This document shows, one piece after another, positions 1 to 64,000 of a stretch of DNA of 64,000 nt. The DNA is taken from contig NC_007498.2 of NCBI RefSeq assembly GCF_000012885.1, positions 2,542,001-2,606,000 of the forward strand, written 5' to 3'. Position numbers and translations under genes: made by a program. The number at the start of each line of letters is the position of its first letter. Position 1 is the first letter of the stretch. The stretch is from Syntrophotalea carbinolica DSM 2380 (lineage in GTDB: Bacteria; Desulfobacterota; Desulfuromonadia; Desulfuromonadales; Syntrophotaleaceae). The notes beneath the pieces were generated by a model. The model made no database searches, was not told where the DNA came from, and saw nothing but the letters and a program-made list of their open reading frames with translations.

Positions 1-659
1 AAGTACGCCAGGTCGGAAAAAGCGTCAAGGGATTGGTTCGTATCGGTGTCGCGCCACCCAACCTGCCCACGATTCAGGGGGCGTTGCCCATAATCCACGA
101 GGCCTATCCCGAATTGCGATTTCGCATTTTCGTCTCGGGAAACCCGGCCCTGGAGGAGCAAATCAGACAACGACTGCTCGATTTTGCGCTGGTGTTTTTA
201 CCGATCGCCGATGCGCATGTCGAAGTGACGCCATTGCCCATTCAAGAGTATATGGCGGTTTACGGCGAGGGGCTTATACCGCCGGACACGGAACGCATCG
301 GCGTAGCGGAACTGGCCTCGGTGCCCTTAATGCTATTGCGACGCGAAGATGGCGGCGGTGGCTACGAATTACTTAAAAGAACGTTCCAGGAACAGGGGCT
401 GCGACCCGACATCATGATCGATTCCCCGGACAGCCGTATCATAGTCTCTTTGATGGAGCGAGGTATGTCGGCGGTAGCGCTGCTGCCGGCTTCGGAGATA
501 TCCTCCCTGCAACTTGCTCAATATCCCACGCGGCGCGTGGATATCCCCGGGTTTCGCATTCACCCGGTCATTATCCGCCTGCGGGATACCTATATTCCGT
601 CCCATGTACAAGTTGCGTTAAGCCAGCTGCTTGTTTATTCAGGGGCCAGCCTTCTGTAA
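1..659 (+). CDS. LysR-family transcriptional regulator, effector domain (5' end outside window)
   Basis: The frame is open through the left edge, so only the C-terminal part of about 218 residues is visible. It matches the periplasmic-binding-like effector domain of LysR regulators: it opens with VRIGVAPP, runs through alternating strands and helices (IRQRLLDFALVF, EYMAVYGEGL, SLMERGMSAVALLP) and ends about where LysR proteins end. The helix-turn-helix must lie outside the window. It is followed on the same strand by aroQ and an alcohol dehydrogenase, so a role in controlling the hydroaromatic genes is plausible. This is inferred from position only; the ligand is unknown. Confidence 0.85.
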   Translation, partial: VRQVGKSVKGLVRIGVAPPNLPTIQGALPIIHEAYPELRFRIFVSGNPALEEQIRQRLLDFALVFLPIADAHVEVTPLPIQEYMAVYGEGLIPPDTERIGVAELASVPLMLLRREDGGGGYELLKRTFQEQGLRPDIMIDSPDSRIIVSLMERGMSAVALLPASEISSLQLAQYPTRRVDIPGFRIHPVIIRLRDTYIPSHVQVALSQLLVYSGASLL

Positions 660-949
660 TCGTCTGCCCGCAACCTGACAATGCAACATCTGCACAGGGC
701 TATATTCCACGAAAAAGGTGCGGATCTTTCACAAAGTCTCCGAACACACCGCACCCGCCCTGCATATCAATACAATATACGCCAAAGACCAAAACGATAT
801 TTTTCAGAATATGGGCTGCGTTGGTATAAACACCCTTGAGACTTTTTCCGCGCTCCCCCCCGATGCGGAAACCCTAAGGCTGACCATGAACGAATCTTTC
901 GACAGGAGGTCTGCACAGAGACAACTCCCCAAAACCGCACCATGCAAAC

Positions 950-978
950 TTGACGTAACCTGGCAGAAAAGCGATAAA
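950..978 (+). promoter_or_regulatory. Candidate sigma70 promoter for aroQ, in a 472-bp gene-free stretch
   Basis: The space between the LysR stop (659) and aroQ (1132) holds no convincing gene. Within it, TTGACG (950-955) is separated by 17 bp from GATAAA (973-978), giving 5/6 and 4/6 matches to the sigma70 hexamers. It would leave a leader of about 145 nt before aroQ. This is a pattern match only. Confidence 0.35.
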
Positions 979-1131
979 CAGTGTACCGGCCGCTTCACCA
1001 AAGACAAAAACCGTTGCCTTTGAGTGTGCCGCCGCTCTCAAACGAAACCGTGCATCCTGCCCACCGACCTTTCCTTCCGACAGGATGCCTCATTGTTTTT
1101 CACAGATGTTGGTCATATTCAGGAGGACCAA

Positions 1132-1578
1132 ATGAAAAAAGTTCTTGTCCTGCACGGAATCAATCTCAATATGTTCGGCAAACGGGACCCCGCCCACTAC
1201 GGCACCACTACCCTTAAAGAAATCGATGCCCGCATCTCTGAATGGGCTGCGGAGCTCGGTTTCGAGGTCGAATGCTTTCAGACCAACCATGAAGGTGAAA
1301 TGGCTTCTCGAATCCATGCGGCGCATGAAGAAAACGTCGACGCCGTCGTCATCAACGCCGGAGCCTGGACCCATTACAGCTATGGCATTGCCGACGCCCT
1401 GGCTATCCTGAAGGCACCGATCGTCGAAGTACACATGTCCAATATTCATGCCCGGGAAGAGTTCCGCCATCATTCCGTCATTGCCGGCCTGGCCAAAGGT
1501 CAGATCTGCGGCTTTGGCGTCGACAGCTATCATCTTGGACTGATCGCCGCGTCGAATCTGATCAAAGTTGAAAACTGA
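1132..1578 (+). CDS. aroQ: 3-dehydroquinate dehydratase, type II
   Basis: Interconverts 3-dehydroquinate and 3-dehydroshikimate. The 148-residue length is typical of the dodecameric type II family. The family signature is present: NLNMFGKRDPAHYG with Arg18 and the catalytic Tyr23, TNHEGE (52-57), INAGAWTH (74-81, usually INPGAYTH) and HMSNIHAREEFRHHS with catalytic His101. The reading frame is open further upstream, but the ATG at 1132 is chosen because AGGAGG lies 5 bases before it and the protein then starts MKKVLVLHG as family members do. A second, unrelated type I enzyme for the same reaction lies at 13290-14051, which suggests a catabolic island rather than only chorismate synthesis. Confidence 0.95.
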   Translation: MKKVLVLHGINLNMFGKRDPAHYGTTTLKEIDARISEWAAELGFEVECFQTNHEGEMASRIHAAHEENVDAVVINAGAWTHYSYGIADALAILKAPIVEVHMSNIHAREEFRHHSVIAGLAKGQICGFGVDSYHLGLIAASNLIKVEN

Positions 1579-1655
1579 TAGCATACTTTTTTCAAAAGCA
1601 GCCGACCTTGTCCGCATGAAACAGGGATCTGTCGTTTTTTGGCGAGGGGGCCCGT

Positions 1656-2633
1656 TTACGTGTCAGGTCCCGCATGATTCCTGACCTGTTTACGGAAAAG
1701 TTTTGGTTTCTTTTTTTGCCAATCCTTCAGAGCTTGTATGGGAGTTTTATGCCCCAACGCTCGCTGAGGAATATGCTGGTTGTATAGATAACCATAACGT
1801 AACAATGTCTGCTCCAAATTTTCGGCGGAATCGAACCGGGTTGTTGCCAAAACCTCGCTGATGCGACCGTTGAATCGCTCAACCATCCCGTTGGTCTGAG
1901 GGTGGCGTGGAGGAATAAGCCGATGTTCAATACCATGCTGAACGCAGGTTTTGTCGAATACATGATTCCCTGTTGGCTTTCTCTCTCCAGCAGTGGAAAA
2001 TCGATCCGTGAATGCCTTGTCGTTGTCGGTGAGCAATTTTTTGATCACAAATGGCGCTTTGGCTACCAGGCGATTCAAAAAGCCCTTTGCGGCTTGGGCG
2101 GATTTGCTCTTGCACACTTCCAGGTAAACCCAGCGGGTAGCACGGTCGATGCCTACAAACAGGTAACGCCGAGAGGTTTCGTCCGGCATCTGTGGCAAAT
2201 ATTTGATATCGACATGAACGAACCCCGGATCGTAGTTTTTAAATGTTTTGGGCTTGTTGTTGGCCGTTTCCTCTTTCGGGATCAGGTCCGCCAATCGGGA
2301 TACCCCATGTCGTCGCAAACAACGGTCAAGTCCCGCACGAGAGACGTCAGCATTGACAAATTCCCGAGTGACGACCAGGAGATCATCGAGAGACAACAAC
2401 AAAGAGCGACGCAACTCGATGACAACAGCTTCCTGGGCTTCGGTCATCGTTGTATTCAGTCGGTGTGCCGTATGAGACCGATCGTGAACATCGTCACGTT
2501 TGCGCCAGCGACGTACCGTGTCAATGGATATGCCCAGTTCTTTAGCTAAAGCCTTGTGCGATTTTTCCGACTCTTGGATATATCGTCGGATTTTCGGGGT
2601 CGTTGTGGCATTAGCGTGTAACCGTATCGTCAT
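1656..2633 (-). CDS. IS481-family transposase, copy 1
   Basis: A 325-residue DDE recombinase. An N-terminal helix-turn-helix (HKALAKELGISIDTVRRW, about 27-44) is followed by an rve/integrase catalytic core with the acidic residues in FVHVDIKYLP, LLTDNDKAF and NGMVERFNGRISEVL. The start ATG at 2633 is preceded by AAAGGAG. The frame does not close inside the element: after codon 324 it crosses the inverted-repeat end at 1661 and stops at a TAA formed by the flanking target duplication (1656-1658). The protein is the same as copy 2 through residue 324. Confidence 0.93.
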   Translation of the reverse strand: MTIRLHANATTTPKIRRYIQESEKSHKALAKELGISIDTVRRWRKRDDVHDRSHTAHRLNTTMTEAQEAVVIELRRSLLLSLDDLLVVTREFVNADVSRAGLDRCLRRHGVSRLADLIPKEETANNKPKTFKNYDPGFVHVDIKYLPQMPDETSRRYLFVGIDRATRWVYLEVCKSKSAQAAKGFLNRLVAKAPFVIKKLLTDNDKAFTDRFSTAGERKPTGNHVFDKTCVQHGIEHRLIPPRHPQTNGMVERFNGRISEVLATTRFDSAENLEQTLLRYGYLYNQHIPQRALGHKTPIQALKDWQKKKPKLFRKQVRNHAGPDT

Positions 2634-2737
2634 GTCAGACTCCTTTAGATTTCACCGCAGAGAATATCAAAAAGCATATCCCGAGCTAAGAATAACGGGA
2701 AGCTTTTTCTGCTAATGGAATCATCCGGGACCCAACA
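1661..2737 (-). mobile_element. IS481-family insertion sequence, copy 1
   Basis: A 1077-bp element bounded by imperfect 21-bp terminal inverted repeats, TGTTGGGTCCCGG... at 2737 and TGTCAGGTCCCGC... at 1661, with 18 of 21 positions matching. It is flanked by a 6-bp target duplication TTTACG (1655-1660 and 2738-2743). Copy 2 at 21151-22227 has the same length, and every stretch compared by eye is the same. This copy sits between aroQ and the alcohol dehydrogenase, ending 44 bp before the latter's start. Without it those two genes would be about 120 bp apart and could have been cotranscribed. Confidence 0.95.
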
Positions 2738-2781
2738 TTTACGGGCATACGGCTGTGCAACAGGAAACCTTGGAGATACCA

Positions 2782-3765
2782 ATGAAAGCAGCTCAACTGG
2801 TAGAACCTGGAAAAATCACTATCCAAGAAACCCCGATCCCTTCACCGAAACCCGGCGAAGTCTTAATTCGCACTTCCGTGGCAGGTCTGTGCGGCTCGGA
2901 CCATTCGGTTTATCACGGCAAGTTCGATGTGCCCTTGCCGGTCATCCCGGGGCACGAAGCCATCGGCACCATCGTAGAGCTTGGCGAAGGCGTAACCAAC
3001 GTTTCCGTTGGTCAGCGCGTAACCATCCAGCCAAACTTCGGCTGTGGCGTATGTCCATTGTGCAAAAGCGGTCATGACAACATATGCCCGTCCAAAATTC
3101 GTTTGGGCATAGATACCAACGGCGTTTTGGCCGAGTACGTTACCGCACCGTCGCGCTATGTCTGGGCTTTGCCTGCAGACTTGCCGGATGAGGTTGCCGT
3201 TTTTACCGAGCCGCTTGCCGTTGCCGTGCATGGTGTAAATATGCTTCCCCCAAACAAAGACGACCGGGTTCTTGTTATGGGTGCGGGGATCGTTGGGCTG
3301 CTGGCCCTCCAGGTCGCCAGGATTTCCGGAGCGGAGATCACGGCCTGCGACCTGGAGCAAACACGTTTGGATCTGGCGGAAAAACTGGGAGCATCCAGAA
3401 CCCTGGGCGAAAGAGACGCTCTGGACGCTTTTCACAACACCTTCGATGTCATTTACGACACCAGCGGCTCGCCCGCAGCCTTCGAGTTGGCACTGCAACT
3501 TGCAGCCCCCGGAGGGAAAATCGTCATATTCAGCTTGCCCAGCCAGGAAGCCTCGCTCAACATCCAGACCATTGTGCGCAAAGAACTGCAGATCAAAGGC
3601 TCCATGATCTACACCGACGAATTTCCCCAGGCGATTGAAATTTTGCAAAAAGGCCAGATCGATACGGAGTTGATGGTTTCCGATAGGCTGCCTTTGTCAG
3701 AAGTACAAAAGGGACTGGATAACTTCGCCTTACCCAGACGAATTAAAATTCTGGTGGAAATCTGA
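2782..3765 (+). CDS. Zinc-dependent MDR-family alcohol/polyol dehydrogenase
   Basis: A 327-residue medium-chain dehydrogenase resembling threonine and sorbitol dehydrogenases. Catalytic zinc ligands are visible as Cys37 (GLCGSD), His58-Glu59 (GHEA) and Glu143 (FTEPLA). The structural zinc site is Cys88, Cys91, Cys94 and Cys102 (CGVCPLCKSGHDNIC). The NAD-binding Rossmann motif is GAGIVG (168-173). The ATG at 2782 is preferred over an upstream frame opening because TGGAGA precedes it. It probably oxidises or reduces a secondary hydroxyl; quinate or shikimate as substrate is a guess from the neighbours aroQ, aroE and aroD. IS copy 1 lies immediately upstream and may have cut it off from the aroQ promoter. 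Confidence 0.88.
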   Translation: MKAAQLVEPGKITIQETPIPSPKPGEVLIRTSVAGLCGSDHSVYHGKFDVPLPVIPGHEAIGTIVELGEGVTNVSVGQRVTIQPNFGCGVCPLCKSGHDNICPSKIRLGIDTNGVLAEYVTAPSRYVWALPADLPDEVAVFTEPLAVAVHGVNMLPPNKDDRVLVMGAGIVGLLALQVARISGAEITACDLEQTRLDLAEKLGASRTLGERDALDAFHNTFDVIYDTSGSPAAFELALQLAAPGGKIVIFSLPSQEASLNIQTIVRKELQIKGSMIYTDEFPQAIEILQKGQIDTELMVSDRLPLSEVQKGLDNFALPRRIKILVEI

Positions 3766-3871
3766 CCGGGACGTTGCGTTTTCCCTGTCGTTATGCCCCC
3801 GAGAATTGGCGGATCAGAACAGGCCCACCCCATAATCCTGCATAAGATTTAACATACAGATCACCACACGA

Positions 3872-3897
3872 GGATGCCCGGCTTCGGCCGGGTATCC
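3872..3897 (+). terminator. Hairpin with UUCG loop after the alcohol dehydrogenase
   Basis: Eleven-base arms GGATGCCCGGC and GCCGGGTATCC (one G-T pair) close a TTCG tetraloop about 105 bp after the stop codon at 3765. There is no clear T-run on the plus strand, so it may be a weak terminator or an mRNA 3'-end stabiliser. Confidence 0.5.
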
Positions 3898-4562
3898 ATT
3901 AAAAAGCCCCCATACAAAAAGTCTGCCGCTTACTGCGCCCGAAGACCGTTTTCAACCTCTGATGCTTGATCGTATTGTACCACGACAAGGATAAAAACTT
4001 TTTCCTTGTATTCAAACCCTGTCATTCGACAAACAGGCTTCCACTTTCTCAACCAGCACAAATTCTTTATGCAAATTACTAAAGATACTACAATCACTAT
4101 TTGTATAAATACTTACATTCAAGAACTATATTTTAAAATATAAACAATTGAAACCTTTCATACCGGAAACTTCCACTAATTCTTTTTTCAGTTATTAAAC
4201 AAATGTCTCAAAAATCTATAAAGCCACTTTAGAGTTACATACATGTTTTTCTTCTTTTTTAATTGTTAAAATACTCGCGATTTATTGAAAAAAAAGGTAA
4301 AATACGCACCGACATGATTAAGCGCCGAAACCTTCCTGGCGAATAACATAGAAGAGATACCCAAACGTTGAAAGACCCGAGCAAACGTATCTCGCCACCC
4401 CAAAGCGTTGCAGCACAACATTTTCACCTGCCCTTTTTCATGCATGGCGGTAAATGCGGGGACGGCCATGTTCAATCGGAAGCGACCTTCGCCTCATGAC
4501 TCTCGAACCACCGCGTTTACTGACCGCAAATCTATTCATCTCCTTGCATTGACGGAAAAACC
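3898..4562. other. AT-rich intergenic region upstream of the MFS gene
   Basis: No credible gene is seen. The stretch 4020-4265 is markedly AT-rich compared with the coding regions around it. It holds an inverted repeat ACAAGGA/TCCTTGT (3985-3991 and 4003-4009) and one copy of the AAG-N3-CTT dyad at 4215-4237. It is probably a regulatory region for the transporter at 4563. Confidence 0.5.
4215..4237. promoter_or_regulatory. AAG-N3-CTT dyad (operator-like), single site
   Basis: TATAAAG-CCA-CTTTAGA is a near-palindrome followed by GTTA. It is the weakest of four extended sites (others at 17857, 21053 and 22298) with consensus TCTNAAGNNNCTTNAGA and a trailing GTCAA. It lies about 330 bp before the MFS start at 4563. 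A transcription factor site is inferred. Confidence 0.35.
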
Positions 4563-5771
4563 ATGAACACCGTACCTGTAAAAAAAGATGCTTTGTGGAC
4601 AAAGCCCTTCACCCTGACGCTGCTGGCTTCTTTTCTGATCTTCATACCGTATTCGCTTTACCTGCCCGTCCTGCCGGTTTACGTCATAGATAAACTCCAC
4701 GGCTCCCTGGCTGCTGCGGGATTGGTTAACGCCTTTTTCCTGCTTGCTTCGGTTTTGTTCCGTGCCCAGACAAGCCGTCTTGAAAACAGATTCGGGGTTC
4801 GCTTCGTCCTGCTTGCCAGCGGATTTTTGTTCATGCTTTCCAACTGCCTGTTTCTTCTAACGGACAGCACGACAGTCATCCTGGCCATTCGATTTTTCAG
4901 CGGGGCATGCTTTGCCGTCGTCAACACCTGCATACAGGCTCTGGGCAGCCGCATCGCGCCGTTAAAACGCAAAGGCGAGGGCCTTGGGTACCTGACCATG
5001 GTGGTAACCGCAGGCAGCGCCATCGGGCCCTATGTCGGCTTGAAGCTGGCCAAAGCATACGGCTTCGACTGGGTTTTTATTTTCTGCATCATCGTTGTAC
5101 TTGTCGGTTTTATTCTATCCATGATGATCAGTATTGAAGAAGCGCCCCCCGTTGCATCGCAACCAAAAGGCTTTCAGGCTTTGAAGGATCTCATCGAAAC
5201 GCGTGCAGTACCCGCTTCGAGCATCGTCCTTTTACTGTCTTTCGCCTACGCCGCCGTCATTACCTTTGTGACCGTTTACGCAACCCAGCTACAATTACCT
5301 GCCGCCTCGACTTATTTCTTTGTCGTTCTGGCAACCTGCTCCATCGGATCGCGACTGTTCGCAGGACATATTTATGACCGTTTCGGTGCCGATGTCATCA
5401 TCTACCCGTCCTTTGCCATCCTGGCGCTGGGCTTGGCTATTCTGGGTTGTGCCGCAACCTCGCTCCATATACTTGCAGCCGCAGCCCTGATCGGCTTTGC
5501 CTACGGTGCAGCCGTGCCCGGACTGCTTACCCTGGCGATTCAAAAGTCCCCGGCGCATAGAACCAGCGCTGTGACGGCTACGTATTTCACCTTTTTAGAC
5601 TCCGGGCTGGGCATCGGCTCCTATCTTGTGGGGGTGTTCATTCCGCTGCTTGGCTACGCCCGTCTCTACCTGCTTCTAAGCCCGTTGATGCTGGCCGTCG
5701 TATTGCTTTATTACAAATTGATCACCCGGAAATTCGGCACTACGGCGATCAGTGCATCATCGATCCGGTAA
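4563..5771 (+). CDS. MFS transporter
   Basis: A 402-residue inner-membrane protein with about 12 hydrophobic segments in two halves of six, separated by a polar loop around residues 185-215. Segments such as FTLTLLASFLIFIPYSLYLP and FFSGACFAVVNTCIQAL are typical of major facilitator proteins. It does not share the MKNRYMPTAL start of the two other MFS proteins in the window, so it belongs to a different subgroup, perhaps an exporter. The ATG has only a weak ribosome site (ACGGAAAA). The substrate is unknown; position suggests a hydroaromatic acid or its product. Confidence 0.85.
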   Translation: MNTVPVKKDALWTKPFTLTLLASFLIFIPYSLYLPVLPVYVIDKLHGSLAAAGLVNAFFLLASVLFRAQTSRLENRFGVRFVLLASGFLFMLSNCLFLLTDSTTVILAIRFFSGACFAVVNTCIQALGSRIAPLKRKGEGLGYLTMVVTAGSAIGPYVGLKLAKAYGFDWVFIFCIIVVLVGFILSMMISIEEAPPVASQPKGFQALKDLIETRAVPASSIVLLLSFAYAAVITFVTVYATQLQLPAASTYFFVVLATCSIGSRLFAGHIYDRFGADVIIYPSFAILALGLAILGCAATSLHILAAAALIGFAYGAAVPGLLTLAIQKSPAHRTSAVTATYFTFLDSGLGIGSYLVGVFIPLLGYARLYLLLSPLMLAVVLLYYKLITRKFGTTAISASSIR

Positions 5772-5937
5772 CACGGGAATCGTGCACAGTTCAGCCCTTC
5801 CCCGACAGGCATGTCTCAACGCGCCCGGCTATTCGATCATCAACAACTGATGACTCCGTTACCAGAGCCCATGTTGTGACTTCAAAACGGTTATCGTTGC
5901 CCTGACATATACGGCATCATGCAAGAAAGGATAATTC

Positions 5938-6741
5938 ATGAAATACAAAATCAGTGAAGTGTCTAAAATGTTCGGCATCACCTCCGAAGCGATCAGATAC
6001 TACGAAGAACAGCACATCATCAAACCTTCGAAATCCGATAGCAGCGGTTATCGCAACTATAATGTCTGGGATATTCATGCCCTGCTGCAGGCCAGAGCCT
6101 ATCGCCGCTACGGGTACTCTCTTTCGGAAACCGCGGACCTGATCAACAACAGTGAAATCGGCGACATCGTCGACAGTCTCGAAGAAAAGACGGCGCAAAT
6201 CGAAAAAGAGATGATTTTTTACCAGCATCTGCTTTCAAGCATCAAACAGATGAAACAGATCAATGCGGACGCCGATGCAAGTCTCGATAAATTTCGTATC
6301 GAGCAGAGACCGGCCATGTATCGACTGGAAAACGAGGGACAATATGTACTCAATGCAGACCCCCAGATAAAGAAAGTCACCCGCAAATGGATCGAGCACG
6401 TCCCCTTCGTTTTCACCAGCGCCCGTTGGACCAGGGAAGAGTGTGAGCAAAAAGGTTCCTCGCACTACTTCGGTCTCTGCATCGAAGAACAATACGCGGA
6501 CTTTCTTCCCGAAGAAAAACCCGCATATATCTCCTATATTCCATCCCAGCCATGTGTTTATACGGTGATTCAATCCCGCCCCAGTATCGCCTTGACGCCC
6601 CAGCGTCTAAGCCCCGCCATCGAGTATATGCATTCGCAAGGCATGCAACTGACCGGTGATGTTATCAGCAGGGTGGTCAACTATCGCAAAGGGGCGAAGG
6701 AGTATGTCAACTACCACCAGATATGGCTCCCCTTTGAGTAA
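5938..6741 (+). CDS. MerR-family regulator with C-terminal effector domain (tandem copy 1)
   Basis: A 267-residue regulator. Residues 1-70 form the MerR winged helix (YKISEVSKMFGITSEAIRYYE, SSGYRNYNVWD). Residues 75-115 look like the dimerising coiled coil. Residues 125-267 form a GyrI/SOUL-like small-molecule pocket (CVYTVIQSRPS, YVNYHQIWLPFE). AAAGGA precedes the start. It is roughly two-thirds identical along its whole length to the next gene (7234-8040), so the pair arose by duplication. Such proteins usually act at promoters with a long spacer and bind an organic ligand. Control of the surrounding transport and catabolic genes is inferred from position. Confidence 0.88.
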   Translation: MKYKISEVSKMFGITSEAIRYYEEQHIIKPSKSDSSGYRNYNVWDIHALLQARAYRRYGYSLSETADLINNSEIGDIVDSLEEKTAQIEKEMIFYQHLLSSIKQMKQINADADASLDKFRIEQRPAMYRLENEGQYVLNADPQIKKVTRKWIEHVPFVFTSARWTREECEQKGSSHYFGLCIEEQYADFLPEEKPAYISYIPSQPCVYTVIQSRPSIALTPQRLSPAIEYMHSQGMQLTGDVISRVVNYRKGAKEYVNYHQIWLPFE

Positions 6742-7028
6742 CGTTCCCGCTCAGTTGTAACCGGCTACACCTGTACCTTGCCACGGAAACCTCTCCAGCC
6801 GCTATCATCAAGCAGCCTTATGGATGAAGAGCGTTTCCGTGGCACAGTATCTCCACGCAAGACCTGACGCCATTCTCTTCCCGCCCTTCTACCAGCCGCC
6901 GATAAAGCCTCGCTCTTCGTGCCCGGAAACCTATATCTGCGTCCACAACCGGTGCCACCAACGGACCCGAACCGTGGGGAACCGAGCCATCAACCCAATG
7001 CGGAAACCTGCCTGGATTAAACATATTC

Positions 7029-7063
7029 TTGACAGGGTGTTTGACCCTATGTTTTCTTAAAAT
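7029..7063 (+). promoter_or_regulatory. Dyad inside a promoter-like element before the second MerR gene
   Basis: The 492-bp gap between the two MerR genes holds no convincing gene. At 7029-7034 is TTGACA, overlapped by a perfect inverted repeat AGGGT-N5-ACCCT (7034-7048). A dyad placed just after the -35 hexamer is the architecture of MerR-controlled promoters. The -10 is poor (TTCTTA at 19 bp, TAAAAT further on). It lies about 200 bp before the gene at 7234 and could be an autoregulatory site. Confidence 0.35.
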
Positions 7064-7233
7064 TTCGATATGGGGGAGTCAATAATCTTTGCGATAAGGA
7101 GGGAATCGTTCGTTGTCTACCGAACAGTGGTTCCGCAATGGCTTGAGCCCGTTGCAGGGACTGTTACAATGATCTACAGAACCGTTTGAAATGATATGAT
7201 TTTTCGCCGTACGAATATAGGGATGAGGGACAT

Positions 7234-8040
7234 ATGAAATATAAAATCAGCGAAGTTGCCAAAATGCTGGGGATCACCCCCGAAGCCATCCGATATTACG
7301 AGCAACAGAACATCATAAAACCCTCTAAATCAGATAGCAGCGGTTACCGAAGTTACAGCGTCTGGGATATGCATGCCCTGCTCCACGCCCGTTCCTATCG
7401 CCAATACGGGTTTACTCTTTCGGAAACGGCCGACCTCATCAACAACTGCGACCTTGAAGACATCATCGGCAAACTTCAAGACAAAACGACCGAGCTTGAA
7501 AAAGAGGCCGCCTATGCCTTGAGCCTGGTAAAAAGCATTCACCACATGCAGGAAATCATGGCCGATGCCGAAACCTTTATCGGCAAATACCGCATCGAGC
7601 AAAGACCCGCTATGTACCGCCTGGACAATGAAGACCAATACGTGCTCATCAAAGACCCTCAAATCAAAAAGGAAACCTGCAGGTGGATCGAGCATGTACC
7701 GTTTGTATTTACAAGCGCGCGTTGGACCAAGGAAGAATACGAACAAGGAGGAAAAAAACATTACTTCGGTCTGTGCATCGAGGAGGAATTCGCTGATTTT
7801 TTACCGGATGACCTCCCCCCATACATCACTTACCTGCCTTCCCGTTCTTGCGTTTATACCGTTATACAATCCTGCCCGAGCAAAAGACTTACGCCGCAAC
7901 GCCTGCAACCGGCCATTGCATATATGCGCGAGCAGGGCATGTCATTAACCGGCGACATCATCAGTCGGGTTGTCAACTATCGCAAGACAACCGACGAATA
8001 TGTCAACTACCACCAGGTCTGGCTGCCCTTCGAAGAATAA
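7234..8040 (+). CDS. MerR-family regulator with C-terminal effector domain (tandem copy 2)
   Basis: A 268-residue paralogue of the preceding gene with the same layout: helix-turn-helix 1-70 (YKISEVAKMLGITPEAIRYYE), coiled coil about 75-115, and GyrI-like effector domain 125-268. The helix-turn-helix is the most conserved part and the coiled coil the least. The two may therefore share operator sequences and compete or heterodimerise; this is inference. GAGGGA precedes the ATG. It converges with the MFS gene at 8159-9427. Confidence 0.88.
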   Translation: MKYKISEVAKMLGITPEAIRYYEQQNIIKPSKSDSSGYRSYSVWDMHALLHARSYRQYGFTLSETADLINNCDLEDIIGKLQDKTTELEKEAAYALSLVKSIHHMQEIMADAETFIGKYRIEQRPAMYRLDNEDQYVLIKDPQIKKETCRWIEHVPFVFTSARWTKEEYEQGGKKHYFGLCIEEEFADFLPDDLPPYITYLPSRSCVYTVIQSCPSKRLTPQRLQPAIAYMREQGMSLTGDIISRVVNYRKTTDEYVNYHQVWLPFEE

Positions 8041-8086
8041 CGGTATAGTCGCCCCCCCCCACCACCGGTCTTGTCCCGCCACAGGA

Positions 8087-8119
8087 GCTGCTCCGTAGCA
8101 TTAAAGCTACGGATGCAGC
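8087..8119. terminator. Hairpin between convergent genes
   Basis: Arms GCTGCTCCGTAGC (8087-8099) and GCTACGGATGCAGC (8106-8119) pair fully apart from one bulged base, with a six-base loop. It lies between the MerR gene and the convergent MFS gene and could end transcription from both sides, though neither side has a strong T-run. A run of nine C lies just before it (8052-8060). Confidence 0.5.
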
Positions 8120-8158
8120 GCCCGTGGAGGACCTTCCCGCATCGCTTCAGCGATTCAC

Positions 8159-9427
8159 CTATTCGGCACCTACTGCCGCAACGGAAACTTCGGGAGCAGA
8201 AGACACCGCTTTTTTGGCAAATCGGTATGTCTTGCCGAAGACCGTTTTATACCGGAACATGACAATCAGCGCGAAAATCACCCCGCAGGCATCGACAACT
8301 GCGTTGAACAGAATAATATCCGCGATAACGGTTTTGGAAAGATATCCGGTAATCAGGGGGGTGGAGAATGTCGCCAGACTCGACAAGGTATAAACCAGAC
8401 CGGTAATCTTGCCCTTTCCGCGAGGGAAAAACTCCGCCATGGTCGTCAACGCCAGCTGCAGCACACCGCCCGCGGCAGTGAATCCAATGATAAACGATGC
8501 CACCTTGCAAAGGATCGGCGTGGGATAACAATACATCAATACCAGACAAATGGTGGAGATCAGCGGGTAAACGAAAACAAAGGTTACCTGACGATAGAGG
8601 GCCTTTACCATCCACCCGGTAATGATCACACTGATCAGGGAACCGATGCTGTAATAACTGATCAAACGCAGGGCGACCGAATAATCCATGCCGGCGACCT
8701 GAGCGCCGAACTTAGGCATCCAGATAGATACGACATAAAATGTTGCCGTGGAGGTGTAACCGATCATAATCAGACAGACACCCTCGATCCAGATATTCGG
8801 CTTGCTCAAGAAACGCTTTTCCGCTGCGACGGTTGCATCCTCAGCACTGCTGTCGCTGGCTTCGATTTTATGATTGGGGAACGGCATTCTGAGCAAAGCC
8901 ACGCCGAGCACGAAAAGATAAACGATGAAAAAGATGAACGACCAACCCCAATAGATATTATTGGCAATGATAAAGCCGGTGACGAACGGGAAGACAAACG
9001 ACCCTCCGGAAATAAAGGCTTTGATCAAAATCGTGGCCGTGCCCGGGGCGGAGGGGAAAGCCTCCATCAGGGCGGGGTAACTACCGACGTCCAGACAGGA
9101 GTTCGCCATACCCGCAATGACGGCGCATATAAAACCAATCGCCACGTTGGGACTGACGAGAATGCCGACGTAGGATACGATAAACAGGCCGAGAGCTATG
9201 AACACAAAAGGCTTGCGGCCGAACTTGTCGGACAAAATGCCGGAAATCAGCAGCACGGCCAGTCGACCGATACCAATACCGGATAGCACGTAAGCAACAC
9301 CGGCATTATCCGTATGGAGCTGAAGGGATAAATAATCCATATTCTGCGCGATAAGCACAGATGTTGTACCGCCGATAACATAGCTAAGATACAGAAGCAA
9401 GGCTGTGGGCATATATCTGTTTTTCAT
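8159..9427 (-). CDS. MFS transporter (MKNRYMPTAL type, copy B)
   Basis: A 422-residue, 12-segment major facilitator protein with the loop 2-3 signature GILSDKFGRKPFVF. The frame is open to a TTG at 9454, but the ATG at 9427 is chosen because AAGGAA lies 8 bases before it and because the paralogue at 14100 starts with the same residues. The two are about half identical. It is the last gene of the minus-strand hydroaromatic block. It is probably an importer of an organic acid related to quinate or shikimate; the substrate is inferred from neighbours only. Confidence 0.87.
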   Translation of the reverse strand: MKNRYMPTALLLYLSYVIGGTTSVLIAQNMDYLSLQLHTDNAGVAYVLSGIGIGRLAVLLISGILSDKFGRKPFVFIALGLFIVSYVGILVSPNVAIGFICAVIAGMANSCLDVGSYPALMEAFPSAPGTATILIKAFISGGSFVFPFVTGFIIANNIYWGWSFIFFIVYLFVLGVALLRMPFPNHKIEASDSSAEDATVAAEKRFLSKPNIWIEGVCLIMIGYTSTATFYVVSIWMPKFGAQVAGMDYSVALRLISYYSIGSLISVIITGWMVKALYRQVTFVFVYPLISTICLVLMYCYPTPILCKVASFIIGFTAAGGVLQLALTTMAEFFPRGKGKITGLVYTLSSLATFSTPLITGYLSKTVIADIILFNAVVDACGVIFALIVMFRYKTVFGKTYRFAKKAVSSAPEVSVAAVGAE

Positions 9428-9609
9428 ATAGTCCGTTCCTTTTTTGTTTGCCAATTTCAGATAACACTAAATTGATGACGAATCCCCGAAAGCATCACTC
9501 CCCTTGAGACAACCCTAGAGACCCTCAATCTGTCTTGTTGCAAAAAATCTTTTTCAATGCACCGACCCCACATATGGGCAAACGTCACCCCGGGGCCGAT
9601 TATGTTTAC

Positions 9610-11106
9610 TTAATTTATCCTTTTAGTCGAGATTGAACTGCGCCCTTTGTACAATAAGCTCGGTCGTTTCTCAACCCCCAACAAAATTATTTCTTTTGAG
9701 TTAAAATCCATCGCAAAATCAGCCAGGTAGCTGCTTATTTTGGGAGAGTGCCATTTTTCCGCCAGGAAGTTCCCGGTCCATTCGAAGGCATACATGGTAT
9801 GCCGATTATAAGCCCGGTTGTTGCCGAAGCTGAATTTACCTTCGTTTTGGGGGATCAGAATGGTTCCGTCGGGCAACGTCATTATCCGCTGTTCCATAAA
9901 CAGCCAACGGTAATTCTCAAGGTTGCCCGGAATCGTCTCCGGCTTGTTCAAGATGGTCTCCGAACCGCCCAACACCTCTTCCCCCTGCCAGATCTCCTTA
10001 CCGTCGAGGGTACTGACCACGGGATGGCCGTCGACGTCAAGCACAAGATAAAGAGGGTCTCCCGAAGGGCTTGCGATACGTGCGAAATTGAATACATGTC
10101 CAAAACGCGGCAGGGCTATGGACTGCTTGGCTTCGAAATGGTTACCGGACTTGCTCAACACAGCGACGTCCCCATAGAACTGCCCGTCGGTGCCCAGCTT
10201 CTGGGCGTAAACCGTACGGGATTCCAGCTCCATGCCTACGCCCCGAAATGCCCACTCCAGATCCGTGGCGATTTCCTTGAGTTTTCCGTCGACGACATCG
10301 AAGACACTCGATGTGAAGGTCCCCCGATCGAGAATGGAGACATACAATTCAGGCACATTGTCATGATCCAGGTCGGCGGTATCGAGCGCGACGATAGTGC
10401 CCGGCAGGGGAATGCTCACCTCGTCCAGAGGCGTCAACGCATCGGCGAGCAGATACATACGCAGTACATTGTCCCCGGCAACAAACACTTCCCGCTCACC
10501 GGAGGCCAACTTTCGCCCCAGGGCAAGCCCCCGCATGACGCCATCAATCTGCAGACCGGGCAGAGCACGGGCACTTTTGCCGGTGTCCTGCGCAGGGATA
10601 ACGTAGGTTTCCGGGGTTACGGGTGTCGATGACTGCTGACGATTGACACGGGGGGAAGTTGCCGAAGGCGCGATGGCATAACCATGGCTCGATATATCGG
10701 AAGGAGCTGCGGTCTGTTTCGCTGCCAGGTCCCGGTTGATTTTATCGGTCACCCGACCCAGGGCGAGAAAGAAGTCGGCCTGCTTGTCGCCCTGTTCGAA
10801 AACCTTGCTGACGTGGCCATCTTGAGCATGGGTCAGCAAAACATCGAAGCTGAAGATCTCCCCAAACTGGGTAAAGCTGCCGTTTATCAGCAAATCGGCG
10901 TTTTCCCCGCTATCCACCACCTGAACATAGGCGGGATCAAGCCGGGAAGCCATCATATGCTGTAATGCCACCTGAAGTTTGTCTTCATTGGCGACACCCA
11001 CGACATTAAATGGGGAGACAAAGGCTTTGAGGGGCTCGGCCGCACAGACGCAGGCACAGCCGAGGACAAGAAGTACAGCACCAATTGTGAGCAAAATCTT
11101 TTTCAC
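9610..11106 (-). CDS. Exported protein with TolB/FlgO-like N-terminus and FG-GAP/VCBS-like repeats
   Basis: A 498-residue protein with a signal sequence (MKKILLTIGAVLLVLGCACV). The stretch VLGC fits a lipobox, so it may be a lipoprotein; cleavage after a later Ala is the alternative. Residues about 28-130 look like the TolB/FlgO-type fold (AFVSPFNVVG, SGENADLLINGSF). Residues about 180-490 have beta-propeller-like repeats with DLDHDNVPELYVS, a calcium-loop motif of FG-GAP proteins. The start is GTG with GGAGG eight bases before it. It lies downstream of a small exported protein and a porin-like protein on the same strand, suggesting an envelope module. Function unknown. Confidence 0.75.
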   Translation of the reverse strand: MKKILLTIGAVLLVLGCACVCAAEPLKAFVSPFNVVGVANEDKLQVALQHMMASRLDPAYVQVVDSGENADLLINGSFTQFGEIFSFDVLLTHAQDGHVSKVFEQGDKQADFFLALGRVTDKINRDLAAKQTAAPSDISSHGYAIAPSATSPRVNRQQSSTPVTPETYVIPAQDTGKSARALPGLQIDGVMRGLALGRKLASGEREVFVAGDNVLRMYLLADALTPLDEVSIPLPGTIVALDTADLDHDNVPELYVSILDRGTFTSSVFDVVDGKLKEIATDLEWAFRGVGMELESRTVYAQKLGTDGQFYGDVAVLSKSGNHFEAKQSIALPRFGHVFNFARIASPSGDPLYLVLDVDGHPVVSTLDGKEIWQGEEVLGGSETILNKPETIPGNLENYRWLFMEQRIMTLPDGTILIPQNEGKFSFGNNRAYNRHTMYAFEWTGNFLAEKWHSPKISSYLADFAMDFNSKEIILLGVEKRPSLLYKGRSSISTKRIN

Positions 11107-11311
11107 GAGTCAATCCTCCGAAAGCGTTTAATGGGGAGGCCCGTTCAACCCGGATAATGTGGAGATAGCCGCAAGGGGCAGAGTCTGCCGGCATCCACAT
11201 GTTTTCCGGCACCCGGGCAAAAATCTGGCAATTATCGCCCGGGTGCGGAAAACCGATAGCGAACCAGCATCAATGACTGAAAAACGTACGAATGTTTTCA
11301 ACGTTCGAGCG

Positions 11312-11587
11312 CTACTTACTGCCGCCGACGAGACTCTTAAGAATGTCGTTGACTTCGTTGAGTTTCTGTTCGAGTTGTTTCAATTCCTGTTCGGAATAGA
11401 CCTTTTCGCCTTTACCGATTTCTTTCTCTAATTTTTTGATGGTCTGTTGAATGGTATCGGCCTGATTGGCGCAATACTTCATGGACAGAAGGCACATATC
11501 CTTTTGATCCTGGCGGGTCTGTGAAAAAACAGGTGTACAGAACACCAGACAGGATGTCGCAAGCAGCAGCAGAGCCGTTTTTTTCAT
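11312..11587 (-). CDS. Small exported coiled-coil protein
   Basis: A 91-residue protein with a clear signal peptide (MKKTALLLLATSCLVFCTPVFS, cleavage near Ser22-Gln23). The mature part of about 69 residues carries two cysteines (MCLLSMKYCANQ) and a charged heptad-like helix (IQQTIKKLEKEIGKGEKVYS, then EQELKQLEQKLNEVNDILKSL). AAGGA precedes the ATG. It lies 77 bp downstream of the porin-like gene. No family recognised; it may be a periplasmic adaptor for the porin, but that is a guess. Confidence 0.7.
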   Translation of the reverse strand: MKKTALLLLATSCLVFCTPVFSQTRQDQKDMCLLSMKYCANQADTIQQTIKKLEKEIGKGEKVYSEQELKQLEQKLNEVNDILKSLVGGSK

Positions 11588-11664
11588 AGGTGTGTCCTTT
11601 CCATCGTAGAGAGAAGGTATATGCAGCGCAAGGCAGGCACCTGCCTTGCGCTACCTGATTCACA

Positions 11665-13173
11665 TTACCATTTCAGGAGCATGACCAGACTTGCACTGTA
11701 GATATCGTCAGGGTCCTGGCCGTTTTCGGCCAGACCGTTGAAGAAATCGCCAAGGAACACATAAGCGAAGCGCGGCGCAATGGTGAAATTCTCGCGCGCT
11801 TTGTAGGGGAAGGAGATATTCACTTCGGTCCCGAGATTCTGGCCGGAAGAAGTGACGACATTCTGATTCTGTTTGGCAACAGCTCCGTAGCCGACATTGG
11901 TGGAGAAGGTCAGCTTTTTGGTCAACGGCAGATCGTAACCGACCCAGCCCAGCATCATCCCCTGGCCTGCGTTATTGTCGTAGAACAAAGAGCTGTTCCG
12001 GTTCGAGATAAGCAGATTGTCTCGAGCGAGGAATTGCAGGCCGGTGACCATATAACCGCACTCGCCGCCGATGGCCACAAAGGCATTGGTCTTGTTGTCG
12101 CGATTACCGTCGTCACCGGACATATACAACAGTTCCGCTTTGATGGTACCGGGGCCGAGTTTCATCTTGGCGCCGAGGTTGGCGGCAAAGGCCGAAATGT
12201 TTTTGGAAACCGTTTTACCGAACTGGTAGAGGAAGAAACCGTTGACATCCACCGGACCGAGGCGACCCTGGGCGTTGAAACCCAGCATATGCACATTGGC
12301 CCGATATTTAACGTGATAGGTATAACCGTTGAGAGTTGATTCGGTGACACCGTAGAGTTTGCGAGCGATGTCGCTGTAGAGGAAGTAGTAGCTACCGCCG
12401 ATGGTCAGGTCTTTGTTGACCTTATACTTGGCGTCAAGCATGTACAGGTCAGCGGACACATCGCCGTAAGCCGCACCGACAGTGCCTTCGTCCGCATCCA
12501 ACACGGTGCCGTTAAAACCGAACAGCAGACCGTTGGTGTTGTAAGGGTTAACAGATCCGCCGGTGTAGTTGGTCGTCCCGGAATAATTGGTACTGCCGTT
12601 GTCGGCGAACCGGGAGAAAGCCAATCTCACGGACGTTTTGCCGATATTGGTCGAAAAGATAGCGGCAGCGGCGTCGTTGGAGAAAAATACGCCCTTGTAA
12701 TTGTCGCCGAAATATTGAAGACCGAGCTTGGCGTTGATATCCAGGTCCCAGGGGTGGAAAGTATAGTCAAGGAAAACATGCTTGGTGCGCAGGTTTACCG
12801 AGTCACTACCAACAGCTCCACCACCGGAAATACTGCTGCCTTTGTAGTCCGTATCGCCCCAACGTGCGTTCATCTCAAATTGGGTTACCAATTTGAGATC
12901 TTCGTCGATCTTGGCGATGTACATAATTCGCGTACGCTGATCAAGATAAAATGCGGTGCTGCGGTGTTTGGAACCCGTATCGGGAGTATTGGCGAACATC
13001 CCCGAGCCGTTGTAGGAAAAATAGTCCGGCCCTTCGGAACCGGAATAGTTACTCCCTACCATGCCTAATCGGAACATGCCGTGGAACTCATGCTCAATAG
13101 CCATGGAAGGCGTCGCAACGGCAGTCAGTGCCAGAACCATCAGAAAGATGATGGCCTTATTGATTGTTTTCAA
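11665..13173 (-). CDS. Outer-membrane beta-barrel porin-like protein
   Basis: A 502-residue protein with a signal peptide (cleavage near SMA-IEHE), alternating amphipathic strands rich in Gly, Tyr and Asn, and a terminal aromatic residue (SLVMLLKW) as outer-membrane barrels have. The start appears to be TTG at 13173 with AGGAGG five bases upstream. No closer family was recognised. It sits between aroD and two exported proteins, so it could be the outer-membrane entry for the organic acids handled by the island; this is inference. Confidence 0.8.
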   Translation of the reverse strand: MKTINKAIIFLMVLALTAVATPSMAIEHEFHGMFRLGMVGSNYSGSEGPDYFSYNGSGMFANTPDTGSKHRSTAFYLDQRTRIMYIAKIDEDLKLVTQFEMNARWGDTDYKGSSISGGGAVGSDSVNLRTKHVFLDYTFHPWDLDINAKLGLQYFGDNYKGVFFSNDAAAAIFSTNIGKTSVRLAFSRFADNGSTNYSGTTNYTGGSVNPYNTNGLLFGFNGTVLDADEGTVGAAYGDVSADLYMLDAKYKVNKDLTIGGSYYFLYSDIARKLYGVTESTLNGYTYHVKYRANVHMLGFNAQGRLGPVDVNGFFLYQFGKTVSKNISAFAANLGAKMKLGPGTIKAELLYMSGDDGNRDNKTNAFVAIGGECGYMVTGLQFLARDNLLISNRNSSLFYDNNAGQGMMLGWVGYDLPLTKKLTFSTNVGYGAVAKQNQNVVTSSGQNLGTEVNISFPYKARENFTIAPRFAYVFLGDFFNGLAENGQDPDDIYSASLVMLLKW

Positions 13174-13289
13174 CGGTACCTCCTGTCATGTACCGCACAC
13201 GCACTACGCGCATCCAACGCTGGCCCGCGAGGTAAAACCGCCTAACCGGGTTACGGCAATCCCACCATCACGGGTTGTTTTCGATGCGG

Positions 13290-14051
13290 CTATGTCTGCA
13301 TGTGCAATAAATTAAGTATGTTGCGTAAATCAGCAGCATTAATCTGTCCGGGCGCAGATGCTTCCACCGCAGAACCGAAGGTCAGCGCAGAGCCGAACAC
13401 TTCGCCGGCCAGGCGGGTGACGCCTCCTAGCCCGGACATGGACATAGTAATAAACGGACGATCAGCAAAGTGTTCTCGCATGGTGTTGGTCGCATCGAGC
13501 AACACCAGAACATCCGAAGCATTCTGCGGCATAACGGCAATTTTCGGCAGGTCGGCTCCAAGCTCCTGCATGCGGCACAGCCGCATCAGGATCTCCTCTT
13601 TCACCGGTGTCCGGGCGAAGTCGTGACTCGACATCACGACCTTCACGCCATGCTCATGTGCGGTATCGACCAGTTCACGAACCACGCTTTGTTCCTGAAA
13701 CAGTTCCACATCCACAAGATCGATCTCACCGGTTTGCGCCAGAGCCTTGTTCAAGGCGCCGTAATAATCATCCGACACCTCCCGTTGCCCACCTTCCCGT
13801 TTGGACCGGAAAGTAAAAAGCAACGGTTTTTCGCCCAACCGGGCGCGAATCTCGAACAAGGCCGACTTAACCTCCTCGATATCCTCGACATGCTCGAAGA
13901 AATCGACGCGCCATTCTGCCAAATCAAAATCCAACACCTTCAGTACTTCGGTTTCATTGACGAGTTGATCCAGGGTGCGCCCAACCATCGGTACGCAGAT
14001 TTTGGGTGCTCCTGCACCAAAAACCACATCCCTCACTTTTACTGTTGCCAT
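13290..14051 (-). CDS. aroD: 3-dehydroquinate dehydratase, type I
   Basis: A 253-residue class I TIM-barrel enzyme that dehydrates 3-dehydroquinate to 3-dehydroshikimate through a Schiff base. The catalytic residues fall at the classical numbering: His143 (SSHDF) and Lys170 (DLPKIAVMP). The substrate-binding Arg213 (GVTRL), Ser232 and Gln236 (SAPGQ) and EWRVDFFE (46-53) are also present. The ATG follows GAGGAAG. It is 48 bp downstream of an MFS gene on the same strand, so probably cotranscribed. With aroQ at 1132 the window carries both unrelated classes of this enzyme. Confidence 0.95.
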   Translation of the reverse strand: MATVKVRDVVFGAGAPKICVPMVGRTLDQLVNETEVLKVLDFDLAEWRVDFFEHVEDIEEVKSALFEIRARLGEKPLLFTFRSKREGGQREVSDDYYGALNKALAQTGEIDLVDVELFQEQSVVRELVDTAHEHGVKVVMSSHDFARTPVKEEILMRLCRMQELGADLPKIAVMPQNASDVLVLLDATNTMREHFADRPFITMSMSGLGGVTRLAGEVFGSALTFGSAVEASAPGQINAADLRNILNLLHMQT

Positions 14052-14099
14052 TTATTGCTTCCTCTTTGCTACAAGGTGCAGTCACTTACCGTTCGACAC

Positions 14100-15326
14100 T
14101 TAAGCAGCCACGGCATCCAGGTTCATGACTTTGCGGTAGCGATAAACAACGACTGCAGCCAGAACGACACCGACAAAGGTCACGCCGGCATTGAACAGCA
14201 TGATGTCGCGGATACCTGTGGTTCTGGCGATAATCCCGGTAATAACGGGGATCGAGAAGGTAGCGACACTGGAACAGGTGTAAACGATACCGGTGATCTT
14301 GCCTTTACCCTCGGGGAAGAATTCCGCCATAGCAGTAAGAGCCAGCTGCAGAACGCCGCCCGCACCGGCATAGCCGACGACGAAGGAACAAACGTAGCAG
14401 ATTGCGGGACCGGGATTGAGGTACAGGAGGAACAGGAAGATCGTGGAAATAATGGGGTAAATCAGAACAAAATAAGCAGGACGCGGGAACTTACGCAGGA
14501 AAACCGTGGTAAGACCGATACTGCAGAGGGAACCGATAGCGTAAAGGCTGATCAGACGCAGGGCTTCGGGGCCGGCCATACCCGCCACGTTGGTAGCGAA
14601 TTTAGGCATCCAGATGGAAAAGAGGAAGAAAGTAGCCGTGGAGGTATAACCGATCAGGATAAGGCACACGCCTTCGACGGCCATTTTCGGTTTTTCGCGA
14701 AATACGCTGGGGGCATCCTGATTAACGGCGTTGGCAGCCTTGTCCGCATCGGCAGCGGCAATGGCCTTGTGATCGGGGAACACCATCTTGATCAGAACCA
14801 GGGCATTAATGGCCAGCACGGCCGCGCAGATAATGAAACCCCAGCCGAAGTACATGTTGTTGGCGACAACGAATGCCATAATCATGGGCAGAACAAACTG
14901 ACCGAAGGAAATGGAAGCCTTGGTAAAGATGTTTGCGATACCCTGATGCTTGGGGAACGATTCCATGAGCGCGGGATAGGTACCTGCGTCCAAAGAAGAG
15001 TTCGCAATACCGGCCAGCACGGCAAGGATGAAACCGATGGTGGTATTGGGACTGAACAGGATAGCGACGAAAAAGAAGGCATAAATGACCATGCCCAGGA
15101 AAACGAAAGGCTTGCGGCCGAATTTATCGGACAGCGCTCCGAGAACGAACAGAACGATAAGACGCCCGATGCCCATACCGGAAATAACGAAAGCAACGCC
15201 GGCGGCGTCGGTGTTCATCTGATTCGACAAAAAGTCCATACTCTGCGCCAGGATCAGCGCACCCATGCCGTGAACGAAATAGTTCACATAAAGGGATAAT
15301 GCCGTAGGCATATATCTGTTTTTCAT
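14100..15326 (-). CDS. MFS transporter (MKNRYMPTAL type, copy C)
   Basis: A 408-residue, 12-segment major facilitator protein with GALSDKFGRKPFVF between helices 2 and 3. The start at 15326 matches that of the paralogue at 8159-9427; an ATG nine bases upstream (15335) has no ribosome site. It lies just upstream of aroD in one unit and downstream of the TIM-barrel gene across a 350-bp hairpin-rich leader. Import of dehydroquinate, quinate or shikimate is likely from context but not shown by sequence. Confidence 0.87.
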   Translation of the reverse strand: MKNRYMPTALSLYVNYFVHGMGALILAQSMDFLSNQMNTDAAGVAFVISGMGIGRLIVLFVLGALSDKFGRKPFVFLGMVIYAFFFVAILFSPNTTIGFILAVLAGIANSSLDAGTYPALMESFPKHQGIANIFTKASISFGQFVLPMIMAFVVANNMYFGWGFIICAAVLAINALVLIKMVFPDHKAIAAADADKAANAVNQDAPSVFREKPKMAVEGVCLILIGYTSTATFFLFSIWMPKFATNVAGMAGPEALRLISLYAIGSLCSIGLTTVFLRKFPRPAYFVLIYPIISTIFLFLLYLNPGPAICYVCSFVVGYAGAGGVLQLALTAMAEFFPEGKGKITGIVYTCSSVATFSIPVITGIIARTTGIRDIMLFNAGVTFVGVVLAAVVVYRYRKVMNLDAVAA

Positions 15327-15369
15327 TGTATTCATCCCGTTTTGTGTTAATTTTACAAGTTGGAGGATT

Positions 15370-15646
15370 TCTGTTAGGGATTTCCGTCTCTCGAAAGCGA
15401 TGGAAATCCCTAACAGAGTAACGCTGGTTCGTTGCGCTTTATCGTTTTACCGGACTCGTCTCCTTGCCGAAGCAAGGTTTCCAAGGCCGCGTTCGAAACG
15501 GGCTGCCACCCGTCGAACCCGGATTCGTTGTTTTCCTGGCTGCGCTTGTCCCGCTGACCAGGTCTGCCGGCAAAATCGATAAAGATAAAACAACCGGTCT
15601 TGTAGTGCGACTTTCCGGGGCTGATCAAACGATCAGCCCCCGAAAG
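15370..15646 (-). promoter_or_regulatory. Hairpin-rich leader between the TIM-barrel gene and the MFS gene
   Basis: This 350-bp gene-free space holds four strong inverted repeats. One is a perfect 16-bp repeat, TCTGTTAGGGATTTCC at 15370-15385 with its complement at 15402-15417. The others are CCTTGC/GCAAGG (15462-15477), GTTCG-aa-ACGGG/CCCGT-CGAAC (15491-15518) and CTTTCCGGGGCTGATC with its near-complement (15611-15646). None has a T-run on the minus strand. The last may mark the 3' end of the TIM-barrel mRNA; the first lies 44 bp before the MFS start and could control it. Confidence 0.5.
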
Positions 15647-15684
15647 CATCAGGCGTCATGCAACCTGACATCCTGTCTGTCCGC

Positions 15685-16506
15685 TTAAGCTTCAGCTACA
15701 CGTTTGAGCAGTTCCTGGGTTGCTTCATAAAGCATCTTCGCGCGAGGAATCGGCGCCAGAGCCAACTGCTCCTGCTCGTTGACACACTCCAGAGAGAGCG
15801 GCAAATCGGCCGGCAGCGCTTTGAGCAGCGAAACCAGATCGATACCGCCCTTGCCCGGCGCAAGGCGATAGCCGCGGGCCTGGTACAGAAGACCTTCGAT
15901 GTCGGTCGGCTTCTCTTTGGTGCCGTCGCAAAGCTGCATGTATTTCAGAGAGCCTTCCGGCAGCAGCTTGATATCTTCCAGAGTATTACCGCCACGATCG
16001 AAGTGCAGCGGATCGATGATGACGCCGGCGTTGTCACGATTGACCGTATTCATCAGCTGTGCTGCATCCTTGAGGTTTTTGACATCCGTCCAGGGCATGG
16101 GTTCCATGTTGATGGCCAGACCCAGCGGTGCAGCCATTTCGCACAGTTCGGCGAAATTGTCTGCCAACCGCGAAGGATCCGGATCGTTACCGGCCATCAG
16201 CACCTGGCTGGCACCAAAGCGAGCGCCGGTTTCCAGCACAGGCAGGAAGTTGATGGCGCGGGTATCCGGCTTCAGACGCAAAATTTCAATATCAAGCACT
16301 TTTACGCCTGTTTCCTTCAGGCGACGCTCCGTCTCGCGCACCATCGGAGTATCCCCAACCATCTTGTACACGGGCTCCGTAGGGGTGGCGGGCAACAGCC
16401 GCAATCCCACATGGCTGAAACCGGCTTCCGCTGCCACGGTAACCTGGTTGGCCGGCGACACATCCAATACGCTGAGAGCTGCGAGGCCAATAGGACGATT
16501 CTGCAT
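15685..16506 (-). CDS. Sugar phosphate isomerase/epimerase-like TIM-barrel protein, possibly a dehydroshikimate dehydratase
   Basis: A 273-residue xylose-isomerase-like (AP endonuclease 2 superfamily) protein. Metal ligands fit Glu135 (INMEPMPW), Asp165 and His168 (IIDPLHFD), Gln191 (YMQLCDGT) and Glu240 (LSLECVNE). Members include 3-dehydroshikimate dehydratases that yield protocatechuate, as well as isomerases and epimerases. Location directly after aroE and near aroD supports a hydroaromatic substrate, but the family is too broad to assign a reaction. The ATG follows AGGAAGGAG. Upstream (16551-16660) are several TACGGT/ACCGTA half-repeats that could be operators. Confidence 0.7.
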   Translation of the reverse strand: MQNRPIGLAALSVLDVSPANQVTVAAEAGFSHVGLRLLPATPTEPVYKMVGDTPMVRETERRLKETGVKVLDIEILRLKPDTRAINFLPVLETGARFGASQVLMAGNDPDPSRLADNFAELCEMAAPLGLAINMEPMPWTDVKNLKDAAQLMNTVNRDNAGVIIDPLHFDRGGNTLEDIKLLPEGSLKYMQLCDGTKEKPTDIEGLLYQARGYRLAPGKGGIDLVSLLKALPADLPLSLECVNEQEQLALAPIPRAKMLYEATQELLKRVAEA

Positions 16507-16750
16507 GTCGTGCTCCTTCCTTCTTCAAGGTATTTAGGTATTAAAACAATCCGTATCCTTGTCCGATACGGTCATCCTCACCGTAATGCCGTCACTTGTC
16601 GGCACCCTGTTAAATACGGTTGTTCGACCGATTCAGTACGGTTTGGAATTGGGACATTCAGGTTCTCCGGGAACCTGCTCCTAGTTCTGGCTGACTGCTT
16701 CATTGCATGACGCTTGCACACCACCGGAACAAGCGTCAAAGAGCATCGGT

Positions 16751-17584
16751 TTACTTTGAATTCAAGGCATCGAATACGGCTTGTTTCGCAACCTCGGGAA
16801 GGTTCTTCTCGGTCCAGGTTTTAAACTGAGCATCCGCCTGGGAAATGAACATTTCCCGACCGGCGATAGTCCTCCACCCGGCGGCAGCGGCTTCGCGCTG
16901 GAAGCGTGTGACAAAGGGAGTGTAGACAATGTCGTAAGCGATCCCTTTGCGACCGGCGAAAGCCTCCGCAGGATAACCGGTTTCATCTTCATACTTATGT
17001 TTCATTCCCAGAGGGGTAGCGTTGACGACGATATCCGCCGGCACGCTGGTGCGCTCTTCCCAGGGCACAACTTTGAGATCAAAAGTCTCGGCCAGAGCTG
17101 CGGGCAGGTCGTCGACGATATCGGTAACCGTAATATCATCGAAACCCAGGGTCTTAAGTCCGGCCGCAGCGGCTCGAGCGGCGCCGCCGGCACCCATAAG
17201 CAGCACTTTTTTCATCTCGGGCGCGGGGGGGTCGGCCTGCAGGGGGGACATGAAGCCCAGAACATCGGTGTTGTCTCCGCACAAAGCATCGCCGTCCCAA
17301 TAGATAAGGTTGCATGCACCAAGGGCTTTGACTCGATCGGTTACTTTGTCAAGAAGAGGAATGATGGCTTGTTTGTGAGGAATGGTAACGCAGCAGCCGC
17401 GGATGTTCAGCAGACGGACAGCGTCGATGAAGGTGGTCAGTTTTTCAGGTTCCGTATCCATAGGGAGCAGGACGCCGGGAAGATCCAGATCCTGGAAGGC
17501 GGTGTTATGCAGGAGCGGGCTGAGGCTATGCCCAAGGGGATAGCCGACAATGCCATACAGGTTAGGTGTGGTAGTTGCACTCAT
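16751..17584 (-). CDS. aroE: Shikimate dehydrogenase (shikimate/quinate dehydrogenase family)
   Basis: A 277-residue enzyme that interconverts 3-dehydroshikimate and shikimate with NAD(P). The substrate motif GHSLSP (Ser20, Ser22), catalytic Lys71 (TIPHKQ) and Asp107 (GDNTD) are present, with the dinucleotide loop GAGGAARA at 131-138. Two serines in the first motif favour shikimate over quinate, since quinate-active relatives often have Thr in the second position. The ATG follows GGAGG. Because it lies among catabolic-looking genes, it may run in the oxidative direction. Confidence 0.93.
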   Translation of the reverse strand: MSATTTPNLYGIVGYPLGHSLSPLLHNTAFQDLDLPGVLLPMDTEPEKLTTFIDAVRLLNIRGCCVTIPHKQAIIPLLDKVTDRVKALGACNLIYWDGDALCGDNTDVLGFMSPLQADPPAPEMKKVLLMGAGGAARAAAAGLKTLGFDDITVTDIVDDLPAALAETFDLKVVPWEERTSVPADIVVNATPLGMKHKYEDETGYPAEAFAGRKGIAYDIVYTPFVTRFQREAAAAGWRTIAGREMFISQADAQFKTWTEKNLPEVAKQAVFDALNSK

Positions 17585-17613
17585 GATATACCTCCAAACG
17601 GTTAGGGTGTTTC

Positions 17614-17659
17614 GAGGAATTCGCTAAGGCAAAGAGAGGGATTGCCTTGGCGAATCCTC
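17614..17659 (-). promoter_or_regulatory. Strong hairpin in the aroE leader
   Basis: Arms at 17614-17632 and 17642-17659 pair over 18 positions with one bulged A and one G-T pair, closing a 9-base loop. It lies 30 bp before the aroE start in the presumed 5' leader. On the plus strand it is followed by CTTTTTA, but no plus-strand gene precedes it. A cis-acting control of aroE or a transcription barrier is possible. Confidence 0.4.
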
Positions 17660-17810
17660 CTTTTTACGATTCCTTTCATAGGAACCAATCACTGTTTTTA
17701 AGTACCTGCCACGTTCTTGATTTACTGCGTATTTACAAAACAAACTTCAATTCAATTAAATCATTGAATATAAGATCAATAATCATAAAACAAACTGCTA
17801 TTCTATTTCA

Positions 17811-17879
17811 GTCCCAAGCAACTTTAACTTTTGCTCCCAAGTGACTTGAAGGTAAAGTCTTAAGCACCTTGAGAGTCAA
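17811..17879. promoter_or_regulatory. Three AAG-N3-CTT dyads phased at 23 bp, upstream of aroE
   Basis: The cores AAG-CAA-CTT, AAG-TGA-CTT and AAG-CAC-CTT start at 17816, 17839 and 17862, exactly 23 bp apart. The third is the extended form TCTTAAGCACCTTGAGA followed by GTCAA. Read on the minus strand, that one begins TTGACT and could overlap a promoter facing aroE, though no good -10 follows. The surrounding 17690-17940 is AT-rich and without a gene. Tandem binding of a dimeric regulator is inferred. Confidence 0.5.
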
Positions 17880-17975
17880 CAGCTTTTTAAAATCTATTTT
17901 TAGAAAATTACACATCTATTTTGAACATTTGTAATCAGGTACAAATCCTGAAAAACACAGGATAAAAACAAAAAA

Positions 17976-18002
17976 AACGCCCCGAGGAAACCTCGGGGCG
18001 TT
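17976..18002 (-). terminator. Rho-independent terminator
   Basis: A perfect 12-bp stem (AACGCCCCGAGG with its complement) has a three-base loop and on the minus strand is followed by an almost unbroken T-run (complement of 17965-17977). It ends a minus-strand transcript. It lies 14 bp after the structured segment at 18017-18151 and 444 bp after the enoate reductase stop. Confidence 0.85.
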
Positions 18003-18016
18003 GGGTAGTAAAAATT

Positions 18017-18151
18017 GCGGTCCGACGAACAGATACGGTTGTGATGGTGCTTAGGAGATAGGAGACATAGAGGCTGAAGACTCTACTTTCGTTCGCATGT
18101 CGATTAAGCTCACAAGGGGAGGAAGAACTCCGTAGCTGCCTATCGGACCGC
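18017..18151 (-). ncRNA. Candidate structured RNA (unclassified)
   Basis: A 135-nt segment folds as a nested rod. P1 is GCGGTCCGA (18017-18025) with TCGGACCGC (18143-18151), perfect. P2 is CAG-A-TACGG (18030-18038) with CCGTA-G-CTG (18130-18138). P3 is GTGA/TCAC plus GCTTA/TAAGC (18041-18053 and 18105-18113). P4 is GACAT/ATGTC (18064-18068, 18097-18101), with an apical AGAG/CTCT. The strand is chosen because a terminator follows on the minus strand. On that strand an asymmetric loop carries pyrimidine-rich CUUCCUCCCCUU. I could not match it to 6S, SRP, RNase P, tmRNA or a known riboswitch. It may be a separate sRNA or the 3' part of the reductase transcript. Confidence 0.45.
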
Positions 18152-18343
18152 CAGGGAAAAATGGCTAACTTGCTGTATATGATTGTCGTCGTGAAAACCT
18201 TCGAGACGTTGTTGTAAAAAAAGGGTGATGAAATCAACCGATAACATTTTCTTTGGGAGGAAGAAAACAGGTTAATACAAACATATATCTGTTACGAATC
18301 TTATATCTATCACCCGACATTCGCATATGTAGTTTTATTGGTT

Positions 18344-18377
18344 CCCCGCCCTGCAGTCCTTTGACTACAGGACGGGG
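18344..18377 (-). terminator. GC-rich hairpin after the enoate reductase
   Basis: Arms CCCCGCCCTGCAGTC (18344-18358) and GACTACAGGACGGGG (18363-18377) pair at 13 of 15 positions around a four-base loop, 69 bp beyond the reductase stop. No T-run follows on either strand. It may mark or protect the 3' end of the reductase mRNA. Confidence 0.45.
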
Positions 18378-18445
18378 TTCCGTGAATACCGCTTCCGTAC
18401 ATTGTAGGCAGTCACACCACCTACCCTGCGGCAGGTTTTACTGAA

Positions 18446-20359
18446 TTAAACGGCATAACCTGCCAGGAAACCCTGATGGATTGCATCCATAACCTTACCG
18501 GCCTTGATACAGTCACCCACCGGGGTCGCCGGAATTTCTTCGGAATACAGTGCCTGCAACAAAGGATTATAGGCTCTGTAGCCCAAGGAGATAACGAGCG
18601 TATCAAACCCTTCAAGCCAGCTTTCCTCTTTGTACTTATTCCGGATTTTGACCCGTTTATCGCAACCGATCTCGGCCACTTCGGTCTCCAGAATAGTCTT
18701 GACATTGAGTTCCTTGAGGCGCGGCATGAGGAATTTGCGGCTGCGGGCTTCCATATCCATGGCGATATCTTCACGCAGTTCCAGGATAGTGACATCCTTG
18801 CCCTGCTCGGCCAGGAATTCAGCCGTCTCGCTACCGACAAGCCCACCACCCATGATCAGAACTTTGTTACCTACGGGCGCGGTACCTTTAAGAGCGTCCT
18901 CGGCGGTAATGACCGGCGCTTCAGAGCAGAAACGGGGCACCACCGGAAGACTGCCGGTTGCAACCAGCGTAGCATCGGGGGCCATGGCCTTGATATCGTC
19001 CAGAGTCACTTCGCTATTGAGAACGACATTGACACCGGCCTTGGGCAGCACCTCTGCATAATAAGCAATCAGAGGAGTGTAGGGATCTTTATTGGGCGGC
19101 AACATGGCCACATTCACCAATCCGCCAAGCTCGTCATTCTTATCGTAAAGCGCGACTTCATGACCGCGTTCAGCAGCGGTAAGGGCCGCCTGCATACCGG
19201 CGGGGCCGCCGCCGACAACCACAACCCGCTTGGGACGATCGACTTTGGTCATGGGGTAGCGACCCTCATAACCGGTACGCGGGTTAACCGCACAGGTAAA
19301 GCCAACGGACATCTTGCCGACGCAACCGTCGTTACAGGCAACGCAGGGGCGGATTTCGGCGTCTTTTTTCTCTTGCATCTTGATCGGCGCATTGGGATCG
19401 GCAAGAAGCCCACGCCCCATCGACACAAGATCAGCTTTACCGGAAGCAAGAATGGCTTCAGCAGTCTCGCGATTATTGATACGACCGGCAACGGATACCG
19501 GCACCTTGGAACCGATAGCTTCCTTGATCGCTTCGGCGCCGTCGGCGTTCCAGCCGCGGCCAAGTGCACCCGAAGGGATGGTGTACTGGTTGCTTTCGGC
19601 CAGACCGGCGCTGAAATGCAAGGCATCGATGCCGTTTTCGACCATGATCTTGGCCATGTCTTTCGCCAATTCGGGAGTCACGCCGTTAGGCACGTATTCG
19701 TTAATACTGTAGCGGAACAGAATCGGGAAATCAGGGCCGGCCACGGAGCGGATGGCTTTGAGGATCTCCACGGGGAAGCGCATACGATTTTCCAAACAGC
19801 CGCCGTAGATATCGTCACGCTTGTTGGTGTACGGCGACATGAACTGAGCAATCAGGTAACCGTGGGCACCGTGGATTTCGATAGCGTCGAAACCAGCTTT
19901 GATGGCACGCTCGGCAGCCTTTTTGAAACAATCGATAATGTATTCGATTTCTTCAATGTCCATAACGCGAACATCGTCGTAAGGCGTAAGGCCCGGAACA
20001 TAAGACACAAGACGCCGGGGGTGCAGCGATGTCGGCGGATTGGCAATGCGACCACCGTGCATGAGCTGCAATGCAGCCTTGCCACCGTTGGCATGAATGG
20101 CATCGGTCAGCTTCTTGAACCCTTTGATCATCAGGTCGTCGGACAGACCCAGACCACGTGCGTAACAGTTACCGCCGAGTTCCACATAGCACGCCTCGAC
20201 AATCTGAAGCGCGACGCCACCCTTGGCCCTCTCGGCATGGTAATTAATCAACCGATCGGATACCTCACCGTTAATTGCGGCATGCCCTGTTACCATGGCA
20301 GGCATTATAATTCTGTTGCGAAGAGTCAGTTTGTTGATGTTGATGGGTGTGAATAACAT
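18446..20359 (-). CDS. Enoate reductase / 2,4-dienoyl-CoA reductase-like NADH:flavin oxidoreductase
   Basis: A 637-residue member of the FadH/BaiCD/2-enoate reductase group. Residues 1-335 form an Old Yellow Enzyme FMN barrel (HGAHGYLIAQFMSPYTNKRD from 163). Cys339, Cys342, Cys346 and Cys356 fit the 4Fe-4S site. Residues about 377-637 form the FAD/NAD domain (VVVGGGPAGM, 381-389). Such enzymes reduce alpha,beta-unsaturated acids or enones in anaerobes. Shikimate and 3-dehydroshikimate contain that bond, so reductive use of them is a natural hypothesis in this island. AAGGGATG precedes the ATG. Substrate not determined by sequence. Confidence 0.88.
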   Translation of the reverse strand: MLFTPININKLTLRNRIIMPAMVTGHAAINGEVSDRLINYHAERAKGGVALQIVEACYVELGGNCYARGLGLSDDLMIKGFKKLTDAIHANGGKAALQLMHGGRIANPPTSLHPRRLVSYVPGLTPYDDVRVMDIEEIEYIIDCFKKAAERAIKAGFDAIEIHGAHGYLIAQFMSPYTNKRDDIYGGCLENRMRFPVEILKAIRSVAGPDFPILFRYSINEYVPNGVTPELAKDMAKIMVENGIDALHFSAGLAESNQYTIPSGALGRGWNADGAEAIKEAIGSKVPVSVAGRINNRETAEAILASGKADLVSMGRGLLADPNAPIKMQEKKDAEIRPCVACNDGCVGKMSVGFTCAVNPRTGYEGRYPMTKVDRPKRVVVVGGGPAGMQAALTAAERGHEVALYDKNDELGGLVNVAMLPPNKDPYTPLIAYYAEVLPKAGVNVVLNSEVTLDDIKAMAPDATLVATGSLPVVPRFCSEAPVITAEDALKGTAPVGNKVLIMGGGLVGSETAEFLAEQGKDVTILELREDIAMDMEARSRKFLMPRLKELNVKTILETEVAEIGCDKRVKIRNKYKEESWLEGFDTLVISLGYRAYNPLLQALYSEEIPATPVGDCIKAGKVMDAIHQGFLAGYAV

Positions 20360-21150
20360 ACCTACATCCCTTCTTGCCTCGCTACCCTAGAGGCGGTTGT
20401 GTTTACAATATCCTCGCCTGACTGAAAAGTCCGAAAAATACTGATGGAACAACGACACTATCAAATCACCGCGATCCAGGCATCTCACCTTGAACGTCAC
20501 AACACCCGAGCTTCGCAACGCTCTTCGCGAAAATCGTGCGATCGATAATTTTCAAGTAGCCAGGGAACCCCCTCCCCTCTAACACCAGCACCTACGAACT
20601 TGTCTTTTTGGGACCCCTTCCCAAGCAGCCAGAGATTAGTTCCTCATTTAAATAAAGCCAACCTTTACCGAATGATCACTTGGACCACTACGTCCTCTAC
20701 GACGACACCAATGTCACCTATGTCTTAAACCAAGTATTTAATGCCGACATTCTTGAAATTCAACGATCTATTTACGCAACAACAGATAACACAAAAATGT
20801 CTTACCATAATATGAAATATATATTTTTAAGTTTTACTTTAATCGGATTTTCTCTTAAGTTAAATCACTACATAAAAACTGGATTACAGTCTCTTCAACA
20901 ACACTCAATACGTTCAATAGCGTTACACTGAAAAAATGCGCAACAGACCAAATTTCAAGTCTCTTATTTACAATACTTCTTCACATGCTAATATTTACCT
21001 GGCAGTTCTACACAAGTGTTTTGCACAAGTTGAAAACGATCATGAAACTAGAGTCTTAAGTGGCTTCAGAGTCAATGGCTTTTTTTTATTTTTTTATTCA
21101 TTTTCTATAAGTAACTGAATTCACAATTATATTCATCGATACTGGCTATA
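20360..21150. other. AT-rich gene-free region upstream of the enoate reductase
   Basis: No credible gene is seen in about 790 bp. The half nearer the IS (20650-21140) is strongly AT-rich, with runs such as eight T. One extended AAG-N3-CTT dyad lies at 21053-21075 and a bare AAG-TCT-CTT core at 20957. It presumably carries the promoter of the reductase, but no convincing hexamer pair was found. Confidence 0.45.
21053..21075. promoter_or_regulatory. AAG-N3-CTT dyad (extended form)
   Basis: TCTTAAG-TGG-CTTCAGA followed by GTCAA matches the extended site at 17857-17879 closely, and both are followed by CTTTTT. It lies about 690 bp upstream of the enoate reductase and 75 bp before IS copy 2. Its sister at 22298 would be about 160 bp away if the IS were absent. 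Confidence 0.45.
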
Positions 21151-22227
21151 TGTTGGGTCCCGGATGATTCCATTAGCAGAAAAAGCTTCCCGTTATTCTT
21201 AGCTCGGGATATGCTTTTTGATATTCTCTGCGGTGAAATCTAAAGGAGTCTGACATGACGATACGGTTACACGCTAATGCCACAACGACCCCGAAAATCC
21301 GACGATATATCCAAGAGTCGGAAAAATCGCACAAGGCTTTAGCTAAAGAACTGGGCATATCCATTGACACGGTACGTCGCTGGCGCAAACGTGACGATGT
21401 TCACGATCGGTCTCATACGGCACACCGACTGAATACAACGATGACCGAAGCCCAGGAAGCTGTTGTCATCGAGTTGCGTCGCTCTTTGTTGTTGTCTCTC
21501 GATGATCTCCTGGTCGTCACTCGGGAATTTGTCAATGCTGACGTCTCTCGTGCGGGACTTGACCGTTGTTTGCGACGACATGGGGTATCCCGATTGGCGG
21601 ACCTGATCCCGAAAGAGGAAACGGCCAACAACAAGCCCAAAACATTTAAAAACTACGATCCGGGGTTCGTTCATGTCGATATCAAATATTTGCCACAGAT
21701 GCCGGACGAAACCTCTCGGCGTTACCTGTTTGTAGGCATCGACCGTGCTACCCGCTGGGTTTACCTGGAAGTGTGCAAGAGCAAATCCGCCCAAGCCGCA
21801 AAGGGCTTTTTGAATCGCCTGGTAGCCAAAGCGCCATTTGTGATCAAAAAATTGCTCACCGACAACGACAAGGCATTCACGGATCGATTTTCCACTGCTG
21901 GAGAGAGAAAGCCAACAGGGAATCATGTATTCGACAAAACCTGCGTTCAGCATGGTATTGAACATCGGCTTATTCCTCCACGCCACCCTCAGACCAACGG
22001 GATGGTTGAGCGATTCAACGGTCGCATCAGCGAGGTTTTGGCAACAACCCGGTTCGATTCCGCCGAAAATTTGGAGCAGACATTGTTACGTTATGGTTAT
22101 CTATACAACCAGCATATTCCTCAGCGAGCGTTGGGGCATAAAACTCCCATACAAGCTCTGAAGGATTGGCAAAAAAAGAAACCAAAACTTTTCCGTAAAC
22201 AGGTCAGGAATCATGCGGGACCTGACA
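21151..22227 (+). mobile_element. IS481-family insertion sequence, copy 2
   Basis: A 1077-bp element with the same inverted-repeat ends as copy 1 (TGTTGGGTCCCGG at 21151; CGGGACCTGACA ending at 22227). It is flanked by its own 6-bp duplication GCTATA (21145-21150 and 22228-22233). Orientation is opposite to copy 1. The different target duplications show two independent insertions rather than a composite transposon. Confidence 0.95.
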
Positions 22228-22244
22228 GCTATAGAATACTCTAA
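21255..22244 (+). CDS. IS481-family transposase, copy 2
   Basis: A 329-residue DDE transposase, the same as copy 1 through residue 324, with helix-turn-helix at about 27-44 and the acidic triad in FVHVDIKYLP, LLTDNDKAF and NGMVERFNG. After residue 324 (Asp) the frame leaves the element and adds Ser-Tyr-Arg-Ile-Leu from flanking DNA before a stop. The C-terminus therefore differs from copy 1 only because the target sites differ. AAAGGAG precedes the start. Confidence 0.93.
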   Translation: MTIRLHANATTTPKIRRYIQESEKSHKALAKELGISIDTVRRWRKRDDVHDRSHTAHRLNTTMTEAQEAVVIELRRSLLLSLDDLLVVTREFVNADVSRAGLDRCLRRHGVSRLADLIPKEETANNKPKTFKNYDPGFVHVDIKYLPQMPDETSRRYLFVGIDRATRWVYLEVCKSKSAQAAKGFLNRLVAKAPFVIKKLLTDNDKAFTDRFSTAGERKPTGNHVFDKTCVQHGIEHRLIPPRHPQTNGMVERFNGRISEVLATTRFDSAENLEQTLLRYGYLYNQHIPQRALGHKTPIQALKDWQKKKPKLFRKQVRNHAGPDSYRIL

Positions 22245-22297
22245 AATCAAAATTAGGATTTCCCATAAAGAACAAACAGAAGATGACTCATCGTGAT

Positions 22298-22320
22298 GCC
22301 TCAAGCGACTTTAGAGTCAA
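22298..22320. promoter_or_regulatory. AAG-N3-CTT dyad in the gap after IS copy 2
   Basis: CCTCAAG-CGA-CTTTAGA followed by GTCAA is the fourth extended copy. The 351-bp gap 22228-22578 holds no gene: it contains this site, a run of nine A then nine G (22380-22397) and a terminator (22453-22481). Before insertion of the IS this site would have belonged to the region upstream of the enoate reductase. Confidence 0.4.
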
Positions 22321-22452
22321 TATTTTTGTCATTTCACTTGCCAAACAGGAAACAGGGATTTCAACGACGGGATGAGCAGAAAAAAAAAGGGGGGGGGAAG
22401 CAGTAAGACGGAATGAACAAAAAAACGGATAGCCGTCACGGCAGATAAAAAA

Positions 22453-22481
22453 ACTCCCCGAACCAGCAAAGCCCGGGGAGT
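22453..22481 (-). terminator. Rho-independent terminator of the radical SAM gene
   Basis: ACTCCCCG (22453-22460) and CGGGGAGT (22474-22481) form a perfect stem with a 13-base loop. On the minus strand it is followed by seven T. It lies about 100 bp beyond the radical SAM stop at 22579. Confidence 0.8.
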
Positions 22482-22578
22482 TTCGGTTTATCTACGACAT
22501 GTTTCTTGGCACGCTGACATTCCCGATATCAACGACGTCCTCTATCGGTATCGCCCGCCAGGTGATCGATGAAGCCAC

Positions 22579-24300
22579 TCAACACAGCCCGCAGCGATGG
22601 CAACCGGGCCCGCAAGGCGGCGTCGATTCGCCCGCCATAGCGCGTTGGTATTCCAGCCATAAAAACCTGCGGGGCACCCCCTGGTCGATAATCTCCCAGG
22701 GAAAAGTCTCGTATTCATCCCGTTCCCGCGTTAGATAAAAATCAGAGCCGAGGCTTTCCTCACGACAGCTCACGGCAAGGCTTTGCCCATCGGCAAGATG
22801 CGGCAGCAAACGTCCTACCCGACGGTCCCCGCGAGACAACAGGGCCTGCAGTTCGGCCGACTTCAAGGATTCACAGATCAAACTGGTGTTGGGCATACGG
22901 CCAACCTGACGTCTGAGGCGTTGAATTTTCTTTTTGAGGATAGAGGTCGATTCCATGGCCGCCCATTGCAGCGGCGTGAACGGCTTGGGAATAAAAGGAT
23001 TGACGGACAACGTCAGGTTGCCCAAGCGACCGCGTTTACGTCCGGCTTCGAGCCATACCTGACGGATTTTTCCGGCCAGGGTCAAAAGCTCTTCCATATC
23101 CTCAGGCGTTTCCGTAGGCAAACCGATAAGAAAATAGAGTTTCAAATTGGGGATACCGCCGTCGGCAATCAGCTGTGTGGCGGCTAGAATCTGCTGTTCA
23201 TCCAGGCCTTTATTTATAAAGTCCCGCAACCGCTGACTGCCGGCTTCCGGAGCGATGGCGACAGTGCGGTGACCGGATGCCGCCATCGATTCAACCTCCT
23301 GAGCCGTGAGGGAATCGATACGCAGGCTGGCCACCGAAATCTGACCTCCGGCCTGCAAAATCTGTTGACCGATAAGCCCGATCTGGCTGTGGTCCGCTAC
23401 CGCCGGGCTCACCAGACCGACTCGCTGGCGCTGGGCCAGGCCATCGGCCAGGGCATCCTGTAAAGCCGCAGCACTACGCTCCCGCGGCGGCAGATAGATA
23501 TATCCGGCAGCGCAGAAGCGACATTTGCGGGCACAACCGCGGGAAATCTCCACCAAGGCCATATCGCCGAACTCGGTATCGTCGGTCAACACACAGGAGC
23601 GGCTGGCCGTGCCATCGAGCCGCCTTACCCACTGCCGTGCCACCTTCTCCGGCGCTTCCGGCTGGGGCTCGTAGGAGGCCACCGTGCCGCTGTCGGTGTA
23701 CCTTACCCGATACAGGGACGGGACATAGACACCCGGCAGGGTGGCCAGCATCTTCAGCGCAGCGTCCCTGTCAGGCGGCGCGGTTACCAAGGCCTCGACT
23801 AACCCGGGCAATATCGGCTCGGCCTCTCCGATGGCAAACAGATCCATAATCTCGGCCAGCGGCTCGGGGTTGAGAAAGGCGCACACCCCGCCGCACAGGA
23901 CCAACGGATAGGCGTCCTTGCGATCGCCGGCCATCAGCGGCATGTGGGCCAGCTCGAACAGCACAGGCAGGTTGAGGTAGTCATTTTCAAATGAGATGGA
24001 AACAGCGATGATATCGAAGTCTTCGAGAAATCGCCCCGTTTCGAGGGAGAACAGGGGATAACCCGTTTTGCGATGTTCTTCCAAATCATCCGCGTCGGGC
24101 AGAAAAAAACGTTCGCAAAGGGTATCCTCGCGGCGGTTGAGCAACTCATAGACGGTTTGAAACCCGAGGTTGCTCATGGCCTGGTGATAAACATTGGGGT
24201 ACACCAGGGCCACAGACAGGCGACCGCCCCATGCGTGAGACCGCAACCCGCTTTCGGCAGCCAGACGGCGCTGCCTTTTATCCATTAACTTGCGTGACAT
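22579..24300 (-). CDS. B12-binding-type radical SAM protein of unknown function
   Basis: A 573-residue protein. Residues about 25-230 resemble the cobalamin-binding-like domain found before radical SAM domains (SVALVYPNVYHQAMSNLGFQ). The cluster motif RGCARKCRFCAAGY (about 255-268) has CX3CX2C spacing, followed by a radical SAM barrel (TVAIAPEAGSQRLRDFINKG). The C-terminus ends in CGPGCHRCGLC, a possible extra metal site. It looks like the TIGR03960 group, often annotated next to division or ribosome genes in related genomes. It lies 480 bp downstream of ftsZ but beyond a strong hairpin, so it is probably a separate unit. Substrate unknown. Confidence 0.8.
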   Translation of the reverse strand: MSRKLMDKRQRRLAAESGLRSHAWGGRLSVALVYPNVYHQAMSNLGFQTVYELLNRREDTLCERFFLPDADDLEEHRKTGYPLFSLETGRFLEDFDIIAVSISFENDYLNLPVLFELAHMPLMAGDRKDAYPLVLCGGVCAFLNPEPLAEIMDLFAIGEAEPILPGLVEALVTAPPDRDAALKMLATLPGVYVPSLYRVRYTDSGTVASYEPQPEAPEKVARQWVRRLDGTASRSCVLTDDTEFGDMALVEISRGCARKCRFCAAGYIYLPPRERSAAALQDALADGLAQRQRVGLVSPAVADHSQIGLIGQQILQAGGQISVASLRIDSLTAQEVESMAASGHRTVAIAPEAGSQRLRDFINKGLDEQQILAATQLIADGGIPNLKLYFLIGLPTETPEDMEELLTLAGKIRQVWLEAGRKRGRLGNLTLSVNPFIPKPFTPLQWAAMESTSILKKKIQRLRRQVGRMPNTSLICESLKSAELQALLSRGDRRVGRLLPHLADGQSLAVSCREESLGSDFYLTRERDEYETFPWEIIDQGVPRRFLWLEYQRAMAGESTPPCGPGCHRCGLC

Positions 24301-24584
24301 AACTCCATCTTCCCCCGATACTGCATGGATGCTGCACCTTGCCTTGGCTCACAAAATCCGAATAATGCGAAATCATCGTGAAAAACGTACCGATCCCATC
24401 TTACCGCAACAACCTCCGGGATCAAAGACAACCGTCCTTTTGAAAAGCGCCAGAGAACCTCTTTACGCCGATCCGGGCCTTTATTCGTTGCACCGGCAGC
24501 GCAGACGCGACAGCCGCTTTATAAGCGCCCGTAATCGCGCCGCGATTGTTGAACCCTGCGCCCTGACTGGCGCACCTAAAATGA

Positions 24585-24617
24585 AAGCGAGGGGACCGCG
24601 CTGCGGTCCCCTCGCTT
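24585..24617 (-). terminator. Terminator of the dcw cluster
   Basis: A perfect 14-bp stem (AAGCGAGGGGACCG at 24585-24598 with its complement at 24604-24617) has a five-base loop and on the minus strand is followed by TCATTTTA. It lies 162 bp after the ftsZ stop. The rest of the 478-bp gap 24301-24778 shows no gene. Confidence 0.75.
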
Positions 24618-24778
24618 CGGGAGTCATGATGTGCTGTGATTTTTGGAAAATCGTGCCTGTGGCCTACCGAAACCTCCGGCAGTCCCGCATCAGAACACCG
24701 GCCATATGGGAAAAAAGCGGAGATCTTTATTCCCAGCCGGCTCAATCCGCCAGGCGGATAACCTCTGCAAAAGGCTTG

Positions 24779-25939
24779 TCAATCAACCCGCTTGCGCATG
24801 AACGTCGGAATATCGTATTCATGCTCTTCTCCCAGAGTCGAGCGGGGCCCCTTCGGAACGTCCTTTTGCCGGTCGCGAATAAAGGTCGGCAGGTCGCGAT
24901 TCACACTCTCCAGACCGGCCCCTGCACGGCTGCGCAATTCTTCGACGTTACGGCGCCCTTTTTCGAAGGAATCGCCGAAACCGGTGGCAATCGCCGTAAT
25001 TTTGATTTTGTCGCCGATATCTTCATTGATCACCAGACCGATGATGATGTTGGCGTCCTCGTGCACCTTTTCGTGAATGATGCTGGAGGCTTCGTCGAAT
25101 TCCTCCATGGTCATGCTGGAAGAGGCGGTGATGTTGACCAGCACCCCTTTGGCGCCGGAAATATCGATATCCTCAAGCAGCGGACTGCTGATGGCCTTCT
25201 GGGCCGCTTCCGCGGCACGGCGCTCACCTTCGGCCAGGCCGATGCCCATCATGGCCATGCCACGCTCGCTCATGACCGCCTTGACGTCGGCAAAGTCGAC
25301 GTTGATCAGACCGCTGGTGGTGATCAACTCGGAAATACCCTGAACCGCCTGGCGCAAAACGTCGTCAGAAGGTTTAAACGCATCGAGAATACTGGTGTTT
25401 TTTCCGGAGAGACCGAGCAGACGATCGTTGGGAATGACAATCAGCGAATCGACCACATTCTTCAGGTGATCGATCCCGTGCACCGCTTTTTTCATGCGCT
25501 GTTTGCCTTCGCGGCTGAACGGCTTGGTCACCACGGCAACCGTCAGGGCACCCTGTTCCTTGGCCACCTCGGCGATAATCGGTGCGGCCCCGGTACCGGT
25601 TCCGCCTCCCAGACCGGCGGCGATAAACACCATATCGGCCCCTTCGAGGATCTCCCCCAGACGGGCCCGATCTTCCTGTGCCGCATCGCGGCCGACTTCA
25701 GGGTTGGCCCCGGCACCGAGTCCTTTGGTCAATTTGCCGCCAAGCTGCAACTTCACCGGCGCCTGGCTTTTGCGCAGGGCCTGGGCATCGGTATTCGCCG
25801 CTACGAAATCGACGCCATCCAACGCCGACATGATCATCGTATTGACAGCATTGTTACCCCCTCCGCCAACACCAATCACTTTGATTTTTGCCGTTTGATC
25901 GATATTTTCATCGAACTCAAACACAATATTATCGTTCAT
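24779..25939 (-). CDS. ftsZ: Cell division protein FtsZ
   Basis: A 386-residue tubulin-like GTPase that forms the division ring. The signature GGGTGTG lies at 111-117, with N-terminal VIGVGGGGNNAVN (21-33). After a short variable linker the C-terminal peptide YDIPTFMRKRVD is the conserved tail that binds FtsA and other partners. It is the last gene of the dcw cluster, 78 bp after ftsA. Confidence 0.98.
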   Translation of the reverse strand: MNDNIVFEFDENIDQTAKIKVIGVGGGGNNAVNTMIMSALDGVDFVAANTDAQALRKSQAPVKLQLGGKLTKGLGAGANPEVGRDAAQEDRARLGEILEGADMVFIAAGLGGGTGTGAAPIIAEVAKEQGALTVAVVTKPFSREGKQRMKKAVHGIDHLKNVVDSLIVIPNDRLLGLSGKNTSILDAFKPSDDVLRQAVQGISELITTSGLINVDFADVKAVMSERGMAMMGIGLAEGERRAAEAAQKAISSPLLEDIDISGAKGVLVNITASSSMTMEEFDEASSIIHEKVHEDANIIIGLVINEDIGDKIKITAIATGFGDSFEKGRRNVEELRSRAGAGLESVNRDLPTFIRDRQKDVPKGPRSTLGEEHEYDIPTFMRKRVD

Positions 25940-26017
25940 GACTCCCTCCGCTTCCCTGAGTGACCCGGTTTCTCCGTAACCGGGTCTGGTTTGATAAGTT
26001 GTGCCGCCCCGCCGCTA

Positions 26018-27247
26018 TCAGAAAAATTCGACAAACCATTCCTTCATGCGGCGCAGGACCCGGTCAAACAGATTATCCGAACCCATTTTGAACTTCGTCG
26101 CGCCGCCGCAGCGCGCACCGAACTTGACCAGACCGACGCCGGTGGCATAAATGGGCGAATTGACGACATCCGTCAAACCGCCGATACCCTGAGGCAGGCC
26201 ACGTCGGACCGGCAGATTGAATATCTGCTCGGCCATCTCCGGCATCCCCGGAAGGATGCAACTACCGCCGGTCAGCACGATGCCGGAGGCAAGCAGATCC
26301 TCAAAACCGCTCTTGATGATTTCGCGCTGCACCAGGGTAAAGATCTCTTCCACCCGGGGCTCGAGAATTTCAGCCAGCAGGTGCCGCGATAAAACACGCG
26401 GTTCACGACCGCCGACAGACGGGACTTCAATGGTCTCGTCCTTGCCGACCATGGAGGTCATGGCACAACCGTATTTCTGCTTGATAACCTCCGCCTCGGC
26501 CATGGGGGTGCGTAATCCCACGGCAATATCGTTGGTCAAATGGTTGCCCCCTAGCGACAACACCGACGTATGCTTAATGGCGCCATCGATGAAAATGGCG
26601 ATGTCCGTGGTACCTCCGCCGATATCGACAAGGGCCACGCCCAGATCCTTCTCGTCCGTCGACAACACCGCCTCGGAAGACGCCAGCTGTTCAAGAACGA
26701 TATCGGACACCTCGACATCCGCCTTATAGCAACTGCGTACGATGTTCTGGGCACTGGCGGTAGCCGCTGTGACAATATGCACTTTGGCCTCCAGTCGCAC
26801 ACCGCACATGCCGAGAGGATCGAGGATGCCATCCTGATCGTCGATAATATATTCCTGAGGCAGGGTATGGATCACTTCCCGATCCATGGGGATGGCAATG
26901 GCCTTGGCGGCGTCGAGCACCCTGCGAATATCGTCGTGCAGAACTTCACGGGTTTTGATGGCAATCACGCCCTGGGAATTAAATCCCCGGATATGCCCCC
27001 CGGCGATCCCCGCATAAACGCTGTCGATTTTACAGTCCGCCATCAACTCAGCTTCGGTGAGCGCCTTGCGGATGGCCTCAACGGTACTCTCGATGTTGAT
27101 GACAACCCCTTTGCGCAACCCGCGGGACGGGCTGGTGCCGATACCGACGATATCCAGGCCATCTTCATTCTGGTGGCCGACAATGGCGCAAATCTTGGTG
27201 GTGCCGATATCCAGGCCCACGATCAGATCGTTTTTGTTATTGCTCAT
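26018..27247 (-). CDS. ftsA: Cell division protein FtsA
   Basis: A 409-residue actin-like ATPase that ties FtsZ to the membrane. Phosphate-binding motifs GLDIGTTKICAIVG (10-23) and VDIGGGTTDIAIF are present, with SHS2 (1C) domain sequence between them. The C-terminal amphipathic helix FDRVLRRMKEWFVEFF is the membrane-targeting sequence. The ATG follows GGGGGAAGG. It is 23 bp downstream of ftsQ and just before ftsZ. Confidence 0.97.
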   Translation of the reverse strand: MSNNKNDLIVGLDIGTTKICAIVGHQNEDGLDIVGIGTSPSRGLRKGVVINIESTVEAIRKALTEAELMADCKIDSVYAGIAGGHIRGFNSQGVIAIKTREVLHDDIRRVLDAAKAIAIPMDREVIHTLPQEYIIDDQDGILDPLGMCGVRLEAKVHIVTAATASAQNIVRSCYKADVEVSDIVLEQLASSEAVLSTDEKDLGVALVDIGGGTTDIAIFIDGAIKHTSVLSLGGNHLTNDIAVGLRTPMAEAEVIKQKYGCAMTSMVGKDETIEVPSVGGREPRVLSRHLLAEILEPRVEEIFTLVQREIIKSGFEDLLASGIVLTGGSCILPGMPEMAEQIFNLPVRRGLPQGIGGLTDVVNSPIYATGVGLVKFGARCGGATKFKMGSDNLFDRVLRRMKEWFVEFF

Positions 27248-27270
27248 CTTCGTGCCTTCCCCCTTGGAAT

Positions 27271-28119
27271 CTAACCTTTGCCTCGTAACTCGCCGGCATC
27301 CAGTTTGACAATAATGCGTCGCGTCACATTCGTGTCGATATAATCAATAAGGCCAAGCCGTGTCTTCAGTTGCGGAAAGATTTTCTCGAGGCGGTTCAAC
27401 TTGGAATTGTAATCGTCATGTCCCATCCTCACCGGCACACCACCAATGCAAGTATAAAGCGTAATGCCGGTCGTGTCGTCCAGACTTAGTTCAGAAACAT
27501 CATCGATGGCAAATATTTTCCGCCCGTCGAGCCTATCGAGCAACCGCAGAGCTTTATCGATCTGGCTCAAGGTGGCCTCGTTGCCTTCCAGCAGCGCCTG
27601 CCGATCAACACCGCTAATCACGGGGAAGTCCAGGCGATCGCCCTTTTCCAGTCGTTTAAAAACGTGTCCCGATGCATCGAGGTAATACATGAAGTCGAGA
27701 CGCACTATGGCCTTGGGTATGCGCTCATCCACACGGATGACCAGTTGATCGGGGAACATCCGTCTCACCCGGGCACTGGCGATCCAGGGGTTTTTCTCGA
27801 TGCGGGTGCTGACCCGCTCCAGGTCAAGTTCAAAGATGTTGGTTCCCGGACAGATATCCGACAGGGCAAGAATTTCTTCTCGACCGATACGGCGATTATT
27901 TTCCACCTGAATCCGCTCGACCTTGAAATAGTCGGAGGCGAACAGCATCTGTCCGGCAAAACAGGCTACAGCCACCACCATGCCTAGACTTGCCAGCGCC
28001 ATGGTACCCCACAGGGCGCCAATCATCAAGCGCCTCCAGGGAATAACCCTGCGCGTTTTCTTGAAACGGTTGCCTTTGCGCCTCAGGCGTCGTTTTTTGG
28101 GTGGTCCGATATTTATCAT
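27271..28119 (-). CDS. ftsQ: Cell division protein FtsQ
   Basis: A 282-residue bitopic protein of the divisome. A basic cytoplasmic tail (KKRRLRRKGNRFKKTRR) precedes one membrane helix (about 30-58). The POTRA domain starts FKVERIQVENNRRIGREEIL, and the FtsQ/DivIB domain follows to about residue 265. It lies between ddl and ftsA, the usual place. Confidence 0.93.
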   Translation of the reverse strand: MINIGPPKKRRLRRKGNRFKKTRRVIPWRRLMIGALWGTMALASLGMVVAVACFAGQMLFASDYFKVERIQVENNRRIGREEILALSDICPGTNIFELDLERVSTRIEKNPWIASARVRRMFPDQLVIRVDERIPKAIVRLDFMYYLDASGHVFKRLEKGDRLDFPVISGVDRQALLEGNEATLSQIDKALRLLDRLDGRKIFAIDDVSELSLDDTTGITLYTCIGGVPVRMGHDDYNSKLNRLEKIFPQLKTRLGLIDYIDTNVTRRIIVKLDAGELRGKG

Positions 28120-28161
28120 GATCTTTCACCCGTCCCGGTTATCAAAAGCCTCGTCCGTCGT

Positions 28162-29079
28162 TTATTTGCGCAAAGAAGCGCCCGCAAGAATACGCTCAAC
28201 GAGTTCGTCAAAAGACATCCCGACCGCATTGGCGGCTTTAGGCAGAAGACTGGTCTCGGTCATTCCGGGGATGGTGTTGACTTCCAGACAATAAAAACCG
28301 GTATCGGTCACCATAAAATCGACACGCGCCGCACCACAACATCCAATGGCTTCGAAAACCCGGACCGCAGAATCCTGCAGGGCACCGTAAAGGGTCTCGG
28401 GCAAAGGCGCCGGCAACAGGTATTCGGTCTGCCCGGGCGTGTATTTGGACTGGTAGTCGTAGAAGCCCCCTTTGGGAACCACCTGAATAATCGGCAACGG
28501 CTGACCATCCAATACGCCGACGGTAACTTCAGCCCCGGCGATGAACTGCTCTACCAGCACCAGATCATCGTGACGAAAGGCCTCCTCGAGTCCGGCGGCA
28601 AGCTCTTGCTCATCATGCACAATGCTGATACCGATGGTCGATCCCTCTCTGGCGGGTTTGACTACCAGCGGATAGTCGGGCAAGGTTCCGCAGATCTTCT
28701 GGCCGCGACGCATAACAGCGAATCCGGGAGTGGCAATGCCGTGGTAACAGAGCATCTTTTTGGTCGCCACTTTATCCATGGCAAGACTGGAAGCCAGCAC
28801 ACCGCTACCGGTATAAGGGATATCCGCCAGTTCCAACAGCCCCTGTACCGTGCCGTCCTCGCCGAAGCGACCGTGCAGGGCGATGAATGCGACCTCGACA
28901 CCGGTCTTTTCCAGCTGTTGCGCCAGATCGCGGCCGGCATCGATATCGGTCACTTCATACCCGCAGCGGGTGAGGGCCTGACTGATGGCTTTTCCCGTAC
29001 GCAGAGACACCTCGCGTTCGGCGGAAAGGCCTCCCATCAATACGGCGATTTTCTTCTGTTGTAGTTCCTGGCGCTGCAT
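28162..29079 (-). CDS. ddl: D-alanine--D-alanine ligase
   Basis: A 305-residue ATP-grasp enzyme that makes the D-Ala-D-Ala dipeptide for peptidoglycan. Motifs include IAVLMGGLSAEREVSLRTG near the start, LHGRFGEDGTVQGLLEL, the ATP-grasp KPAREGSTIGIS, and EVNTIPGMTETSLLPKAA. The start at 29079 has GGGAG before it and matches family length. An ATG at 29124 overlapping the murB stop (TGATG) would add 15 residues and cannot be excluded. Confidence 0.96.
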   Translation of the reverse strand: MQRQELQQKKIAVLMGGLSAEREVSLRTGKAISQALTRCGYEVTDIDAGRDLAQQLEKTGVEVAFIALHGRFGEDGTVQGLLELADIPYTGSGVLASSLAMDKVATKKMLCYHGIATPGFAVMRRGQKICGTLPDYPLVVKPAREGSTIGISIVHDEQELAAGLEEAFRHDDLVLVEQFIAGAEVTVGVLDGQPLPIIQVVPKGGFYDYQSKYTPGQTEYLLPAPLPETLYGALQDSAVRVFEAIGCCGAARVDFMVTDTGFYCLEVNTIPGMTETSLLPKAANAVGMSFDELVERILAGASLRK

Positions 29080-29123
29080 AACACTCCCGCTATTCCATGG
29101 TCCCCGGACCGAAGGCTCTTGCA

Positions 29124-30023
29124 TCAAGCCTGTCCGACCACTTTGACTTCCGGTTCCAGCACAATGCCGGTTCGCTTCTCTACCTTTTTTTGAATCTCCG
29201 CAATCAACCTCAGCACATCCTCTGCCCTGGCGCCACCGCGGTTCACAATAAAGTTCGCATGTTTTTCAGAAACCTGGGCCCCGCCCACAGCAAAACCGCG
29301 CAGTTCACAGCTGTCGATCAAGCGCCAGGCCTGCTGCCCCGGAGGATTTTTAAACACCGAGCCGGCATTCGGTTTTCCGACGCCTTGGGCTTTGCGGCGT
29401 TGCTGTACCCGCTGCCGAACGTATGTCTCGAGCACCTCGGGACTGGCCTTGCGAAAACGTAGCGAGGCAGCTGTAACGATGCGTCCGGGCGGCACGGCCG
29501 AAGTCCGATAGCCCAGTTCGAGGCGATCGGCGGGCCAGTATTCCACACCCGACGGTCCAGCGAGAAACGCCCCATCGAGTACCCCGGCAAGATCCTGCTT
29601 GCCGGCGCCGGCGTTCATCACCACGGCACCTCCGATGGTGGCCGGCAGCCCGGCCAGATCCTCCAGCCCCGCCAACCCGCGCTCAACGCAGTGACGGATC
29701 AGGCGCATCACAGGCACCCCCCCTCCGACTCTGGCCCTGCCGTCGGCATCAAAAGCCATGTCCTGCAAGCCGCCGGTATGAATGACTGCGCCGCGGAAAC
29801 CGCCGTCGCGTACCAGCACATTGGTTCCGGCACCAAGCGCTATCCAGGGCATACCGACCTGCGCCAACAGCTCAAGACTGGCCACCAGTTCCTTCGTATC
29901 GCAAGGCGACAGAAAGATTTCAGCCGGGCCACCGATCCGCCAGGAGGTGTGCCGACTTAGCGGCTCGCCGAGCTGCACCGGTGAATGCAAAATCTCGCCC
30001 AGGCGGGCGGCCAGAACATGCAT
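29124..30023 (-). CDS. murB: UDP-N-acetylenolpyruvoylglucosamine reductase
   Basis: A 299-residue FAD enzyme that reduces UDP-GlcNAc-enolpyruvate to UDP-MurNAc. The FAD-binding part has HTSWRIGGPAE, ALGAGTNVLVRDGGF and GLAGLPATIGGAVVMNAGA. The substrate part has GKPNAGSVFKNPPG with the catalytic serine (type I MurB). The ATG at 30023 is chosen because it lies one base after the murC stop and gives the usual N-terminus; the longer frame runs inside murC. Confidence 0.96.
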   Translation of the reverse strand: MHVLAARLGEILHSPVQLGEPLSRHTSWRIGGPAEIFLSPCDTKELVASLELLAQVGMPWIALGAGTNVLVRDGGFRGAVIHTGGLQDMAFDADGRARVGGGVPVMRLIRHCVERGLAGLEDLAGLPATIGGAVVMNAGAGKQDLAGVLDGAFLAGPSGVEYWPADRLELGYRTSAVPPGRIVTAASLRFRKASPEVLETYVRQRVQQRRKAQGVGKPNAGSVFKNPPGQQAWRLIDSCELRGFAVGGAQVSEKHANFIVNRGGARAEDVLRLIAEIQKKVEKRTGIVLEPEVKVVGQA

Positions 30024-30024
30024 G

Positions 30025-31401
30025 TCAGTCTCGCTGCTGCAACCACTCGGCAAGGGCTTCCCCGATCTGCCAGACATTTCCGGCACCAAGGGTCAATACC
30101 AGGTCACCGGCCTGGACGACCTCGCGAAGATGTGCGGCCACCGCCTCGGCGTCGGGACAATAGTGCACATCGCGGTGCCCGTGACCGGCGATTCCCTCAG
30201 CAAGAAGCCGCGCTTCCACTCCGGGAATCGGCGTTTCACCCGCGGCATAGATATCCATCACCACGAGATGATCGGCCTGGTAAAAAGCCGTGACAAACTC
30301 ATCGAACAGGGCCTGGGTACGGCTGTAGCGGTGAGGCTGGAAGACCGCCACCACCCGCCGATTCCATCCGGAACATGCGGCCGCCAGGGTGACCTTGATC
30401 TCGGCCGGATGATGGCCGTAATCATCCACCACCATAATGTCCCGGCCCTGATACTTGGGCTGAAACCGACGTTGCACTCCACAAAAATCGCAAAAAGCCT
30501 CGGCAATCTGTTCAAAAGGTATTTCCAGTTCTCTTGCCACGGCCACTGCCGCCAGGGCATTGAGTACGTTATGTTGACCGGGCATGCGGATGGACAACTG
30601 GCCCAGACGCTCGCCCTGCCAGCAAACGGTAAAGGTCGTGCGTTCTTCCTGGTAGGAGATCTCCTGGGCATTGTAATCCGCCTGAGTACTCATGCCGTAG
30701 GTGACAAAACGCTTCCCGACCTGCGGAATCAGGGCCTGAACATTGGGATCGTCAAGACACAGGATCGCCACGCCATAAAACGGAATCTTGTTGATAAAAT
30801 CGACAAACGTCCGCTTGATCTCGTCAAGGTCACTGTAATAGTCGAGATGATCCGCATCGACGTTGGTCACCACGGCGATGATCGGTGACAGTTTCAGAAA
30901 GGAACCGTCCGACTCATCGGCCTCGGCTACCAGGAATTTCCCCTGGCCAAGCTTGGCGTTGGAACCGATGGAATCGAGGCGTCCGCCGATAACCACGGTC
31001 GGATCGATCCCGGATTTGGACAAAACCGTGGACACCATGCTGGTGGTGGTGGTTTTGCCATGGGTTCCGGCCACGGCGATACCGTATTTCATACGCATCA
31101 GCTCGGCCAGCATTTCGGCACGCGGGATCACCGGGATCAAACGACGGTGTGCCTCTATCACTTCGGGATTGTCGGATTTAACGGCCGTCGAAGTGACCAC
31201 CACATCGGCGTCGCCGAGATTTTCGGCGGCATGTCCGTAGGCGATCATGCCACCCAGATCACACAGGCGCTGAGTAATTTCAGATACTCGCAAATCCGAG
31301 CCGCTGACGCGGTATCCGAGATTGAGAAGCACCTCGGCGATGCCGCTCATGCCGATGCCACCTATGCCGACAAAATGTATGGTGCGAATCTTTCCGTACA
31401 T
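30025..31401 (-). CDS. murC: UDP-N-acetylmuramate--L-alanine ligase
   Basis: A 458-residue Mur ligase that adds the first residue of the stem peptide. It shows [18 protein letters not shown] at the N-terminus, the ATP loop [14 protein letters not shown], and the C-terminal [14 protein letters not shown] typical of MurC. It lies between murG and murB with nearly abutting ends. Confidence 0.97.
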
Positions 31402-31448
31402 AAAATTCTATGAACCTTCCCTGCCGCAAGCAGTGTTGTGAAATAGTC

Positions 31449-32525
31449 TCAATCCTGTCCGCACACGTTGCGACACACGCGAAGAATACGATCGGCAGCG
31501 CCGGTAATGCCCAACGATTTGGCGGCGGCCGACATGCTGATCAGTCGCGGCCGATTTTCCAGCAGATCGGTGATCAGGCTGGCCAGGGTTTCCGGCGTCA
31601 GATTCTGCTGCGCCAACACCAGCCCCGCCCCCTTTTTCGCCATGGCGCGAGCATTGACGGTTTGGTGGTCCGCCGCCGCATGGGGATAAGGGATAAGTAT
31701 CGCCGCACGCCCGCAAGCGGCCAGCTCCGCCAAGGTTGTCGCCCCGGCCCGACACACGACCAGGTGAGCACGGGCATAGGCGGCTGCCATGTCGTCAATA
31801 AACGGCACCACGGATTCCTGTGGCCATCCGGCCCGGGCATAGCCTTCACGAATGCGCTGCAGATCGTCGCCGCCGGTCTGATGCACGATGCGCAGACGAT
31901 CTTTCCAGGGCTCCAGTCGGGGCAAGGCCTCAAGCATGGCATCGTTGATGGCGCGGGCGCCGCGACTGCCGCCAAATACCAGCAATTCCGGAGCGTCTCC
32001 ATCCATCGGCGGGCAGCCTTCCATCCCCTTGCGCAGCGGGTTGCCGGTGACGATGGTGGCGGCGCGATGAAATGCCCGCTCGGCCTCGGAAAACGACAGG
32101 CATACACAACGGGCCCAAGGCCCCAGCAGACGATTTGTCAGGCCGGGCCAGGCGTTTTGCTCATGAATAACGGTCGGAATCCTTTTAAGCCTGGCCGCAA
32201 CCAGCATAGGCGCTGAAGCGTATCCGCCCACTCCCAGCACCACATCGGGCTGGAACTTACGCAGGATGCATAACCCTTGCCAGACACTCCTTATCAGGCA
32301 GGGAATCATGCGCAACTTGCCGAGCAGGCCCTGATTGACGAAACCACGTATATCGATGAGCTCCAAAGGCCATCCTTGTTCCGGCAGAACCCTGGCTTCG
32401 ATACCGCGGGCAGTGCCGACAAACTGCACCTGAGCCTCAGAATCCTGTTCCAGAAGCCGCTGCGCCAAAGCCACGGCGGGAAACAGGTGGCCACCGGTTC
32501 CTCCTCCTGCCAGCAACAGCTTCAT
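31449..32525 (-). CDS. murG: Undecaprenyldiphospho-muramoylpentapeptide GlcNAc-transferase
   Basis: A 358-residue GT28 glycosyltransferase that converts lipid I to lipid II on the inner membrane face. It has the glycine-rich loop LAGGGTGGHLFPAVALA at the start, GGYASAPMLVAA, VFGGSRGARAIND, and the UDP-GlcNAc site VCRAGATTLAEL. The start codon overlaps the ftsW stop (ATGA), so translation is probably coupled. Confidence 0.97.
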   Translation of the reverse strand: MKLLLAGGGTGGHLFPAVALAQRLLEQDSEAQVQFVGTARGIEARVLPEQGWPLELIDIRGFVNQGLLGKLRMIPCLIRSVWQGLCILRKFQPDVVLGVGGYASAPMLVAARLKRIPTVIHEQNAWPGLTNRLLGPWARCVCLSFSEAERAFHRAATIVTGNPLRKGMEGCPPMDGDAPELLVFGGSRGARAINDAMLEALPRLEPWKDRLRIVHQTGGDDLQRIREGYARAGWPQESVVPFIDDMAAAYARAHLVVCRAGATTLAELAACGRAAILIPYPHAAADHQTVNARAMAKKGAGLVLAQQNLTPETLASLITDLLENRPRLISMSAAAKSLGITGAADRILRVCRNVCGQD

Positions 32526-33631
32526 GCCTTCCTCCTCTCGATCTGACTGGAAACATTGAGCAAGATACCCACCGCTAACAATGAAACAACCAGACTGCTG
32601 CCGCCATACGAGAGAAACGGCAAAGCCAGCCCTTTCGTCGGCAACAGGGACATGACCACGGCCATGTTGGTAAAGGCTTCCAGACCAAGCAGCAGAATTA
32701 GACCGAATGCCAGATATCTGCCGAATTCGTCCGGGGCCGACCAGGCAATACGCAATCCGAGCCAGACCAATACCAGAAACAATACGGCAATGGTCAAAAC
32801 ACCGATGAAGCCGGCCTCTTCACCGACCACGGAGAAGATGAAGTCGGTGTGCGCCTCCGGTAGAAAAAACAGTTTTTGCTGGCTTTGTCCCAACCCCTGC
32901 CCCTTCCAGCCGCCATTGGCAAAAGCAATCAAACTCTGGGTGATCTGAAACCCTTCATCCGTGGAATATTTCCAGGGATCCATAAAAGCCATAATACGGC
33001 GGCGACGATAATCGACCCGCCAGATGGCCAGATATAATGCGGGCAAAGCCGGCAATATCGAAACCAGTAAATGCTTGAAACAACTGCCGGCTACCAGCAT
33101 CATACCCATGGCCACGGCGCCCATGGTCATGGCGCTGCCGAGGTCGGGCTGCAGCATCAGCATCACCAGCATGAGCCCGAGAATTACCAGATAGGGCAGC
33201 ACTCCGAGTTTGAAGGTCCGAAGGCTTTTTTCCGACTTACGCGCCAGCGAGTGCGCCAGGAACAGCACCAGGGCCAATTTGGCCAACTCGGAAGGCTGCA
33301 GGGAAAAACCGGCGACCCGTATCCAGCGAACGGCGCCTCCGGCCGAGGAACCGATGCCCGGCACCAGGACCAAACCCAGCAGCACAGCGCTCACCAGCAA
33401 CCCCAGGGCCGCAAGCTTGCGCAAATGGTGGTAATCGAAACGCATGGCGCCAAGCAGGACCAGCATGCCGAACACGGCATACCCGGCCTGACGCTTCAAA
33501 AAGTAAAAACCGTCTTTATAATGCTCTGCAGCCATGATGGAAGAGGACGAATAGACCATCAGCACACCGATAGCGGTAAGTACCGCTGTCACTGCCAGAA
33601 GCCAATAATCGTATCCGCCGCGCTCCGTCAT
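32522..33631 (-). CDS. ftsW: Lipid II glycosyltransferase FtsW
   Basis: A SEDS-family protein of 369 residues with about ten membrane helices. It polymerises septal peptidoglycan together with FtsI. It shows LKRQAGYAVFG early, RRRRIMAFMDPW, and the C-terminal LPFLSYGGSSLVVSLLAVGILLNVS. The ATG at 33631 gives the usual short N-terminus (MTERGGYDYWLL). An ATG at 33643, overlapping murD, is an alternative; the frame's longer opening lies inside murD. Confidence 0.95.
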   Translation of the reverse strand: MTERGGYDYWLLAVTAVLTAIGVLMVYSSSSIMAAEHYKDGFYFLKRQAGYAVFGMLVLLGAMRFDYHHLRKLAALGLLVSAVLLGLVLVPGIGSSAGGAVRWIRVAGFSLQPSELAKLALVLFLAHSLARKSEKSLRTFKLGVLPYLVILGLMLVMLMLQPDLGSAMTMGAVAMGMMLVAGSCFKHLLVSILPALPALYLAIWRVDYRRRRIMAFMDPWKYSTDEGFQITQSLIAFANGGWKGQGLGQSQQKLFFLPEAHTDFIFSVVGEEAGFIGVLTIAVLFLVLVWLGLRIAWSAPDEFGRYLAFGLILLLGLEAFTNMAVVMSLLPTKGLALPFLSYGGSSLVVSLLAVGILLNVSSQIERRKA

Positions 33632-33635
33632 GGCA

Positions 33636-34988
33636 TCAACCATTCCCCTGCAAAGCCTGCACCGCACGGCAGAACACCTCGCCGCGCTCGGCATAGCTGC
33701 GAAACATATCGAAACTCGAACAACCGGGAGACAGCAGCACTGTCCCGCCGGCCATCGTCACCTGTTGGGCCTGCTGCACCGCGGCTTCGAGGGAATCGGC
33801 CCGCAGAATCGTCGTCATGCCCTGAAAAGCAGCCTGCATCCGGTCGGCCGCCTGGCCGATAAGGATCAGATGTTCGACCTTCTCCCCGATCAGGCCCGCT
33901 AAGGGCGCATAGTCGCCGCCTTTGTCCTTACCGCCGGCAATCAGGGTGACGGGGCCCTGAAGTCCCGCCAGGCTTTTTACGACGCTGCCGACGTTAGTTC
34001 CCTTGGAATCGTCGTACCAGCTCACACCGTCGATTTCCCTGACCAGGACCATGCGGTGATCGAGACCGCTAAAACCGCATACCGCCTTCCATGCGATATC
34101 GGTGGGGCATCCTTCCATTAACGGTGGAATCAAGGCCGCCATGACGTTCTCCACATTATGCAGCCCTTTAAGTTGCAGATCGGCGACATCGAAACGTTCC
34201 TGCCGCCCCGCGTGCCGCCAGACGATGTGCTGGCCATCGAATCCCATGCCTTCGTCAAGCACACGACTGGAGGAAAACGGAATTTTGCGACAGGGCAAAT
34301 CGGTTGTGGACCGCACCACCAGCGCATCATCGGCGTTGACCACCGCCACATCCTCGGCCGTCATGTTTTCAAACAGCCGGAGTTTGGCCGCCACATACTC
34401 GCCCATGCCGGCGTACCGATCGAGATGATCCGCAGTGAGGTTCAGCAACATGCCGTAGCGCGGTCGAAACGTATCGATGGCCTCGAGTTGAAAGGACGAG
34501 ATTTCGGCCACAATCCAGTCCCAGTCGGTGCTCCGTGTCGCCTCGATCAGAGGCGTACCGAGATTGCCGCCGACAAATGCACGGCGCCCCCAGCAGCGCA
34601 TGATTTCCCCCATCAGACAGGTGGTGGTCGATTTGCCATTGGTACCGGTTATGGCAACCATCGGCGCACTCAATTCCCTGGCGGCGATCTCGATCTCGCC
34701 TTGGACCGGCACTCCGGCCTGCAAGGCCCCCGCCACCGCCGGCACCGTCAACGGAATTCCGGGGCTGATGGCAATAAGATCGGCGCCGGCCAGCAATGCG
34801 GCATCGTGGCCGCCGCAATCGAAGCGCAGACCATGATCGGCCAGTTCCGCCACATCGACGAGTTCTTCGCGGCTGCGGCTGTCGGACAGGGTCACCAGGG
34901 CGCCGCGGTCGAGAAAAAACCTTGCCAGGCCCAGCCCGGTGCATCCCGCACCGACAACAACCACGTGTTTTCCGCTATACTCGGCCAT
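33636..34988 (-). CDS. murD: UDP-N-acetylmuramoylalanine--D-glutamate ligase
   Basis: A 450-residue Mur ligase that adds D-glutamate. Features are the N-terminal VVVGAGCTGLGLARFF, the ATP loop ITGTNGKSTTTCLMGE, the DHLDRY motif and C-terminal DDSKGTNVGSVVKSL. It starts 3 bp after mraY ends, and its 3' end is next to the ftsW start. Confidence 0.97.
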   Translation of the reverse strand: MAEYSGKHVVVVGAGCTGLGLARFFLDRGALVTLSDSRSREELVDVAELADHGLRFDCGGHDAALLAGADLIAISPGIPLTVPAVAGALQAGVPVQGEIEIAARELSAPMVAITGTNGKSTTTCLMGEIMRCWGRRAFVGGNLGTPLIEATRSTDWDWIVAEISSFQLEAIDTFRPRYGMLLNLTADHLDRYAGMGEYVAAKLRLFENMTAEDVAVVNADDALVVRSTTDLPCRKIPFSSSRVLDEGMGFDGQHIVWRHAGRQERFDVADLQLKGLHNVENVMAALIPPLMEGCPTDIAWKAVCGFSGLDHRMVLVREIDGVSWYDDSKGTNVGSVVKSLAGLQGPVTLIAGGKDKGGDYAPLAGLIGEKVEHLILIGQAADRMQAAFQGMTTILRADSLEAAVQQAQQVTMAGGTVLLSPGCSSFDMFRSYAERGEVFCRAVQALQGNG

Positions 34989-34991
34989 CGG

Positions 34992-36068
34992 CTACCTCAG
35001 CTTCAACGTGGACAACGCCACAAGTGCCAGAATGATGCTGATAATCCAGAAACGCACAATGATCTTCGGCTCGGCCCAACCTTTGAGTTCGAAGTGGTGA
35101 TGAATCGGCGCCATCCGAAAAATCCGCTTGCCGAGCAGTTTGAAGGACGAAACCTGCACGATAACCGACAGCGCCTCGACCACAAAAATCCCACCGACAA
35201 TAACCAGCACGATCTCCTGCTTGGTGATCACCGCGATGGTGCCCAAAGCGCCGCCGAGCGAAAGACTGCCGACATCCCCCATGAATACCTGGGCGGGATA
35301 GGTATTGAACCACAGGAATCCGAGCCCGGCACCCACCATGGCACCGCACAGGACGGCCAGTTCTCCGGCTCCCTGCACGCTGCTGATCTGCAGATACTCG
35401 GCCAGCCGCGCATTACCGGCCAGATAAGCGAACAGCAGGTAGGTGCCCGAGGCGATGATGGTCGGCCCGATGGCCAGCCCGTCCAGGCCGTCGGTGAGAT
35501 TCACCGCATTGCTTGCGCCGACAATAACGAGCACCGCAAAGGGGATATAAAACAATCCCAGCTCCGGTCGCAAGCCCTTGAAAAACGGAAAGGCCAAAGT
35601 CGTCTGAAACGGCGGATACGAATACAACATGACTCCGGCGGTGCCGGCGATAAGCATCAGCCATAGCATTTTTTGTCGCGCAGACAGCCCTGCGCTGTTG
35701 CGCAGCTTTACCTTCCGGTAATCGTCGACGAAACCGACGGCACCAAACCCGACGGTCACCAACAACGTTACCCAGACATAGACGTTGGTGAGATCCGTCC
35801 ACAGCAGGGTCGGCAACACGATGGCCAGCAGGATGAGGGTACCACCCATGGTGGGCGTCCCTTCCTTCTTGAAATGGGACTGCGGACCGTCCTTGCGTAT
35901 ACTTTGCCCGATCTGCAACCGGGACAACTTGTCGATAAGCCAGGGCCCGAGAATAAAGGCGATCATAAGGGCGGTAATGGTCGCATAAATAGCCCGGAAG
36001 GTGATGTAGCGAAAAATGTACAACACCGAAAACTGTTCATGCAGCGGATAAAGTAAATGATACAGCAT
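34992..36068 (-). CDS. mraY: Phospho-N-acetylmuramoyl-pentapeptide transferase
   Basis: A 358-residue integral membrane enzyme with ten hydrophobic segments. It transfers phospho-MurNAc-pentapeptide to undecaprenyl phosphate, giving lipid I. Family motifs are [51 protein letters not shown] and the cytoplasmic [14 protein letters not shown]. It lies between murF and murD. Confidence 0.98.
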
Positions 36069-36079
36069 CCAGTCTTCTC

Positions 36080-37471
36080 CTAATGGCCGGCGGATGGCCG
36101 CCCATCACTGGCGCGCAAGGCGTTACAGATTTTTTCCATGGTCATGCCGCGAGAGCCTTTGACCAACACGCGATCGCCGGGTCGCAGTATTCCCGCGAGC
36201 AACTGCACGGCCTCGTCGTGACTTTTCACCACCCACACCGACTGGGGCGGCATGCCGCCCTGCCGTGCACCGGCGGCCGTATCCTCAGCCCGTTCCCCGA
36301 GCAGAATCAACAGATCGACGCACTTCGAAGCATCCAGGCCGGTCTGACGGTGCATTTCCGACGCGGCATCGCCCAGCTCCAGCATGTCGCCCAAAACAGC
36401 GATGCGGCGGCCACTACCGGGCATTTCGTCCAGTGCGGACAGGGCCGCCTTAACGGCCAGAGGATTGGCATTGTAAAAGTCCTCCAGCAACGTCGCCCCA
36501 CTGGCAAGCTCCGCCACGGCCATACGACCGGCACAAGAACGAAAGGCCTCTAACCCTTCGACAATCTGCGCCCCGCCTACCTTCAATGCATGGGCGGCGG
36601 CGGCAGCGGCCAAGGCATTGTGCACGTTATATCGACCGGGAACCGACAAATGAACCGGCCAGCTTTCTCCGGCCAATAGCAGACAAAAATGGGTTCCGTG
36701 TCCATCCACGGCAATGTCTTCGGCACGTACTTCGGCATCGGAACCGCAACCGTAAATAAGCCGGCGCACGCCGTTGGCGACCGGCAGCTGCAAAACGCGA
36801 GGATCGTCGCCGTTGATCACGGCCGTACCCCCGGCAGGCAGGGCGGCGAACAGTTCGCCTTTGGCGCGCGCCACGCCCTGCAGGTTGTGTAAAGTCTCCA
36901 GATGAGCAGGTCCCACGTTGGTGATAACGCCGATATCGGGCCGACTGATTTCCGCCAGCCGGGCAATTTCACCGCGGGCGCTCATGCCGAGTTCGAGCAC
37001 CGCCCAATGATGGTCGGCTTCAAGGCGAAAAAGCGTATGAGGCAGACCGATCAGATTATTGAAATTCCCTTCGGTTTTGAGACCTTCACCCCGCAAAGCC
37101 AAGATACCGGCCAGCATCTCCTTGGTCGTGGTTTTACCGGAGGAGCCGGTTACCGCCACCACCGGCCCATCAAACGCCTGCCGCACCGCAGCGGCCAGAT
37201 CACCAAGGGCCCGCAGGGTATCGGTCACGCGGATCACCGGTACCGGCAATCCTGCAATAACTTCTTCGCTCAGGCAGGCAACCGCGCCACTTTGCACGGC
37301 CTGCGCGATAAAATCGTGACCGTCAAAACGCGGACCGCGCAACGGCACGAACAGATCTCCGGCACGCAGGGAGCGGCTGTCGGTGGACACTCCGGTAACG
37401 ACACCGTCGGCACGTTCGGGTGTCAGGTCGCCACCGGTGATGGTCATAATTTGGGTCAGATCGAGTCGCAT
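36080..37471 (-). CDS. murF: UDP-MurNAc-tripeptide--D-alanyl-D-alanine ligase
   Basis: A 463-residue Mur ligase that adds the D-Ala-D-Ala dipeptide made by Ddl. It has [19 protein letters not shown] near the N-terminus, the ATP loop [24 protein letters not shown] and [14 protein letters not shown]. The start overlaps the end of murE by 16 bp and has GGAGGAACC before it. Confidence 0.97.
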
Positions 37472-38979
37472 GGTTCCTCCGCGGCGGCCGTCAGGGCCTT
37501 GCGTAATTCTTCGCGATCATCGAAATGCAGACGCTGCCTGCCAATGATCTGATAGTCCTCATGCCCCTTACCGGCAACCAACAGCACATCGTCCGGCTGC
37601 AGCAGACTCACCGCAAAACATATCGCTTCGCGCCGGTCGCTAAGACTCAGGTATCCTCTACCGGCGGCCTGTCGGGCCTGTTGCAACGACCAGGGCTCCT
37701 CGTGAATACGGCGCAGCCCGCTTTCAACCTGTTGCATAATGGCCAACGGATCCTCGCTACGCGGATTATCGGAGGTCAAAATAGCCACGTCGGCCAGACG
37801 GGCGGCTATTTCACCCATGACCGGCCGTTTACCCGCATCGCGATCGCCACCGCAGCCGAATACGCAAAGCAGGCGACGCGGCTGCAACTGACGCAATGTT
37901 ACCAGCACGTTTTCCAGGGCATCGCCGGTGTGGGCATAATCGACCAACACCAGAGCACCCCGTTCATTGGCTATGCTTTCCAGTCGTCCCGGCACCTGCG
38001 GCGCTTGGGCCAAAGCCTTGGCGATGGTTGCCGGCACCATATCGAGCGCAGCCCCAACCCCGGCGGCGCACAACAGATTTTGCAGATTGTAGTCCCCGAC
38101 CAGTGGCGATTGCAGAGCAGCCGTTCCGCGAGCGGTACGCAATGAGCCCGCAATGCCGGCGACGGAAATCGTCACATCGTCGGCAGTGACGTCACATTCG
38201 GAAGCATGTCCGCAACGAATGACCGCGGGCAGCATCGCCCCCAGACGTGCGCCCCAGCTATCGTCGGAATTGGCCACCACCTGTCGGGGGGACCGATCGC
38301 CGAGGCCGTTAAAAAGCCTGAGCTTGGCACCGAAATAGGTTTCCAGGTCACCGTGGTAATCGAGATGTTCCGGGGTCAGGTTGGTAAAAACGCCAACGTC
38401 AAACCACACTCCGTCAACACGACGCTGCTCAAGGGAATGGGAAGACACCTCCAGAACAAGCGCATCGGCACCGCGACCTCTGAAGTCTGCGATGGTTTCC
38501 ATCAAATCGACGGACTCGGGGGTGGTATGACTCGACGGCAGATGCGCACCTTCAAACCGATAATCGACGGTTCCCAGCACGGCCGGCCGATAACCGGCGG
38601 CTAGCAGAATCGATTCGACGAGATAGCTTACGGTGGTTTTGCCGTTGGTTCCCGTTATCCCGACCACCAACATGTCCTTGCTGGGATCGCCGAAATATGC
38701 CGCCGCCGCCAAGGCCATGGCCCGTCGGCCATCTTTGACCAGGATACCGGTTACCCCGGTCGGCAAGGTATGGGGCGACTCCATCACAACCGCCACGGCA
38801 CCGCGCGCAAGAGCATCCTCGATAAACCGGTGTCCATCCACACTGGCTCCCCGCAGGGCAAAAAACAACCCGCCCGGCTGGACACGCCGGGAGTCATAAT
38901 ACAAACCACTTACGACACCGTCGGTCGAACCGCTAACGGCACTCGGATCGAGTATCTGGCAAAGGACGGAAATGTTCAT
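37456..38979 (-). CDS. murE: UDP-MurNAc-dipeptide--diaminopimelate ligase
   Basis: A 507-residue Mur ligase. It has YDSRRVQPGGLFFALRG, the ATP loop GITGTNGKTTVSYLVE, LTPEHLDYHG, and the motif DNPRSEDP that reads meso-diaminopimelate rather than lysine (DDPNAD in lysine-adding enzymes), as expected in a Gram-negative. The ATG at 38979 (MNISVLCQIL) is preferred to an upstream TTG. Confidence 0.96.
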   Translation of the reverse strand: MNISVLCQILDPSAVSGSTDGVVSGLYYDSRRVQPGGLFFALRGASVDGHRFIEDALARGAVAVVMESPHTLPTGVTGILVKDGRRAMALAAAAYFGDPSKDMLVVGITGTNGKTTVSYLVESILLAAGYRPAVLGTVDYRFEGAHLPSSHTTPESVDLMETIADFRGRGADALVLEVSSHSLEQRRVDGVWFDVGVFTNLTPEHLDYHGDLETYFGAKLRLFNGLGDRSPRQVVANSDDSWGARLGAMLPAVIRCGHASECDVTADDVTISVAGIAGSLRTARGTAALQSPLVGDYNLQNLLCAAGVGAALDMVPATIAKALAQAPQVPGRLESIANERGALVLVDYAHTGDALENVLVTLRQLQPRRLLCVFGCGGDRDAGKRPVMGEIAARLADVAILTSDNPRSEDPLAIMQQVESGLRRIHEEPWSLQQARQAAGRGYLSLSDRREAICFAVSLLQPDDVLLVAGKGHEDYQIIGRQRLHFDDREELRKALTAAAEEPCDSI

Positions 38980-39028
38980 AGAACCGGCAATTTTCCTTCC
39001 CTGAGGAAAAAAAGTCAAAGAGAATTTT

Positions 39029-40999
39029 TCATGTCGGCGGTTTCAACTTCACCCAGACTTCATCGCCGAAGCTTATAGCCTGTCCAGGTGCCGGAGATTG
39101 TTCCACAACCCTGCCGGAGCCTTTAATCCGGATATCGATTCCCTGCGCCTGCATCGTCTGCAACACCTGCCGACAACTCATGCCAAGACAATGGGGCATA
39201 TAAGGAATCCCCCCCTTCCCGATACGCTCGGGTTGCGCAACGCCGGTCGATATCGCCACTTCCGTTTCCAGAGTTTCCGGCGGCAATGGCGCCTCCATAT
39301 CCCTTTCGGTCGGCGGAACACCGAGATAGAGCAAAGCCTGCCCGGCCAATCGCGAAAAAACCGGTGCCGCAACCAAACCGCCGTAGACCTGGGTCTTTGG
39401 CTCGTCGATGACCACCAGGATAACGATTCTTGGGTGATTCGCCGGGGCAAAACCGACAAAGGAGGCCACCCGTTTGTCCGCCGAATATCCGCCGGTAACC
39501 GGATCGACCTTCTGGGCCGTGCCTGTCTTGCCGCCGACGCGGTAACCCGGAACGGCAGCCAGGGTGCCGGTGCCGCCCTCCTGCGTAACAAGCTCCATCA
39601 TCGCCCGAACCTGTGCTGCCGCCTTTTGGGAAACCACGCGTCGGGCAACCTTGGGAGATCGCCGTTCAACAATTTCACCCCGGTCGTCGACCACCTGCTT
39701 CACCAGGTCGGCCTCCATGAGCACGCCACCATTGGCAATAGCCGCGGTGGCACGCGCCAACTGCAAAGCCGTTACGGTCATGCCCTGGCCAAAAGATATA
39801 GCGGCCAGATCGCCCTCGAACCACTGGTTCGGTCTGCGCAACTGCCCCGAAGCTTCGCCTGGAAAATCGAGGCCGGTTTTTTCGCCGAACCCGAAATGCG
39901 TCAGATAGTCGAAATATCGTTGACGCTCCAGGATCTTCCCGATCTTGGCTGACCCGATATTGGAACTTTTGCTCAACACTTCGGTCACGGTCAGCTGTTC
40001 ATAGGGGTGATGATCATGGATGGTCATGCCGCCAACCCGAAAGGCACCCTTTTCACAATCGACCAACCGCTGGGGCTGCACCAGGTTTTCATTCAAAGCA
40101 GCCGCCGTCAAAAACACCTTAAGGGTCGAGCCCGGCTCAAACTCGTCACACACGGCGCGGTTGCGCCGGTATGCCGCCGGAAACCGCCCGTAGGCATTGG
40201 GGTTATAAGTCGGTTGGTTGGCCATGGCCAAAATCTCACCGGTGACAGGATCGAGCATAACCACGCTGCCGGCTCGCGCCTTGGCATCTTTCAGCGCAAC
40301 GGCCAGTTCCTTTTCGGCAAGGTATTGGAGATTACGGTCGATGGTAAGGTAAAGGCTGTTCCCGTGACTGCCGCCCTGAATGACTTTATCGCTGGCTCCC
40401 AAACCTTTGCGACGACCGTCCTTCGCAGCCACCAGAAAACCTTCCTGCCCCAACAACTGGCTATCGTAGTATTTTTCCAGTCCTTCCAGACCCTTGGGGT
40501 CGAGCCCGGTGAATCCCAGCAATTGCGCGGCCAGTTGGCCATTGGGGTAAAATCGTTGGTGCTCCTTGGTAAAAGCGATGCCACGAAGCTTGAGCTTGCG
40601 GACCATGGCGCTCTGATCCGGCTGCACCTTGCGTTGCAGCCAGACGAAACGGCGCTTGGAGGCCAGTTTTTTGCGCAACGCCGCGCGGGTCATGCCGAGA
40701 GGCTTGGCCAGGACGCGCGCACTGGCATCGACATCGCTGACGCGAAAAGGCTCGGCAAAAATCGAATCGACACTGGTGCTACGGGCAAGCGCCGCCCCGT
40801 TGCGATCATAGATGGCGCCACGGCGCGGTGTAAGCGGAATGATCCTCTTGTATTGCCGACGGGCGCGGGCAACGGTTTCTTCGTTTTGAATGACCTGAAG
40901 CCAGTAGCCCCGCCCTACAACCGCCAGAAAAAAGAGCGTAAACACCACCCCCATTAAAGCAATGCGGATTTTGCTGCTTTTTTCCGGCGACAATTTCAT
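39029..40999 (-). CDS. ftsI: Peptidoglycan transpeptidase FtsI (PBP3-like) with PASTA domain
   Basis: A 656-residue class B penicillin-binding protein. One membrane helix (about 12-32) is followed by the dimerisation region (RRGAIYDRNGAALARS) and the transpeptidase with STLK (about 291), SSN (about 344) and KTGTAQ (about 491). A C-terminal PASTA domain (about 595-655, SCRQVLQTMQAQGIDI) is present, a feature also known in Gram-positive PBP2x/SpoVD-type proteins and in deltaproteobacteria but absent from E. coli FtsI. The start overlaps the ftsL stop (ATGA). Confidence 0.96.
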   Translation of the reverse strand: MKLSPEKSSKIRIALMGVVFTLFFLAVVGRGYWLQVIQNEETVARARRQYKRIIPLTPRRGAIYDRNGAALARSTSVDSIFAEPFRVSDVDASARVLAKPLGMTRAALRKKLASKRRFVWLQRKVQPDQSAMVRKLKLRGIAFTKEHQRFYPNGQLAAQLLGFTGLDPKGLEGLEKYYDSQLLGQEGFLVAAKDGRRKGLGASDKVIQGGSHGNSLYLTIDRNLQYLAEKELAVALKDAKARAGSVVMLDPVTGEILAMANQPTYNPNAYGRFPAAYRRNRAVCDEFEPGSTLKVFLTAAALNENLVQPQRLVDCEKGAFRVGGMTIHDHHPYEQLTVTEVLSKSSNIGSAKIGKILERQRYFDYLTHFGFGEKTGLDFPGEASGQLRRPNQWFEGDLAAISFGQGMTVTALQLARATAAIANGGVLMEADLVKQVVDDRGEIVERRSPKVARRVVSQKAAAQVRAMMELVTQEGGTGTLAAVPGYRVGGKTGTAQKVDPVTGGYSADKRVASFVGFAPANHPRIVILVVIDEPKTQVYGGLVAAPVFSRLAGQALLYLGVPPTERDMEAPLPPETLETEVAISTGVAQPERIGKGGIPYMPHCLGMSCRQVLQTMQAQGIDIRIKGSGRVVEQSPAPGQAISFGDEVWVKLKPPT

Positions 41000-41319
41000 C
41001 GGACGATAATCACCTGATGCGGTTCGGGGTAATGGAGATCGAGGGTTCGACTGGCCACACGTTCGAGATGCGCCGGGTTCTTAAGGGTCGCGACTTCCAA
41101 GCGCAAACAGTTCTCTTCGCGCTGCAGCTCCAGAAGCTGGCTCTCACAACTGGAAATAGCGTAACCCAACTCGATAAGCTGACTGCAGGACCAGATGTAG
41201 AACACCCCTGCGCCGACCAGAGCGACCAGAAATAAAAGGAATTGCCCTACCGAGAACCGTTGCCAGAACGCACTTCCGCTACCGACGCCGGGCAGGGCCC
41301 GTTGAGAAGAAAAGGACAT
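40996..41319 (-). CDS. ftsL: Cell division protein FtsL
   Basis: A 107-residue bitopic protein with a cytoplasmic tail of about 25 residues, one membrane helix (FLLFLVALVGAGVFYIW) and a periplasmic heptad-repeat coiled coil (LIELGYAISSCESQLLELQR). It is poorly conserved in sequence but fits by size, topology and its place between rsmH and ftsI. It acts with FtsQ and FtsB in the divisome. Confidence 0.85.
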   Translation of the reverse strand: MSFSSQRALPGVGSGSAFWQRFSVGQFLLFLVALVGAGVFYIWSCSQLIELGYAISSCESQLLELQREENCLRLEVATLKNPAHLERVASRTLDLHYPEPHQVIIVR

Positions 41320-41423
41320 TTTACACCTCCAGCCATTTCAGCAAACCGCAGATGCGGCTAATAAGCATCAATTTCCCAGATAAAAAAGCTTGTCCCATCC
41401 GGGGCACCCGGAGGAACAACATT

Positions 41424-42368
41424 TCAAAGACGTCGAATCGCCCGCAGTACCGCGCTTCGTGCGCGGGGGTTGGCCGCAATTTCAGACTCGGAGGCCTTCA
41501 GACCCTTGCGCGTCAGCAACGCCACGCCAGGCTTACGATTGCAAGCGCAGATCGGCAAACCGGGCGGACAGATACAGGTTTGGACTTCACTGCGAAAAAA
41601 CTGTTTAACGATACGATCTTCCAGGGAATGAAAACTGATCACCGCCATTCTTCCGCCGGGCTTCAGCAATGCCAACGACCGCCGCAAACCTTCCCGCAAG
41701 CTGTCCAACTCGGCATTGACATGGATACGCAGGGCCTGAAAAACCCGCGTGGCCGGATGTATCCGTGATGGCACATGCCCTCCCGGAACCGCATCGCGAA
41801 CCAGTTCGGCCAACTGTCTGGTGGTCATCAACGGTTCGTCGGCCCGCACCTTTTCGATGCGGCGCGCAATGCGGCGTGCATAACGCTCCTCCCCATATTC
41901 CCTAAAAATCCGAGCCAACTCCTCCGGGGACAAAGCATTGACCACATCCGCGGCAGTCATGCCTGCGGAGGTATCCATGCGCATATCGAGGGGCGCATCG
42001 GACTGGAAGGAGAATCCCCTTCGCGCCGTATCGAGTTGAAAGGAGGAGACGCCAAGGTCGAGCAGAATGCCATCCACGGTGGCAATGTCCAGTTCGGCCA
42101 GAATCCGGGTGGCATCGGCGAAATTGCCGTGACGCAACAGAACCCGCTCGCCGAAGGATGCAAGCTGTCGCCCCGCCTCTTCAAGGGCCTCCCGATCCCG
42201 ATCAAGACCTACGAGCAATCCATCCGGAGCCGTCGCCTCCAGAATCAGACGAGCGTGTCCGCCCCCTCCGACCGTACCATCGACAAACACCTCGCCCGGC
42301 TGTGGCCGCAAACACTCCAGCACCTCTTCAGGCATTACCGAGCTATGTTGAAACACCTCACGCGTCAT
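41424..42368 (-). CDS. rsmH: 16S rRNA (cytosine1402-N4)-methyltransferase
   Basis: A 314-residue SAM-dependent enzyme. It opens [15 protein letters not shown], with the SAM site [46 protein letters not shown] and [13 protein letters not shown]. It modifies the same rRNA residue as RsmI, encoded at 46986. It starts 3 bp after mraZ ends. Confidence 0.97.
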
Positions 42369-42371
42369 AGT

Positions 42372-42824
42372 CTAAAACCCGAGATTTTTGAGTTCCTGCG
42401 ACTGTGCCCGAAGAAACGCTTCGGCCTGCTCACGCCGCTCGATGTGCTTGGTACGGTTCCATATCATGATTTTGTCGATGGCCCCGACCACCACAATCTC
42501 ACGAATTTCCGATTCGAGACCGGCATAGCAACGTTGCGCCTTGGGCAACTGGATGCGGCCCTGCTTATCGAACGAACACTCAACAGCAGGAGAAATAATC
42601 GCCAGATTGATAGCTTCTTTCAAGTCGTTGGACGGTAAGGCCTCGACTCTTTCCAACATCTTGTGCCATTCCTGGTAGGGATATGCCGCCAGACCGCCAT
42701 CGCTTTGCGTGACGATCAGACGTTCGTCGCCATAAACAGAACTCAGCGTTTCCCGAAACTTGGCCGGAATGCTCGCCCTGCCCTTGGCGTCGATCGCATT
42801 AAAAAATTCACCCTTGAATCGCAT
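42372..42824 (-). CDS. mraZ: Transcriptional regulator MraZ
   Basis: A 150-residue protein with two SpoVT-AbrB-like halves, each with the conserved pattern: DAKGRASIPAKFRETL (about 13-28) and DKQGRIQLPKAQRCYAGL (about 85-102). MraZ binds direct repeats upstream of its own operon and represses it. First gene of the dcw cluster, preceded by a sigma70 promoter and two 10-bp repeats. Confidence 0.95.
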   Translation of the reverse strand: MRFKGEFFNAIDAKGRASIPAKFRETLSSVYGDERLIVTQSDGGLAAYPYQEWHKMLERVEALPSNDLKEAINLAIISPAVECSFDKQGRIQLPKAQRCYAGLESEIREIVVVGAIDKIMIWNRTKHIERREQAEAFLRAQSQELKNLGF

Positions 42825-42840
42825 GGATTACCCTAGGCCT

Positions 42841-42898
42841 GATTTGACACGATTTTACACTTTGGGCCAACTATAACGAGCACCCCCCACCTTGTCAA
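42841..42898 (-). promoter_or_regulatory. dcw cluster promoter with two 10-bp repeats (candidate MraZ site)
   Basis: On the minus strand TTGACA (42893-42898) and TATAGT (42870-42875) are exactly 17 bp apart, a near-consensus sigma70 promoter. Between the -10 and the mraZ ATG lie two direct decamers, GTGTAAAATC and GTGTCAAATC (42841-42860). Known MraZ boxes are five-base repeats spaced by five, so the 10-bp period fits, although the sequence differs from the E. coli TGGGN box. Confidence 0.75.
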
Positions 42899-42945
42899 GG
42901 CGTTTATTCTAATTTTTTAAGGGTTTAGGGCATCCCCGCTGCAAC

Positions 42946-42974
42946 AAAAAAGCCCCTTTTGGAGGGGCTTTTTT
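42946..42974. terminator. Rho-independent terminator between the CNNM/CBS gene and mraZ
   Basis: AAAAAAGCCCCT and AGGGGCTTTTTT form a 12-bp stem with a five-base loop, with A and T runs that would work in both directions. It insulates the dcw promoter from the upstream CNNM/CBS gene at 43169. Confidence 0.85.
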
Positions 42975-43168
42975 CAGGGTTAAGAAAGTTGAAACAGAAA
43001 TATTGCTGCGTTTGTGCATTTTAGGTGGTAAACAGTGGTAGGAAGATTCAACCCGGATCTATGTCGTAAGCAATCTCGGCGCACCCGGCATTTGGCGGCC
43101 AGCCCCGACATGCTTCAGAAAACCGGGGGTTAACCCGACTTGCACGCGCCGAAAAAGCGGAAGCAGTT

Positions 43169-44422
43169 TCAGGGATCGGGCGAATCGGGCGGCAGAAGCA
43201 ATTCGATTTCCTCGATACGATGGTGAATGACCTTGCGCACGATAAAATGACTTTTATCCACCTCGCAACTGTCTCCGACGCGCGGGATACTGCCCAGCAC
43301 GCCCAGCAGAAAACCGGCCAGTGTCGAGGCATGCTCCTCCGACAATTCGAGGCCAAAACGTTGATTAACCGCACGCAGGGAAATGCTGGCGTCCAGCAGA
43401 TAACGTCCGGGCCGCAACTCGCAAACCATGTCCTCATCGATATCGTATTCATCCCGGATTTCGCCGACGATCTCTTCGACCACATCCTCCAGCGTCACCA
43501 ACCCCTCAACACCGCCATATTCATCAACCACCACCGCCATGTGCACCTGGCGCCGCTGAAAAGCCGGCAGCAGGGTATTGATGCGCTTGGATTCGGGAAC
43601 GAAATAAGGCTTGCGGGCCAGCTTCTCCAGGGAAAATTCTTCTGAGATATGCACATAACGCAAAATATCTTTGGAATGAATGATCCCGATGACATTATCG
43701 AGCGATCCTTCGTAAATCGGGAATCGCGAATGACTGGACTGCTGCACCAGTCGCAAAACCTCGGCAAAAGAAAATGAAACATCCAGTGCCGCTATCTCGG
43801 TACGAGGGATCATGACATCCCGGACACAAATCTGCGAAAGGTCGAAAATGCCGTCCAGCATCTTTCGTTTGTCCTTGCCGACCACACCGCTTTGCTCACC
43901 GACGGTGATCAGAGTGCGAATCTCCTCCTCGGAAATAACCGGTTGCGGTTCACTTTTGACAAACAGGGTCAACAAACGTGAAAAGCCGGTCACCAACCAG
44001 ACCACCGGACGCAAAAGCATCATGATGAACATGATCGGCCGCAACACTAAAAACGACACCCGTTCCGGATAGCGTGCGGCGAAGGTCTTGGGACAGACTT
44101 CGGATACCACCAGCAGCAGCGGCGTAAGGATAACGATGGTCATGAGCTCGCCGCGCGCACCGAACAGCTTGACGAAAAAGGTCGTGGCAAACACCGACGC
44201 GGCGATATTGACAAGATTATTTCCCACCAGAATGGCGCCCAGCAGATTGTCCGGCCGGCTGAGAACCAGTTCAAGTTGCTTGGCACCGCGTTTCTTTTTG
44301 TGTACCAGGTATTTGACCCGCAGAGAATCCAGAGACAGCAGCGCTGTTTCCGAACCGGAGAAAAAAGCCGACATGAATAACAGCAAAGTCAGGCCGCCGA
44401 CATAGAGAATTGAATCTTGCAT
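43169..44422 (-). CDS. CNNM/CorC (HlyC) family membrane protein with CBS domains
   Basis: A 417-residue protein. Residues 1-190 form the CNNM (DUF21) membrane domain (FFSGSETALLSLDSLRVKYL, NNLVNIAASVFATTF). Residues about 200-325 hold a CBS pair (VRDVMIPRTEIAALD, VDEYGGVEGLVTLEDVVEEI). Residues 335-415 form the CorC_HlyC domain. Such proteins are linked to magnesium or cobalt efflux; the old hemolysin label has little support. It is a single gene with its own terminator. Confidence 0.9.
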   Translation of the reverse strand: MQDSILYVGGLTLLLFMSAFFSGSETALLSLDSLRVKYLVHKKKRGAKQLELVLSRPDNLLGAILVGNNLVNIAASVFATTFFVKLFGARGELMTIVILTPLLLVVSEVCPKTFAARYPERVSFLVLRPIMFIMMLLRPVVWLVTGFSRLLTLFVKSEPQPVISEEEIRTLITVGEQSGVVGKDKRKMLDGIFDLSQICVRDVMIPRTEIAALDVSFSFAEVLRLVQQSSHSRFPIYEGSLDNVIGIIHSKDILRYVHISEEFSLEKLARKPYFVPESKRINTLLPAFQRRQVHMAVVVDEYGGVEGLVTLEDVVEEIVGEIRDEYDIDEDMVCELRPGRYLLDASISLRAVNQRFGLELSEEHASTLAGFLLGVLGSIPRVGDSCEVDKSHFIVRKVIHHRIEEIELLLPPDSPDP

Positions 44423-44444
44423 TCATAACCTTTCCACACTATGA

Positions 44445-46873
<2,429 letters not shown>

Positions 46874-46985
46874 ACGCGGTCCCTGCTGCGGTCTGGTCAA
46901 GATAACCATTCCTGCTTTCAGCAGCAAGGACACAAAGGTCTCGATGGATATCGAAAATGAGGAACACCAAGGGTAAGAAGCGGTG

Positions 46986-47843
46986 TTACGCCTGATCTTC
47001 ATCTCGCAACTTAAGGCTTTCCTTATACACGTCACTGCCAGGCAGTCCGAACTGCCGGGCCACCTCCTTGACAATCTGGCGCATGGGCAGGTCGGTATCC
47101 CTGCGCCATCGAAGCAACGCCTCCTGTACCGTCTCCTGCTGCTGTTCCTCGGGAGCCGGCCCTACCAGCAGCACGATCTCGCCGCGTACCCTGCCCTGCG
47201 CGAAATGCGCAAGAGCTTCGCTGGCGGTACCGCGAAAAACCTCTTCGTGCAGCTTGGTTAATTCGCGAACCACCGCGATCTCCCGTTCGTCGCCGAGTTC
47301 CTCCATCAGGTCGGCCAGACAGGCCACCAGACGATGGGGCGCCTCATAAAAAACAAGGGTACGCTTCTCCGCACTCAGGGTTTTGAACAGTTTGCGTCGC
47401 GCCGTGCTTTTGGGTGGGATAAACCCCTCAAAGGCAAAGCGCTCCGTCGGCAGGCCGGCCACGGAAAGACCGGCGATCACGGCGGAAGCCCCCGGCACCG
47501 CGGTGACCGGCAGATCTTCGTCGCGGCAGGCCCGCACCAGCAAAAATCCGGGATCGGAAATGGCCGGCGTTCCGGCATCGGTAATCAAGGCTACCGATTT
47601 TCCTTGCCGCAACATTTCCAGAATGCGCTCCCCCTTGACACTCTCATTGTGAGCGAAATAGGACGTCAGAGCGGTGGTTATGCCGTAATGGCTGAACAAC
47701 TTGCGGCTGTGACGCGTATCCTCGGCAGCTACCAGGTCAACTTCCTTCAGCACGCGTAAGGCTCTAAAGGTCAGATCCTCCAGGTTTCCGATGGGCGTCG
47801 CCACCAGATAAAGAACCCCGGGATTCACGGCTTCATTCTTCAC
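46986..47843 (-). CDS. rsmI: 16S rRNA (cytidine1402-2'-O)-methyltransferase
   Basis: A tetrapyrrole-methylase-fold enzyme of 285 residues. It has [19 protein letters not shown] at the N-terminus, [24 protein letters not shown] and FEGFIPPKS. It methylates the ribose of C1402, the base of which is modified by RsmH (41424). The start is uncertain: GTG at 47843 has GGAG before it, and a TTG at 47858 or GTG at 47828 is possible. Its 5' end overlaps nadE. Confidence 0.93.
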
Positions 47844-49791
47844 CCACCACTCCTTCAAGCTGCTTCAAATCGTTAAGCCACACAGCTGCATTGGCATCAC
47901 TGGGCATACGCCAGTCACCGCGCGGCGAAAGCACGACGCTACCGACCTTAGGTCCATCGGGCAGACAGGAGCGTTTGAACTGCTGGGAGAAAAAACGCCG
48001 ATAAAAGGTCTGCAACCAATGCAGAATTTCCCTGGCGGTGAACTGATCGCCAAACGCCTGACGAGCCAGGAAAAAAATTTTCGACGGCCGATGCTGCAGG
48101 CGCACCACATGATAGAGGTAGAAATCGTGCAGCAGATAAGGGCCAACCTTATCCTCGGTACGCTGCTTGATTTCACCGTTTTCATGCGGAGGCAGCAATT
48201 CCGGCGACACGGGGGTATCGCAGACATCGTGCAGAATGGCGGAGATATCGCCGGAGAATTCCGCATCCGCACACCAGGCCACCAGGTAACGCACCAGGGT
48301 CTTGGGTACGCCGGTATTGACTGCATACATGGACATATGATCGCCGTTGTAGGTACACCACCCCAGGGCCAGTTCCGACAGATCGCCGGTGCCGATAAGC
48401 AGGCCTCCGACCTGATTGGCGACATTCATCAGGATCTGGGTACGTTCGCGGGCCTGGGAGTTTTCATAGGTAATATCGTGCACCGTCTCGTCATGCCCGA
48501 TATCGGCAAAGTGTTGGCGCACCGCAGCATCGATGGAGATCACCCGCAATCCGGTCCCAAGCAATTCCGCCAGACGTTCGGCATTGCCGCGGGTACGTTG
48601 CGTGGTTCCGAAACCGGGCATGGTAATGGTCTCGATACCCGAACGGTCATAGCCCAATTTATCGAAGGCTTTGACCGTCACCAACAAAGCCAGGGTCGAA
48701 TCGAGACCGCCGGATATGCCGATAACGACACGCTTGGCGCCGGTGTGCAGCAAGCGCTTGGCCAGCCCGGTGGTCTGAATCTCGAAAATTTCATGACAAC
48801 GATGGGCCCGCTCTTCCTCGACCGGCGGCACAAAGGGTGTGGCGGCGACAGGCCGCCGCAGTCGCTCGGTAGTCACATCGGTCAGAAGAAAGTCGATAAC
48901 CCGATACGAGGCATCCGACCGGGCCCCTCCGTAACTGTTGTTTTTGAAACGTTCGTTGACCAACCGCTCAATATCGACATCCGCCACTGCGATCTGGCTG
49001 TCAAACCGGAAACGTTCCGTTTCGGCCAAAATGGTACCGTTCTCCGCGATCAGTGAATGTCCGGAAAACACCAGATCGGTACTTGATTCACCGGGGCCGG
49101 AGGAAGCATAGACATAAGCGGCAAGACAACGTGCCGACTGGTTCTGCACCAGGGCGCGACGATATTCCATCTTGCCCAGCAATTCAGGGCTAGCCGAAAG
49201 ATTCAACAATACATTGGCCCCAGCCACAGCCAGTTGCCCGCTGGGCGGATTGGCAACCCACACATCCTCGCAAATTTCGATACCGATCATACAATCGGGC
49301 AGTCCCTCGGCACGAAACAGCAGATCGTTACCAAAGGGAATAGATTCACCGTCCCACATCAACTCCGTCGCGGTCAGATCCGCAGCAGAGGAAAACCAGC
49401 GTTCTTCGTAAAACTCCTGGGTATTGGGCAAAAACCGTTTAGGCACAATCCCGAGAATCCGCCCCCCAGACAGAAATACCGCGCAATTGAACAGTCTGCC
49501 GCGATGAGCGATCGGCGCTCCGACCACCATGGTCACCCGATGTTCAGCGGTAAACTCGGCCAACTGAACGATGGCCTTACGCGCCTGATCCACAAGCAGC
49601 GGTTGAAAAAAGAGGTCGGCACAGGTATAGGCGGTAAGACACAACTCGGGAAACAGAAAGAAACGACAGTCCGGAGTCTCCGCGACCAGCTTGCGGATTT
49701 GTTCGCAGTTATAGGCAACATCCGCCACCTTGGTAGCCGGCGTACATACGCCGATCCTGACAAATCCATGGGATGCCATACGAATTTCCAT
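47833..49791 (-). CDS. nadE: Glutamine-dependent NAD+ synthase
   Basis: A 652-residue bifunctional enzyme. The N-terminal nitrilase-like glutaminase has a Glu-Lys-Cys triad in [19 protein letters not shown] and GIEICEDVW. The C-terminal synthetase has the pyrophosphatase loop [14 protein letters not shown]. It makes NAD from deamido-NAD. AAGGATAG precedes the ATG; MASHG at residue 5 is an alternative start. Confidence 0.95.
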
Positions 49792-49925
49792 AACAATCTA
49801 TCCTTTTCTACATTCCAAGAGAGAGTCCCTGTATCACCGAAAATCGCTGAGTTTTCCGAACTCCGGCATTCTAACCGCCTAACGAGAAAAAAACCAACCG
49901 TTTCCCCACAGACGGAACATACAGG

Positions 49926-50297
49926 CTACCAGCCATCGACATCAAAAGCACCGGGAAAGTGTTCGACCTCGGCCTCGTCACCCCGTCTCCGCACCGCAAT
50001 CACGTCGAAACGCGGTTGCAGGCGATCCAACCGACGCTCGGCCAGATACCACTGTGCGGCTCGCAGAATCTGACGTTGTTTGGCGGCCCCGACCGCTTCT
50101 TGCGGGTAACCGTGGGAAATGCCGCGACGAGTTTTGACTTCGACGAAGATCAGCATGCGCTTGTGCCGGGCAACAATATCGAGCTCGCCGACCGGGGTAC
50201 GTATGTTGCGGTCCAGAATCTTCATACCCTGGCGCCGCAAATACCCGGCAGCGATATCTTCGCCCCAACGTCCGAGGCTTAAGCGTTGGTAGGTCAC
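49926..50297 (-). CDS. yraN: YraN family (UPF0102) nuclease-like protein
   Basis: A 123-residue protein with a Holliday-junction-resolvase-like fold: LGRWGEDIAAGYLRRQGMKI, then DIVARHKRMLIFVEVKTRR with the D...EVK catalytic pattern. Function is not firmly known. The start is GTG and overlaps the rnhB stop (GTGA). The order rplS-rnhB-yraN is common in proteobacteria. Confidence 0.9.
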   Translation of the reverse strand: MTYQRLSLGRWGEDIAAGYLRRQGMKILDRNIRTPVGELDIVARHKRMLIFVEVKTRRGISHGYPQEAVGAAKQRQILRAAQWYLAERRLDRLQPRFDVIAVRRRGDEAEVEHFPGAFDVDGW

Positions 50298-50923
50298 AGG
50301 TATTCTCGCACGCCGCGAAAGGTTGCGCGATGCAACGGACAGGGACCCAACCGCGCAATGGCTGCACGGTGCGCGGCACTGCCATATCCCTTGTGTCCGG
50401 CAAATCCATATTCGGGAAAACGCGCATCGTAGGTCGTCATCAAACGATCACGCACCACTTTAGCCAGCACCGAAGCGGCGGCGATAGACAAGGATCGACT
50501 ATCCCCCTGCTTGAGGGTTTTCTGCGGTAGCGGCAAGGGCACCGGGGTAATGCCATCGACCAGCAGATAATCGGCGGGTTGGGCCAGGCGGTCGAGGGCA
50601 CGCCGCATGGCCAACAAAGTCGCCTGCAGAACGTTGAGCCCATCAACCTCCTGCGCACTGGCGAGTCCGATACCGTAATCGAGGGCCTGTCGGCGGATCT
50701 GCGGAAACAGCTTTTCGCGAAGTTTGGCGGATATTTTTTTGGAATCGTTCAGGCCGGGAAGATCGAATACGGGCGGGAGAACAACAGCGGCGGCGACCAC
50801 CGGCCCGGCCAAGGGACCCCGACCGGCTTCATCGATACCGGCAATCCTGCGGTACCCCTGACGGCTCAGGCGTTGTTCAAAGTACAGGGGTGATACATCT
50901 TCAGAAGGAAAAAGCTCGAGCAT
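50294..50923 (-). CDS. rnhB: Ribonuclease HII
   Basis: A 209-residue enzyme that removes ribonucleotides from DNA. It shows IAGIDEAGRGPLAGPVVAAA with the first catalytic Asp-Glu pair and SIAAASVLAKVVRDRLM. The ATG at 50923 follows GAGGGA and gives the usual length; the frame runs on upstream into the terminator after rplS. Confidence 0.95.
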   Translation of the reverse strand: MLELFPSEDVSPLYFEQRLSRQGYRRIAGIDEAGRGPLAGPVVAAAVVLPPVFDLPGLNDSKKISAKLREKLFPQIRRQALDYGIGLASAQEVDGLNVLQATLLAMRRALDRLAQPADYLLVDGITPVPLPLPQKTLKQGDSRSLSIAAASVLAKVVRDRLMTTYDARFPEYGFAGHKGYGSAAHRAAIARLGPCPLHRATFRGVREYL

Positions 50924-50963
50924 AACGGTCCCTCTATCGAGCAACAGGCAGGGCCGAAAAAAC

Positions 50964-50993
50964 AAAAGCCCCGGCATAACAACCGGGGCTTTT
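50964..50993 (-). terminator. Rho-independent terminator after rplS
   Basis: AAAAGCCCCGG and CCGGGGCTTTT form a perfect 11-bp stem with an 8-base loop. On the minus strand it is followed by GTTTTTT. It ends the rpsP-to-rplS operon just before rnhB. Confidence 0.85.
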
Positions 50994-51009
50994 GCGGTAT
51001 GACAAACGA

Positions 51010-51357
51010 TTAGAGGCTACGCTTCTCGCGAATACGAGCAGCCTTGCCCTGCAGTTTACGCAGATAGTACAGTTTGGCGCGACGCACACGACCGACCATC
51101 ATGACTTCGATCTTGTCGATATTGGGTGAATGCAGAGGGAAAACACGCTCCACACCCATGCCATCGGAAATCTTGCGCACGGTAAACGTCGAACCCAATC
51201 CTTTATTGTGACGCTTGATGCAAACGCCTTGAAAAACCTGGATACGCCGCTTATCACCTTCCACGATTTTAACGTGGACCCTGAGAGTATCACCGGCTTT
51301 GAAGGCAGGGATATCCTTCTTCATCTGTTCCATTTCCAAACGGTCAATAATATTCAT
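51010..51357 (-). CDS. rplS: 50S ribosomal protein L19
   Basis: A 115-residue ribosomal protein. It has [40 protein letters not shown] and the basic C-terminus [23 protein letters not shown] 51357 is chosen over ATG 51363 because GGAGG lies six bases before the former and abuts the latter. Last gene of the ribosomal/tRNA modification operon. Confidence 0.97.
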
Positions 51358-51403
51358 TCTCATCCTCCTCTAGAGCGAGTCTTTGCATTCAGTGATTTTG
51401 ATT

Positions 51404-51961
51404 TTAGGCCGACGTGCCAAGCAGCCGATCAAGTATGATCGCGGCGGCTGCACGCACCGGCAAATGGTTATATACGCCCCGTCCCCGAATCGGTTCGAGC
51501 ACCTTCCAGCCGCACTCGAAAAGCTCCGGTGCCAGTCCCCAGCCGGTACCAAACACCAGCATCAGCGGAATCTTATCGAGCAAGGCCCTGCATGCGTCCA
51601 CGCCGATCCCGTCGGTGCGCGAGGCGCCGGTCAGCACGGGCTCAGCGGTTGGCCCGGCGAATGATCGCCAATCCGCAAGCGCCTCATCCAGGGAAGCGAC
51701 AACCCTGATCAGGGACAGCGCCTCGCCGCGGTGAGGATTGTATGCGGCGCCGTGTCCTTCGTGCCAGTGGGCAAGAATACGCCGGACCAGGGTCTGCTGT
51801 TCGACGACCGGCGTAATAACGTAAAATCGATCGACGCCATACGTTCTGGCGGTACGGGCGATATCGTGCAGATCAAGATTGGTAACCGCCGTACTCACCG
51901 TATCGCCGCGTCGATCCACGATAGGGTAATGTACCAAGGCAACGGCCACGGGCGTACTCAT
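51404..51961 (-). CDS. SPOUT-like RNA methyltransferase (PF09936 type)
   Basis: A 185-residue protein matching the small RNA methyltransferase family often placed between trmD and rplS in deltaproteobacteria and Aquificales. It has VALVHYPIVDRRGDTVSTAVTN, a helix-rich middle, and LMLVFGTGWGLAPE, resembling the SAM-binding knot of SPOUT enzymes. It begins directly after the trmD stop. Its RNA target is not known to me. Confidence 0.82.
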   Translation of the reverse strand: MSTPVAVALVHYPIVDRRGDTVSTAVTNLDLHDIARTARTYGVDRFYVITPVVEQQTLVRRILAHWHEGHGAAYNPHRGEALSLIRVVASLDEALADWRSFAGPTAEPVLTGASRTDGIGVDACRALLDKIPLMLVFGTGWGLAPELFECGWKVLEPIRGRGVYNHLPVRAAAAIILDRLLGTSA

Positions 51962-52705
51962 TTACTGTTCACCGCTATCCGCTTGACGCTGCAGTTCCTG
52001 CAACATGCGGCGATCTTCATCACTAAGACAGGCACGCTCCAGAAGATCGGGACGCCTAAGCCAGGTACGCAACAGCTGTTGCTGTCGACGCCAGCGCGCA
52101 ATGGCGGCATGATTGCCGGACAACAGCACATCAGGGACCTTCATGCCCTCAAATTCTGCAGGCCGGGTGTATTGGGCGTACTCCAGCAACCCGTCACTGT
52201 AGGAATCGCTCGCTGCACTGTCACGATTACCGAGCACGCCGGGCACCAGACGGCCCACCGCATCGATAATCGTCATAGCTGCCAGCTCACCGCCGGTCAG
52301 AACGAAATCCCCGAGCGAGAACTCGTCGTCAACCATGGAGCGAATACGCTCATCGAAGCCTTCGTAGCGCCCGCAGACAAAAACAAGCGACTCCTCACCT
52401 GCAAGCTGCCGTGCCGATTCCTGGCAGAAAGGCTTACCCTGGGGTGTCATCAGCAGAACGCGACTGTGCGGCCGCCGCTGCCGGAGGTCTCGCAATGCCC
52501 GCGCAACGGGTTCCGGCTTTAGAACCATCCCTTCGCCGCCGCCGTACGGAACATCATCGGTAATCTGGTGCTTGCCTTCGGCCCAATCGCGCAAATGATG
52601 AGCTGTGATCTGCACAAGGCCCCGTTTCACCGCTTTGCCCATAATACTATCGGCAAAGGGAGAAGCGAACATTCCGGGAAAAAGCGTCAAAACATCAAAG
52701 AACAT
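51962..52705 (-). CDS. trmD: tRNA (guanine37-N1)-methyltransferase
   Basis: A 247-residue SPOUT enzyme that makes m1G37 and prevents frameshifting. It shows [49 protein letters not shown] and [13 protein letters not shown], the trefoil-knot region. The start overlaps the rimM stop by one base (TGATG). Confidence 0.97.
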
Positions 52706-53232
52706 CAGGTTTCCTGAACCAGCCCATCAGGCAGATCAAACAATATACGGTTGCTCTCCAGATCGACATCCGCAATAAAGGCCTTGACGGCTGGCACTAA
52801 AACCTCGCCATAGTCCCCGTTAATCACGTAGATGTCATGGGCCGCAGTGGTGAAAATATCCTCAAGGCAACCGAGGGCACCCAACCGACGGTCAACGGCG
52901 GTCATGCCCTTAAGCTGAAACCAGTAGTATTCACCTGCAGGCAACCCGGGAACATCATCTCGACGAACGGCAACCTCGCATCCAACAAGATGTTGAACGG
53001 CACGAACATCTCTATAACCGGCAATCTGCAACAGAAGATGCCCCTTGTACCAGCCGGCCTTGCGACGGGCGCACTTCAGCACCGTCTCGCCTTCACGCAG
53101 AAAGACAAGCTGGTGCATCTTGGACAACAAGGGAAAATCCTGGTCACTACCGCGGATCTTGAGGTCGCCACGCAACCCGTGGGTTCCGATAACAACCCCT
53201 AGAATCAGCAAATCGCTTTGTTGCAGAACCAT
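52705..53232 (-). CDS. rimM: Ribosome maturation factor RimM
   Basis: A 175-residue factor for 30S maturation. The N-terminal domain ([19 protein letters not shown]) is followed by a PRC-barrel (about 95-172, [15 protein letters not shown]). It lies between khpA and trmD in the conserved order and abuts both. Confidence 0.95.
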
Positions 53233-53471
53233 TACTCCATGATGTGCAAAGAAGCCCGCTTAGCCTCACGGGTCGCTTTGGCATTAAGCAAGGTGCGCAT
53301 CGCTTTCGCGGTCCGCCCCTGCTTGCCAATAATACGCCCCATATCTTCGGGAGCTGCCGCGAGCTTCAGGAGAATACTACCGTCTTCTCCTTGTTCCTCT
53401 GTAACGGAAACCGCGTCAGGATTTTCTACCAGGGATTTAGCGATGAATTCGATCAGCTCCTTCATAGTCAT
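53232..53471 (-). CDS. khpA: KH-domain RNA-binding protein KhpA
   Basis: A 79-residue single KH domain with the GxxG loop as IIGKQGRTAKAMRTLL. It starts MTMKELIEFIAKSLV. KhpA proteins bind RNA, often with KhpB. It lies between rpsP and rimM, as in most bacteria that have it. Confidence 0.92.
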   Translation of the reverse strand: MTMKELIEFIAKSLVENPDAVSVTEEQGEDGSILLKLAAAPEDMGRIIGKQGRTAKAMRTLLNAKATREAKRASLHIME

Positions 53472-53524
53472 CGGTCCTTTGGAGAAAAGCGGCCCGTCTG
53501 GTCACCGGTTCGGCATCAGATGCC

Positions 53525-53785
53525 TTACGCCTGCTTGAATTTGGCCCAGACGCCCTGGGTACGCAGCAAACGGCGAACCGTATCGGTGGGCTGAGCACCT
53601 TTATTCAACCATTCAAGCGTCTTATCTTCCTTCAAGGTGACCATCGACGGATTTTGCCGGGGATCATATTGACCAAGTTGCTCGATGAAACGACCGTCAC
53701 GCGGGAACCGTTCGTCCGCTACCACGACCTGGTAGAAAGGTTTTTTCTTGGCGCCGCCGCGAGCCAGTCTGATTTTTACCGACAT
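53525..53785 (-). CDS. rpsP: 30S ribosomal protein S16
   Basis: An 86-residue ribosomal protein starting [20 protein letters not shown], with [18 protein letters not shown] and a C-terminal [22 protein letters not shown] precedes the ATG. First gene of the operon after the terminator at 53873. Confidence 0.97.
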
Positions 53786-53872
53786 GTGTTATTCCTCCTG
53801 GTGTTTCCAAAACGTTTTTTCGATGGTGGTTAAAGTATATTAGGTTCTTTGCTTTTTAATAGCCACTAAAAA

Positions 53873-53891
53873 GCGGGCCGTTTTGGCCCGC
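53873..53891 (-). terminator. Terminator of ffh
   Basis: GCGGGCC (53873-53879) and GGCCCGC (53885-53891) form a stem with a five-base loop. On the minus strand it is followed by TTTTTA. It lies 64 bp after the ffh stop and before rpsP. Confidence 0.75.
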
Positions 53892-53955
53892 GCGATGCCG
53901 CCGAAACGGCTCGCCTGTAGTTAATGACCGGCAGAACCGACCGGTCACAACTGCT

Positions 53956-55305
53956 TTACATAGGCATTCCGCCCCGTCCCATAAGGTTTTTCATGCCTTT
54001 GGGGCCGAGCTTCTGCATTTTCTTCATCATCTTCTGCGCTTCGGAAAAGCGCTTGATGAGTTGATTGACATCCTGAACTGTGGTACCGCTCCCTTTGGCG
54101 ATGCGCAGACGTCGCGACCCGTTGAGTATGCGCTGGTCGCGTCGTTCAGCCGATGTCATGGAATTGATAATGGCCTCGATCTTTTTGAGTTCCTTGTCGG
54201 GAAGCTGCATGCCGCCCATTTGCTTCATGGCTTTGCCGGCACCGGGGATCAGTTTCAGCAAAGATTCCATGGAACCCATTTTTTTAATCGTTTTAAGCTG
54301 ATCGCGAAAGGTCTCAAGCGTGAAGCCTTCCTTGCGCAGCTTTTGCTCCATGGCCTGCGCTTCTTCCTTATCGACAGCGGCTTCGGCCTTCTCGATCAGG
54401 GACAGAACGTCCCCCATACCGAGGATGCGTTGCGCCATGCGATCGCCATGAAACACTTCCAGGGCATCGAGCTTTTCCCCCAGCCCTACAAACTTGATCG
54501 GTTTGCCGGTTACAGCGCGAATCGACAAAGCCGCGCCGCCACGAGCATCGCCATCCAGTTTCGTCAGGATCACGCCGGTCACATCGAGTTGCTGGTCGAA
54601 ACTCTCGGCAACGTTTACAGCATCCTGACCGGTCATGGCGTCAGCGACAAACAGAATCTCGCGCGGCTGTAAAGCCTGCTTGATGCGCTGCAACTCCGCC
54701 ATCAGTTCCTGGTCGACATGCAATCGACCGGCGGTGTCCAGAATCAGGGTGTCGTAACCGTTGAGTTCTGCAAATTCCCTGGCGTCCGTGCACAATTTTA
54801 CGGGATCGACGTCCGGATTGGAATCGAACACGGGGATATTCAGCTGTTTGCCGAGCGTCTTGAGCTGCTCGATCGCGGCCGGACGATAAACATCGGCCGG
54901 CACCAGCAGGGGATTGCGTTTTTGCCTGCGTAACTGCAGGGCCAGCTTCCCGCAGGAAGTGGTTTTCCCCGCGCCCTGCAAACCGCACAGCATGATCGGC
55001 ACGGGTGGACGGGCCGCCAGGTCGAGGCTATTATCTTCGCCCTCGCCCATCAGACGCCCCAGCTCATCGCGTACCACCTTGATGACCTGTTGAGCCGGAT
55101 TCAGGCTTTTAAGCACTTCCTGACCGACAGCACGCTCGCGCACTGTAGCTACAAAGTTCTTGACCACGCGAAAGTTGACATCTGCCTCAAGCAGCACCAG
55201 GCGGACTTCTCGCATGCTCTGCTTGATATTATCTTCGGTAAGCCGCCCTTGCCCGCGCAGCTTTTTGAAGACTGAATCGAGTTTATCCGTCAGATTGTCA
55301 AACAT
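53956..55305 (-). CDS. ffh: Signal recognition particle protein Ffh
   Basis: A 449-residue GTPase that targets membrane proteins with 4.5S RNA. The N domain (MFDNLTDKLDSVFKKLRGQG) is followed by the G domain (GLQGAGKTTSCGKLA, DTAGRLHVD, TKLDGDARGGAALS) and a methionine-rich M domain ending KMMKKMQKLGPKGMKNLMG. ATG 55311, two codons upstream, is an alternative start. Confidence 0.97.
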   Translation of the reverse strand: MFDNLTDKLDSVFKKLRGQGRLTEDNIKQSMREVRLVLLEADVNFRVVKNFVATVRERAVGQEVLKSLNPAQQVIKVVRDELGRLMGEGEDNSLDLAARPPVPIMLCGLQGAGKTTSCGKLALQLRRQKRNPLLVPADVYRPAAIEQLKTLGKQLNIPVFDSNPDVDPVKLCTDAREFAELNGYDTLILDTAGRLHVDQELMAELQRIKQALQPREILFVADAMTGQDAVNVAESFDQQLDVTGVILTKLDGDARGGAALSIRAVTGKPIKFVGLGEKLDALEVFHGDRMAQRILGMGDVLSLIEKAEAAVDKEEAQAMEQKLRKEGFTLETFRDQLKTIKKMGSMESLLKLIPGAGKAMKQMGGMQLPDKELKKIEAIINSMTSAERRDQRILNGSRRLRIAKGSGTTVQDVNQLIKRFSEAQKMMKKMQKLGPKGMKNLMGRGGMPM

Positions 55306-55587
55306 GGTCATTAGCCTGTCGGTACGGTGAAAACACGTCTAGCGTAAATGCGAACTATAGGAGAGCCCCCATCCGTTGTCAAGGGAAAACACCGTCCCAG
55401 GTTATTCATGCGGCCAAGTTTTGGCGTTACCAACCCAGCGATTCACTGAGTCGCCGGCAGACAACCGGCACACCCTGTAACAACGAGCTCCAAAGGCAGT
55501 CGGCGCATGCATCGTTGACACCCGCACCGGGGAAAGCTAGACTGACGTCGGAACCCCAAGCAAACCTTTCAATTGGAAGCATCACCC

Positions 55588-56094
55588 ATGAGATCTTCAC
55601 GTTCCGGTATCGACGGCGTACAACATATTCTGCAAAAATGGCTGTCAGCCCGCGGCATGGATACCAAATTCAGCCGATACCGCGTCTGGCAGTTCTGGGA
55701 AGCCGTCGTGGGAACGCAAATCGCTGCCCGCGCCAAACCGGTGCGCCTGCGCGGCGCCATTCTCGAGGTACGCGTCGACCACCCGGTATGGATGCAACAG
55801 TTACAGCTCATGAAACCCCGCATTCTTGCAAAACTCAATGAACAGCTGGGTGAGCATCTCATCGACGACCTGTTTTTGCGTCATGGGCGAACCGGCACAT
55901 CCCGAACCGAGTCGGAACAGCACGCGTTACCAAGCAGCTGGCAAAACGCACCTCTGAGCGAAGGCGAACAACGGCACATTGAAGAAACCGTCGCCGGGCT
56001 GGCCGATGACGAGATACGCCGGCATCTTCGCCACCTGATGGAAATGCAGGCACGCCTCGACAAGGCCCGCAAAGCCAAAACCGACAAAAAATAA
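55588..56094 (+). CDS. DUF721 protein, DciA-like
   Basis: A 168-residue protein. The N-terminal KH-like DUF721 domain (WQFWEAVVGTQIAARAKPVR, LRGAILEVRVDHPVWMQQLQ) is that of DciA, the helicase operator/loader in bacteria lacking DnaC. The C-terminal part (EGEQRHIEETVAGLADDEIR) is helical and charged. Replication-helicase loading is inferred from family. The ATG at 55588 follows GGAAG. It is divergent from ffh and ends 7 bp from convergent trmN6. Confidence 0.8.
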   Translation: MRSSRSGIDGVQHILQKWLSARGMDTKFSRYRVWQFWEAVVGTQIAARAKPVRLRGAILEVRVDHPVWMQQLQLMKPRILAKLNEQLGEHLIDDLFLRHGRTGTSRTESEQHALPSSWQNAPLSEGEQRHIEETVAGLADDEIRRHLRHLMEMQARLDKARKAKTDKK

Positions 56095-56101
56095 AAAGAC
56101 G

Positions 56102-56851
56102 TCAGTCTTCCCCGTAGAACCCCAGAACCTCCTCGGAATACCCTTTGCCGCTCTTGTCATACACGAACAGGGGCGCCTCCAACGCCAACCCCGGAGCACC
56201 GCCACGGCGACCTTCGACCAGAATCATCCGTGCCGACTCGCCATACCGGGAATGCACGCAACGCAAACGTTTCGGTTCCAGACCGGCCTGTCTCATTCCT
56301 GCCAGCACATCCGTCAGGCGCTCAGCCAGGTGAACCATAAAAAAACGACCACCGGTACCTAGCAGATACGATGCGCAGGCTAAAAAATCGTCCAGCCCGC
56401 CATGCAGTTCGTGACGCGCTCTGGCCCGCTCATCACCCGGGGCAAGGCGTCCGGTACCCGGCCGACGGTATGGCGGATTGGTCATGACCACCTGGCACGA
56501 TTCGGCAGCCAGCACCTCGCGCACAGACCTCACGTCGCGCCGCACGATTTCAACCCGATCCTGCACTCCATTAAGCAACACGCTGCGCCTGGCGCGATCG
56601 GCGGATTCCTCCTGAATTTCGACCCCGACGATCCTGCGGGCGTCAGAGGTGCGGGACAGAATCAACGGGATGACACCGCTACCGCAACCGAGGTCGCAGA
56701 TACGCTCTACCCCCTGGAATCCTGCAAAAGCGCAAAGCAACACCGGATCGAGAGAAAATCGGTATCCACCTTTTTTCTGAAGAATCTTGAGTCCACCAAG
56801 ACGCAGATCATCGAGGGTTTCGTCGTGATGTATGGGAATATCAACTGCCAT
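56102..56851 (-). CDS. trmN6: tRNA1(Val) (adenine37-N6)-methyltransferase-like
   Basis: A 249-residue class I SAM methyltransferase. It shows LDPVLLCAFAG, the SAM loop ICDLGCGSGVIPLIL and the N6-adenine motif VVMTNPPYRRPGTGR (NPPY). It resembles YfiC/TrmN6. The ATG at 56851 overlaps the 3' end of ccsB; the longer frame lies inside that gene. Confidence 0.85.
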   Translation of the reverse strand: MAVDIPIHHDETLDDLRLGGLKILQKKGGYRFSLDPVLLCAFAGFQGVERICDLGCGSGVIPLILSRTSDARRIVGVEIQEESADRARRSVLLNGVQDRVEIVRRDVRSVREVLAAESCQVVMTNPPYRRPGTGRLAPGDERARARHELHGGLDDFLACASYLLGTGGRFFMVHLAERLTDVLAGMRQAGLEPKRLRCVHSRYGESARMILVEGRRGGAPGLALEAPLFVYDKSGKGYSEEVLGFYGED

Positions 56852-57698
56852 AGGAATGCAAACCGGACAACAACAGGTTAACGCCCAGATAACAGAACAG
56901 GGTAGCGGCAAAACCGCCGATGGCCAACCAGGCCGTGGCGCGGCCGCTCCAGCCGCGAGTCAGCCGGGCATGCAGAAAAGCGGCATAGATAAACCAGACG
57001 ATGAGACTCCAGGTTTCCTTCGGATCCCAGCTCCAGTAACGCCCCCAGGCATAGTTGGCCCAGGCGGCGCCGGTAACGATACCGACGGTCCATATGGGAA
57101 AACCGATGGCCACCGCGCGATAATTGACATCATCCAGCGTGGCCGGCGAGGGGAACAGGCCCAGAAACCCTTGCCACCTCGAAGAACGACAGGCAGCATC
57201 GTGGCTCCGCGCTTTCAGCAAATACATCACCGAAACGCAAAAGGACATGGCAAACGCGCCATAAGCCAGAAAACAGCTGATCACATGGTAGGTTAACCAG
57301 CGACTGCGCAGTGCCGGCATAAGGGGCTCTATGGCATCACGCCCTGACAACTGGGCCCACCCCATGCAAACCAGGGCAAGCGGCAGCGCAAACACGCCAA
57401 GTACGCGCCGGCGCATCCTGATATCGAGCAACAGATAAGCCAGCACGATGGCCCATCCGAAGAAGACCACGGACTCGTAAAAATTTGCAAAGGGCGCATG
57501 ACCGACTCCGCCCGGCAACTGGTACGACTCATACCAACGCAAACCGATGCCGGCACCATGGCAGACCAGTCCCAGCCAGGTCAGACCGATACCGGCGCGC
57601 CCCAACCCTTCGCGACGCAATCCGGCATAGGCGACCATCAACCAAAATGCTATAAAATAGGCGCTGGTGGCCCCACTGAGCAAATGAAAGCTGGTCAT
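56841..57698 (-). CDS. ccsB: System II cytochrome c biogenesis protein CcsB (ResC/CcsA type)
   Basis: A 285-residue membrane protein with about eight helices and the tryptophan-rich haem-handling motif WGRYWSWDPKETWSLIVWFI (WWD domain). With ResB it delivers haem to apocytochrome c outside the inner membrane. The ATG at 57698 follows AAGGAA and overlaps the resB stop. Confidence 0.93.
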   Translation of the reverse strand: MTSFHLLSGATSAYFIAFWLMVAYAGLRREGLGRAGIGLTWLGLVCHGAGIGLRWYESYQLPGGVGHAPFANFYESVVFFGWAIVLAYLLLDIRMRRRVLGVFALPLALVCMGWAQLSGRDAIEPLMPALRSRWLTYHVISCFLAYGAFAMSFCVSVMYLLKARSHDAACRSSRWQGFLGLFPSPATLDDVNYRAVAIGFPIWTVGIVTGAAWANYAWGRYWSWDPKETWSLIVWFIYAAFLHARLTRGWSGRATAWLAIGGFAATLFCYLGVNLLLSGLHSYGS

Positions 57699-59068
57699 GG
57701 CTGTTCCTTGGAAAGATTCCGAAACTCTTGGCACAAAACTTCAAATCGTCCGGAGAAAGCACCCTGCTGGCGGTGGGCGTGTCCGGCCATAAGTACCCGG
57801 GTTCCCCCGGCATCACCCTGCAAACGCAACCAGAGTCGCTGATGGGAAAAATAAAAAGCTGCCAGGGTTCCAACCACCAACAGCAGGCACCCCAACCAGA
57901 CCAGCGGCACCCCAGGATCACGACTGACCTGAAGACCGGTATACCGACACGGCTCGATGGACAGCAACCTAAACACGTACGGCGCCTGAGCTTCCCCCAT
58001 TAACAAGTCGGGATCCTGAAACGCCATGGCACGCCCGCGTTGACCGTCGGGAGAGGTCAGTTCAAGGCCTGCCGCCGGCCCTTTTCCTTCAAAATCGGAA
58101 ATGTAACCGGCAACGGCCAAAGCGGTACCGTCCGGCAACAAAACGGACTGACCGTAAACGACCATCAGATCAAAAGGCTCGCCGCCCCCCCTGGGGGTCA
58201 CGGAAAAACGCAACAGACCGGCATCCGTATCGTAGCCGGACTGATAGAAGGTCAATCCGCGATAACGCAAGGGATGATTAACCCGTACCGGAACCCGCAC
58301 ATGCCCGGGTACCTCTCGCCCGTCTTCAAGAATAGTCAGCAGACTGCGGAATTCACGTGGCTGATAGCCGTTAGCATAATAGTCGATGACAAATTGGTCG
58401 CAGCGCACACTGAACCCCAGCGGCCTCACGCCCTCCCCTCCCACCAAGGGCAGATGAGCGACGGCCTGCCCTTCGGCAATGGTCAGATAACCGCGATAGC
58501 CCCACTTACCGCCAACCACACCGCCGAGCAATATGATCAAAATCGCAAGATGGGTAACGTAGGCACCAAGCCGCGCCCAGGAATGACGTTGAACAAACAA
58601 CCAGACGGTACCATCCTTTTGACTGCGGCGTACTGTGCCGAACCGCCCCCGCAGCACCTCCGACAATCGCCGCGTCACCACCTCGGGACATCGTGAATCC
58701 AACCAGTTGCAGTGCAGGGGACGACTCTGCAGCCAGCGATCCTCAGGCATCAACTGCGGGCAGAAGATCTGCCTCCATACTCCGGGCAGACGATGAACCG
58801 AACAGGCCGAAAGGTTGAGCGCGAACAGCCCCAGCAGTCCGTAAAACCACCAGGAATGATACATGTTATCAAGCTGCAAGATGCGGATAATACGAACGGC
58901 GACAGGGCCAAGGCGCTGATGATATTCAGCAAGGGGAAGGTTCTGCGGCAACAGGGTCCCGAGAACGGAACTGCCGGCCAGCAGGAACAGTGAAACAAGG
59001 GTGAGTTTCAGGGAACGCAGGCCGTTCCACAGGACCACATGCAAGGGTGAGGAAGTTCCGGAAGACAT
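57695..59068 (-). CDS. resB: Cytochrome c biogenesis protein ResB
   Basis: A 457-residue protein of the ResB/Ccs1 family: membrane helices near the N-terminus (LKLTLVSLFLLAGSSVLGTL; SWWFYGLLGLFALNLSACSV), a third near 150-175, a large periplasmic domain, and a last helix (VPLVWLGCLLLVVGTLAAFY). It partners CcsB. The ATG at 59068 follows AGGAG. Presence of system II agrees with a cytochrome-rich deltaproteobacterial lineage. Confidence 0.93.
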   Translation of the reverse strand: MSSGTSSPLHVVLWNGLRSLKLTLVSLFLLAGSSVLGTLLPQNLPLAEYHQRLGPVAVRIIRILQLDNMYHSWWFYGLLGLFALNLSACSVHRLPGVWRQIFCPQLMPEDRWLQSRPLHCNWLDSRCPEVVTRRLSEVLRGRFGTVRRSQKDGTVWLFVQRHSWARLGAYVTHLAILIILLGGVVGGKWGYRGYLTIAEGQAVAHLPLVGGEGVRPLGFSVRCDQFVIDYYANGYQPREFRSLLTILEDGREVPGHVRVPVRVNHPLRYRGLTFYQSGYDTDAGLLRFSVTPRGGGEPFDLMVVYGQSVLLPDGTALAVAGYISDFEGKGPAAGLELTSPDGQRGRAMAFQDPDLLMGEAQAPYVFRLLSIEPCRYTGLQVSRDPGVPLVWLGCLLLVVGTLAAFYFSHQRLWLRLQGDAGGTRVLMAGHAHRQQGAFSGRFEVLCQEFRNLSKEQP

Positions 59069-59173
59069 GATCGCTCCTGTCCTGCGACACGGTAGGTTCG
59101 AAGGGTTGCGCCGGAACCAGGGGGCCGCCATCCGGCTATTACCGCATGGCAGCCCTTCAGACCGGATCGGGTA

Positions 59174-59692
59174 TCAAAACCCGTCGCGCACCAGACGCTC
59201 CTGCAGCGCCTCGGCTTTAGCCTCGACACCGGCAGCGAGTTCCTGTTTGAATGTTTCGAGCTTTTCGATCATAACCGGATCGCTGCCGGCAATGATCTGT
59301 GCGGCAAAAATGCCTGCATTGCGCGCCCCGGCCTTGCCGATGGCCATAGTCGCCACCGGGATGCCGGCAGGCATCTGCACGGTCGCCAGCAGAGCATCAA
59401 GCCCTTTGAGAGCCGAAGCGTCGATCGGCACCCCGATCACCGGCAGCGTCGACTCGGCGGCGACAACGCCGGCCAGATGCGCTGCGGCGCCGGCACCGAC
59501 AATCAGCACCCGCACCCCGCGCTGGCGGGCAGTGCGGGAATATTCGGCCGTACGCTGGGGAGAACGATGCGCGCTTGATACCGTCATCTCAAAAGGGATG
59601 TCAAAACGCTGCAGAGCGCGGGCTGCTTCGACCATGATATCGTAGTCGCTGTCGCTGCCCATGAGGATCCCAACCAGCGGCTTGTCATTCAT
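59174..59692 (-). CDS. purE: N5-carboxyaminoimidazole ribonucleotide mutase
   Basis: A 172-residue class I PurE of purine synthesis. It has VGILMGSDSDYDIM, SAHRSPQRTAEY and the CAIR-binding AGAAAHLAGVVAAEST. It lies just downstream of purD on the same strand, forming a purH-purD-purE set. Confidence 0.96.
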   Translation of the reverse strand: MNDKPLVGILMGSDSDYDIMVEAARALQRFDIPFEMTVSSAHRSPQRTAEYSRTARQRGVRVLIVGAGAAAHLAGVVAAESTLPVIGVPIDASALKGLDALLATVQMPAGIPVATMAIGKAGARNAGIFAAQIIAGSDPVMIEKLETFKQELAAGVEAKAEALQERLVRDGF

Positions 59693-59810
59693 AATAAAGT
59701 CTCCTGCAAACTCATTGATGTAAAAGCTAAAAATTTGGAACCACTGAACTCGAAGCGGCCGTAGGAACTACCGGTCCCATAAAGCGGATTAAAACCGCTC
59801 CTGCTATCGC

Positions 59811-61082
59811 TTACCGGTTCAGCGCCTTGCGACCGATATCGCTTCGATAATGAACATCCTTCCAGTTGATGGTCTTGACTCCCTGGTAGGCGCGCTCGAT
59901 AGCTTCCGCTACGGTGGTGCCGAGCCCGGTCACACCGAGTACGCGCCCCCCGGCGGTAACAATGCTGTCATCCTGCAATGTTGTACCGGCGTGAAATACC
60001 ACCAAATCCTCGATGCCGGCTGCGGCATCAAGCCCATCGATGGCATGCCCCTTGGCATAATCGCCCGGATAGCCTCCTGAAGCCATAACAACGCAGACCG
60101 CGGCCTTGTCATGCCATTCGAGTTCAACACCGGACAGATCGCCGCGCGCACAGGCCAGCAACACCGGAACGATATCCGACTTGAGACGCGCCAGCAGCGG
60201 TTGAGTTTCGGGGTCGCCGAAACGGGCATTGAACTCAAGCACTTTCAGCTCGCCGTCCTTGATCATCAGGCCGGCATACAAAATACTGCTATACGCACAG
60301 CCCTCTGCAGCCATCCCGGCAATGGTCGGTTTGAGTACCTGCTCGATGATTTTATCGTGAATCTCCGGGGTTACCACAGGCGCGGGCGAATAAGCCCCCA
60401 TGCCGCCGGTATTCGGCCCGGTATCGCCGTCGTAGGCCGCTTTGTGATCCTGGGATGAAGCCAACGGCACAATGCGCTCACCATCGGTAAAGGCCAGGAA
60501 GGATGCTTCCTCACCCTCCAGAAACTCTTCGATCACCACACGGGCACCGGCACTGCCGAACGCCCCCTCACACAGAATCGACTCAACCGCGGCAACAGCC
60601 TGCTCCACGGTATCCGCCAGAATAACCCCCTTGCCGGCGGCAAGACCGTCGGCTTTGACCACAATGGGAGCACCCTGCTGTTTAATGAAAGCCACGGCCT
60701 CATCGCAATCGGTAAAAGTACCGTAAGAAGCTGTCGGCACGCCGTATTTGGCCATCAGATCCTTGCAGAAACTCTTGCTCCCCTCGATCTGGGCAGCATC
60801 ACGGGTTGCGCCGAAGATGGTCAGGCCGGCGGCGCGAAACCGATCCACCACCCCCAGGGTCAGAGGCAGCTCCGGACCGACAACGGTCAGGTCGATCTGC
60901 TTTTGTTGAGCAAAAGCGAGCAACCCGTCGATATCATCCACCTTGAGGGAAACACAGGTGGCCTGCCCGGCGATACCGGCATTGCCAGGCGCGCAGAAAA
61001 CTTCCTCAACCAGAGGGGATTGGGCGATCTTCCAGACCATGGCATGTTCACGCCCGCCGCTGCCGATAACCAGAACTTTCAT
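59811..61082 (-). CDS. purD: Phosphoribosylamine--glycine ligase
   Basis: A 423-residue ATP-grasp enzyme making GAR. It has VLVIGSGGREHAMVWKIAQS at the N-terminus, VVGPELPLTLGVVD, PIVVKADGLAAGKGVI and GPNTGGMGAYSPAPV. It lies downstream of purH across a tandem heptamer repeat, which falls in its presumed leader. Confidence 0.97.
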   Translation of the reverse strand: MKVLVIGSGGREHAMVWKIAQSPLVEEVFCAPGNAGIAGQATCVSLKVDDIDGLLAFAQQKQIDLTVVGPELPLTLGVVDRFRAAGLTIFGATRDAAQIEGSKSFCKDLMAKYGVPTASYGTFTDCDEAVAFIKQQGAPIVVKADGLAAGKGVILADTVEQAVAAVESILCEGAFGSAGARVVIEEFLEGEEASFLAFTDGERIVPLASSQDHKAAYDGDTGPNTGGMGAYSPAPVVTPEIHDKIIEQVLKPTIAGMAAEGCAYSSILYAGLMIKDGELKVLEFNARFGDPETQPLLARLKSDIVPVLLACARGDLSGVELEWHDKAAVCVVMASGGYPGDYAKGHAIDGLDAAAGIEDLVVFHAGTTLQDDSIVTAGGRVLGVTGLGTTVAEAIERAYQGVKTINWKDVHYRSDIGRKALNR

Positions 61083-61200
61083 CGTTTTATTTGCCTTTCT
61101 TCACAACCTAATAGGTACTGCCAATGGACAGAGACCACTGCCGGAACCCGTAATCGAGTAATTTGTGATAAGTGACTAGTGATTAGCAACATCAAAAGCA

Positions 61201-61300
61201 CACCAGTCACCAGTCACCAGTCACCAGTCACCAGTCACCAGTCACCAGTCACCAGTCACCAGTCACCAGTCACCAGTCACCAGTCACCAGTCACCAGTCA
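61201..61300. repeat. Heptanucleotide tandem repeat (CACCAGT, about 14.3 copies)
   Basis: An uninterrupted array of CACCAGT (ACTGGTG on the minus strand) spans 100 bp with no mismatch seen. It starts 6 bp after the purH stop and ends about 120 bp before the purD start in the transcribed direction. The flank at 61155-61185 has related degenerate words (GTGATAAGTGACTAGTGATT). The copy number is likely to vary by slippage. Confidence 0.95.
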
Positions 61301-61306
61301 TCGCTT

Positions 61307-62872
61307 TTAATGCCGGAAATGCCGCATCCCGGTAAACACCATGGCGATGCCGTGCTCATCGGCGGCAGCAATGACTTCCTCGTCCCGGATCGATCCGCCC
61401 GGCTGAATAACCGCCTTGATGCCGGCCTTGGCGGCATTGTCGAGTCCGTCACGGAACGGGAAGAACGCATCGGATGCCATCACCGAACCCGGCACTTCCA
61501 ATCCGGCAAGTTCGGCTTTAATGCCGGCAATGCGAGCAGAGTTAACACGACTCATCTGTCCGGCACCGACACCGATAGTCATGCCGTCCTTACCGTAAAC
61601 AATGGCGTTGGATTTGACGAACTTGGCAACACGCCAGGTAAACAGCAGATCCCGCATTTCTTCTTCGGTAGGCACACGCTTGGTCACAGGCTTGATGTCA
61701 CCGCTCAGCAGCAGGTCGGCATCCTGCACCAGCAAACCGCCGTTGACGCGTTTGAAATCGTAACGGGCGCCAGGCTCCTGAGGCCAGTAACCACACTCGA
61801 GCAGGCGAACGTTTTTCTTGGTGGCGACAACGTCGATGGCTTCCGCGGATACCGCGGGAGCAATGATGACCTCGACGAACTGGCGCTCGACGATGGCCTG
61901 GGCTGTCGTGCCGTCCAATTCACGGTTAAAAGCGATGATGCCGCCGAATGCCGATTCGGAATCGGTGGAAAAAGCCCGATTATAGGCTTCGAGCAGATTA
62001 CTTCCGAGGGCTACGCCGCAGGGATTGGCATGCTTGACGATAACGCATGCCGGCCCCTCATTGAATTGCTTGACGCATTCCAGGGCGGCATCGGTATCGG
62101 CGATATTGTTGTAAGACAACTCCTTGCCCTGCAACTGGCGGGAGGTGGAGATACTGGCCTCCTGCACATCGCGTTCGACATAAAAGGCTGCCTTCTGGTG
62201 GGGATTTTCTCCGTAACGCATATCCTGTACTTTTTTAAACTGCACAGTCAAAGTATCGGAGAAATCGGCCAGTTCGTCCCCCATGCGCTGCCCCAGCCAA
62301 TTGGAAATGGCTCCGTCGTAGGCTGCGGTATGCTGGTAGACCTTGACCGCCAGTTTAAAGTTGGTGCCGCGTGAAACCGCCCCGCCGCTGCCCTTCATTT
62401 CCGCCAGAACCTGATCGTAATCGACGTGATCGACAACCACCGTGACGTCGCGATTGTTCTTGGCCGCACTGCGCAGCATGGTCGGCCCGCCGATATCGAT
62501 ATTTTCGATGGCATCTTCCAGCGTACAGTCAGGTTTGGCGACCGTCGCTTCGAAGGGGTAGAGATTGACCACCACCATGTCGATCGGTTCGATGCCGTGC
62601 TCCTTCATCTTGGCCACATGAGCGGGATTTTCACGCATGCCGAGCAGGCCGCCGTGCACCTTGGGGTGCAGCGTTTTGACCCGGCCATCGAGCATCTCGG
62701 GGAAACCGGTATATTCCGAGACATCCTTCACAGCCAGACCTTCTTGCCGCAGCAAAGCAGCGGTGCCGCCTGTCGAGAGGATTTCCACTCCGTAACCCGC
62801 CAGTTCCCTGGCGAATTCGACGATGCCGGTTTTATCCGAAACACTGATCAGCGCACGCTTGATGACGGCCAT
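61307..62872 (-). CDS. purH: Bifunctional AICAR formyltransferase / IMP cyclohydrolase
   Basis: A 521-residue enzyme of the last two steps to IMP. The N-terminal cyclohydrolase (MGS-like, [36 protein letters not shown]) is followed by the transformylase ([40 protein letters not shown]). The ATG at 62872 follows AAAGGA and gives family length; the longer frame starts in non-coding leader. Confidence 0.97.
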
Positions 62873-62962
62873 ATTTTTATCCTTTCCTGCTGTAAATACA
62901 TTCAGACGTCGTTTCCGACCCAAAGTCCGAAAACGCGTCAACCTTTAGGGTGCAAAAACAAA

Positions 62963-62985
62963 AAAACCGTCATGTTGGCGGTTTT
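62963..62985 (-). terminator. Rho-independent terminator after the ASKHA gene
   Basis: AAAACCGTC and GGCGGTTTT form a nine-pair stem (one G-T) with a five-base loop. On the minus strand it is followed by TTTGTTTTTG. It abuts the stop of the ASKHA gene and separates it from purH. Confidence 0.75.
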
Positions 62986-64000
62986 CTAGAAATCCATAGC
63001 TTTGATGAAAGCCTTCTCGAAGGCTGGGGTTCCCGACAGGGGCAACGCATGCAGCCTCGCAGCCAGTCGATCCACTCTGGCGGGACCCTCCGCTTCGCAC
63101 AGCAACCGTCCGACTCCCGCCAGCACACCGGCCTCCGCAAAGCGTACCTTATCTACCATGTTTTCCGGGAGCAAGGCAACCCTTTTCAAAACCTGTCGGG
63201 ACAAGGAAAAACCAAAGGCGCCGGTCAACGTTACCGGCCCCACGGAGGCGGCATCCAGACCCGCGCGTTGCAATAAACATTCGATGCCGGCCAACACCGC
63301 GGCCTTGGCCAGTTGGAAATGCCGCACATCCTGCTGGGTCAGCAGCAGATCGGCTGCCGCATCGCGATAAAGACGCAGGGCCCTGCCTTGCGGCGTCTGC
63401 ACAATATATCGGGAGAGATTGGTGGGCACCTCGAGAGGATCGACGATCGTTCCGTGGCGATCGACAAGCCCACCATCAAGAGCTGCCGCCAGCACCGCGG
63501 CCAGCCCGCTACCGCAAAGGCCCTGCGGTGTTCCTCCTCCGATGACAATCAGGTGCAGGGTATCGTCGACGATACGGACATCACTGATAGCGCCAGCCTT
63601 TGCAACCATGCCGCAGGAAATATCCCCGCCTTCAAAAGCCGGGCCGGCAGCCACGGAGGTTACTCGCCATTGCCCTCCTGCATACAAAGCCATTTCACCG
63701 TTGGTACCCGCATCGAGGAAAAAACTGTTTTCCGTCACCTCGTGCTGAGCAAAGAGAAAGGCCACGAGATCGCCGCCGACATAACCGCTGACCAGGGGAA
63801 AAAGATACAGAGGAACAGGTAAGCCCAGATCGACTTCTTCGGAGGACAGATAGACAGCCTCGCGCCGTGAAGGGCGATGGGGAGGAAACAGAATGGATCT
63901 CACCGGCAGACGCCGAAGCAGATAAACCATCCCAGGATTGCCGGCGGCGCCGGCCGCGCCGATATCGGCACAGCGCAACCCTGCCTGGCGCAGCAACGCA
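62986..64000 (-). CDS. ASKHA-domain protein (DUF4445, corrinoid-activator-like), 5' end outside window
   Basis: The frame is open through the right edge, so only about 338 C-terminal residues are visible. They resemble the ASKHA ATPase part of RACo/RamA-type proteins: DAGTNGEMALYAGG (phosphate 1 loop), GPAFEGGDISCGMVAKAGA, GGGTPQGLCGSGLAAVLAA, VTLTGAFGFSL. Full-length members carry an N-terminal 2Fe-2S ferredoxin domain and reactivate corrinoid methyltransferases by reduction. No corrinoid protein lies inside the window, so the partner is unknown. Confidence 0.82.
   Translation of the reverse strand, partial: ALLRQAGLRCADIGAAGAAGNPGMVYLLRRLPVRSILFPPHRPSRREAVYLSSEEVDLGLPVPLYLFPLVSGYVGGDLVAFLFAQHEVTENSFFLDAGTNGEMALYAGGQWRVTSVAAGPAFEGGDISCGMVAKAGAISDVRIVDDTLHLIVIGGGTPQGLCGSGLAAVLAAALDGGLVDRHGTIVDPLEVPTNLSRYIVQTPQGRALRLYRDAAADLLLTQQDVRHFQLAKAAVLAGIECLLQRAGLDAASVGPVTLTGAFGFSLSRQVLKRVALLPENMVDKVRFAEAGVLAGVGRLLCEAEGPARVDRLAARLHALPLSGTPAFEKAFIKAMDF

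Follow-up and report, generated by a model that had tools for sequence, protein, structure and literature searches.

We conclude that the structured segment between an enoate reductase gene and aroE in the DNA studied here (the window, a stretch of 64,000 nucleotides from Syntrophotalea carbinolica DSM 2380) belongs to a multicopy family, and we think that its members are probably sibling trans-acting sRNAs that occlude ribosome-binding sites. Fold, covariation, copy number, conservation of the motif CCUCC, terminators and a gene for Hfq are all computed observations, and they are the basis of this reading. The features of the locus are as follows.

18008..18159, minus strand: sRNA unit (type 1), consisting of 5' UUUCCCUG, the rod and 3' AAUUUUUA[CU]; limits taken from conservation among 10 type-1 copies
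18017..18151, minus strand: rod with a perfect 9-bp closing helix and nested inner helices, from direct pairing and the predicted fold
18002-17976, minus strand: intrinsic terminator, 12-bp stem and U run, from the terminator scan (z -6.44 when folded alone)
18116..18127, minus strand: 5'-arm anti-Shine-Dalgarno segment UUCUUCCUCCCC in a predicted internal loop, mean unpaired 0.68
18053..18065, minus strand: 3'-arm CU-rich segment UCUCCUAUCUCCU, predicted 0.32-0.43 unpaired in the window copy
18216..18268, minus strand: companion, an 8-pair hairpin with a CCUCCCA loop, a spacer, a weak hairpin and U7 (terminator-like), found upstream of 5 copies

The RNA unit, its terminator and its companion

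The minus-strand nucleotides 18151-18143 (GCGGUCCGA) are fully complementary to 18025-18017 (UCGGACCGC), as read directly from the sequence, and the 9-bp helix that they form closes a segment of 135 nt (18151-18017). The sequence-only reading had described this rod, its inward folding through nested helices and a strong terminator 14 nt beyond it, and all three are borne out. The rod alone has a predicted energy of -46.1 kcal/mol on the minus strand, with z -4.50 and 0 of 200 shuffles as stable, which also settles in its favor the comparison with shuffled sequence that had been proposed as a check. With the terminator included (17960-18160), z is -6.48 on the minus strand and -4.69 on the plus strand, and 0 of 200 shuffles do as well on either. 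The terminator has 12 pairs, a loop of 3 and a U run. Shuffles of the region are expected to yield 0.9 sites in the simple terminator scan, so the evidence for the terminator is the strength of its stem and not the bare scan match. Judged by the span conserved in relatives, the coordinates of the element need widening to 18159-18008 (152 nt). This copy scores 161.8 bits against the type-1 covariance model R1, a score that is high by construction since the copy is part of the model.

The gene on one side (18446-20359, minus strand) has the Pfam domains Oxidored_FMN and Pyr_redox and encodes a flavin oxidoreductase of the enoate-reductase type. The gene on the other side (16751-17584, minus strand) has the Pfam shikimate dehydrogenase substrate-binding domain (aroE) and starts about 390 nt beyond the terminator. 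The earlier placement of the RNA between these genes is therefore correct; the flanks, which had been called free of genes, are not empty, for a second small element lies at 18268-18216. A consensus scan of the region found no sigma-70-type promoter upstream of the window copy, and the single promoter-like site (1.5 expected by chance) falls between the terminator and aroE. A strong hairpin lies past the enoate reductase gene at 18337-18384; it has no U run on the minus strand and is thus not a typical terminator, and its similarity to F6 sRNA (25.8 bits against a cut-off of 46) is probably due to chance.

No Rfam 15 family reached its gathering score anywhere in the window, consistent with the earlier failure to recognize a family by eye. 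With E values up to 10, the region 17600-18440 gave 13 weak matches, all below cut-off, 10 of which overlap the terminator. On the 12 loci that carry 12 of the other 16 family members, only a tRNA scored above cut-off.

The small element at 18268-18216 is of a companion type that lies upstream, on the same strand, of five copies: the one in the window and L002, L003, L008 and L009. Folded by itself, it does not differ significantly from shuffled sequence (z -1.36; 22 of 200 fold as well), and the companion of L009 has a different predicted fold. With the window companion as query against the six genomes of the genus, it was present in three others, each time adjoining the RNA; that of L009 was missed and is visible in the alignment, and one weak 20-nt match was found elsewhere in G004. 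A scan for the hairpin pattern, with no stem mismatch allowed, in the window and 12 other stretches of its genome reported the companion and one other site, and did not report that of L009. The companion resembles a further sRNA, smaller than the rod and sharing its putative binding segment, as in tandem siblings elsewhere.

A family of RNAs with conserved pairing

A blastn search with the segment over 58 genomes gave matches in five, all of the genus: the window's own genome has four loci (the window included), three others together have five full loci, and the remaining one has a single partial locus. Once oriented, these 10 copies share a unit of 123-160 nt that starts with UUUCCCUGGCGG (UUUUCUUGGCGG in one) and ends with CCGCAAUUUUUA[CU]. 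Model R1 matched in 7 of 136 genomes of the order, 5 of them of the genus. L024 and L025, single R1 matches in two genomes of another genus, were dropped because their closing helix is broken, and we judged them to be chance. Searches of the order and the genus added L033, L030 and a shorter branch that we call type 2 (L031, L034, L035 and L038); in the window's own genome R1 finds five type-1 members and one of type 2. A type-2 model, R2, run on the same 136 genomes gave one extra copy, L050, in a sister genus of the same family (genome G009), where it stands after the same PadR-like gene as type 2 does in the genus. A more sensitive search of 14 genomes of the family added no copies.

We accept 17 members: 11 of type 1 (with L033), L030, four of type 2 from the genus, and L050. 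Sixteen are in five of the six genus genomes, six of these in the window's own, and one is in the sister genus. No member was found by the model searches in G003, a genus genome that is 99% complete. We did not count L039 (54 nt), L036 and L037 (on the opposite strand of counted members), L051 (the same as L033), or L019-L023, L026-L029, L032 and L046-L049, which are the same places as accepted members. A pattern scan of GTDB gave six loci, all at places already counted; its pattern fails to match some members known from the other searches, and GTDB may lack records close to the window's own genome. The plasmid records searched gave no match. Type-1 copies are 52-92% identical to one another. 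The copies linked to pocR or to the group of homologous genes described below share 70-79% identity with the window copy, except for the short one in G004 (63%); L006 shares 72% and L033 56%, and the family searches of other genomes gave no further copy that would be a counterpart of the window copy. Lengths of members differ by numbers that are not multiples of 3, which disfavors a conserved reading frame.

Pairing is kept among the copies. An RNAalifold consensus of the first ten type-1 copies has 22 pairs, 7 of them with double changes (a number reached in 1 of 500 shuffles), so the proposed search for compensatory changes in relatives was positive. In the same ten sequences, pairing is kept in 92.7% of cells and the covariation score is 0.333, compared with 0.227 (sd 0.023) in shuffles (0 of 500); when partners are slid, pairing falls to 32-40%. 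For helix 1, 93.5% of cells are paired and 6 of 17 pairs have double changes. Further pair types number 19, which is within the range of the shuffles, 80 of 500 having at least as many. These shuffles ignore relatedness and the structure was derived from the same alignment, and we regard the covariation as good but not final evidence for the helices of the rod. An alignment of 16 members keeps 12 outer pairs, 5 with double changes, and the inner helices vary among copies. Type 2 alone (four close sequences) has double changes in 0 of 22 pairs. The outer four pairs of the closing helix, GCGG/CCGC, are invariant in 15 or 16 of 16 members, UUUCCCUG precedes the closing helix in 10 of 11 type-1 copies, and AAUUUUU follows it in 15 of 17 members. 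The covariation, the minus-strand terminator and the absence of an Rfam match support the earlier suggestion of a separate sRNA.

The copies lie in different gene contexts, so that location gives no reason to link the RNA with aroE or the reductase. Five type-1 copies (in G000, G001, G002, G004 and G005) lie in divergent orientation to a gene that encodes a PocR-domain protein; domains were scanned in L008 (PocR, PAS) and the other neighbors were recognized by sequence. Three type-1 copies adjoin genes that are homologous to one another, and the one scanned has no Pfam match. This gene is on the same strand as the RNA in L007 and L010, where 47 nt separate the end of the RNA from the start codon downstream and no second terminator is seen between them; in L004 the homologue is downstream and convergent. 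Type 2 follows a PadR-like gene (below the Pfam cut-off) in all five genomes, out of 58 searched, that have a close form of it, and ahead of the PadR-like gene the window's own genome has one for an EamA permease. No type-2 match was found near the paralogues of the PadR-like gene at L083-L086.

Several other features were seen around these loci. At L085 (about 1830-2030), some two dozen tandem CAAGTGA heptamers lie between a PadR-like gene and an apparent glycyl-radical-activase gene. A crcB gene is downstream of the pocR-linked copy in the window's own genome (L009 2444-2872), and a small gene is upstream of the copy at L006 (677-1069). An insertion sequence with an rve transposase occurs twice in the window, at about 21155-22230 and 1661-2733, identical over 1,073 bases, and the RNA copies at genome positions 2934345 and 1085170 each have a further copy of it nearby, at distances of about 1.0 and 0.8 kb, respectively.

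Anti-Shine-Dalgarno segments and competing explanations

CCUCC is the core of the anti-Shine-Dalgarno sequence, and therefore RNAs that expose it could pair with ribosome-binding sites in general. All 17 members contain CCUCC, with 33 occurrences in total compared with 5.25 expected in dinucleotide shuffles (the members are related and their counts are not independent), and 16 contain CCUCCC. On the 5' arm, UCCUCC begins at nucleotide 32-39 of the unit in 16 of 17 members, and L050 has CUCCC at 28. This 5'-arm segment has a mean unpaired value of 0.74, compared with 0.47 for the whole RNAs, and is above its RNA in 14 of 17 members (the exceptions are L002, L008 and L009). In L002, L003, L008 and L009 it is predicted to be mostly paired (0.36-0.43 unpaired; in L009 within a GGAG/CUCC hairpin), and only the 3' arm, with a second UCCUCC, has an exposed copy (0.83-0.96). 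For type 2, a GCAUG-UCCUCCC-CAUGC hairpin appears in three of four predicted folds and in the consensus, and L030 has a predicted hairpin with the loop CCUCCUA.

Predicted exposure of the best CCUCC is 0.60-1.00 across the 17 members, lowest in the window copy and L033. Its average of 0.91 exceeds the 0.70 of other five-pyrimidine words, a comparison of the best of several with a mean that is biased upward. The window copy has a single CCUCC, a count equalled in 36% of shuffles, and its exposure is 0.62 compared with 0.72 for its own other pyrimidine words (L033 is similar, 0.60 and 0.70). Neither is beyond chance or other words, so the case rests on the family.

We propose that each RNA would be a rod with a conserved GC-rich closing helix, followed in most by AAUUUUU, which a second terminator hairpin often appears to back. 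Inside the rod, CCUCC segments rich in pyrimidines would be kept free of pairing, within an internal loop in type 1 and within a hairpin loop in type 2. The most likely partners of these anti-Shine-Dalgarno segments are the ribosome-binding sites of several mRNAs, and pairing would block initiation of translation, perhaps with Hfq, for which the window's own genome has a gene. Transcription, its strand, stability of the RNA, pairing in trans, the targets and their repression are all what we infer from the computed properties. Searches of targets found no single outstanding one: sites matching a 16-nt complement with up to three mismatches number 26, compared with 16 for a reversed control. Six sites have up to two mismatches; four are RNA copies and two, by eye, are in coding sequence. 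A Shine-Dalgarno-plus-ATG pattern has 6 matches, compared with 2 for the reversed control, and nothing decisive came of it.

The RNA could instead be a cis-acting leader (a riboswitch, attenuator or thermosensor) of a downstream mRNA, here aroE, with the terminator deciding on read-through. The order of structured domain and terminator fits, as do L007 and L010 with their short distance to a same-strand gene. However, contexts vary among copies: the neighbor of L004 is convergent, the sensor gene is divergent in the five pocR-linked loci and type 2 is placed after a gene pair. Moreover, aroE is remote from the terminator, and the gap between them holds the region's one promoter-like site. We therefore consider a leader quite unlikely. 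The earlier idea that the RNA senses a pathway metabolite finds no support, given the varied contexts, the distance to aroE and the anti-Shine-Dalgarno sequence kept in the loops. We assign similarly little probability to a non-autonomous, MITE-like mobile repeat whose fold is that of terminal inverted repeats with no RNA function. Copies are dispersed with sharp borders, and of the five type-1 copies that the window's own genome has, three are near copies of one insertion sequence (at about 0.8, 1.0 and 3.0 kb) and are all oriented alike relative to it; this sequence is absent around the two other type-1 copies and from 8 control stretches (136 kb, 17 kb each). Yet type-1 copies as little as 52% identical still keep their pairing through double changes, the position is stable across species (beside pocR in five genomes, beside the PadR-like gene in five), and the stretches that separate the RNAs from the insertion sequence have nothing in common except three matches of 12-17 bases, which is at chance level.

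Alternatively, the rod might titrate or scaffold a protein, for example a ribosome-associated one, with the closing helix as its binding site. Sequence kept in that helix beyond what pairing demands, and the nearly constant UUUCCCUG before it, would fit such a role. The conserved single-stranded parts are pyrimidine-rich, however, and GGA motifs on this strand are few by eye, which makes a CsrB-like sponge unlikely; the 6S RNA of this genome is located elsewhere. We see very little likelihood in a protein-binding RNA. It is highly improbable that the functional transcript is from the plus strand, with GGAGGA-rich loops, even though that strand has purine-rich AGGAG/GGGAGGAA segments and a fold that only 3 of 200 shuffles equal (z -2.70). 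The hairpin downstream of L008 has A5 before it and T3 after it, favoring the opposite strand there, and that downstream of L002 has A5 before and T7 after. In the window, the terminator U run and AAUUUUU belong to the minus strand, whose fold is also the more exceptional of the two.

Relation to known sRNAs

LhrC of Listeria and the csRNAs of pneumococcus are multicopy sRNAs with CU-rich single-stranded binding sites, as in the family described here, and are unrelated to it in structure and hosts. 6S RNA (RF00013) is rod-like and of similar length. We rejected identity with it: the window has no RF00013 match, and the genome's own 6S RNA is at 1265585-1265767 (87.7 bits). A sub-threshold 6S match at G000:C1:1717478-1717658 (40.9 bits against a cut-off of 46.4) may be a second 6S RNA.

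Closer parallels are found among sRNAs with anti-Shine-Dalgarno segments. NfeR1, of the αr14 family, is described as blocking a ribosome-binding site and as repressing ntrBC through three redundant segments that pair at the start region of ntrB (PMC10746234). Rhizobiales have RNAs with CCUCCUCCC in hairpin loops (PMC3927594), and the CcsR RNAs are a further parallel (PMC10253847). Association with a gene for a DUF1127 small protein (the CIN1 locus) is a feature of the αr14 and cuckoo RNAs (PMC10253847). As these accounts describe them, the αr14, cuckoo and CcsR RNAs resemble our family in their unpaired CCUCC anti-Shine-Dalgarno segments, often several per RNA, and in sibling copies with variable stems and a constant motif (PMC10746234, PMC3927594). 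Whereas the αr14 and cuckoo RNAs are described from alphaproteobacteria as separate hairpins with CCUCCUCCC loops, the RNAs here are from Desulfuromonadales and form one rod with a closing helix conserved in sequence and the motif UUCCUCCC. The three (or four) separate motif hairpins that characterize the αr14 and cuckoo RNAs are not seen; type 1 folds into a single rod, and type 2 encloses one or two loops of this kind within the closing helix. The NmsR siblings of Neisseria (NmsRA and NmsRB) are described as repressing by pairing of anti-Shine-Dalgarno segments at ribosome-binding sites (PMC5362039). They are tandem, with UC-rich anti-Shine-Dalgarno regions (one between stems, one in a loop) and predicted terminators, an arrangement that recalls the companion beside the rod; a rod does not figure in that description, and the likeness is one of description and not of sequence comparison (PMC5362039).

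The property that defines the functional class, an exposed and conserved segment complementary to the Shine-Dalgarno sequence, is present in all 17 members insofar as predicted folds tell. Our best reading is that the family may work like the αr14 and cuckoo RNAs and NmsR. We do not file it as a member of any of these because its architecture differs and no Rfam model matches, and we do not claim homology. The 2012 genome paper of P. carbinolicus annotates multicopy nucleotide sequences, with locations in its Table S1 and alignments in its Figure S1, and the copies may already be catalogued among them (PMC3543383). In the literature on sRNAs of this organism, we found no naming of these RNAs in the titles and abstract openings listed, a level of search that does not establish absence from print.

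We also entertain a broader and rather unlikely version, in which the family would be a lineage-specific global regulator of translation with up to six siblings per genome. Internal rearrangements, such as the GGAG/CUCC hairpin, would hide or expose the anti-Shine-Dalgarno mimics; one branch would be tied to PocR and another produced from the 3' end of a permease transcript, and together they would reset many mRNAs when the fermentation substrate changes.

If our preferred reading of sibling trans-acting sRNAs is correct, the Desulfuromonadales would have their own expanded family of RNAs that block ribosome-binding sites, seemingly distinct from those of alphaproteobacteria and Neisseria. An RNA regulator would then be available for study in a syntrophic fermenter, as would a case of duplicated sRNAs that keep a short binding segment while the scaffold drifts. 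We consider the unit, with its covariation and copies, well enough defined to be proposed as a new RNA family.
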